Below are positions 1 through 35,452 of a DNA stretch of 35,452 bases, in pieces. A program made the translations under genes and the position numbers. The stretch lies in the NCBI GenBank assembly GCA_026225295.1, contig JAMFSN010000177.1:1-35452 (forward strand). Direction: 5' to 3'. The stretch comes from Frankia alni (lineage in GTDB: Bacteria > Actinomycetota > Actinomycetes > Frankiales > Frankiaceae). Each line of letters opens with the position of its first letter. Position 1 is the stretch's first letter. The notes under the pieces were generated by a model. The model did no database searches. It was not told where the DNA came from and saw nothing but the letters and a program-made list of their open reading frames with translations.

Positions 1-437
1 ACGGTATCGGCGCGGTACTGGCCGTCTTCCACACCCAAGGCACCACCGGCGCGGTGACCAAGGTCGTCAGCGTCAACGAAGCCTGCCCCACCACCCCCTT
101 CATCACGGTGTACGACAGGGTGAAAGTCCAATGCGCCACCTACGGCCAGGACTACTCAGCCGGCACCATCGTCCCGATCAAGGGACCCGGAAAGGGCACC
201 AACAACCCGGTACCCCCCGACGCCGTCACCGCCTCCGCCAGCGGACTGGACCCCGACATCTCCCCGGCCTACGCCTACCTGCAGGTCAACCGCATCGCAA
301 AGGCCCGCGGACTGGCAGCGGCCACCGTCCACACCCTCGTCACCAACCACATCAACCACCGCACGTTGGGGTTCATGGGGCAGCCCACCGTCAACGTCCT
401 CGACCTCAACCGAGCCCTCGACAAGCTGACCGCCTAG
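1..437 (+). CDS. kdpC: KdpC, potassium-transporting ATPase subunit C (5' end outside window)
   Basis: This is the C-terminal part of KdpC, the single-TM accessory subunit that stabilises the KdpA/KdpB high-affinity K+ pump in the membrane. The reading frame is open from base 3 and ends with TAG at 435-437, giving about 144 residues of a protein normally near 200. The family signature is clear: [20 protein letters not shown], then [14 protein letters not shown], and the C-terminal [17 protein letters not shown]. The N-terminal membrane helix must lie upstream of the window. The gene normally follows kdpB, which would also lie upstream. It is followed by two hairpins and then kdpD on the same strand, so this is the end of a kdp structural operon with its own two-component system behind it. 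Confidence 0.95.
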
Positions 438-444
438 CGGTCGC

Positions 445-474
445 GCGGGCGGTGATGCGCACGTCACCGCCCGC
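445..474 (+). terminator. Hairpin just after kdpC
   Basis: Perfect inverted repeat with 11-nt arms (445-455 and 464-474) and an 8-nt loop, starting 8 nt after the kdpC stop codon. There is no T-run after it, as is common in high-GC actinomycetes. Its position suggests it ends or attenuates the structural kdp transcript before kdpD. Terminator activity is inferred. Confidence 0.55.
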
Positions 475-502
475 ACGGCCGCCTGACCCGACCACCTGAC
501 CT

Positions 503-537
503 TCCGCTGTCCGCGTCCCCAGGTCGCGGACAGCGGA
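503..537 (+). terminator. Second hairpin between kdpC and kdpD
   Basis: Perfect inverted repeat with 13-nt arms (503-515 and 525-537) and a 9-nt loop, 28 nt beyond the first hairpin and about 130 nt before kdpD. It could be a second terminator, an RNA element controlling kdpDE read-through, or a protein-binding site. The sequence alone does not decide between these. Confidence 0.45.
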
Positions 538-667
538 CGGCTATTGCGCACCATGGCGAGGAAGGAGCGGTGGACATCCTGCTTCAGGTCATTGCCGTCA
601 CCGCCACACCGGGAACGACCTGCGCGTCGCGCCCGCCCGCGTCGGCCCCTCCGGCCCAGGGCATCCG

Positions 668-3214
668 ATGACCCGCGGCCGGCTGCGGATCTACCTGGGG
701 GCGGCCCCCGGGGTGGGCAAGACCTACGCGATGTTGGCTGAGGCGCACCGGCGACGGGGGCGTGGCACCGACGTCGCCGTGGGTGTCGTCGAGACCCACG
801 GCCGCGAACAGACCGCCGAGCTCCTGGCCGGCTTCGAGGTCGTTCCTCGGCATTCCCTCCCGTACCGGGGCGGTACGTTCGAGGAGATGGACCTTGACGC
901 GGTGCTCGAGCGGCGTCCCCAGGTCGCGCTCGTCGACGAGCTGGCCCACACCAACGTTCCCGGCAGCAGGCACACCAAGCGGTGGCAGGACGTCGAGGAA
1001 CTCCTCGCGGCCGGCATCGACGTGCTGTCGTCGGTCAATATCCAACATCTGGAATCGCTGAACGACGTTGTGGAGGCGGTCACCGGCGTCCCGCAACGGG
1101 AGACCGTCCCGGACGAGGTGGTCCGCCGGGCCGACCAGGTCGAGTTGATCGACATGACGCCGGAGGCCCTTCGCCGACGGATGACCCACGGAAACGTCTA
1201 CGCTCCCGACAAGATCGACGCCGCGTTGGCGCGGTACTTCCGGCCCGGCAACCTCGCCGCCCTGCGAGAGCTTGCGCTGTTGTGGGTCGCGGGCAGCGTC
1301 GATGAGAAACTTGACGCCTACCGCGCCGAACACGGGATCTCGACGCGGTGGGAGACGCGGGAGCGCGTCGTCGTCGCACTCACGGGGGGACCGGAGGGCG
1401 CGGCACTCATCCGGCGCGGCGCCCGCATCGCCGCCCGCGCGGCCGGCGGCGACCTGCTGGCCGTCCATGTCACCCGCAGCGACGGACTGGTGGCGACCGA
1501 TGCTGGTGCGTTGCAGCGGCAGCGGGAACTCGTCGAGGACCTGGGCGGCAGCTACCACCAGGTCGTCGGTTATCACATTCCCGATGCACTGCTGGAATTC
1601 GCCCGTGGCGTCAACGCCACCCAACTCGTCCTCGGCGCGAGCCGCCGCACCTGGCTCGGCACTGTCCTCGGCGGCCGCGGCGTCGCCGCCGAGGTCACCC
1701 GCCGCTCGGGCCCCATCGACGTTCACATGGTTTCCCACGAAGCCGCGGGCAAGGGGCATGGGCTGCCCGAGTTCGCCAGCCATCTCACCGTTCGACGCCG
1801 GATCGCCGGCGCCGCCGTCGGGGCCTTCGGACTGCCCGCGCTCACCGCCGTCCTGACCCATCTGCGCGGTCAGGTCAGCCCGGCCAGCGACCTGTTGCTC
1901 TACCAGCTGATTGTGCTCGCTGTAGCCCTCGTCGGTGGCATCTACCCCGCGCTGGTCTCGGCGGTGAGCGCGGGACTGCTCGCCGACTGGTTCTTCATCC
2001 CGCCGTTGCACTCGCTGTTCGTCCGCAGCGGGGACAACGTTGTCGCCCTGGTCGTGTTCGCCGTCGTCGCACTGGTCGTCAGCGGGGTCGTGGAGGCCGC
2101 TGCCCGCTACACCCGCGAAGCTGCCCGCGCTCGGGCCGAGGCGCAGACCCTGGCGACGTTGTCCGGCAGTCTCGTGGCCGGGCAGGATGCGCTCCCGGCC
2201 CTGCTGGCCCGGGTGCGGGAGACCTTCGGCATGACCTCGGTCACCCTCCTGGAACGCCACACGACCGGTCTTACGCGCGGCGGGGACGCGTGGACCATCG
2301 TCGGGATCAGCGGCTCCCCGGCCTGCCGCGACCCTGACCAGGCCGATACGTCCGTGACGATCCGCACCGGCCTGACCCTTGCGCTCCGAGGTCGAGTCTT
2401 GCCCGCTGCCGACCGCAGTGTCCTGACCGCCTTCGCTGCCCAGGCCGCCACCGCGCTGGAACATCGCCGACTGTCCGTTCAAGCCGAGGACGCGGCGGCG
2501 CTGGCCGCCGCTGATCGCACCCGCTCCGCGCTGCTCGCGGCGGTCAGTCACGACCTGCGAACACCACTCGCCTCCGCCAAGGCGGCGGTGTCCAGCCTGC
2601 GGGCCGACGATGTCGTATGGACGGGAACCGACGAGGCTGAACTCCTCGAGACCGCCGACGAGTCGTTGGACCGGCTGACCCGCCTGGTGGAGAACCTCCT
2701 CGACATGAGTCGCCTGCAAGCCGGCATGCTCGAGATCATCCGGAGGCCGGCCGGGCTCGAGGAACTCATCCCCCTCGCCCTTGACCGGATAGGACCCGCC
2801 GGCCGGACAGTGCGCATCCAGGTGCCCGCCGCCCTGCCCGAGGTCGACGTCGACTCGGCCTTGATCGAACGGGTGATCGCCAACCTCGCCATGAACGCGT
2901 TGCGCCACGCACCGCCCGACCAAACACCGTTGATCACCGCGAGCGCGCTCGGTGACCGGGTCGAACTCCGCGTCATCGACCGCGGTCCGGGCATACCCGA
3001 AGAGGGCCGGGAACGGGTGTTCGCACCCTTCCAACGGCTGGGCGACCATGACAACACCACCGGTGTGGGCCTCGGCCTGGCCTTGTCCCGCGGGCTGGTC
3101 GAAGCGATGGACGGAACCCTCACCCCGGAGGACACCCCCGGTGGTGGGCTCACGATGGTCCTGGCTCTTCCCGCCGCCACGATGGCCGGCGACGGGTCGG
3201 ACGACGAGCAGTGA
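668..3214 (+). CDS. kdpD: KdpD, osmosensitive K+ sensor histidine kinase
   Basis: Membrane sensor kinase that controls kdp expression through KdpE when K+ is limiting. Length is 848 aa, normal for the family. Order of domains: N-terminal KdpD domain with Walker A GAAPGVGKT (residues 11-19) and the conserved DELAHTNVPG stretch; UspA-like domain (about 225-350); DUF4118 hydrophobic hairpins (about 376-480); a short GAF-like part; HisKA with VSHDLRTPLASAK (His628); and an HATPase domain with N-box ANLAMNALRHA, DRGPGIPE and GVGLGLALSRG. The ATG at 668 is chosen because AGGG at 658-661 is spaced correctly and the protein then starts with the usual basic residues before the Walker A segment. The stop overlaps the kdpE start by 4 nt, indicating translational coupling. 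Confidence 0.97.
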   Translation: MTRGRLRIYLGAAPGVGKTYAMLAEAHRRRGRGTDVAVGVVETHGREQTAELLAGFEVVPRHSLPYRGGTFEEMDLDAVLERRPQVALVDELAHTNVPGSRHTKRWQDVEELLAAGIDVLSSVNIQHLESLNDVVEAVTGVPQRETVPDEVVRRADQVELIDMTPEALRRRMTHGNVYAPDKIDAALARYFRPGNLAALRELALLWVAGSVDEKLDAYRAEHGISTRWETRERVVVALTGGPEGAALIRRGARIAARAAGGDLLAVHVTRSDGLVATDAGALQRQRELVEDLGGSYHQVVGYHIPDALLEFARGVNATQLVLGASRRTWLGTVLGGRGVAAEVTRRSGPIDVHMVSHEAAGKGHGLPEFASHLTVRRRIAGAAVGAFGLPALTAVLTHLRGQVSPASDLLLYQLIVLAVALVGGIYPALVSAVSAGLLADWFFIPPLHSLFVRSGDNVVALVVFAVVALVVSGVVEAAARYTREAARARAEAQTLATLSGSLVAGQDALPALLARVRETFGMTSVTLLERHTTGLTRGGDAWTIVGISGSPACRDPDQADTSVTIRTGLTLALRGRVLPAADRSVLTAFAAQAATALEHRRLSVQAEDAAALAAADRTRSALLAAVSHDLRTPLASAKAAVSSLRADDVVWTGTDEAELLETADESLDRLTRLVENLLDMSRLQAGMLEIIRRPAGLEELIPLALDRIGPAGRTVRIQVPAALPEVDVDSALIERVIANLAMNALRHAPPDQTPLITASALGDRVELRVIDRGPGIPEEGRERVFAPFQRLGDHDNTTGVGLGLALSRGLVEAMDGTLTPEDTPGGGLTMVLALPAATMAGDGSDDEQ

Positions 3215-3906
3215 CCAGTGTCCTGGTCGTCGACGACGACCCACAGATCCTCAAGACACTGCGTATCACCTTGCATGCCCGCGGCTACGAGGTAACCACC
3301 GCCACCCGCGGCCGTCAGGCGCTGTCCCTCGCCGCCGCCACCACGCCCGACATCATCCTGCTCGACCTCGGCCTGCCCGACCTCGACGGCAGCGACGTCA
3401 TCCACGCTCTCCGAGGATGGACGGCCACCCCGATCGTGGTCCTCTCCGGGCGCTCCACCAGCGAGGACAAGGTTGCGGCGCTCGACGCGGGCGCGGACGA
3501 CTACGTCACCAAGCCGTTCCGCGTCGACGAGCTCCTCGCCCGGCTCCGCGCCGTCGCTCGTCGCGCCCCCACCCCGCCGCCGGTCGTCACCCTCGGCAAC
3601 TACCAGATCGACCTGACCACCCGCCGCGTCACCCTCGATCCCACCGGGACCGGCGGCGCCGAGGCCACCCGCGACGTCCGCCTCACTCCGACCGAATGGC
3701 ACATCCTCGACGCGTTGCTACGCAACCCGGGGAAACTCATCACCTACCGGCGTCTCCTGCCCGCCGTCGGCGGACCGTCACCCAAGGAACAAAGCCACTA
3801 CCTACGCGAATACATCGGCCGGCTCCGTCGCAAACTCGAACCCGACCCCACCCAGCCGCGCCACCTCATCACCGAACCCGGCATGGGCTATCGATTCCGC
3901 CCCTGA
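3211..3906 (+). CDS. kdpE: KdpE, OmpR-family response regulator
   Basis: Cytoplasmic transcription factor partnered with KdpD that activates the kdp structural operon. It has 231 aa. The receiver domain occupies about residues 1-120, with the acidic cluster DDD at 8-10, phosphoacceptor Asp52 in ILLDLGLPDLDG, and the conserved TKPF lysine motif. The winged-helix DNA-binding domain (about 135-231) carries LTPTEWHILDALLRNPGKLI and ends in the typical GMGYRFRP. The GTG start at 3211 overlaps the kdpD stop in a GTGA arrangement. No other gene is coupled downstream, where a decayed pseudogene lies on the opposite strand. Confidence 0.97.
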   Translation: MTSVLVVDDDPQILKTLRITLHARGYEVTTATRGRQALSLAAATTPDIILLDLGLPDLDGSDVIHALRGWTATPIVVLSGRSTSEDKVAALDAGADDYVTKPFRVDELLARLRAVARRAPTPPPVVTLGNYQIDLTTRRVTLDPTGTGGAEATRDVRLTPTEWHILDALLRNPGKLITYRRLLPAVGGPSPKEQSHYLREYIGRLRRKLEPDPTQPRHLITEPGMGYRFRP

Positions 3907-3984
3907 CGGCGCCTCCGAACGCAGACCCGCGAACACAGTCGGCGTCCGGGCGCCTCACCCGGCGAGCGAGTCGCGCGGTGGGCT

Positions 3985-4614
3985 GCCGCGGCTGCCCCGA
4001 GAGTGAGGACGCCGTGGACCTGCCCCTGCGCCCCCACGACGAGGTAGCGCCGCGCCGGCTGCCGTGACAACGCTGCCTGAAGGCCGGCGCCGTCGAGCGC
4101 GGCGGAAAGGACGAGGCCAGGGCTGCACGCCGCGCCAGGTTGGCGTATACGAGGGGCGCCGCAAGGCCACCAAGCGCGATGCTGATTCCGGCCGCGAGGG
4201 CGGCCAACGCAGCATCGACCAGCAGGCCGACGGCGGCCGAGGCAAGCTCTGCCTGCGGCCTGAGAGCCCCGTCGACCTGGACGACGCCGGACAACCCGGC
4301 AACCCGGCAACCGTCACCCCATTCACCCGCTGTCCGCGGTGGCGTAGGGCCAGTGCCGCCGCCACCTCGCGGACAATCACGCAGATCTCGATGGTCGCGC
4401 CGGCGAGCAGCGGTCCCCACAGAGCGGAACCGTCCGGCGTTGTTCCGGTCGGCCTGGCCAGGGTGATGAACGCGAGTAGCAGCAACGCCAGGAACCCGCC
4501 CGGGGAAACCCGCAGCGGCAATCCTAGCGGGCTTCCCAGGAGCCGTCCCGCGAAAGGTGTCGTCCTTCGGCGCGCGCCGACCTTCTTTTTTCCGTCCGGC
4601 CCCGTCGGAATCAC
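3985..4614 (-). pseudogene. Decayed site-2 protease (M50 family, CBS-type) pseudogene
   Basis: Three minus-strand frames together read like one actinobacterial M50 intramembrane zinc metalloprotease. Frame one gives FAGRLLGSPL, a hydrophobic stretch FLALLLLAFITLA, and REVAAALALRHRG where the catalytic HEXXH should be, so both zinc-binding histidines are lost. Frame two continues with AGLSGVVQVDGALRPQAELA and a membrane segment. Frame three has LSAALDGAGLQAAL (the place of the LDGG zinc-ligand motif), then a CBS-like end ARRYLVVGAQGQVHGVLTL. The first frameshift coincides with an 8-bp tandem duplication at 4295-4310; deleting one copy restores the frame. The second is near position 4100. The region between LDGAG and the CBS end is far shorter than in the family. 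Borders are approximate. Confidence 0.75.
4295..4310. repeat. 8-bp tandem duplication causing a frameshift
   Basis: CCCGGCAA occurs twice in direct succession (4295-4302 and 4303-4310). On the minus strand, removing one copy joins VNGVTVAGL to SGVVQVDGALRPQ in one frame and gives the expected M50 protease sequence. This is a typical slipped-strand duplication scar. Confidence 0.8.
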
Positions 4615-5351
4615 GGCCGGTGAACGCCGGGATAACGATCGTTCGGCCCGGGAACCTCGGATCGATCAGCGGGGCCGACTCCCGGGACGGATCGACGGGT
4701 GGCGGACGGCGGGGTCGACATCGCACAGACCCTCCAGCACTCAATTGCCACCGATCAGCGACGCGAACAGCGTCCACCTGCCGGCGGGCCTCAGCAAGTG
4801 CCATTGACGCCGCATTGACGGCCAATCGGAGATCCCACCGCCACCGCCACCGCTGTCGCGACGACGACCCTCGCTCGCGGGGACCACCCCTCTTGGTGAG
4901 TTTGGTGGGGGCCCTGATCCAGGGCTGGTATGACGCGTTGGTCCGCCACGACCGCACGGGCGGTTCGCCGCGCGATCGGTGGCTTCACCGCCCCGCCGCC
5001 GCCTGCTCGGGGGCGAGTCAGTGCCGCGGTTCACATTTCCAGGATGGAGGGTCAACACCGCGTCAATGTCGCTGGACAGTGAACCGTCGGGGTCTGATGC
5101 TGGCCGATGTCACCACGCGGGTGGCTACTACGCATCGGTCTTGTCGGAGGTCTCGTACACATGACGTCGGGATTCGGCGGGTGGGGCACCGTGACGGGGT
5201 AAACATCGGCTTCCGACCGCCGCGACCGATACTGATTGTGAATGCTCTTGGAATAGTTCCGCGCTCGGATCGCGCTTTCCGCCCCGAGCTACTTCCTCGC
5301 GTGCATAAAGCCGTTTAGCCAGAACGTTTCCGGTTCGACGATGGAGCATTC
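4615..5351. other. Region without recognisable gene
   Basis: About 740 bases between the M50 pseudogene and the decarboxylase gene. All six frames give compositionally biased, Arg/Pro/Gly-rich translations with no family motif that I recognise. It probably contains the promoter of the decarboxylase/kdpA pair, but no convincing -35/-10 pair can be named. GGAG at 5343-5346 is the ribosome binding site of the next gene. Confidence 0.5.
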
Positions 5352-6692
5352 GTGACGTTGGGTGATGTGATACCGAGCCTGCGGTCCTCGCTCGTACGGG
5401 GGCTGACTCCGGAAGTCTGGCCCGCCGGGGCGGAATTGTCGGCGGACGGCGAGATGGTCGTGGCCGGGGTACCCATGAGCGGCCTGGCGGCGACGTTCGG
5501 CACTCCGACGTACGTCCTGGACGAAGCCGAGTTCCGCGGACAGTGCCGGCGGTATGCGGCCTCGCTTCCGGACGCGGAGGTGTGCTACGCCGGCAAGGCG
5601 CTGCTGACCCGCGCGGTCGCGCGCTGGGTGGCGGAGGAAGGGCTCTCGCTCGACGTCTGCTCGGCCGGTGAACTGGCGGTAGCCCGCTCGGTCGGGTTCC
5701 CTCCTGAGCGGCTTGTCCTGCACGGCAACGCCAAGACCCCGGAGGACCTGAAGGCGGCGCTGCGCTATCCGGTGAGCCGGATCGTGCTCGACTCGTTCGA
5801 CGAGATTGCCCAGCTCGGCCCGCTGGCCCACGACCAGCAGGTGCTGGTGCGGGTGACCCCGGGCGTGGACGGCGCCACCCACCACGCGATCACCACCGGG
5901 ATCGAGGATCAGAAGTTCGGTTTCTCACTTGCCAACGGCGACGCCCTGGAGGCGGTCCGTCGGGTGCTGGCCGAGCCGGGCCTGCGCCTGGCCGGCCTGC
6001 ACTGCCACCTCGGCTCCCAGATCGCCCGGCTTGCGCCGCTCGAGGAAGCGACCCGCAGGATGATCGGACTGCTCGCCGCCATCCGTGACCGACAGGGCGT
6101 GGTCCCTTCCCAGCTCAACCTGGGCGGCGGCCATGCGGTGCGGTACGTCCCCGGCGACGAGGCGTTCGACCTGGCTGGCTTCGCTCACCGCCTGTCGGGC
6201 ACGATCAATTACGAATGCGGCCGGCACCGTCTGCCTGCCCCTCGCCTGACGCTGGAGCCTGGGCGAGCCTTGGTCGCCCGCGCCGGGATCACGCTCTACC
6301 GGGTCGTCACCGTCAAACACATCCCCGGCGTGCGGACCTTCGTTGCCGTGGACGGCGGGATGAGCGACAACCCGCGGCCCGCGTTGTACGGCGCGCGGTA
6401 CACCGTGGACCTCAGCGGCCGGCTCCGTACCGCCCCGGCCCGGCCGGTGACGGTCGTCGGTCGGCACTGCGAAGCCGGTGACGTCGTCGCCCGCGACGTC
6501 CTGCTTCCCGGCGACGTCCGCGCCGGCGATCTGCTCGCCGTGGCCTGTACCGGCGCTTACCACCACAGCCTGGCCTCCTCCTACAACCTGGTCGGACGAC
6601 CTCCAGTGGTCGCCGTGCGCGACGGGAACGCCCGCGTTCTGGTGCGCCGCGAAACCGAAGAAGACCTGCTCGCCCGGGATACCGGCCGGTGA
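5352..6692 (+). CDS. lysA: Diaminopimelate decarboxylase-like PLP enzyme
   Basis: Fold-type III PLP decarboxylase of the DapDC/LysA family, which converts meso-diaminopimelate to lysine in the cytoplasm. It has 446 aa. Visible motifs: PLP lysine in CYAGKALLTRAV, HGNAKT, HCHLGSQI, glycine-rich NLGGGHAVRYVPGDE, EPGRALVARAG, VDGGMSDNPRPALYGARY, the inter-subunit CEAGD, and C-terminal GAYHHSLASSYNLVGRPPVV. The start is GTG 5352, with GGAG 5 nt upstream. The GGGHAVRY variant of the glycine loop suggests a secondary LysA-type paralogue rather than the housekeeping copy, so a related diamino-acid substrate is possible. It lies 52 nt ahead of kdpA on the same strand and could be cotranscribed with it, which is not a known functional pairing. 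Confidence 0.88.
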   Translation: MTLGDVIPSLRSSLVRGLTPEVWPAGAELSADGEMVVAGVPMSGLAATFGTPTYVLDEAEFRGQCRRYAASLPDAEVCYAGKALLTRAVARWVAEEGLSLDVCSAGELAVARSVGFPPERLVLHGNAKTPEDLKAALRYPVSRIVLDSFDEIAQLGPLAHDQQVLVRVTPGVDGATHHAITTGIEDQKFGFSLANGDALEAVRRVLAEPGLRLAGLHCHLGSQIARLAPLEEATRRMIGLLAAIRDRQGVVPSQLNLGGGHAVRYVPGDEAFDLAGFAHRLSGTINYECGRHRLPAPRLTLEPGRALVARAGITLYRVVTVKHIPGVRTFVAVDGGMSDNPRPALYGARYTVDLSGRLRTAPARPVTVVGRHCEAGDVVARDVLLPGDVRAGDLLAVACTGAYHHSLASSYNLVGRPPVVAVRDGNARVLVRRETEEDLLARDTGR

Positions 6693-6744
6693 GGGCCGGC
6701 GGGGCCCGCGGATCGGCCGGCCGCCAGACATCGTGGAGGTTCCG

Positions 6745-8394
6745 GTGACCATCTGGTCTGAGGTCGCGGCCGTGGTGGTGGTGGTCGCCGCGGTGCACGT
6801 CCCGCTCGGCAACTACCTGGCCCGCACCTTCACCGCGAGTCGACATCTGCGGGTCGAGTCGGCCCTCTACCGGCTCGCGAAGGTCGATCCCGAGGCCGAC
6901 CAGCGCTGGTCGACGTACGCGGCCAGCCTGCTGGCCTTCTCCGGCGCCTCGGTGCTGTTCCTGTACGCGCTGCTGCGGCTTCAGGGGCATCTGCCGCTGT
7001 CGCTGGGACGGTCGGGCATGCCGGCGGCGCAGGCGTTCGACACCGCCGTGTCGTTCGTCACCAACACTTCCTGGCAGTCCTACGCCGGTGAAAGTGCCCT
7101 GGGCTATCTCGCGCAGATGCTCGGCATCACCGTCGCGGCGTTCCTGTCGGCCGCGGTCGGGTTGGCTGTCGTACTCACGCTCATCCGGGGTCTGGTCCGA
7201 GTCCGCACCGACCGCGTCGGCAACTTCTGGGTCGACCTGGTACGGGCGACGATCCGAATTCTCCTTCCCCTGTCGGTGCTGTTCGCCGTCCTGATGGTCG
7301 CGGCCGGGGCGATCCAGAATCTGCATGGGTTCCAGACGGTCACCACGGTCACGGGCGGCCGCCAGCACCTGCCCGGCGGTCCGGTCGCCTCCTTTGAACC
7401 GATCAAGCTGATGAGCGGCGACGGCGGCGGTTTCTACAACGCCAACTCCGCCCATCCGTTCGAGAACCCCTCCGCCCTCACCAACCTGCTCGAGATCATC
7501 CTGATGCTGTTGATCCCGACGGCGATCCCGCGCATGTACGGCCGGATGGTCCACGACACCCGGCAGGGCTGGGCCCTCCTGGCGGTCATGACCGTCTTGT
7601 TCGCGGCTGCCCTGGCGGTGCTCGTCACCGCCGAGTCGACGCACCACGGCACCGTCCCGACCGCGGTCGGGGCAACGACCGAGGGGAAGGAGACTCGCTT
7701 CGGATCATCGACGTCCGCCTTCTTCGCGACGACCTCGACCGCGACCGCGGACGGCGCGGTCGACGCCAGTCACGACTCCCTCACCTCGGCGGGTGGTGGC
7801 GTGGCACTGGTCAACATGATGCTCGGCGAGGTCAGCCCCGGCGGGGTCGGCTCCGGCCTGTACGGATTGGTGGTCCTGTCGATCCTCGCGGTGTTCCTCG
7901 CCGGTCTGATGATCGGGCGTACTCCGGAGTACCTCCGTAAACGGATCGAGCAACGCCAGATCCGTTACGTCGCCCTGATCACTCTGGTCACGCCGGCCGT
8001 GATCCTGATCGGCGCGGCGATCGCGGTCGGTCTACCCACCCCGCCGCGGTCGTTCCTGAACACGGGCGCGCACGGAGTGTCCGAAGCGCTCTACGCGTTC
8101 ACGTCGGCGGGGAACACCAACGGCAGTGCGTTCGCCGGACTGAACGCGAATACCGACTTCTACAACGTCGGCCTGGCGATCGTTATGATCCTTGGCCGTT
8201 ACCTGCCGATGATTTTGGTCATCGCCCTGGCCGGCTCGCTCGCCGAACAACGCCAGCAGCCCGTGACCAGCGGCACCCTGCCGACCCACACAGCGTCGTT
8301 CGTCGGCCTCGTCGTCGGCGTGGCGGTGATCGTCACCGCGCTGACCTACCTGCCCGCCCTCGCGCTCGGTCCGCTCGCCGAAGGGCTGCGCTGA
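6745..8394 (+). CDS. kdpA: KdpA-like potassium channel subunit, orphan copy with divergent filter loops
   Basis: Integral membrane K+-translocating subunit of the Kdp ATPase family. It is 549 aa, essentially full length (usual about 557), with about ten hydrophobic segments. The four P-loop regions are recognisable but each departs from the usual sequence. Loop 1 is TNTSWQSYAGE (residues 106-116; usual TNTNW). Loop 2 is SGDGGGFYNANSAHPFENP (starting at 224; usual GTNGGG). Loop 3 is TADGAVDASHDS (around 335-345; usual GAVNAMHDS type). Loop 4 is SAGNTNGSAFAGL (starting at 454; usual NNNGSAFAGL). GTG 6745 is chosen because GGAGG lies 5 nt upstream; GTG 6733 is an in-frame alternative. No kdpB or kdpF is adjacent: a decarboxylase gene precedes it and an Rv1733c-like gene follows. 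It may be the only kdpA, displaced from the operon, or a paralogue. Confidence 0.92.
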   Translation: MTIWSEVAAVVVVVAAVHVPLGNYLARTFTASRHLRVESALYRLAKVDPEADQRWSTYAASLLAFSGASVLFLYALLRLQGHLPLSLGRSGMPAAQAFDTAVSFVTNTSWQSYAGESALGYLAQMLGITVAAFLSAAVGLAVVLTLIRGLVRVRTDRVGNFWVDLVRATIRILLPLSVLFAVLMVAAGAIQNLHGFQTVTTVTGGRQHLPGGPVASFEPIKLMSGDGGGFYNANSAHPFENPSALTNLLEIILMLLIPTAIPRMYGRMVHDTRQGWALLAVMTVLFAAALAVLVTAESTHHGTVPTAVGATTEGKETRFGSSTSAFFATTSTATADGAVDASHDSLTSAGGGVALVNMMLGEVSPGGVGSGLYGLVVLSILAVFLAGLMIGRTPEYLRKRIEQRQIRYVALITLVTPAVILIGAAIAVGLPTPPRSFLNTGAHGVSEALYAFTSAGNTNGSAFAGLNANTDFYNVGLAIVMILGRYLPMILVIALAGSLAEQRQQPVTSGTLPTHTASFVGLVVGVAVIVTALTYLPALALGPLAEGLR

Positions 8395-8452
8395 CGAGTA
8401 CGCACGTGCGGGATCCGTGCGGACGCGGCCCGTGGCACCGGGGGAGTGGATG

Positions 8453-8887
8453 ATGGGCAGCGTGTTCGGTGATCGGGAGCCGACGCCGGACGAGAACCCG
8501 CTGGCGCGCCCGTGGAGTCGCGTCGAACGGTTCGGCGCGATCACTCTCGTCGTCATGCTGCTCGGTGGTCTGTGCGCCTCCGCGGCGCTCGGGATCGCCT
8601 CCTACCAGGACGGGCGACGTCGGGAGCAGGCCGAGGCAACGCGCACGCGAACCCAGGCCACCGTCGTATCGGTAGCGGTCGCCGGGGCGGTGGTTGCCGC
8701 CCCGACGACGACAGCGTCCGTGGTGCTGCGCGCGGGCGTCACCGCCGTGGCGGGCCTGGTCGCGACCGTCGCGACCGTCATCGCCGGTTCGATGCTGGTG
8801 CGCTGGCTGGAGCATCGGCGGCGTCTCGGTACGTGGGGACGCGAGTGGGTCGACATCTCCTCCGGGTCCTCCGGGCGCCGGGAGTAG
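8453..8887 (+). CDS. Rv1733c-like two-TM membrane protein, shortened
   Basis: Small membrane protein of 144 aa resembling the actinobacterial Rv1733c family, whose M. tuberculosis member belongs to the dormancy regulon; its biochemical role is unknown. The N-terminal NPLARPWSRVERF and the C-terminal LEHRRRLGTWGREW match the family ends. There are two hydrophobic segments, about residues 27-49 and 90-112. The part between them is only about 40 residues, whereas family members usually have roughly twice that, including a Trp/Asp-Gly region that is missing here. ATG 8453 is favoured over ATG 8450 because GGGGAG at 8441-8446 is better spaced. It starts 58 nt after kdpA on the same strand. Confidence 0.65.
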   Translation: MGSVFGDREPTPDENPLARPWSRVERFGAITLVVMLLGGLCASAALGIASYQDGRRREQAEATRTRTQATVVSVAVAGAVVAAPTTTASVVLRAGVTAVAGLVATVATVIAGSMLVRWLEHRRRLGTWGREWVDISSGSSGRRE

Positions 8888-9004
8888 AGACGACCCGCCC
8901 TGGGCCGCGCCGCCGGTCAGATGTTCCGTGCCGGGCGTCGGCTCGGGTAGCATCACTGCAGGTGAGTCGGGAAGCCTGGTCGACGTTCTCATTGTCGCGA
9001 TCTT

Positions 9005-10426
9005 GTGAGGCTCCCTGGTGATGAACGCCCCATTTGTGCCCGGGTCTTTTTCCCGTTGTGGCCGCTGATGCGGGGTGTCGCGTACCTGGAAGCCGACTGG
9101 CGGCGCGAAGCCCTGAGGACCAACCTGTGGGTCGTGCCGGCGGTTGAGGCTCTCGGGATTGTGGTCCTCTTTGCCGCGACTCACGCGCTCGACCGAGCGG
9201 CCTATGACGGTCATTTGGCGCTGCCGTCGTGGGTCCTCAGCGGCACGGCCGACGCCGCCCGCCAAATCCTGACAACCATCGCCGCCGCGATCATCACGGT
9301 CGTCGGTATCGTTTTCTCGATCACGATCGTGGCCCTGACCCTGGCTTCGACCCAGTTCGGTCCACGAATGCTACGGAACTTCATCCGCGACCGCGGCACC
9401 CAGCTGACGTTGGGTACGTTCGTCGCGACGTTCTTCTACGCGGTGCTCGTTCTCGTCTCGGTCAGCCCTGGACCGCACGGCGATTTCGTACCACACCTTT
9501 CCATCACCGTAACCCTGGCGCTGACGGTGGTTGACCTCGCGGTCCTGATCTATTTCATCAACCACATCGCCACCTCGATCCAACTGCCCCAGGTCATCGC
9601 GAGCATCGCCCGGGACCTGGCCCGGGAGATCGACGCGCAAGGCCGCCAAGAATGCCCCCCGCCGGGCCACCGAGAAACCGGGCCGTCCTGCGACGATCTC
9701 CTCACCCTGATCGGTGGCTCAGGCGCGCCGATACCGACCCCAGACAACGGCTATCTGCAGGTCATCCGGCACGAAACGCTTCTGAAGATCGCGACAGAAG
9801 CCGATGCCGTCATTCATCTGCCGCACCGCCCAGGTCATTTCCTGGTCCGCGGCGACACGCTCGCGGTCGTCTGGCCACCAGAGGCGGCCGCGTACGTTAC
9901 CCGGAGCCTCAAACGCGGCCACGTCACCGGCCCCTACCGCACACTCACCCAGGATGTGTCGTTCGGAGTCGACCAACTCGTCGAGATCGCGATCCGAGCG
10001 CTCTCACCGGCGGTCAACGACACCTTCACCGCACTCACCTGCATCGATTGGCTGACGGACTGTCTCTGCCGGATCACGACAGGCTGGCATCCGCAACGCA
10101 TTCGTCGGGACCGCGCGGGACGCGTTCGAGTCATCGTCTACCAGGCCGACTTCGACCGCCTGGTCCAGCGGGGCTTCGAAAAGATCCGCCAAGCCGGGCA
10201 CGGCATGCCCGCCGTCATGATCAGACAACTCGACGGACTCATCAAGATCATGCAGCAGACGACCATCCCCGAACGGCTACAGGTACTCATCGACCAGGCG
10301 TCGATGATTCAACGGTCGAACCTCCTCTCCGTCCCCGAAAAGGCCGACCGCGACGATGTGGAACGCCGCCACACAGCTATCCTGGCCCTACACCAGCAGC
10401 TCACGCACAACCCACCGGCGGCATGA
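9005..10426 (+). CDS. DUF2254 family membrane protein
   Basis: Predicted multi-pass inner-membrane protein of unknown function, 473 aa from the GTG at 9005 or 452 aa from the ATG at 9068. The later ATG is plausible because the translation before it is not typical of the family; neither start has a good ribosome binding site. The first third has about four hydrophobic segments, including VGIVFSITIVALTLASTQFGPRML, a highly typical DUF2254 stretch. The C-terminal half is soluble, with ALSPAVNDTFTALTCIDWL and a helical end. Its neighbours are an Rv1733c-like gene 117 nt upstream and a Na+/H+ antiporter downstream, all in the same direction, consistent with a membrane/ion-stress setting. Confidence 0.88.
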   Translation: MRLPGDERPICARVFFPLWPLMRGVAYLEADWRREALRTNLWVVPAVEALGIVVLFAATHALDRAAYDGHLALPSWVLSGTADAARQILTTIAAAIITVVGIVFSITIVALTLASTQFGPRMLRNFIRDRGTQLTLGTFVATFFYAVLVLVSVSPGPHGDFVPHLSITVTLALTVVDLAVLIYFINHIATSIQLPQVIASIARDLAREIDAQGRQECPPPGHRETGPSCDDLLTLIGGSGAPIPTPDNGYLQVIRHETLLKIATEADAVIHLPHRPGHFLVRGDTLAVVWPPEAAAYVTRSLKRGHVTGPYRTLTQDVSFGVDQLVEIAIRALSPAVNDTFTALTCIDWLTDCLCRITTGWHPQRIRRDRAGRVRVIVYQADFDRLVQRGFEKIRQAGHGMPAVMIRQLDGLIKIMQQTTIPERLQVLIDQASMIQRSNLLSVPEKADRDDVERRHTAILALHQQLTHNPPAA

Positions 10427-10632
10427 CCAAGTCTCCACGCCGTCGTCGAGCCCGCCATGACGCCGCGCACGCGCGGTGGCGCTCATTCTTCGAGGTGCGA
10501 CGGACCTCGGCCTGATGCGGCCGGTCCCGCTCGGTCGCCCAGCGGTTGGCTGGCCGGTCGGTAGGCTGCCCGTAGGCGCGCCGGGAAGTCTGGTCGGCAT
10601 CCGCGGGATGGGCGGATCGAAGGGACGTCGGC

Positions 10633-12183
10633 GTGCGCAGTGTGGAGATCGTGCTGGCTCTGGTGGTGCTGGCTACGGTCGTCGCGACGTTTGCCCGCCG
10701 GTGGTCGGTGCCGGCACCATCGTTGCTCGTCGTCGCGGGTGTGGTCGTTGGCTCGCTACCTACGGTTCCGGATGTCCGGGTGGCGCCGCACGTGGTGAGC
10801 CTGGTGGTGCTGCCGCCGTTGCTGTACTCGGCCGCGGAGGACCTTTCGTGGCGCGATCTGCGGACCGTGTGGCGTCCGGTGACGGTCCTCGCGGTCGGTC
10901 TCGTGCTTGCGTCCGCCGCGGCCGTGGGCGTCGTCGCCGCGGCGGTGGCGCCGCTGCCCGCGAGCATGGCGTTCGTGCTCGGCGCGATCCTCGCGAGCAC
11001 CGATCCGGTGGCGGTGACGGCGCTGGGGCGCCGCCTCGCGCTTCCCCCGCGGGTGCAGGCCCTGGTGCAGGCCGAAAGCCTGTTCAACGACGCGACCAGC
11101 CTCGTTCTGTTTCGCGTCGCGGTGTCCGTCGCGGTGTCCGCGAGCGCGATCTCCCCGGCCCAGGTGGCGGCGCGGTTCGTGGTGCTGGCGGGGGGAGGAG
11201 CCGCTTTCGGCGCCGTCGCCGCGGGTGGCGCCCTGCTGGTCCGTCGTCGGGTCATCGACCCCGTACTCGAAACCGTGATCGCGCTGGTCACGCCGTACGC
11301 CTGCTACGTGGCGGCGGAGGCCGCCGGTGCCTCCGGCGTCGCGGCCGTCGTCGTCGCGGGTGTCATTGTCGGTACCCAGACCTCCCGATTGACCACCGCC
11401 GCGAGCCGGCTGCACCTGCACGCCGTCTACGGCACGGTCGTCTTCCTCCTGGAAAGCGTCGTGTTCGCGTTGATCGGGCTGGAACTGCCCACGCTGGTCC
11501 GCGACCTGCCCGGCGGCCAACAACGGTGGCCGTTGGACGCCTTGGCGATCACCGGCACCCTGCTCACGATCCGCGTGCTGTGGGTCTTCCCGCTCTCGGT
11601 CGCCGCCCAGCGCCAGGCCGGCCGCCGGCCGTCCTGGCGCGTTCCGCTCGTGGTGTCCTGGGCCGGCCCCCGCGGCGTACTCCCGCTCGCCGCGGCCCTG
11701 TCGGTCCCGCTGACTGACAACCACGGGTCCCCGCTACCCGATCGCGAACTCCTCCTGCTGTTGACCACCGCCGTCATCGTCATCACCCTCACCGTCCAGG
11801 GCTTCACCCTCGCGCCGCTCGTACGTGGCGCGGGAGTCGCTCTGACCGTCGATGACACGACCAGCGACGACCAGCGGGCCCAGTCGGCGCTCAACCGGGC
11901 TGCCGCGGATCATCTCGCCGGCCTCACCGACAGCGAAGTGGCGCCCGAGCACGTGATCCACCGCCTCCGCGACGACCTGGACCGCCGCCTCCAGCAGACG
12001 CAGACAGACAGAGACGACTCCGGCCCGACCACCGACGCCTACCGGCGGCTACGCCGCGACCTGATCGCCGTGGAGAGCACCGAACTGACCCGGCTCTACA
12101 ACGACGGCTCCATCAGTGACGTCACCCGCCGCCGCATCCAACGCACCCTCGATCTCGAGGACACCAGCCTGACCCAGGACTGA
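10633..12183 (+). CDS. CPA1-family Na+/H+ antiporter
   Basis: Cation/proton antiporter of the CPA1 (NhaP/NHE-like) family, expected to exchange Na+ or K+ for H+ across the cytoplasmic membrane for pH and salt homeostasis. It is 516 aa with about 12 hydrophobic segments over residues 1-400. Diagnostic sequences are VLPPLLYSAAEDL, ILASTDPVAVTAL, AESLFNDATSLVLFRVA with the ion-binding Asn-Asp pair, and SWAGPRGVLPLAAALSVPL near the last membrane segments. The C-terminal 110 residues are charged, probably helical and cytoplasmic. GTG 10633 is preceded by GAAGGGA at about 10619-10625. It ends 74 nt from a convergent KimA-like gene, with no obvious terminator in that gap. Confidence 0.93.
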   Translation: MRSVEIVLALVVLATVVATFARRWSVPAPSLLVVAGVVVGSLPTVPDVRVAPHVVSLVVLPPLLYSAAEDLSWRDLRTVWRPVTVLAVGLVLASAAAVGVVAAAVAPLPASMAFVLGAILASTDPVAVTALGRRLALPPRVQALVQAESLFNDATSLVLFRVAVSVAVSASAISPAQVAARFVVLAGGGAAFGAVAAGGALLVRRRVIDPVLETVIALVTPYACYVAAEAAGASGVAAVVVAGVIVGTQTSRLTTAASRLHLHAVYGTVVFLLESVVFALIGLELPTLVRDLPGGQQRWPLDALAITGTLLTIRVLWVFPLSVAAQRQAGRRPSWRVPLVVSWAGPRGVLPLAAALSVPLTDNHGSPLPDRELLLLLTTAVIVITLTVQGFTLAPLVRGAGVALTVDDTTSDDQRAQSALNRAAADHLAGLTDSEVAPEHVIHRLRDDLDRRLQQTQTDRDDSGPTTDAYRRLRRDLIAVESTELTRLYNDGSISDVTRRRIQRTLDLEDTSLTQD

Positions 12184-12256
12184 TCTCGATGCTGCCTCAC
12201 GGCGGGCCGGCGTTCCTGGTTCGCGGCTTTCCGGGGTTTGGTGAACGGCTCGGCGA

Positions 12257-14098
12257 TCAGCCTCGACGGCCGCGCCGCGCCTCGGCGTTGAGGCGCAGCG
12301 GCAGGGTGCAGACGACGACGTCGGTCTGGGCCCGCAGGACCGTGGCGAGGGCCAGGCCGCGCTGGTTGTGCAGGAGCTGGTAGCGGCGGCGTCGGGGCTC
12401 GACCTCGGGAATGAGGACGGCGACCTGTCGTCCGGCCGCCGCGGCGGCGTTGACGTAGTCGACGATGGGTCGCACGACGGCCCGTTTCGGGCTGTCGAGC
12501 ACGTCGAGGCGCACCCCTGGGTTCCAGCGCTCCCACGTCGCCCGGAAGGTGGCCCCGCTCGCCGCGTCGACGGCGACGGTCACCGCGACGACGTCGTCGC
12601 CCAGGGCGAGCGCCGCCTGCAGGGCGTGGGCGGCCAGCCGGTTCACGTCGCCGACCGGGACGATCACCAGACTCCGGCCGCCGACGACCGGCGGCGGTGG
12701 TGTCTGGCCGATACCGAGTTCGACGCCGACCGCCTTGTAGTACCGCTCGATCCGCGCGAACAGGACGATCATCAGCGGGATGGCGACCACGACGATCCAG
12801 GCGCCCTCGGTGAACTTCGATGCGAGGAAGATGATCGTGGCACCGGCGGTGAGCACCGCACCGGTTCCGTTCACCGCGGCCCGGGGCAGCCAGCGCGGTG
12901 GGCGGGTCCGCGCCCAGTGCACGACGAGCCCGACCTGACTGATCGTGAAGCCGATGAACACCCCGATCGCGAACAGCGGGATGAGCCGGTTGGTGTCGGC
13001 GCCCACGATCACCAGCAGCAGACCCGCGAGCAGGGCGAGCGCGACGACGCCGTACCGGTAGACCGGATGTTCGGCCCGCAGGCCGAACAGGTGCGGCAGC
13101 CGGTTGTCCCGGGCCAGCAGGCTCATCAGGACCGGCAGGCCCCCGAAGCTGGTGTTGGCCGCGAGCCCCAGGACGAGGGTCACGACGATGTTGATCGCCG
13201 TGTACAGCCAGCCGGTGCCTACTGCTCCGGCCGTCAACTGCGCCAGCAGGGTCACGTCGCCGCGGGGAAGGAGATGGTCGCGGTGCACCAGGACCGACAG
13301 GCCGATCAGCATCACGCCGAGCAGGCCGCCGAGCATCAGCTCGGTGGTCTGCGCCCGTCGGACCCGCGGTTCGCGGAACGTGGGCACCCCGTTGGCGATC
13401 GCCTCCACACCGGTGAGCGCCGAGCAGCCGGCGGCGAATGCCTTCAGGACCAGGACCACTCCGAGGGCTTCGGTGGCGTGCACCGGCTCGAAACGACCGA
13501 CCACGGTCAGGGGATGCCCGCGCACCAGCCCGACGACAATGACGGTGAGGATCGCGACGACGAAAATCGCCGTCGGCGCCATGAGGACGCGGGCGCTTTC
13601 GGCCAGCCCCCGCAGGTTGACGGCGGTCAACACGACCAGTCCGATCAGGCCCGCCGCCAGCAGGTGGTGTTCCAGGGACGGGAACGCGGAGCCGAGGCTG
13701 GCCGCGCCGGCCGCGAGGCTCACGGCGACGGTCAGGACGTAGTCGACGACGAGGCTTGCCGCGGCGAGCAGGCTCACCGTGCGGCCGAGGTCCGTTTTGG
13801 CCACGGCGTAGGCCCCGCCGCCGTCCGGATGGACCGCGATCACCTGGCCGTAGGAGACGACCAGCACGGCCAGCAGGCCGACGATCACCAGGGTGATCGG
13901 CAGCATCGCCCCGATCGCGCCGACCCCGGCGGCAGCCAGGACGACGACGATCGCCTCCGGCCCGTACGCGACCGAACTGAGCGCGTCCAGCGACAGCGCC
14001 GCCAGGCCACCGACGCTGGTCAGATGGTCCCGCTCAGCCGAGCCACCACCGGCCGCCGTCCTCCGTCGCGCCCGCCGACCGGCCAGACCTACCGCCAC
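12257..14098 (-). CDS. KimA-like APC-family permease (probable K+ importer)
   Basis: Polytopic membrane protein of 613 aa with about 12 hydrophobic segments and a soluble C-terminal domain (about 470-600) that looks UspA-like (SLVIVPVGDVNRLAAHALQAAL, then VLIPEVEPRRRRYQLLHNQRG). The N-terminal LDALSSVAYGPEAI and HPDGGGAYAVAK, plus overall length and layout, fit the KUP/KimA branch of the APC superfamily, whose Bacillus subtilis member is a proton-coupled K+ importer. Many genomes label these proteins amino-acid permeases, so substrate is not certain. The setting next to kdp genes and a cation antiporter supports K+. The start is GTG 14098 with no strong ribosome binding site. I looked for a c-di-AMP riboswitch upstream and did not find a convincing one. 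Confidence 0.85.
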   Translation of the reverse strand: MAVGLAGRRARRRTAAGGGSAERDHLTSVGGLAALSLDALSSVAYGPEAIVVVLAAAGVGAIGAMLPITLVIVGLLAVLVVSYGQVIAVHPDGGGAYAVAKTDLGRTVSLLAAASLVVDYVLTVAVSLAAGAASLGSAFPSLEHHLLAAGLIGLVVLTAVNLRGLAESARVLMAPTAIFVVAILTVIVVGLVRGHPLTVVGRFEPVHATEALGVVLVLKAFAAGCSALTGVEAIANGVPTFREPRVRRAQTTELMLGGLLGVMLIGLSVLVHRDHLLPRGDVTLLAQLTAGAVGTGWLYTAINIVVTLVLGLAANTSFGGLPVLMSLLARDNRLPHLFGLRAEHPVYRYGVVALALLAGLLLVIVGADTNRLIPLFAIGVFIGFTISQVGLVVHWARTRPPRWLPRAAVNGTGAVLTAGATIIFLASKFTEGAWIVVVAIPLMIVLFARIERYYKAVGVELGIGQTPPPPVVGGRSLVIVPVGDVNRLAAHALQAALALGDDVVAVTVAVDAASGATFRATWERWNPGVRLDVLDSPKRAVVRPIVDYVNAAAAAGRQVAVLIPEVEPRRRRYQLLHNQRGLALATVLRAQTDVVVCTLPLRLNAEARRGRRG

Positions 14099-14383
14099 AA
14101 CATCCTCGCCTTCTGGTCGCGGGCAGGTCAGGCGACTGCCGATCCCGCCAGTGTGCCCACGCCCCCAACCGACGCGACGGCGCAGGTAGCGGGTACCGGT
14201 TGTGAGATCCTTCGCAACGTCGATCAGCGGTGGCGGGTCCCGGGGGCCAGGGCACGGCGGTGTCGTGAGCGAGCTCGACTCCGGTTCTCAGCGCTGTGGG
14301 AACGGGTCGGTTCCGTGCGGGATCGGGGGAGTGGTTCAGCCTCGATCCACCGTTCAGCTTTGGCGATCCCCGGCGGGCCTTCA

Positions 14384-14690
14384 GATCTTGATCCGGGTTG
14401 GTGAGCGTTGCCGGATCGCGGCCAGGCGCTCGGTGGTGACGCCGGCTTCCCGCAGATAGGTGCGATCGCGGCCTCCGGCGCAGTGGAACAGCACGCCGCC
14501 GGGCGGGGCGTCCCCGATCGCGGTGATGACGGCGGCGCACCGCTCGGCTTTGTGTTCCAGAAAGGGCGGATAGTAGAGCGGGCTGCCGTTGAGGCCCTCG
14601 GTGTTGATCGACCGCCAGAAGGCGGTGTCCTCGATACCGTCGAGAGCGTCGTAGCTGAGAGAGGGTGGCGCGGCCGGCCGCGGAACAGTA
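14384..14690 (-). pseudogene. Tyrosine/lipid phosphatase remnant with internal deletion
   Basis: Minus-strand remnant of a Y_phosphatase3-type protein phosphatase. The readable part has DTAFWRSINTEGLNGSPLYY, PFLEHKAERCAAVITAI and the active-site P-loop GVLFHCAGGRDRT (Cys-X5-Arg intact). Directly after Arg-Asp-Thr the sequence jumps to YLREAGVTTERLAAIRQR, which is the normal C-terminal end of the family, so roughly 90-100 residues that should follow the P-loop are missing. The N-terminal third is also absent: the frame upstream runs into the antisense of the nucleotidyltransferase gene. Non-functional as a phosphatase, most likely. Upstream border approximate. Confidence 0.7.
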
Positions 14691-15292
14691 TGGGGTCCTG
14701 GGAGCCGATGGACCTCGCAGAGGTGGCCCGGCTGTTGCGGGGTTTCCCGCGACCGTGGTGGATCGCGGGCGGGCACGCGATCGAACTGGCCTGCGGCCGA
14801 CCCGTCCGGGACCATGCTGATATCGACATTGTGGTGCTGCGACAGGATCAGCTGATGATCCAGGACGTGCTGACGGGGTGGGACTTGTGGGCCGCGGACC
14901 CACCCGGCACCCTGCGGCCGTGGGCGGCGGGCGACGTGCTGCCGAGCGGCGTGCACGACATCTGGTGTCGACCGGCGGCCGACCGGCCCTGGGCGTTGCA
15001 GGTCATGCTCGACGAATCCGACGGTGATCTCTGGATATCGCGGCGCGATCAGTCGGTCCGCTGTCCCATTGCCCAGCTAGGGCTCCGGAGCGCCGACGGG
15101 ATTCCCTACCTGAGCCCGGAGATCCAGCTGTACTACAAGGCCGGAGGACTCCGCCCGAAGGACGTCGTGGACTTCGACGCTGTCCTCCCGCTGCTCGGCC
15201 CCGTCCAGCGCGACCGGTTGAGCGCGATGATCGCGGGGGCCCACGGCCGCGCCCACCCCTGGTACCAACGGCTCCGGGATGACGGCCCGTGA
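14690..15292 (+). CDS. ANT(2'')-like nucleotidyltransferase
   Basis: Cytoplasmic protein of 200 aa (194 if the ATG at 14708 is used) resembling the aminoglycoside-2''-adenylyltransferase family (PF10706 type). Evidence is the N-terminal WWIAGGHAIELACGR followed by DHADIDIVVLR, the nucleotidyltransferase fold signature with the catalytic Asp-X-Asp, and later YLSPEIQLYYKAGG, typical of the helical C-terminal part. The usual GGWAID is altered to GGHAIE. Such proteins are widespread in soil actinomycetes and mostly have no proven resistance role; the substrate cannot be stated. Neither start has a well-spaced ribosome binding site. The next frame begins before its stop codon, but the real start of that neighbour is probably later. 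Confidence 0.72.
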   Translation: MGSWEPMDLAEVARLLRGFPRPWWIAGGHAIELACGRPVRDHADIDIVVLRQDQLMIQDVLTGWDLWAADPPGTLRPWAAGDVLPSGVHDIWCRPAADRPWALQVMLDESDGDLWISRRDQSVRCPIAQLGLRSADGIPYLSPEIQLYYKAGGLRPKDVVDFDAVLPLLGPVQRDRLSAMIAGAHGRAHPWYQRLRDDGP

Positions 15293-15482
15293 TCAGCCTC
15301 GTAGGGGGATCGGGTTCTGGGTGGGCCGTCGGATGCTGAGCGGGCCCGGCCGGCGGTGCCTGGAGGTCGGCGCGGGCGGCGGGTCGTTCAGATGGACGCC
15401 GACGGACGTCCGCCGGATTTTCCGCCGCGCCGACCGTGGCCGGTACGCACGTGCACCAGGGGAGTTGTCGTACCGTGATCGT

Positions 15483-16301
15483 GTGGCTACTCTCCCGATG
15501 CCTTCGGGTAGCTGGTCCGACCGACGCGCGATGGTCGCGGTGTTGTGCGCCGTCCACACCGCGGGATGGGCACGGTGGTCACCGGGCGACACCGACGACA
15601 CGGTGCGGCGCACGATGCGGACCGGTACTCCCCGGTTGGAAACCGAGGTCGTCGCCGAGATTGAACGGGCGGACATCGGGCGGGCCGACATCGGGCGGGC
15701 AGACGTCGGACGGGCGCCGCCGCTTCCCCGGTACGGGCCCGGCGCCGGTGTTCGCTCGGCCCGTGAGGCGCTTGTCCGAGAATACGAGGTCCTCATCCGG
15801 CGCCACGACGCCCGACTGCTCGAGCTGGCCCGCCCGTTGGGGTTGGTGCACCTGGATTCCTGCGCCGAACGGGTCGATTTCCTGGTCGCGACCGGGCTGT
15901 TGTGCCGGGTCGTGCGACCGGCCGGTGTTTACCTCGTCCCGGCCTGGCCCACCCCGCTGCCCGAAGAGGGACTCGCGCTGACCCCCGAGGAACGCGTCGA
16001 GGAAGACACCCTGCGGTGGCACGAACTGTTCGAGGACGCCACCGATAAGATCATCTGGTTGTTCCGGCCCGAGAGTGACGATCGGGTCTCCGCGCTGAAC
16101 ACCACCCTTGATCAGATCGCCCGCTCGTGGGGCCTGGACGGGGAGACCGTGCGCGAGGCGCTGCTCGTGCTCCTCGACGACGGCGATTTCACCGCCACCG
16201 CCGACCTCACCCGCGTCGATCCACTCACCTCGTTCCACCTCACGGTCGACTGGAACGCCTTCGACACCGGCCGGGTCCCGATCGAACCCGAACCTGAGTA
16301 G
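15483..16301 (+). CDS. Conserved hypothetical protein, DUF6042-like, with a tandem repeat
   Basis: Protein of unknown function, 272 aa from the GTG at 15483. The frame is open back to 15279, but residues coded there are Arg/Gly-rich and unlike protein, so the later start is preferred; AGGGGAG at about 15456-15462 is rather far away, and ATG 15498 is an alternative. The C-terminal half (EERVEEDTLRWHELFEDA, then LNTTLDQIARSWGLDGETV and LLDDGDFTATADL) looks like a helical domain and reminds me of actinobacterial DUF6042 proteins, from memory only. Three 15-bp repeats encode ADIGR/ADIGR/ADVGR in a flexible linker. No membrane segments or enzymatic motifs are visible. Confidence 0.6.
   Translation: MATLPMPSGSWSDRRAMVAVLCAVHTAGWARWSPGDTDDTVRRTMRTGTPRLETEVVAEIERADIGRADIGRADVGRAPPLPRYGPGAGVRSAREALVREYEVLIRRHDARLLELARPLGLVHLDSCAERVDFLVATGLLCRVVRPAGVYLVPAWPTPLPEEGLALTPEERVEEDTLRWHELFEDATDKIIWLFRPESDDRVSALNTTLDQIARSWGLDGETVREALLVLLDDGDFTATADLTRVDPLTSFHLTVDWNAFDTGRVPIEPEPE
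15666..15710. repeat. Three 15-bp tandem repeats inside a coding region
   Basis: Units at 15666-15680, 15681-15695 and 15696-15710, the first two differing by one base and the third by several. Being a multiple of 3, copy-number changes would keep the frame (five residues per unit, R-A-D-I/V-G). Confidence 0.85.
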
Positions 16302-16303
16302 AG

Positions 16304-16322
16304 CCCCAAGCTGCGCCTGGGG
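16304..16322. terminator. Short hairpin between convergent genes
   Basis: CCCCA (16304-16308) and TGGGG (16318-16322) form a stem starting 3 nt after the stop of the DUF6042-like gene, extendable to 7 nt with one mismatch. No T-run follows. It may end transcription from the plus-strand gene or from both sides, since the STAS gene ends at 16359 on the other strand. Weak evidence. Confidence 0.4.
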
Positions 16323-16358
16323 TGAGCGTGGCCACCCGGCGGTCGGCCGGCCACCCGG

Positions 16359-16835
16359 TCACGGGGCGGGGCCCGGTCCGGGTTGTGGCGGGATTTCGGT
16401 GTGTTCCAGGCCGTCGGGGAGCCAGCCGGCGGCGATGGCGAGCGTGAGCAGCATGCGGACGTGGGGTTGCGGAGCCGCGTACCGGGGGTGCCAGCCGCGG
16501 CGCGCGGCGCCGGCCAGGCCGTCGGTGAGCGCGGCCAGGCCGGTGGTGTCGAGGAAAGTCAGCGCGGACAGGTCGAAGACGAGGGTGGGGGCAGAGGCGC
16601 CGCCGTTGCGTCGGGGGATCAGTGCGGGGAGGGCGGTGGTCAGGGCTGGACCCGTGTGCAGGTCGAGTTCGCCGGCGATCTGGATCACCACGTCTGTGTC
16701 GCGAGCTCGCAGGCTGACGCTCAGGCTGGCCTCGTCCGGGTCGGCGTCCCGGGCGCCGGGATGAGACCGACCGGGCTCGGCGGAGGTGGGTGGATAGCTG
16801 TGCCGGGGAGGATGAGGCGATGCGGGGGCGGACAC
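16359..16835 (-). CDS. STAS-domain anti-sigma factor antagonist-like protein
   Basis: Cytoplasmic regulator of the SpoIIAA/RsbV type, which when dephosphorylated frees a sigma factor from its anti-sigma kinase. It has 158 aa: an unstructured, Pro-rich first 35 residues and a STAS domain (about 38-140) with ELDLHTGPALTTAL and the phosphorylation-loop sequence FDLSALTFLDTTGLAALTDG. The usual DSSGL is DTTGL here, leaving Thr as the possible phosphoacceptor. The C-terminal tail is Pro-rich. The GTG start at 16835 has GAAGAGA about 6 nt upstream on the minus strand. No anti-sigma kinase gene is adjacent; the next gene upstream is a Ser/Thr kinase of another class. Confidence 0.85.
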   Translation of the reverse strand: MSAPASPHPPRHSYPPTSAEPGRSHPGARDADPDEASLSVSLRARDTDVVIQIAGELDLHTGPALTTALPALIPRRNGGASAPTLVFDLSALTFLDTTGLAALTDGLAGAARRGWHPRYAAPQPHVRMLLTLAIAAGWLPDGLEHTEIPPQPGPGPAP

Positions 16836-17248
16836 AGTGATCTCTTCACGACGTGTCGTGCGTTGCTCGCCGGGCAGGGGCGGTTTGCCTGTGCGGGCGC
16901 GGCAACGCGGCGTCCGCTCGTCCCGGCTGACTGTGACCTAGTCAGTCCCAATGTAGGTCCATCCCGGCGAGCGTGCTCGTCTCTTTCGAGGGCCTGGGTC
17001 TGGGAACGGTCCCCGTACGGCCCCGCGTTGACCACGCGGCGTTCGTCGAGCGAGGTGGCCACCGCAGCCGCCGTGACCAGCCGCCCGGGCGCGAGCCCGA
17101 ACGCGACAGGGACTTTGGGATGCGCGGTGCCCGGCTTCCCGGGGGCGAGGAACGAGGCACCGCGCCCCCCATGACTACGCATCACGAGCTGTGGAGTTGA
17201 CCCGGCCGGCGTGGTCCATCTCGGTGCGCGGGTCGGCGCCTCGGTGGC
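16836..17248. other. Intergenic region, no gene recognised
   Basis: About 410 bases between the kinase gene end and the STAS gene start (both minus strand). Open frames exist on both strands but their translations are Arg/Pro/Gly-rich with no family match I can see. Presumably it contains the STAS promoter near 16900-16950; no clear -35/-10 pair was identified. Confidence 0.5.
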
Positions 17249-18787
17249 TCAGGCTGGGACTGTCGGAGTGGGCTGCGTGGGTACCGGGCTGGTGGGGGAA
17301 TTCGCTGGTCGTGGTGAGCCCGTGCCCGGCGGGGTGCTCGATCCCGGCGACGGCGGTGAGCTGGGTGCTTCCCCCGGGGCGTTCGATGCCGACGGGGACG
17401 AGGAGGACGAGGCGGAGGGGGGCTCGGTCGCCGGGCCGCGCCGGTGGGCCGGAGCCCGTGCGGGTGCTGCCGCCGGGGCGGGTTTCCGGCGGTCCGTCGA
17501 GCCAGCCGTCCGGGGCATGAAGCGGACCACGGCGCCCGCGGGAGAAGCGACGGCCAGATGGTCGTTCCTGACGGGCGAGGTGACGGCCGTCGATTCGTCC
17601 GCGGCCGCCGCGAACGGCTGGGCGGCCCGAGGGGTGGCTGTCGGGGTTGCGGCGGGTGTGGCTGCGGCGGCCGCGCCCGGACCGCCGTTGACTGGGGCCA
17701 GTAAACCGGACAAGGCGACCGTGGTGGCGATGACCGCCGCGGCTGCCAAGGAGGCCAGGAGGGGCCCGCGTAATCCGCCGGCGGCGTCCGCGCCGCCGGA
17801 CGGCCACCATTCCGGGGCGGCCGGTGGCACGGTGTCGCGGATCTCAGTGCCGGGACTCATGGCGTCGACCGGTTCGCGTTCCACGATGACAGTGGGCGGC
17901 GCCGGGGTCAGCGATACGGCTGTCGCGCTTGTCCTACCGGCGATCGGCCGTAGCCACCGCCGCAGCTCGGCCAGGGAAGGCCGGTCCTGCGGGTCGTGGT
18001 CCAGGACCGCCGCCAGCGGCGCCCCCAGGAGACCGGCGAGCGCGAACGGCCGACGCCGGCCCTCGACCACCGCCCTCAACACCGTGTACATGTCGCGGCC
18101 CTCGAACGGCGGATATCCCTCCACCGCCGCGTAGAGCGTCGCGGCCAACCCCCAGAGATCACTTGCGGGTGATCCCGACGCTCCGCGGACCCGCTCCGGT
18201 GCGATGTAGGCCGGTGACCCGACCAACGCGCCCGCGTCGGTCAGGGTCGTGTCCTCCTGGGTCGTCGCGATCCCGAAGTCGGTCAGCCGGACCCGCCCGT
18301 CCCGGGCGAGCAGAACGTTGCCCGGCTTGACATCCCGGTGCAAGATCCCCACCGAGTGCGCGGCGCCGAGAGCCTCGATCAGCGCCAGCCCGATCGCCGC
18401 CACCTGGGCCGGCGGAAGCGACCCCGCCGCGCGGACCGCTTCCGCGAGGGTCTCGGATTCCACCAGTTCCATCACGATCCAGTGCCGGTGCGTTTCCTCG
18501 ACCACATCGAACACGGTCACGATCGCCGGGCTGTCGAGCCGGGCCAGCGCCCGGGCCTCCCGCAACACCCGCGAGCGCATCGTCACCCGATCCCGCAGTC
18601 CCCCCGGCAACGGAACGAAGATCTCCTTGACGGCCACCGGTCGCCGCAGCACCTCGTCCTGACCCCACCACACGACCCCGGCCCCACCCCGACCGATCGG
18701 GCTACCGAGCCGGTAGCGCCCACCGACCAGCCGACCCCGCCCACCGGGCGGCGTCACGGCCGCACCGATCGCCGGCCCCGTACACAA
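17249..18787 (-). CDS. PknB-like transmembrane Ser/Thr protein kinase
   Basis: Eukaryotic-type protein kinase of up to 512 aa. The cytoplasmic kinase domain (about 20-275) is complete: glycine loop IGRGGAGVVWWG, VAVKEI with the ATP lysine, catalytic loop HRDVKPGNVLL, LTDFGIATT, and activation segment with Thr-rich EDTTLTDAG before GSPAYIAPE. One membrane helix follows (about 338-362). The outside part is about 150 residues of Ala/Pro/Ser/Thr-rich low complexity with no PASTA repeats, so it is probably a wall-spanning tail rather than a ligand-binding domain. The longest frame starts with TTG 18787; GTG 18757 (protein start VTPPGGRGRLVGGRYRLG) is a likely alternative. Substrate unknown; the STAS protein gene downstream is on the same strand. 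Confidence 0.93.
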   Translation of the reverse strand: MCTGPAIGAAVTPPGGRGRLVGGRYRLGSPIGRGGAGVVWWGQDEVLRRPVAVKEIFVPLPGGLRDRVTMRSRVLREARALARLDSPAIVTVFDVVEETHRHWIVMELVESETLAEAVRAAGSLPPAQVAAIGLALIEALGAAHSVGILHRDVKPGNVLLARDGRVRLTDFGIATTQEDTTLTDAGALVGSPAYIAPERVRGASGSPASDLWGLAATLYAAVEGYPPFEGRDMYTVLRAVVEGRRRPFALAGLLGAPLAAVLDHDPQDRPSLAELRRWLRPIAGRTSATAVSLTPAPPTVIVEREPVDAMSPGTEIRDTVPPAAPEWWPSGGADAAGGLRGPLLASLAAAAVIATTVALSGLLAPVNGGPGAAAAATPAATPTATPRAAQPFAAAADESTAVTSPVRNDHLAVASPAGAVVRFMPRTAGSTDRRKPAPAAAPARAPAHRRGPATEPPSASSSSSPSASNAPGEAPSSPPSPGSSTPPGTGSPRPANSPTSPVPTQPTPTVPA

Positions 18788-18853
18788 GGTGCCGACCGGC
18801 CGCTCGCGCCCGCAGTCGATACCGCGGCCCAGGGCCTACCGCCAAAGCCACTC

Positions 18854-18871
18854 ACCGGGCGGCCGCCCGGT
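18854..18871. repeat. 18-bp perfect palindrome upstream of the kinase gene
   Basis: Perfect self-complementary 18-mer (ACCGGGCGG and its reverse complement) about 67 nt upstream of the longest kinase frame. It could be an operator or a cruciform-forming site. The 380 bases between the kinase start and the glsB-like gene otherwise hold only the large hairpin at 19089-19133. Confidence 0.4.
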
Positions 18872-19088
18872 CCAAAACACAGGGCAAAAAAGGCATCACG
18901 GGCCGCATTCCTTTTCTCCCCGGGAGGGTCCTGGCATGAGTCGATTCGCTACCCGGTCGCCACCGGATGTTCCGAGAACTTTTTCGCTCCCGCGCGTTTC
19001 GCTACGGGTGCCTCACGACGCCGGTCACCCGGTCCCTCACCCGGCGCCGGGTCAGACCTGGCGTTCACCGGCCAGCGGCGGACGAAAT

Positions 19089-19133
19089 GGGGCCGGGGGG
19101 TTCGACCGTCGTTCGGTCGAACCCCCCGGCCCC
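19089..19133 (-). terminator. Perfect 20-bp stem hairpin after the GlsB-like gene
   Basis: Left arm 19089-19108 and right arm 19114-19133 are exact reverse complements, with a 5-nt loop. It lies 36 nt downstream of the stop codon of the minus-strand GlsB-like gene, the expected place for an intrinsic terminator. No T-run follows, which is common in actinomycetes. The upper stem contains six consecutive G-C pairs. Confidence 0.75.
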
Positions 19134-19168
19134 GATAGATGCGCTGCTACTCGACGCGGCGCCGCCGG

Positions 19169-19474
19169 TTACACCCGAGTGCGGCTACGCCCGCGGCTGC
19201 TGCCGCCGCGGCGGCTGTGGCTGCGGCGACCGGTCACCTCTCGCACGATGAGGAGGAGGATTACCGCGCCGACGATGGCGGTGACCCAGGTCGAGATGTT
19301 GAAGAACGTGTTCAGCGAGTGAACGTGGAAGATCACCTTGGCGAGCCAGCCGCCGAGCAGGGCACCGACGACGCCGACAACACCCGCGAGCACCCAACCC
19401 GTCCGTTCCCCGGTGACCCTTTCCGCGACCAGCCCGGCAATGAGACCAAGGACGATCCAGGCGATGATGCCCAT
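19169..19474 (-). CDS. GlsB/YeaQ/YmgE-type small membrane stress protein
   Basis: Small integral membrane protein of 101 aa with three glycine-rich hydrophobic segments: IIAWIVLGLIAGLVAERV (3-20), GWVLAGVVGVVGALLGGWLA (26-45) and a third at about 59-81. This matches the transglycosylase-associated/GlsB family, linked to general stress responses, with no known enzymatic reaction. The C-terminal 20 residues are Arg/Ser-rich and probably cytoplasmic. The ATG at 19474 is preceded on the minus strand by AGGAG with 8 nt spacing. It is monocistronic: a strong hairpin follows and the TetR gene upstream ends 170 nt away. In streptomycetes such genes are often under stress sigma factors; I could not identify a convincing promoter of that class. 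Confidence 0.9.
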   Translation of the reverse strand: MGIIAWIVLGLIAGLVAERVTGERTGWVLAGVVGVVGALLGGWLAKVIFHVHSLNTFFNISTWVTAIVGAVILLLIVREVTGRRSHSRRGGSSRGRSRTRV

Positions 19475-19643
19475 GACATTTGCTCCTATTGTTGATGTTG
19501 ATCAGTCATGGTTGGTCTTCCCCATCGATAGCGGATCAACCCCACCGGGTCTCATTTCCTTAATGCCCGCAAGGTTTTTGCGGCGTCGAGCAGGTGGGGT
19601 TCTCGCTTCGCGGTCGGCCGGGCCGGGGCCACGCGACGACGGC

Positions 19644-20348
19644 TCAGGCCTGCGTACCGGCGCCGGCGATGCGTAGGGCGTACTCGGCGTAGCGCTGGCC
19701 GATCTCTTCGGGCGAATGGGTGCCGTCCGCGCGGTACCAGCGGCCGAGGTCGACACACAGCGAGATGATCGCGTGGGCGGTGCCGGCCGCGTCGGCGGTC
19801 CGGAAGTCGCCGGCGGCGACCCCGGCGACGATGACGGCGGTGACGTCGTTCCGGTAGGCGCGGCGGAACTCCGCCATCTCGGCGAAGTGCTCGGCGCTCA
19901 ATGCCCGCAACTCGTTCTGGACGACGCGGGACAGGACGTTGAAGCGCGCGTAGCCCGTGGAGATCTCCCGGACCAGGTTCGCGAGGCGCTGCCCGGGGCC
20001 GTCGGCGGGTGCCGCGAGGCCCCGGTCAAAGCCTTCGCGCGAGAACTCGTGTCCCAAGCGCGAGATCCGGAAGAGGACCTCCTCTTTCGACCGGAAGTGG
20101 ACGTAGAGAGCCGCGGGGCTCAGCCGGGCCAGCGCCGCGATGTCGCGGGTGGTGGTGCCGGCGTAGCCGGACGTCGCGAAGGCGGCCAGGGCGGCAAGGA
20201 GGATCTTGCGGGCGGCATCGGGCCGCACGTCGCCCAGCCGTCGGGCCAGCAGCGCCGTGACCTCGTCGTGGGTGCGTTCGAGCTCGCCCCCTGACGCCCA
20301 TCTGGCCTGCTCGGACTGGTTGCGCGGATCAACGAGTCGTGCGCTCAT
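19644..20348 (-). CDS. TetR-family transcriptional regulator
   Basis: Dimeric DNA-binding repressor of 234 aa. The N-terminal 35 residues are a polar extension; the HTH domain is at about 40-90 with ILLAALAAFATSGYAGTTTRDIAALARLSPAALYVHFRSKEEVLF, in separate pieces the classic TetR pattern. The C-terminal ligand domain ends with DLGRWYRADGTHSPEEIGQRYAEYALR, a feature of the group linked to fatty-acid or acyl-CoA control. The ATG at 20348 has GGAAGG with 5 nt spacing. It is divergent from a secreted lipase gene across 328 bases, which makes the lipase and the regulator itself likely targets; this is inference from position. Confidence 0.92.
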   Translation of the reverse strand: MSARLVDPRNQSEQARWASGGELERTHDEVTALLARRLGDVRPDAARKILLAALAAFATSGYAGTTTRDIAALARLSPAALYVHFRSKEEVLFRISRLGHEFSREGFDRGLAAPADGPGQRLANLVREISTGYARFNVLSRVVQNELRALSAEHFAEMAEFRRAYRNDVTAVIVAGVAAGDFRTADAAGTAHAIISLCVDLGRWYRADGTHSPEEIGQRYAEYALRIAGAGTQA

Positions 20349-20446
20349 ACCCACCTTCCGCGCGCCCCGCGGGGTCCGGCGCGGGCCGGCCGCCGCCGGT
20401 CCCGTGCCCACCCTTCGTCTTTCGTTCACAACGTAGTGGCGCTCCC

Positions 20447-20474
20447 GGGGATGGCCGGACGGGGATGGCCGGAC
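20447..20474. repeat. 14-bp tandem duplication in the TetR/lipase intergenic region
   Basis: GGGGATGGCCGGAC occurs twice in a row (20447-20460, 20461-20474), followed by a partial third beginning. It sits about 100 nt from the TetR start and 200 nt from the lipase start. It may be a slippage scar or a regulator-binding pair; the 14-bp spacing does not match a helical turn. Confidence 0.7.
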
Positions 20475-20515
20475 GGGGGAAGGCCGAAGCCGAAGTCGTC
20501 CGGCCCATTGGTGCC

Positions 20516-20533
20516 TATGTGATGGACGACATA
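20516..20533. promoter_or_regulatory. Possible operator between TetR and lipase genes
   Basis: Inverted repeat TATGT (20516-20520) and ACATA (20529-20533) with an 8-nt spacer, an AT-rich island in a GC-rich intergenic region. Size and symmetry fit a TetR dimer site, but the arms are short and this could be chance. Confidence 0.3.
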
Positions 20534-20676
20534 ACCATTCGGGGTGATCGTGACTAAGCGCTCGGTCAGTGTGGCCGGGCTCACACTCCTCGGATCGCTG
20601 CCATTGGGGGCGCGCCCGGGGCGGGTGCCGTTTCGGCGCTCTCGTCGTGAGGGCGAACGCGAACAAGGAGGCAGTG

Positions 20677-21519
20677 ATGAGGAAGCGAAGGCTCACGCTT
20701 TCGGTGGCAATGGCCGCCGTGGCGTCGGTTGTCATCGGGGTGATCGCGGTGCAGGGGGCGTCGGCGGCCGGGCCGGTGATCGGGACGCCGACCGCGTGCA
20801 CACCGCCCGCCGCGCATCCGTACCCGGTGGTGTTGGTGCACGGGACGTTTGAGCAGGCGAGTCAGTGGAGCCAGTTCGGCCCGACGCTGACCGCCAGGGG
20901 CTACTGCGTCTACGCCCTGAACTACGGCAACAACGCGACCGGGGACATCACCAAGTCGGCGGCCCAGCTGTCGACGTACGTCAACCAGGTGCTCGCCGCG
21001 ACCCACGCGTCCAAAGTGGATCTGATCGGGCACTCGCAGGGCGGGATGATGCCGCGCTACTACCTGAAGAACCTGGGCGGCGCGGCCAAGGTCCACCAGT
21101 TGGTCGGCATCGCCCCGTCGAACTACGGGACCACGCTGGACGGAATCGCGACGCTGGCCGGCCAGGGGGGCGGGATCCTCGGCCCGGTGATCGGCCTGCT
21201 CTGCACGGCCTGCCAGCAGCAGATCCAGGGCTCGGCGTTCCTCAAAGCGCTGAACTCGCCGACCGACACCGTCCCCGGCGTGATCTTTACGGTGATCGAG
21301 ACGAACAAGGACGAGGTCGTGACGCCCTACGCGAACGCCTTCCTCAAGGGTCCCGGTGACGTCCACAACATCACGATCCAGGATGTCTGCCCCAAGGACG
21401 CCTCCGGCCACATCGCCCTGGCCAACTCCGACCAGAACACCTGGCAGGAGGTCTACAACGCCCTTGACCCGGCGAACAGCCAGCCGATCACCTGCGTAGC
21501 CGCCACCGACGGCGTCTGA
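20677..21519 (+). CDS. Secreted alpha/beta-hydrolase lipase (Lipase_2/EstA type)
   Basis: Extracellular lipase or esterase of 280 aa. It has a clear signal peptide (MRKRRLTLS, hydrophobic core, cleavage probably after ASA near residue 30). The mature enzyme contains the oxyanion-hole motif VVLVHGTFEQASQW, nucleophile elbow LIGHSQGGMMPRYYL, an acid in IETNKDEVVTPYAN, and the probable catalytic His in DASGHIALANS. Several Cys residues can form disulfides, as expected outside the cell. The ATG at 20677 is preceded by AAGGAGG at 20665-20672; frames extending upstream are not supported. It is followed by a strong hairpin and divergent from a TetR gene that may control it. Confidence 0.93.
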   Translation: MRKRRLTLSVAMAAVASVVIGVIAVQGASAAGPVIGTPTACTPPAAHPYPVVLVHGTFEQASQWSQFGPTLTARGYCVYALNYGNNATGDITKSAAQLSTYVNQVLAATHASKVDLIGHSQGGMMPRYYLKNLGGAAKVHQLVGIAPSNYGTTLDGIATLAGQGGGILGPVIGLLCTACQQQIQGSAFLKALNSPTDTVPGVIFTVIETNKDEVVTPYANAFLKGPGDVHNITIQDVCPKDASGHIALANSDQNTWQEVYNALDPANSQPITCVAATDGV

Positions 21520-21539
21520 CGCGGCGCCGGACCGACAGT

Positions 21540-21575
21540 GCCGGCCGCGGCCCGGAGGCCCGGGCCGCGGCCGGC
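21540..21575 (+). terminator. 16-bp stem hairpin after the lipase gene
   Basis: Perfect stem of 16 bp (21540-21555 with 21560-21575) and a 4-nt loop AGGC, 20 nt after the lipase stop codon. A GC-only intrinsic-type terminator without a T-run. Confidence 0.7.
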
Positions 21576-21691
21576 CCGTTCCATCCCGATCTCGGCGTCG
21601 ATCTCGCGGGCCGACCTGACGGGACAGCCCCCGCCGCCCTCAGCTGATCATTCCACTGATGACGACCAATGGTCCGGGGCTGACCGGATGA

Positions 21692-22336
21692 TCACGACGC
21701 TCTGGTCGCGATCCCCGCGATCTGGCTGTTGAAGGGAACGAACGGGGAGCGGATCCGGTACGACTCGATCTCGGTGTCGGCGAAGCCGGCCTTCTCGATC
21801 ACCGACCGGAGATCACGTTCGCACGAGCATCCCTCGAAGGACCAGGCCCACGGGCGGCGCAGGATGCGCTGGATCCGGCGTAGGACGGTGCCGTCCGGCG
21901 CGGCGACGTGCTCGACGAATGCGTACCGGCCGCCCGGGCGCAGGACCCGCAGGACCTCCGCGACCACCTGTTCGGGCTCGCTGACCGTGCACAGTACGAG
22001 GCTGGAGATCACCATCCCGGCCGTGCCGTCGGCGAGGTCGAGACGCTCACCGACGATGCCTCGCAGGTCCAGCTCGATGCCGTGGCGCTCGGCCCGGGCG
22101 CGGAGGCGGGCGTGCATGGCGGGGTTGGGCTCGACGGCGACGAGGCGGGCGCCGGGGCGCAGGTACCGCAGGTTGGCGCCGACTCCGGACCCGAGTTCGA
22201 CCACCTCATCGGGCAGGTCCACGTAGACCCGGCGTTTGCGGGCGCGCAAGAGGCGGTCCATGAACCCGTCGAGAACAGCAAAGACGACGGCGTTGAGCGG
22301 CCCGCGGAACCGGTTGGCCTCGTAGGTGGTGGTCAT
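21692..22336 (-). CDS. Class I SAM-dependent methyltransferase
   Basis: Cytoplasmic Rossmann-fold methyltransferase of 214 aa. Motif I is VVELGSGVGANLRYL (about residues 44-58), motif II AVEPNPAMHARL, then ISSLVLCTVSEPEQVVAEVLRVLRPGGRYAFVEHV, the usual motifs IV-VI. The C-terminal part has WSFEGCSCERDL and IRSPFVPFNSQIAGIATR, similar to UbiE/METTL7-like small-molecule methyltransferases. Substrate unknown. The ATG at 22336 lies 171 nt after the permease stop on the same strand, so cotranscription is possible but not obvious. Confidence 0.88.
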   Translation of the reverse strand: MTTTYEANRFRGPLNAVVFAVLDGFMDRLLRARKRRVYVDLPDEVVELGSGVGANLRYLRPGARLVAVEPNPAMHARLRARAERHGIELDLRGIVGERLDLADGTAGMVISSLVLCTVSEPEQVVAEVLRVLRPGGRYAFVEHVAAPDGTVLRRIQRILRRPWAWSFEGCSCERDLRSVIEKAGFADTEIESYRIRSPFVPFNSQIAGIATRAS

Positions 22337-22507
22337 GCGATCGAGTGTGCCGACCGGTCGGGGCGTCCGCACGCCGCGACGCAGAACTGGCCCGTAGAAC
22401 CAGCTGGTGGAGGTTGCGCGCCCGGCGGCCAGCCCGGGCCCCCTGACGAGGTCGGCTCGAAAGGGAGCCCGGTTGGCCGCCGGGCGATCAGTGGTCGACC
22501 GGCCGGG

Positions 22508-24175
22508 TCAGACCTGGGCCGGGAGCACGTGGTCGCCGGCCTTGTCGGTCGAGAGGTCGAGCGAGCAGATGTAGGCATCGTGCGCCTGGCACCTGACCAT
22601 GTCCGGCCGTTCGTACTCCTGCTGGCAGACGTGGCAGGTGAGGGTCTCGCCGGACGGGTTGCCGTACTCGTCGTACATCGGCAGGTCGATGCCGTCGTCC
22701 GTACGGCGCAGGTAGTACCGGCCCTTCGTGGCCACGGCCAGGATCGGGGGCAGGACGAGGGCGAGCACGATCGCCACCAGGGGGGAGTAGGGCTTGAGGC
22801 CGGAGCCGAGGCCGCCGTAGAAGTCGATGATCGAGATGCCGGCGGCCAGCACCAGCGACCCGAACCCGACCGGGTTGACGGCGTAGAGCATGCCGCGGCG
22901 GAACTCGGGCTTCAGCGGCGAGATCTTGAGCAGATACTTGTTGATCGTGATGTCGGAGGCGACGGAGACCACCCAGGCCATGCCGCAGTTGGCGTAGAAG
23001 GCGAGGATCGTGTTCAGGAAGCTGAACATGTCGGCTTCCATCAGGATCAGCGCCACGAGCAGGTTGAAGCCGAGGAAGACCAACCGGCCGGGATAGGTCT
23101 TGGTGATCCGGGTGAACGAGTTGGTCCAGGCCAGCGAGCCGGAGTAGGCATTGGTCACATTGATCTTGATCTGGCTGATCACGACGAGGGCGACGGCGAG
23201 GACCAGCGCGGCCCAGTGCGGCAGGAGGTCCTGGTAGATCTCCAGGAACTGATGCACCGGCTGGTTGGCCACGCCCGCGCCGTTCGCGACGTTGGCGATG
23301 ATGTAGACGGCCAGGAACATGCCGATGATCTGCTTGAGGGCGCCGAAGAACACCCAGCCCGGGCCGGCCAGCACCATCGCGGTCCACCAGCGGCGCGAGT
23401 TCTCCGGCGTGCGGGGCGGCATGAAGCGCAGGTAGTCGATCTGTTCGGCGATCTGGGCGATCAGTGAGAGGCAGACGCCGGCGGCCAGGAAGACCGAGCC
23501 GAGGTCGAAGCCGCCCTTGCCGTCCTGCCCGCCGTAGTTGAGGAACGTGCTCATCGAGTCGGGGTGGCGGATCAGCAGGTAGGCGAACGGCAGCACCATC
23601 AGCACCAGCCACAGCGGGGTCGTCCACAGCTGCAGCGTGGAGAGCAGTTTCATGCCGTAGACCACGAGCGGGAAGATGATGATCGTGGAGGTCGCGTAGC
23701 CGATCCACAGCGGGATGTGCAGGCCCAGCTTCAGGCCCTGGGCCATGATCGAGCCTTCCAGGGCGAAGAAGATGAACGTGAAGGATGCGAAGATCACGTT
23801 CGAGACGACCGAGCCGTAGTAGCCGAAACCGCTACCCCGGGTGATCAGGTCGAGGTCCAGGTTGTAGCGGGCGGCGTAGTAGGCCAACGGGAAGCCGGTC
23901 AGGAAGATCACGACGGCGAAGACGCCGATGCCCCACAGGGCGTTCGTCGTTCCGTAGGAGATGCCGATGTTCGCCCCGATGGCGAAGTCCGCCAGGTAGG
24001 CGATGCCACCGAGGGCCGAGATCGCGACCACACCCGTGCCCCAGCGCCGGTAACTGCGCGGCGCGAACCGGAGCGTGTAGTCCTCCAGAGTCTCCTTGGC
24101 GGACCCGGTCTCCGGTGCGGACCCGGTGCTCAGTTGGTTGGTTGCGGGATCGTGCGGAGGGCTGACGGTGCTCAT
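22508..24175 (-). CDS. NCS1-family nucleobase permease with C-terminal Cys/His cluster
   Basis: Polytopic membrane transporter of 555 aa of the NCS1 (purine/cytosine permease) family, taking up a nucleobase or related compound with Na+ or H+. It has about 12 hydrophobic segments from residue 45 to 475; typical stretches are FALEGSIMAQGL, INVTNAYSGSLAWTNSF and ITINKYLLK. A soluble tail of about 70 residues follows the last helix. It contains CHVC (514-517), then Cys529, His532 and Cys537: a probable small metal-binding knuckle not usual in plain NCS1 transporters. From memory, Cys-rich tails of this kind link permease and kinase parts in fused transporter-kinases; here the hybrid kinase is the neighbouring gene. 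ATG 24175 begins the conserved N-terminus; no strong ribosome binding site. Confidence 0.88.
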   Translation of the reverse strand: MSTVSPPHDPATNQLSTGSAPETGSAKETLEDYTLRFAPRSYRRWGTGVVAISALGGIAYLADFAIGANIGISYGTTNALWGIGVFAVVIFLTGFPLAYYAARYNLDLDLITRGSGFGYYGSVVSNVIFASFTFIFFALEGSIMAQGLKLGLHIPLWIGYATSTIIIFPLVVYGMKLLSTLQLWTTPLWLVLMVLPFAYLLIRHPDSMSTFLNYGGQDGKGGFDLGSVFLAAGVCLSLIAQIAEQIDYLRFMPPRTPENSRRWWTAMVLAGPGWVFFGALKQIIGMFLAVYIIANVANGAGVANQPVHQFLEIYQDLLPHWAALVLAVALVVISQIKINVTNAYSGSLAWTNSFTRITKTYPGRLVFLGFNLLVALILMEADMFSFLNTILAFYANCGMAWVVSVASDITINKYLLKISPLKPEFRRGMLYAVNPVGFGSLVLAAGISIIDFYGGLGSGLKPYSPLVAIVLALVLPPILAVATKGRYYLRRTDDGIDLPMYDEYGNPSGETLTCHVCQQEYERPDMVRCQAHDAYICSLDLSTDKAGDHVLPAQV

Positions 24176-24272
24176 CGCAGGCTGCCTTTCTGGCAGGCGC
24201 GCGTCCGGGAGGACGCCGGACCAACGGTCGACGGGGAGCGGCGCTGATCCCTGCCGATCAGCGAACATCCGG

Positions 24273-24301
24273 CCGCTAAGCAACTGCCAAGCAACCGCCA
24301 A
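24273..24301 (-). promoter_or_regulatory. Candidate SARP operator: three heptamers at 11-bp spacing
   Basis: Read on the minus strand, TTGGCGG, TTGGCAG and TTAGCGG are separated by identical 4-nt spacers TTGC, giving an exact 11-bp period about 97-126 nt upstream of the permease start. Heptamer direct repeats with 4-bp spacers on one helix face are the known SARP recognition geometry, and a SARP gene lies in the same cluster. Binding itself is inferred. Confidence 0.6.
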
Positions 24302-24331
24302 GTGTCCCGGCCACCGCCGGGCGGAGCGGGC

Positions 24332-27300
24332 TCAGCCGAGCGCGCGCAGGGCGACGGCGACGCGTTCGTGTTCGGCGACGATCTCCCGTACCAGGGGGGC
24401 CACCGCCTCCCGCACCAGAGCGCCCACCTCGCCCACCTCGCCCACCTCGCCGGCGGCGCCGGTGCGGGTCTCGACCTGCTGGCACAACCGGGCCAGGTCG
24501 GTGGCCCCGAAGGTGGCGCCGAGGCATTTGAGGGCGTGCGCGGCGCGGTGTACGGAATCGGGGTCGGAGCGGGCCGCGGACAGCGTGTCCACCAGCCCCG
24601 GCGCGTCGGTGAGGAAGTCGGTGACCAGGCCGGACAGGGTGGCCGCGTTCCCACCGAGAAGCTCACGCAGCCGCTCCAGCCCGCCCGGGTCCAGGACGGG
24701 CCGGCCGTGCTCGAGCCTCCGGGCCCGGGCCAGTGCGGCGACGAGGTCGGGGGTCATCAGTGGCTTGGTGAGGTAGTCGTCCATGCCGGCCGCCAGGCAG
24801 TCCTCCCGCGCGCCGGGCTGGGCGTTGGCGGTGAGCGCGATGATCCAGGGCCCGCGGCCGCCGAAGTGGGCCCGGATCCGGCGGGTGGCCTCCAAGCCGT
24901 CGATGCCGGGCATCTGGACGTCCATGAGCACGACGTCGTAGTGCCGGCGTTGCACCGCTCCTATCACCTCGGCGCCGCTGCTCACCAGATCGGCCCGGTG
25001 GCCGGATCCGGTGAGCTGAAGGAGCACCAGTCGCTGGTTCACCGCGTGATCGTCGGCCACCAGGAGCCGCAGGGCCCGGGCCCCGTCCGCGGCCGGATCC
25101 GGGGTGGCGGGGCCGGCCGCGGCCGCGGGTACCGACGTCGGGGCGGCGGGTGGGCCGGCGACCGCCGCGGTCATCGCCCGGAACAGCGGGGCGGGTCGGA
25201 TCGGCCGGGTCACCACTGAGACGCCCCGCGGGGCTTCGGGCCCGGGGAGACGGGCGAAGGAGGTGATCAGCACGATCGGCACCTGCTCGCCGGCCGGGTC
25301 GGCCCGCAGCGCCCGGGCCAACGCCAGGCCGTCCATCCGCGGGGGGCGATGATCGAGAATCACCGTGTCGTACCGGCGTCCGGCGCGCAGCCACCGAAGC
25401 GCGGCCCCGGTCGACGCCGTGCCGGTGATCCGCATCCGCCAGGCCCCGACCAGCCAGTCCCCGACCAGGGCGCGAGTCGGGGCGTGGCTGCCCACCATGA
25501 GCACCTCGCCACCGGACAGGGCGGAGGTGTCATCAGGGACCGGATCCCGCCGCGCCAACGTGGTCGCCGCCGCGGGCACGGCGACGGTCATGGTGGTCCC
25601 GGATCCGGGTCGGGAAGCAGCGGTGATCGTCCCGCCCATGAGGGCCGACAGGCGGCGGCAGATGGCCAGGCCCAGCCCGGTGCCGCCGTAGCGCCGGGCG
25701 GTGGACGGGTCGACCTGGGTGAACGAATCGAAGATCGACTCCAGGTGCTCGGGTGGGATGCCGATGCCGGTGTCGCGCACCGTGAAGCGCCACTCGTGCG
25801 GGCCTTCGGCGCCGCCTGGTGTCGCCCCGCCCGGTGCCGCCCCGACGGTGACGGTCACCTCGCCCCGTTCGGTGAACTTCACCGCGTTGCTCAGCAGGTT
25901 GAGCAGGATCTGCCGGACCCGCGTCGGGTCGCCGACCATCGCCTCCGGGGTGCCGGGTTCGATGGTGCAGGTCAGTTCGAGGTCCTTGGCGCCGGCATCG
26001 GCGGAGACGAGATCGATGGCCGCCTCCACGCATTCGGCGACGTGGAACGGCACCTGTTCCAGGCTGAGGCGGCCGGCCTCGATCTTGGAGAAGTCGAGGA
26101 TGTCGTTGATGAGCAGGAGCAGCGAGTGGGCGCTGTCGTGGACGACTTCGGTGAGGTGTCGCTGGTCGGCGTCGAGACGGCCGTCCAGAAGCAGCCCCGA
26201 CATGCCGATGACCGCGTTCATCGGGGTCCGGATCTCGTGGCTCATGGTGGCCAGGAAGGCGCTCTTGGCGGCGTTGGCGGTCTGGGCGGTGGAGGCGGCG
26301 TCGCGCAGGGCATCGGCGGTGCGGACCCGATCGGCGACCTGGCCGAGCTGGTCCGCCACGTCCGACAGGAGAACCAGCAGAGCGGCGTCCGGGGCGGTGG
26401 GGTCGGCCGTGAGGAACTCCATCACGGCGACCACCTCCGCGGCTCCGGCCCGCCCGGTCCGCACCGGGACGGCGATCCCCGCCCCGGGCCCCCGTACGGT
26501 CCCCGGTTCGGACGACAGTTCGGGCAGCCAGACGGCCTGTCCGGTCGCGAGGACCCGGCCCGGCAGGCTGGACGGGCCCGGCGGGGCGGTGTTCTCGGGG
26601 CGGTCGGCGGACGTCGGCAGGGGCACCAGCCGGTCGCCGTACCGGTGGTAGGCCCGGCCGACCGGCCAGCCGGTGTGGGCGCGGACCAGGTCGACCACGT
26701 CGACGGCGGCCGCGGCCAGGTCGGTGGCCCGATGGGCCGCGTCGGCCACCCGGTGCAGCAACCGGAGTTCGGCGGAGCGGCCCTGGACCCGTTCGGTCAT
26801 CTCGTTGTACCGCTCGGCCAGGGAACGCAGTTCGTCGACTCCGGCGACCCGCGCCCGGACGTCGGCCTCCCCGGCGGCGATCCGGGCGGTCGCGGCGTCG
26901 AGCTCCGCGACCGGGCGGAGCACCGCCCGGCGGGTCACGGCGGCGAACACCGCCATCCCTGCGAGGAGCAGCAGCGCCGCCGCGATGGCGGCCGCGGACC
27001 AGGCTCGGGCCCGGTCCGTCGACCGCCCGGTTTCCCGGGCCGTGCGGGTGTCGACGAGCGTGAGCACCTGCCCGATCGGCTGCATGATCTCGTCCTTGGC
27101 CCGCAGGTAGGACGCGTCGAACAGCATGTTCGTGGCGTGCTGGCGGTTGGCCGCACCCCCGTGGGCGGCCAGCGTGAAGGCCTGCTGCTCGACGGTGGCC
27201 AGGGCGTCCGAGCGCGCCTTGGCCGTGGCCAGCAGGCCCAGCTCCGGGCGGGTGAATCCGGCCTGGGCGGCCAGCGTGGCGAAGGCCACCGGGGGACCGG

Positions 27301-27652
27301 ACGGCGTGGGCCGCCGGCCGGTGTCGGTCACGACGTCCCAGTAGATGTTGTCGTAGTTCTCCGGTCTCGGCGCCGTGCCGTCCCGGATCTCCAGGATCTC
27401 CTGGAACCAGGCGCGGTAGCGCGTCTCACCGGTGACCACGTACGTCCGCGCCATCCGGGTCAGGTCGTCAGAGGTCTGCCGTAGTTCGTAGGCCAGGCGC
27501 AGCGACTGCGACCGCCGGGCCTCGGCCGCGGCCGCCTGCCGGGTGCTGCTCTCGGCCTTCAGGCTGACCAGCAACAACGCGGCCAGCAGGACGACGCCGA
27601 TGCCGACGCCGCTGCGGACCAGACCGCGCAGCGACATCGGCCCACGGTTCAC
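24332..27652 (-). CDS. Hybrid sensor histidine kinase with two receivers and Hpt
   Basis: Membrane phosphorelay kinase of 1106 aa. Order: TM1 (about 12-30), extracytoplasmic helical region (about 31-215), TM2 (about 216-238), HAMP (about 240-292), GAF-like (about 300-440), HisKA with [19 protein letters not shown] (His472), HATPase with N-box [11 protein letters not shown] and [12 protein letters not shown]1 (about 715-830), REC2 (about 860-985) and Hpt (about 1000-1100). REC2 is canonical (VADDHAVN, Asp911, TKPL). REC1 keeps Asp767 (ILDHRPP) but has VGSH where the acidic pair should be and Arg in place of the switch Lys, so it is probably degenerate. Hpt has His1039 in [16 protein letters not shown] 27652 overlaps the upstream SARP-receiver gene by 4 nt. 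The stop is 156 nt before the permease start. Confidence 0.95.
24421..24447. repeat. Three 9-bp tandem repeats in the kinase Hpt region
   Basis: CGCCCACCT three times in succession, encoding EVG-EVG-EVG on the minus strand. It lies in the Hpt domain after the second helix, so copy changes keep the frame but alter loop length. Confidence 0.85.
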
Positions 27653-28998
27653 GTGGGTTCGGGCCCGGTGCCGATCCGAGCCTGGCCGACCTCGGCGCGA
27701 AGCGCGGCGATCTCGGTCCGCAGAGCGGTCTCCCGCTCAGCGGCCGACCGCCGGGCCTGGAGGGAGGCGCACAGCCGGGCCCGGAGCATGGTCGAGCTGT
27801 ACGGCTTCGGCAGGTAGTCGATCGCGCCCAGCTCGATGCAGCGCACCACGCTCTCCAGTTCCGGCACCGCCGAGACCATGATCACCGGGATGGCGGCCAG
27901 GGTCGGATCGGCCTTGATCTCGGTCAGCGTCGCGTACCCGTCCAGCACCGGCATGAGCAGATCCAGCAGGACGAGGTCGAAGCCGCGCGGACCGTCAGCG
28001 GCCGCCCGCAGCATCTCGAGAGCCCGATGGCCGTTCTGGGCCGTCCCCACCTCGTGACCGAGCCCGGCCACCGCGGCCGCCAGGAGCTTGCGATTGATGG
28101 CGGTGTCATCGACCACCAGGACCCGTCCGGGCCGATCCGCGGCCGCTGCCTCGCGGTTCGGCGTCGCCACCTCGGCCCGGGGCGCGGGCACGGGCGGCGG
28201 GGCGGGCGGCGACACAGGCGGCGGCCAGGCCAGGCCCGGGTCCTGCCGCAGGACCGCCTGTTCCAGTTCGCGCAGCCGGACGCCCGGCTCGAGCCCCAGC
28301 TCGTCGTGCAGCAGCCGGCGGGTCTCGCGATAGGTGGCCAGCGCTTCCACCTGCCGCCCGCACCGGTACAGCCCGAGCATCAGCTGGGCCCGGAGCCGCT
28401 CTCGCAGCGGGTGCCGGCGCACCCACTGCTCCAGCTCGGCAACCAGTGCGGCGTGCCGGCCCAGGGCGAGTTCGGCGTCGATCCGGTCCTCGGCCGCGCC
28501 GAGGTGCAGTTCCGTCAGCCGGGCCGCCGCGGCCCGGGTGAACGGTGTGACCGGGACGTCGCCCAGGGCCGGGCCGCGAGCCATCTCCTCGGCGCGCAGC
28601 AACAGGTGCGCCGCCCGCCCGGGGTCCCCGGCGTCGAGCGCCGCCCGGCCGCGCACGACCAGGTTGGCGAAAGCGTGCGCGTCCACGGCGTCGGGCTCGA
28701 TATCGAGCAGGTAGCCGGGCGACGCCGTGACCAGGACGGTCGCCGTTGCACCACGGGAACGCGTCGGTTCGAGGGCCCGGCGCAGCTGGGAGACGAAGAC
28801 CTGCACCGTGGCCGCCGCCCGGGTCGGGGGCTGCTCCGGCCACAGGTCGTCGATGAGCTGATCGACCGAAACCACCCGACGGACCCGGAGCAGGAGCGAG
28901 GCGAGGACGGCGCGCTGCTTGGGCCCGCCGACGTCCACCGGCTGCCCGTCCCGGTACACCTCGACGCGGCCGAGCAGCCGGAACTCGAGGCCTGCCAT
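27649..28998 (-). CDS. SARP-type activator fused to a receiver domain
   Basis: Cytoplasmic regulator of 449 aa. N-terminal OmpR-type winged helix (about 1-95: [28 protein letters not shown], seen in parts, and [13 protein letters not shown]), then the bacterial transcriptional activation domain (about 100-250, ending with [19 protein letters not shown]), together a SARP/AfsR N-terminal module. After a Pro-rich linker comes a complete receiver domain (about 299-420) with VVDDTAIN, Asp346 in [12 protein letters not shown] and LPKPYSS, and a short coiled-coil end ([19 protein letters not shown]). Classical SARPs lack a receiver, so phospho-control is likely here. The ATG at 28998 has the usual SARP start. 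The stop overlaps the hybrid kinase start by 4 nt: the two are one operon and probably partners. Confidence 0.93.
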
Positions 28999-29029
28999 CC
29001 GTCGATGGTCACCAGCCGGTATTCACGAG

Positions 29030-29049
29030 ACGTAAGCGACAGATTACGT
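29030..29049. promoter_or_regulatory. Inverted repeat upstream of the SARP gene
   Basis: ACGTAA (29030-29035) and TTACGT (29044-29049), perfect arms with an 8-nt spacer, 32-51 nt upstream of the SARP start codon, where a promoter would lie. TTCAC flanks the palindrome on both sides on the plus strand. It is a candidate operator for the SARP-kinase operon. Confidence 0.5.
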
Positions 29050-29060
29050 TCACATAGCCG

Positions 29061-29852
29061 GTGGGCCGGCGCCGCGCCCGCGAGCCGCGCCACGTAGAAG
29101 GCCGTCGCCGACGCCGGGGTGCGACGCGCTCGGGGGCGCCGGATGCCGCTGCCGTCCCGGCGCTGATGGAGGAACTCACCGACTGGCTCAACACCGACAG
29201 CAGCACCCATCGGCTGGTGCGGGCGGCGATGGCGCACCTTCATCTGGTGTCCATCCACCCCTGGACCGACGGCAACGGCCGGCTGTCCCGTTCGCTGCAG
29301 ACGCTCATGATCGCCCGCGAAGGCGTCCTCGCCCCGGAGTTCTCGTCCATCGAGGCGTGGCTCGGACGCCCCGGCAATACCTGGGAGTACTACCGCGAAC
29401 TGGCCGACCGAGGAGCGACCTACGATCCCGGCCAGGACGTCTCGACCTGGATCAGCTTCAACCTGACCGCCTACCACCAGCAGGCCCAGACCGTCGCGGG
29501 CCGGATCGACCGCTCCGGGCGGGTCTGGGGTGCCCTCTCGGAGTTCGCCGAGACGGTCAAGCTGGACGATCGAGTGGTCAGCGCCCTGCACGACGTGGCG
29601 GTGGCGGGCCGCGTCCGTCGCGCCCGCTACGAGCACGGGGAGAGCCTGAGCCGCCAGCAGGCCCAACGCGACCTCCGCGACCTGACCACGGCCCAGATTC
29701 TGGAACCGGTCGGCCGAACCCGGGCCCGCTATTACACGGCCGGCCCCCGCTTCCCCCAGCCGGTTCTGGAGATCGCGCGCACGCCGATGACCGTGCGGAA
29801 TCCCTACAGCGATCCGGGGACCATGGCCTCCGGCGGCGCGAGAAAACCATGA
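29061..29852 (+). pseudogene. Fic-domain AMPylator, N-terminally truncated
   Basis: Remnant or short form of a Fic protein, an enzyme family that transfers AMP to protein hydroxyl groups. From GTG 29061 there are 263 residues; ATG 29166 (residue 36) is another possible start. The Fic core is intact: HPWTDGNGRLSR (His66 of the longest form), preceded by AHLHLVSI. A winged-helix part follows (LSRQQAQRDLRDLTTAQILEPVGRTRARYY, in pieces). The first 100-120 residues of a typical Fic protein, including the place of the inhibitory helix, are absent. Residues 7-30 look like a corrupted version of the segment normally before PDAAAVPALMEEL. Truncation ends near the SARP gene promoter. It is called a pseudogene, but a functional short form is not excluded. 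Confidence 0.65.
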
Positions 29853-29871
29853 TCGCCCCGCCTTCGGCCCG

Positions 29872-30582
29872 TTAGAAGACCTCGTCGAACAGGTCGGTCA
29901 TGGCCCGCCACGATCGTTCGTCGGCCGCCTGGTTGTACTTGATCGCGGGCATCTGGGAGCCGTCGGCGGCCGGATTGGTGAAGCTGTGCGCGGCGCCGCC
30001 GTAGAGGTTCATCCGCCAGTCGACCTGGCCGTCCCGCATTTCCTGCTCGAACGCGAGCCGCTGCTCGGGCGGGATGATCGGATCCTCGGTCCCGATGCAG
30101 ACCAGGATCCGACCGGTGATGTTCGCGGCGTCCTGCGGTCGGGCCGTCGAGAGCCCGGAATGGAAGCCGACGACGGCCTTGAGGTCGGCCCCGCCCCGGG
30201 CCAGCTCAAGAGCGAGCGTGCCCCCGAAGCAGAAGCCGATCGCCGCGACCCGGTCCGGGTCGGCCAGCTCATGGTCGAGCAGGATGTCCAGGCCGGCCTG
30301 GCCGAGGGCCCGCACCCGCGCGGGATCGGCGGACAGCTGCCCGAAACGGTGGCCGGCTTCCTCGGGGGCCAGCTTGCGCCCGCCGCCGTGGTAGTCCAGC
30401 GCGAAGGCCACGTATCCTCGCTCGGCCAGCCGGCGGGCCTTGTCCCGGGAGTGGTCGCTGAGGCCATCCCCCTCGTGGCAGACCAGCACGGCTGGTCGCG
30501 GGCCCGGTCGGCGGTCGTCCACCGACAACTCGCCGATCAGATGCAGATCCTCGTACGTGTACTCGACGTCAGCTGTGTGCAT
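29872..30582 (-). CDS. Dienelactone hydrolase family protein
   Basis: Cytoplasmic alpha/beta hydrolase of 236 aa. It has the DLH nucleophile elbow IGFCFGG with catalytic Cys, an acid in CIGTEDPIIPPEQR, and His in YGGAAHSFTNP, the Cys-Asp-His triad of the family. The early VLVCHEGDGL forms the oxyanion loop. Its real substrate is unknown; most such actinobacterial proteins are not shown to act on dienelactone. The ATG at 30582 has AGGGGG 4 nt upstream on the minus strand. It is divergent from the RHH regulator gene, 245 nt away, and may fall under its control. Confidence 0.92.
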   Translation of the reverse strand: MHTADVEYTYEDLHLIGELSVDDRRPGPRPAVLVCHEGDGLSDHSRDKARRLAERGYVAFALDYHGGGRKLAPEEAGHRFGQLSADPARVRALGQAGLDILLDHELADPDRVAAIGFCFGGTLALELARGGADLKAVVGFHSGLSTARPQDAANITGRILVCIGTEDPIIPPEQRLAFEQEMRDGQVDWRMNLYGGAAHSFTNPAADGSQMPAIKYNQAADERSWRAMTDLFDEVF

Positions 30583-30754
30583 CGATCCCCCTGGCGGGCC
30601 TACATCCCGCGACCGGCACCGGGCGGGTGCCCCCGCGCGGGGGACGAGGCCGTCCGCCCGCCGGGCGTAAGCCTCCCAGACGGCGCCCGAACCGCCGGGG
30701 GCACCCAGGTGGCCAGCCCGGGCAGGACCGCCGGCCCGCCGGGGGGCGTGCCAC

Positions 30755-30829
30755 TGGCGCCATGCGACACCACAGTGGTGCTCGCAAACTCCTTGGAGTG
30801 GCACCATTCGTGTGCCATTATGGCGCCAT
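30755..30829. promoter_or_regulatory. Phased repeat array, candidate RHH operator
   Basis: TGGCACCAT (30799), GTGTGCCAT (30810) and TGGCGCCAT (30821) start exactly 11 bp apart. A further TGGCGCCAT starts at 30755, 44 bp (four times 11) before the first. The array overlaps the promoter and first codon of the RHH gene, as expected of autorepression by a ribbon-helix-helix protein. Binding is inferred. Confidence 0.6.
30793..30828 (+). promoter_or_regulatory. Leaderless promoter of the RHH gene
   Basis: TTGGAG (30793-30798) and CATTAT (30816-30821) are separated by 17 nt and resemble a vegetative -35/-10 pair. The expected start point, 7 nt after the -10, is the A of the ATG at 30828. No ribosome binding site precedes this ATG, which agrees with a leaderless mRNA. 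Confidence 0.55.
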
Positions 30830-31361
30830 GGACCTCACGCCCTACGTCGACAACCTCCGGCACGAGCTCGCGGTCGCGGCGGCCGCGGCCGGCGACGACG
30901 CCCGAGCGCTCGCCGAGCGGCTCACCGCGCCACTGGAATCGGCCGCCCGGCTCACCTTGCTGAAGGTGCTGTCTGACGCGATGAGCGAGCTCACCCGCGA
31001 GTTGGCACCGGGGTCGGTCGAGGTACGGCTGCGGGGGCTCGACCCCGAGTTCGTGATGACACCGTCGCCGGCTCAGGAGCCCTACGAGGAGGCCGAGGAA
31101 CGCGGAAACGGACCATCCGACGTGCTGCCGCCCGCGCCACCGGCCGGCGCAGTTATGGACGAAGGCAGTTCGGCGCGCATCAACTTCCGCCTCCCCGCCC
31201 ACCTGAAGACCCGCGTCGAGGACGCCGCGGGACGCGAAGGCCTCTCGGCCAACGCGTGGCTGGTGCGGGCCGTCGCCACCGCCCTGGAACCCGGCGGTCG
31301 CAGCCGTTCGACGGGCCGCGCCCGGCGGGGCCAGCAGGGCTACACGGGCTGGGTCCGCTAG
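30828..31361 (+). CDS. Ribbon-helix-helix (HicB/Arc-like) regulator
   Basis: Probable DNA-binding protein of 177 aa. The C-terminal part (about 118-158: SARINFRLPAHLKTRVEDAA and GLSANAWLVRAVATAL) is a ribbon-helix-helix domain of the HicB/Arc group. The N-terminal 80 residues are helical and of no known family. A Pro/Glu-rich linker joins them. The ATG at 30828 lies at the predicted transcription start, and phased repeats overlap the promoter, so it probably regulates itself. The DUF4097 gene begins 67 nt downstream on the same strand, a pairing I recall as common in actinobacteria. No HicA-type toxin is nearby, so a toxin-antitoxin role is not supported. Confidence 0.85.
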   Translation: MDLTPYVDNLRHELAVAAAAAGDDARALAERLTAPLESAARLTLLKVLSDAMSELTRELAPGSVEVRLRGLDPEFVMTPSPAQEPYEEAEERGNGPSDVLPPAPPAGAVMDEGSSARINFRLPAHLKTRVEDAAGREGLSANAWLVRAVATALEPGGRSRSTGRARRGQQGYTGWVR

Positions 31362-31428
31362 CCGAACGCACCGCAGTCAGCCGCCGACCAGCGGAAACGA
31401 ACACCCTAGCCGTAAGGACGGCGCCGCC

Positions 31429-32280
31429 ATGCCCAGTTTCGACACTCCCGGACCGATCTCCGCCACCCTCGAGTTCGACGTCGGCTCGGTCCGGATCAGC
31501 GCGGCCAAACGCCTGGACACGGTCGTCGTGGTGCTGCCGAGGGACGGCGCCGTCGACGCGGATGTGGAGGCGGCGCAGCAGACCACCGTCACCTTCTCCG
31601 GAGGCCTGCTGCTGGTGAGGGGGCCGAGGAAGCGGTCGCTGTTCGGCCGGAGCGGCTCGATCGACGTGAACATCGAACTGCCGGCCGGATCGGGGGTCCG
31701 GGCTGTCTCGCCCATGGCCGGCTTCATCTGCGAAGGCCGCCTGGGGGACTGCGCCATCAAGACGTCGTTCGGCGGCATCCGGATCGACGAGGCGGCGACA
31801 ATCTCCCTGAAGACCGGCCACGGCGACATCCGGGTGGACCGGGCCACGGGGGACGCCGACGTCAGCGGGGCGGGCCGGGTCGAGGTCGGTGAGATCGCCG
31901 GCACGGCGGCGATCAAGAACGGCAACGGCGACACCACGATCGGCGAGGTAGCCCGCGATCTGCGGGCGCGCGCCGCCAACGGCCGCATCTCCGTCGGTGT
32001 CGCGCACGCCGGGGTCGACGCCAAGAGCGCCAACGGCGGCATCCGGATCGGCGAGGTCATCCACGGCCAGATATCGCTCCACACCGCCGTCGGCGATGTC
32101 GAGGTCGGTATCGCCGAGCACAGCACCGCCTGGCTCGAGGTGAACACCGGCTTCGGCAGTGTGCGCAACTCCCTGCGCCCGACGGACGGCCCGAGCCCTT
32201 CCGGCGACACCGTCGAGGTACGGGCCCGCACCGGGGTGGGCGACATCGTGATCCGCCGCGCCGATCGGGCCCACTCCTAG
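31429..32280 (+). CDS. DUF4097 family beta-solenoid protein
   Basis: Protein of 283 aa made of short beta-rich repeats with Gly at turns (ISLKTGHGDIRV, AAIKNGNGDTTIGEV, LRARAANGRISVGV, DAKSANGGIRIGEV), the DUF4097/DUF4098 adhesin-like beta-solenoid pattern. No signal peptide or membrane segment, so it is probably cytoplasmic here. Biochemical role unknown. The ATG at 31429 has AAGGA about 11 nt upstream, a slightly long spacing. Downstream partner of the RHH gene and presumably cotranscribed. It ends 11 nt from a convergent MFS gene, leaving no room for a separate terminator. Confidence 0.88.
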   Translation: MPSFDTPGPISATLEFDVGSVRISAAKRLDTVVVVLPRDGAVDADVEAAQQTTVTFSGGLLLVRGPRKRSLFGRSGSIDVNIELPAGSGVRAVSPMAGFICEGRLGDCAIKTSFGGIRIDEAATISLKTGHGDIRVDRATGDADVSGAGRVEVGEIAGTAAIKNGNGDTTIGEVARDLRARAANGRISVGVAHAGVDAKSANGGIRIGEVIHGQISLHTAVGDVEVGIAEHSTAWLEVNTGFGSVRNSLRPTDGPSPSGDTVEVRARTGVGDIVIRRADRAHS

Positions 32281-32291
32281 CGAGTGTCTAC

Positions 32292-33560
32292 TCAGCTATT
32301 GCGTCGCCGGGCCGACTCGCCCGCGGTCTGGCGTGGTTCCCCGTCCCGGGCCGGGTCGCCAGGACGTCGGGTCGACAGGATAAGGACGATCAGCAACGGG
32401 CCGGTTCCGGCGAGGGCCATGGCCACTCCGACCGGGGCCGCTTCCGCCACCGCTCCGAAAATGGTCGGACCGACGCCCTGGAGCGTCATGACGCCGGTGG
32501 ACAGGAGCCCGAACGCCTGGCCACGGACGGCCGGGGGCGTCGCGGCCAGGAATCGGCGCTGGATACCGAGGCTGTAGGCCAGGCCGCCGCCGGTGACCAT
32601 GAAAAGGCCGGCGGCGACCGCGAATGGCGGGTTGGCGGCGAAGGCGAGCAGCGGTAGGCCGCACAGGGCCATGAGGGGGCCGGTCAGCCGCTCGCGGGTC
32701 GCCGGCCGCACGAACCGGGTGACCGCCAGGTTTCCGACGATCATTCCGACCGGCAGGCTCGCCAGCAGCAGCCCGGGCGAGCCGGCGGGTAGGTCGCGGG
32801 CGGCGGCATAGGGAATGATCAGGCTTTCGGCGCCGGCCACGAAGGCGAGCGGCAGCCACTGCGCCAGCAGCAGGATCCGCACCGTCGGGTCGCTGAGCAG
32901 CTGCCGGTTGCCGGTCCAGCTCTGCCGCACCACTGACCGGCCCGCCGGGTCGGACGGCCCGCGGCCGGCCGGCTGATCGGGTAGTCGAACCCGCACCGCG
33001 GTTGCGGCCACCAGGTGCAGGGCGGCGGCGACCAGCAACCCGCGGTGCGCGCCGATGGCCGCGACCGCGACGGCCCCCCCGGCCAGGCCGAGCAGTTGGG
33101 CGGCGGACGCCGCGATGGCCGACAGGGATCGGCCCAGCACGTAGGCGTCGCCGGTGAGCAGCTCGGCGGTCAGCCGGGCGGAGGCCCCGGCGAACACCGG
33201 GGTCAGACCGGCGACTCCGGCCACCAGGGCCAGGCTCGCGCCCACCGGCAGGTATCCGGAGGCCAGGACCGCGCCCGTGGCGCACTCCACCCCATAGGCG
33301 GTAGCGATCAACGGCCGGGGCCGCCGGCGGTCGGCCAGGGCGCCCAGCCACAGTCCGCCGACGAGCTGGGGCAGGAACGAGATGCCGTAGGCCAGGGCGG
33401 CCAGGAACGGGGAGCCGGTTTCCGTGAAGACCAGCACCGAGAGCGCCACGGTCCGCACGGTGTCCGCGAGGATCGCCAGCGAGCGGGTCGCGAGCAGCAC
33501 CCGGAAGCAGGGCTCGGAAAGCACCTGCCGGTAGGCCGCCCGTTGCATCGTCACCGTCAT
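32292..33560 (-). CDS. MFS transporter, drug-efflux type
   Basis: Membrane transporter of 422 aa with 12 hydrophobic segments in two halves of six, joined by a polar loop at about residues 190-215. The loop between segments 2 and 3 contains LGALADRRRPRPLI, the MFS motif A. Proton-driven export of a small molecule is likely; substrate unknown. The longest frame starts with ATG 33560; ATG 33548 (fifth residue) is an alternative, and neither has a clear ribosome binding site. It is divergent from an ArsR-type regulator gene over 66 bases, with a palindrome in between, a common layout for a repressed exporter. Confidence 0.9.
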   Translation of the reverse strand: MTVTMQRAAYRQVLSEPCFRVLLATRSLAILADTVRTVALSVLVFTETGSPFLAALAYGISFLPQLVGGLWLGALADRRRPRPLIATAYGVECATGAVLASGYLPVGASLALVAGVAGLTPVFAGASARLTAELLTGDAYVLGRSLSAIAASAAQLLGLAGGAVAVAAIGAHRGLLVAAALHLVAATAVRVRLPDQPAGRGPSDPAGRSVVRQSWTGNRQLLSDPTVRILLLAQWLPLAFVAGAESLIIPYAAARDLPAGSPGLLLASLPVGMIVGNLAVTRFVRPATRERLTGPLMALCGLPLLAFAANPPFAVAAGLFMVTGGGLAYSLGIQRRFLAATPPAVRGQAFGLLSTGVMTLQGVGPTIFGAVAEAAPVGVAMALAGTGPLLIVLILSTRRPGDPARDGEPRQTAGESARRRNS

Positions 33561-33600
33561 GGGAGCAAGCGTCGGCGGCGCTTCCGAGCACGGCGATCTC

Positions 33601-33616
33601 TACGTTCGTGGACGTA
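33601..33616. promoter_or_regulatory. Palindrome between MFS and ArsR-type genes
   Basis: TACGT (33601-33605) and ACGTA (33612-33616) with a 6-nt spacer in the 66-bp divergent gap, 10 nt before the GTG start of the regulator. It probably overlaps the regulator's promoter: TAAGGT at 33615-33620 could be its -10. A candidate shared operator. Confidence 0.5.
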
Positions 33617-33626
33617 AGGTCGGAGG

Positions 33627-34613
33627 GTGCTGCGATTCGCGGTGGGAACCGAGGAGTTGCTGCACAGCCGGTTTGCGATCTCCCCGCTGCTCGAGCTCGA
33701 TTTCCTGCTGCGCACCCTGTCGGGCCGGCGTCGCCCCCGGCTACCCGCCGGCTGGGCGGAACGGTTGGCGCCGGCCTACCGGCAGCTGCGCCGCGACACC
33801 GATCTCGATGCGGTCCTGGCCCTGCAGAGCCGCTTCTACGGACCCGAATTCATCGCCCCGCCGCCCCGGACCCTGGCCCAGACCGTCGCGGACGACCTGC
33901 TCACGGTCCGGGCCACCCCGCTCGCGCAGGCCCGCCGGGAGATCGCGCGCTGCCTGGATCGTCGCCCGGCCACCGACCAGCGGGTGCTCGCGGTCCTGCA
34001 CGGCGACGACGTCGTCGACCGGATCGCCGACGCCCTCACGCGGGCCTGGCGGGAGCTGCTGGCCGCCGACTGGCTCCATCTGCGCGCCATCTGCGAACGC
34101 GACGTGGTGCACCGGGCCGGGCGACTCGGTGGCGCCGGTTGGGCCGCTGCCCTCGACGATCTGCACCCCCAGCTGCGCTGGGGCGACGGGGCGATCGAAC
34201 TTCGAGGATCGCCGCAGAACCAGACGGTCACCCTGCACGGCGAGGGACTGCTCCTCATCCCTTCGGTGTTCCTCGGGCCGGGCGTCGCGGCCCACCTCGA
34301 AGATCCCTGGCCGAAGACGCTGATCTACCCGGCCCGGGGGACCGCCGCCCTCTGGGCGGCGCGGCCACCGGCTGAGTCGGGCGCGCTGGCCGATCTGCTC
34401 GGCCGGACCCGGGCCCGGCTGCTCGTGGCCCTGGCCGAGCCGGCCAGCACCACCCACCTGGCCCGCAGCCTCGGCCTGGCCACCGGCGCGGTCGGTGACC
34501 ACCTGACGATCCTGCGCCGGGCCGGCCTCCTTGACAAAGCCCGCTCCGGTCGATCCATCCTGTACCGCCGCACCCCCCTGGGCGACGCCCTGGCCGCTAC
34601 TGGACCGGCCTGA
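33627..34613 (+). CDS. ArsR-family winged-helix regulator with N-terminal DUF5937-like domain
   Basis: Transcriptional regulator of 328 aa. The first 240 residues start with LRFAVGTEELLHSRFAISPL and form the long N-terminal domain found in a group of actinobacterial ArsR regulators (DUF5937 type). The C-terminal part (about 255-325: RARLLVALAEPASTTHLARSLGLATG, AVGDHLTILRRAGLL, SGRSILYRRTPLG) is a winged helix of the ArsR class without metal-binding cysteines. The GTG at 33627 fits the start of homologues, although GGAGG abuts it directly, so initiation may be leaderless. It probably represses the divergent MFS gene; the ligand is unknown. It ends 2 nt before the convergent methyltransferase. 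Confidence 0.88.
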   Translation: MLRFAVGTEELLHSRFAISPLLELDFLLRTLSGRRRPRLPAGWAERLAPAYRQLRRDTDLDAVLALQSRFYGPEFIAPPPRTLAQTVADDLLTVRATPLAQARREIARCLDRRPATDQRVLAVLHGDDVVDRIADALTRAWRELLAADWLHLRAICERDVVHRAGRLGGAGWAAALDDLHPQLRWGDGAIELRGSPQNQTVTLHGEGLLLIPSVFLGPGVAAHLEDPWPKTLIYPARGTAALWAARPPAESGALADLLGRTRARLLVALAEPASTTHLARSLGLATGAVGDHLTILRRAGLLDKARSGRSILYRRTPLGDALAATGPA

Positions 34614-34615
34614 CC

Positions 34616-35452
34616 TCACGTGGTGGCGACGAGGAAATCCTCTCCGGTCGACGGGCGCAAGCCGTCGGCCCGGTCGGCGAAGTAGCGTTCGGCGAGCGCC
34701 GACCCGGACACGTGCCGGGCGTCCGGGAAACCGGCTTCGCGGGCCGCGGCCAGCATTTCGGTCGGCGGGTAGAAGCTGATGAACGGCGTTCCCGATGCGC
34801 GCGCGCCCTTCGTAGACCTCTGCAGCCCGGCCCGATCGGCGTCGTCGACCAGCTCGGTCGGCAGCATGAACGTCATCGCCACCGTCGAACCGGGCGCGAG
34901 CCCGGCCAGCTGACGCAAGGTCGCCGCGGTCGCCGCTCTGGTCAGATACATGGTCACGCCGGTGGAAGCGACGACCGCGGGCCGACCGGGATCGAAACCG
35001 GCCGCGGTCAGCTGCCGCCACCACGATCCGCTCGCCTCGAAGTCGACCGGCACCAGCCGCAACCCGTCCGGAATGCCGAAACCGAGCGCCAGCAGCCGTT
35101 CCCGCTTCCAGGCCTGGGGACCGGGCTGGTCGACCTCGAAAACGTTCAGGCGGGCGGCGACCTCCGGCCGGCGCTGGGTGAACGTATCCAGGCCGGCCCC
35201 CAGCACGACATACTGGGCGACGCCCCGGCCGGCCTGCTCGGCCACCAGATCATCGATGAAACGAGCCCGGGCCACAATGGCCGCCCGAAATCCGCTGGTG
35301 CCGGCCGGGTCCATATCCGGGCGGGCCCGCCAGCCCTCCTCCGGGGCCGCCAGCCGCAGGCCGATCTCATCCGCGAGCACGTGGGGTGGCGGATCGACCT
35401 GGACGTGCATCGCCCGCCACAGAGCAACGCGGACAGCGGTGCTGTCGGGAGC
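34616..35452 (-). CDS. SAM-dependent methyltransferase, PF04072 type (5' end outside window)
   Basis: Methyltransferase of the leucine carboxyl methyltransferase-like group common in mycobacteria and other actinomycetes, many members unassigned. At least 278 residues are visible. The frame is open to the right edge, and the residues before Met at 35410 (STAVRVALWRAM) match the usual start region of the family, so the true start lies beyond the window. Motif I is YVVLGAGLDTFTQR, then NVFEVDQPGPQAWKRERL (acidic ribose-binding residue), STGVTMYLTRAA and a final GFPDARHVSGSALAERYF. Substrate unknown. Confidence 0.9.
   Translation of the reverse strand, partial: APDSTAVRVALWRAMHVQVDPPPHVLADEIGLRLAAPEEGWRARPDMDPAGTSGFRAAIVARARFIDDLVAEQAGRGVAQYVVLGAGLDTFTQRRPEVAARLNVFEVDQPGPQAWKRERLLALGFGIPDGLRLVPVDFEASGSWWRQLTAAGFDPGRPAVVASTGVTMYLTRAATAATLRQLAGLAPGSTVAMTFMLPTELVDDADRAGLQRSTKGARASGTPFISFYPPTEMLAAAREAGFPDARHVSGSALAERYFADRADGLRPSTGEDFLVATT

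Follow-up and report, generated by a model that had tools for sequence, protein, structure and literature searches.

A conserved SARP activator, hybrid histidine kinase and NCS1-fold permease in Frankia alni suggest a dedicated phosphorelay for a transporter gene

Introduction

Bacteria can place a transporter gene under a sensory system to which a transporter or transporter-like protein itself belongs. In UhpABC and in DctA/DcuB–DcuS, a separately encoded protein of this kind is genetically linked with a kinase and a regulator controlling the transporter gene. UhpC is of the MFS type, and the regulator of UhpABC is of the LuxR type.

Transporters joined to a histidine kinase in one polypeptide have been reported as sensors for CbrA (PMC7096432, PMC13022988) and for an Amt-kinase fusion (PMC5764959). 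Among transcriptional activators, the SARPs usually target antibiotic clusters (PMC10972967), at promoters in which repeats lie 11 or 22 bp apart and 8 bp separate the 3' repeat from the −10 (PMC10936776). Response regulators of the BTAD type are rare in biosynthetic clusters, at 0.6% in one survey (PMC10663231). The openly licensed literature yielded no described system for receiver-SARPs, NCS1-kinase fusions or urea/formamidase kinases.

Here we analyse a three-gene locus of Frankia alni within a stretch of 35,452 nucleotides (contig JAMFSN010000177.1), hereafter the window. We consider it likely, from conservation and sequence architecture, that the locus encodes a dedicated phosphorelay switching on a transporter gene, and that the permease imports urea or a short amide.

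Results

Gene layout at the locus

Coordinates and Pfam matches agree with the initial annotation on three minus-strand genes, their positions and a 4-nt overlap, in which the kinase gene starts inside the SARP gene and shares 27649–27652 with its stop (Table 1). The permease start was the one position to be revised. It had been placed at 24301, but the TTG there lies inside the promoter repeats; the true start is the ATG at 24175, which is common to relatives and preceded by AGAAAGG. No Rfam match for a structured RNA was obtained in the region at E≤5.

Two other genes in the window were recorded. A Fic/DOC-domain gene (29061–29852, plus strand) is divergent from the SARP gene; its profile match begins at position 21, so its 5' end may be truncated. 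KdpA, the A subunit of the potassium ATPase, is encoded at 6478–8394 (plus strand); no neighbouring ORF in the window has the size of KdpB.

Table 1. Features of the SARP–kinase–permease locus (window positions).
Feature	Positions	Strand	Basis
SARP-type activator with C-terminal receiver domain, 449 aa	27649..28998	minus	PF00486, PF03704, PF00072
Membrane hybrid histidine kinase, 1106 aa	24332..27652	minus	Pfam, residues, TM segments
Kinase extracellular sensor domain, residues ~31-218	26999..27562	minus	tblastn, AlphaFold2, Foldseek
Putative SARP box and −10-like hexamer, permease promoter region	24260..24302	minus	Conserved at all triple loci
NCS1-fold permease, 555 aa, 12-TM-type	22508..24175	minus	AlphaFold2 model, fold comparison
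Permease C-terminal Cys box, residues 514-540, CxxC...C...C	22556..22636	minus	Conservation in 111 homologues

The residues of a phosphorelay are conserved

The kinase has two TM segments and, by Pfam, the order TM–ectodomain–TM–HAMP–GAF (weak)–HisKA–HATPase–REC1 (degenerate)–REC2–Hpt. All elements of a hybrid phosphorelay kinase are present, namely HisKA, HATPase, a receiver and an Hpt with the conserved H-D-H series; none of the nine kinases read lacks HisKA His472, the REC2 aspartate or Hpt His1039. The canonical REC2 and the Hpt claimed at first sight are therefore borne out in every relative read. Pseudonocardia has an intact REC1, the window kinase and most Frankiaceae a degenerate one, and two relatives none; because of its decay and loss, this domain is not the conserved relay step. 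The kinase falls far under the NCBIfam equivalog cut-offs (for BarA, 373 of 890 bits).

A separate output protein with a terminal receiver is supplied by the SARP. Its N-terminal OmpR-type DNA-binding domain (44 bits) is followed by a BTAD (148 bits), both above the Pfam cut-offs, and the acidic pair (DD), the phospho-acceptor Asp346 (27961–27963) and the lysine of its receiver are kept in 11 of 11 SARP receivers read. The conservation of Asp346 supports the earlier proposal that this receiver is the likely end of the relay, and the phosphate would then pass from His472 to the REC2 aspartate, to Hpt His1039 and to SARP Asp346.

The ectodomain of the kinase resembles those of chemoreceptors. 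In tblastn searches it matched MCPs, the best of them 37–44% identical; its AlphaFold2 model is a long helical bundle (pLDDT 82), and Foldseek returned weak matches to NarQ and to four-helix sensor domains.

The permease has an NCS1-type fold and a conserved Cys box

An AlphaFold2 model of the permease built from 38 homologues (pLDDT 81) has the NCS1-type LeuT fold, with Mhp1 (Z 30.8) and CodB (Z 30.3) as best matches and 25.5 for the best non-NCS1 entry. SLC5 carriers have a LeuT-type fold too; in this comparison NCS1 chains clearly outrank SLC5-type ones, among them NIS, CHT1 and DUR3. The relationship was seen only by fold comparison: neither phmmer nor a 38-sequence profile linked the permease to solved NCS1 carriers in the PDB, no Pfam model matched even at E≤10 (the NCS1 profile PF02133 included), and no NCBIfam model matched at E≤0.001.

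The Cys-rich tail noted earlier is real and is conserved across 111 homologues, with C514 present in 111 of 111, C517 in 103, C529 in 84 and C537 in 103. It is equally conserved in permeases that have no linked kinase.

A putative SARP box precedes the permease gene

The 156-nt region between kinase and permease genes contains the repeats CTTGGCGG/CTTGGCAG/CTTAGCGG at 11-bp steps. They form a SARP-like box, CTTGGCGGTTG CTTGGCAGTTG CTTAGCGGCCG, with an 11-bp period, followed 8 bp past the last heptamer by the −10-like TTCGCT (24265–24260). The published spacing of SARP promoters is thus found at this site and in relatives, the −10 being predicted from sequence. No other place on the minus strand of the window reaches the repeat score of this site, and only 2 of 2000 dinucleotide shuffles of the intergenic region equalled it. 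The SARP-like repeats claimed for this promoter region are present.

Repeats of the form CTTGGC/CTTAGC with 11-bp spacing were found in every SARP–kinase–permease set, in three copies in Frankiaceae and two in Pseudonocardia. A third lineage has three (GTTTAGTGGACGTTTGGCAGTCACTTAGCG), and its remaining intergenic sequence differs. The hexamer 8 bp after the last heptamer reads TTSSCT, or TCTACT in the third lineage. One locus (L058) has a weaker box (TTTAGG, CGTT). The permease ATG of Pseudonocardia oroxyli comes 6 nt after the −10-like hexamer, which fits a leaderless transcript.

When one mismatch was allowed, the element pattern occurred exactly once in each of eight whole Frankiaceae genomes (5.8–11.2 Mb), always upstream of the permease, and it was not found in permease loci without the SARP–kinase pair. 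As the search pattern was derived from these same loci, this uniqueness shows only the absence of other strong sites; independent support for the element comes from its occurrence in the other two lineages. The permease promoter is a likely SARP target.

Past the putative −10, a short hairpin-like element lies in the permease leader (24234–24251, minus strand). It reads GGGG-TCAGCGCCG-CCCC in relatives and GGGA...TCCC in the window, a paired change, and is missing in P. oroxyli, where the ATG directly follows the −10.

The three genes are conserved together in three lineages

Among 80 permease loci taken from genome contigs, the SARP and kinase genes stand directly upstream of the permease at two Frankiaceae loci that are complete and in Pseudonocardia, where four species show this arrangement. 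Another two Frankiaceae contigs begin inside the kinase gene. This order is kept in Frankiaceae and Pseudonocardia and rearranged in the third actinomycete lineage (genome G115, locus L137), where SARP and kinase are divergent from the permease.

Over 346 genomes of the class, the permease was detected at E<1e-100 in 32 and the kinase ectodomain in 10, and nine genomes have both; the hypergeometric value of 1.5e-9 takes no account of relatedness. The contig of the tenth (13964 bases) ends inside the kinase gene. Of the 25 Frankiaceae searched, six have the SARP with receiver, and all six have the permease; the remaining 19 gave no such SARP. Many bacteria hold the permease without the SARP–kinase pair. 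With the triple conserved in three lineages and a near-exact co-occurrence, the initial reading of the three genes as one module stands, and the refuting outcome that it had named, a triple not conserved in relatives, did not occur.

Two apparent fusions were discarded. A SARP–kinase fusion in Pseudonocardia, joined by the ORF caller, is an artefact, as tblastn places the two in different frames. A 1353-aa open frame in a Frankiaceae genome (G007) appeared to join permease and kinase; since the two matches lie in different frames, it is merely a long open frame in G+C-rich DNA.

In the permease tree, built by a quick method and with several long branches, triple-bearing members fall in three places, each beside permeases without the pair: those of Frankiaceae beside Actinoplanes-type proteins, those of Pseudonocardia inside their genus, and that of locus L091 deeper. 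The pair may be either old and often lost, or moved together with its target. Permeases 76–78% identical to that of the window also occur in Nitrospira metagenome genomes (L050, L054, L070 and L075), nested in the Mycobacterium clade; transfer is likely, or else a binning error.

Gene context points to urea or short amides

The recurrent neighbours of the permease homologues are urease, formamidase, urtABCDE and FmdB-like zinc ribbons. Urease genes (ureABC) lie near the permease in 19 of the 80 loci and formamidase in 4 of the 80. An Acinetobacter homologue adjoins a urease operon, those of Tsukamurella and G122 adjoin formamidase, and that of G172 has urt genes and urease nearby, some of the urt identities having been assigned by eye. 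A table of the nitrogen-starvation transcriptome of Mycobacterium smegmatis lists the formamidase msmeg_3403 together with its neighbour msmeg_3402, a 'cytosine permease' and possible member of this family (PMC4222082).

In the third lineage the SARP–kinase pair is followed at once by ureA, ureB and ureC, which links the pair to urea metabolism in addition to the permease. The Frankiaceae module is not next to urease, which is encoded elsewhere in the genome. Urease presence was tried as a correlate of the module and proved uninformative, since urease is near-universal in Frankiaceae and does not track the module.

The urease, formamidase and urtABCDE genes beside its relatives make a nucleobase less likely as substrate than a urea-type compound, and urea or a short amide is the most likely cargo. 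The term 'nucleobase-type' in the initial annotation is right for the fold only (Mhp1, CodB); the permease matches no Pfam family. The nucleobase substrate it implied is probably wrong, as the context favours urea or short amides.

Further loci of the wider family were recorded. At one locus (L015, 2575–3648, minus strand) and 13 similar Kribbella-type loci, a Peripla_BP_6 gene lies upstream of, and opposite to, a permease–urease operon; it has no obvious transporter adjacent and its product could be an AmiC-type amide/urea sensor. A second permease subfamily (~50% identical) occurs in actinomycetes, with a formamidase-linked member at L139. The second-subfamily permease of one Frankiaceae genome (L009) groups with proteobacterial proteins that are fused to a kinase.

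Homologous permeases are fused to histidine kinases in Proteobacteria

In the fused homologues, permease and Cys box are followed by two additional hydrophobic helices and then by HisKA–HATPase–REC; the alignment places the Cys box between permease and kinase. A tblastn search of plasmids matched 528 records. Homologues of the fusion are common among Klebsiella plasmids, with 342 records. Five fused proteobacterial proteins were examined over their whole length, four of them with confirmation by Pfam and one as translated DNA. They are 1126–1194 aa long, and their N-terminal part is ~40–46% identical over 94–95% of the permease, Cys box included. Their kinase halves share with the window kinase only general histidine kinase similarity (36–40%), and their permeases form a clade of the tree separate from that of the window.

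In four of the five, the fusion gene shares its 3' end with an overlapping gene for a REC-LuxR regulator. Four of the five also lie opposite urt genes, three of these four with formamidase. One example, on Klebsiella plasmid NZ_MH745929.1 (L112, 11944–15324), is divergent from urtABCDE and a formamidase gene. No role for the fused Klebsiella permease–kinase was found in the openly licensed literature.

Discussion

Taken together, the conserved triple, the conserved relay residues and the box found once per genome make kinase to SARP to permease promoter the best-supported wiring. The membrane kinase would use its own helical ectodomain to sense a signal from outside, possibly with help from the permease, and autophosphorylate at His472. 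Conserved residues and architecture suggest that the phosphate would move over the REC2 aspartate and Hpt His1039 to Asp346 of the SARP, and the geometry and conservation of the box suggest that the phosphorylated SARP would bind the 11-bp direct repeats that lie right before the permease gene and may recruit RNA polymerase to its promoter. To judge from the gene context of its homologues, the NCS1-fold permease would import urea or a short amide and so supply nitrogen via urease.

The usual association of SARPs with antibiotic clusters (PMC10972967) would suit a chance neighbourhood of the three genes and a SARP with targets elsewhere, but conservation across three lineages, co-occurrence and the single genomic box at the permease make this highly improbable. 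A reading that leaves the regulation unchanged and gives the permease a nucleobase, a hydantoin or a ureide such as allantoin as cargo would agree with a fold nearest to Mhp1 (hydantoin) and CodB (cytosine) and with one homologue annotated as an allantoin permease. Beyond the permease of the third lineage there are also xanthine-dehydrogenase-type genes, so that this lineage might break down purines to urea. Set against this is the urea/short-amide theme shared by the recurrent urease, formamidase, urtABCDE and FmdB-like neighbours, and we regard the alternative cargo as rather unlikely.

A more serious alternative makes the permease itself the substrate sensor, a split transceptor contacting the kinase through the Cys box as coupler, with the SARP feeding back on permease expression. 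The idea that a transporter is physically part of the sensor has indirect support from the kinase-fused homologous permeases of Proteobacteria, an NCS1-like analogue of CbrA; in the window the genes are separate. The fused proteins are a natural precedent for permease-to-kinase coupling, four of the five have an overlapping gene for a LuxR-type response regulator, and the CbrA and Amt-kinase fusions are reported sensors (PMC7096432, PMC13022988, PMC5764959). With proteobacterial relatives joined to a histidine kinase along with their Cys tail, it is plausible that the permease reports its substrate. The fusions are nevertheless no proof for the window, because the Frankia kinase carries its own conserved chemoreceptor-type ectodomain and the fused permeases belong to a different clade; the merely general similarity of the kinase halves and the equal conservation of the Cys box in permeases without any linked kinase also speak against it. 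On balance we hold direct sensing by the permease to be possible but doubtful. With similar reserve, we tentatively propose that these proteins may constitute an undescribed family of urea/amide transceptors of NCS1 fold, in which the Cys box would couple the transport state to a kinase, fused in Proteobacteria and split, with a receiver-SARP as output, in Frankiaceae, Pseudonocardia and relatives.

If the phosphorelay operates as proposed, a SARP would be the last member of a classical phosphorelay in a setting other than antibiotic control. The few transporter–sensor systems known so far would gain a class of NCS1 fold with a link to nitrogen, and the module would be a naturally split counterpart of a transporter–kinase fusion, in which coupling could be tested by omitting one part.

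Compared with known systems, the window SARP shares with AfsR and similar SARPs the OmpR-type HTH and BTAD, and its promoter shares with AfsR-type targets the 11-bp direct repeats, the last 8 bp from the −10. Where AfsR has NOD/TPR, the window SARP carries a receiver domain at its C-terminus, and it is predicted to act on a transporter gene and not on an antibiotic cluster. The kinase has the HisKA–HATPase–REC–Hpt phosphorelay architecture of BarA/TorS-type hybrid kinases, but has two REC domains, of which REC1 has degenerated or been lost. As in the SLC5/STAC transceptor kinases (CbrA, CrbS and RpuS), a transporter and a histidine kinase may act as one sensing unit, and the fused homologues keep the order transporter, connector, histidine kinase; their transporter, however, is NCS1-like, and their connector consists of the Cys box and two TM helices and not of a STAC bundle. 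In contrast to the CbrA type, transporter and kinase are separate genes in the window and form one polypeptide only in the proteobacterial homologues. Finally, the Frankia module differs from the UhpABC and DcuS modules in its predicted four-step phosphorelay, which would end on a SARP.
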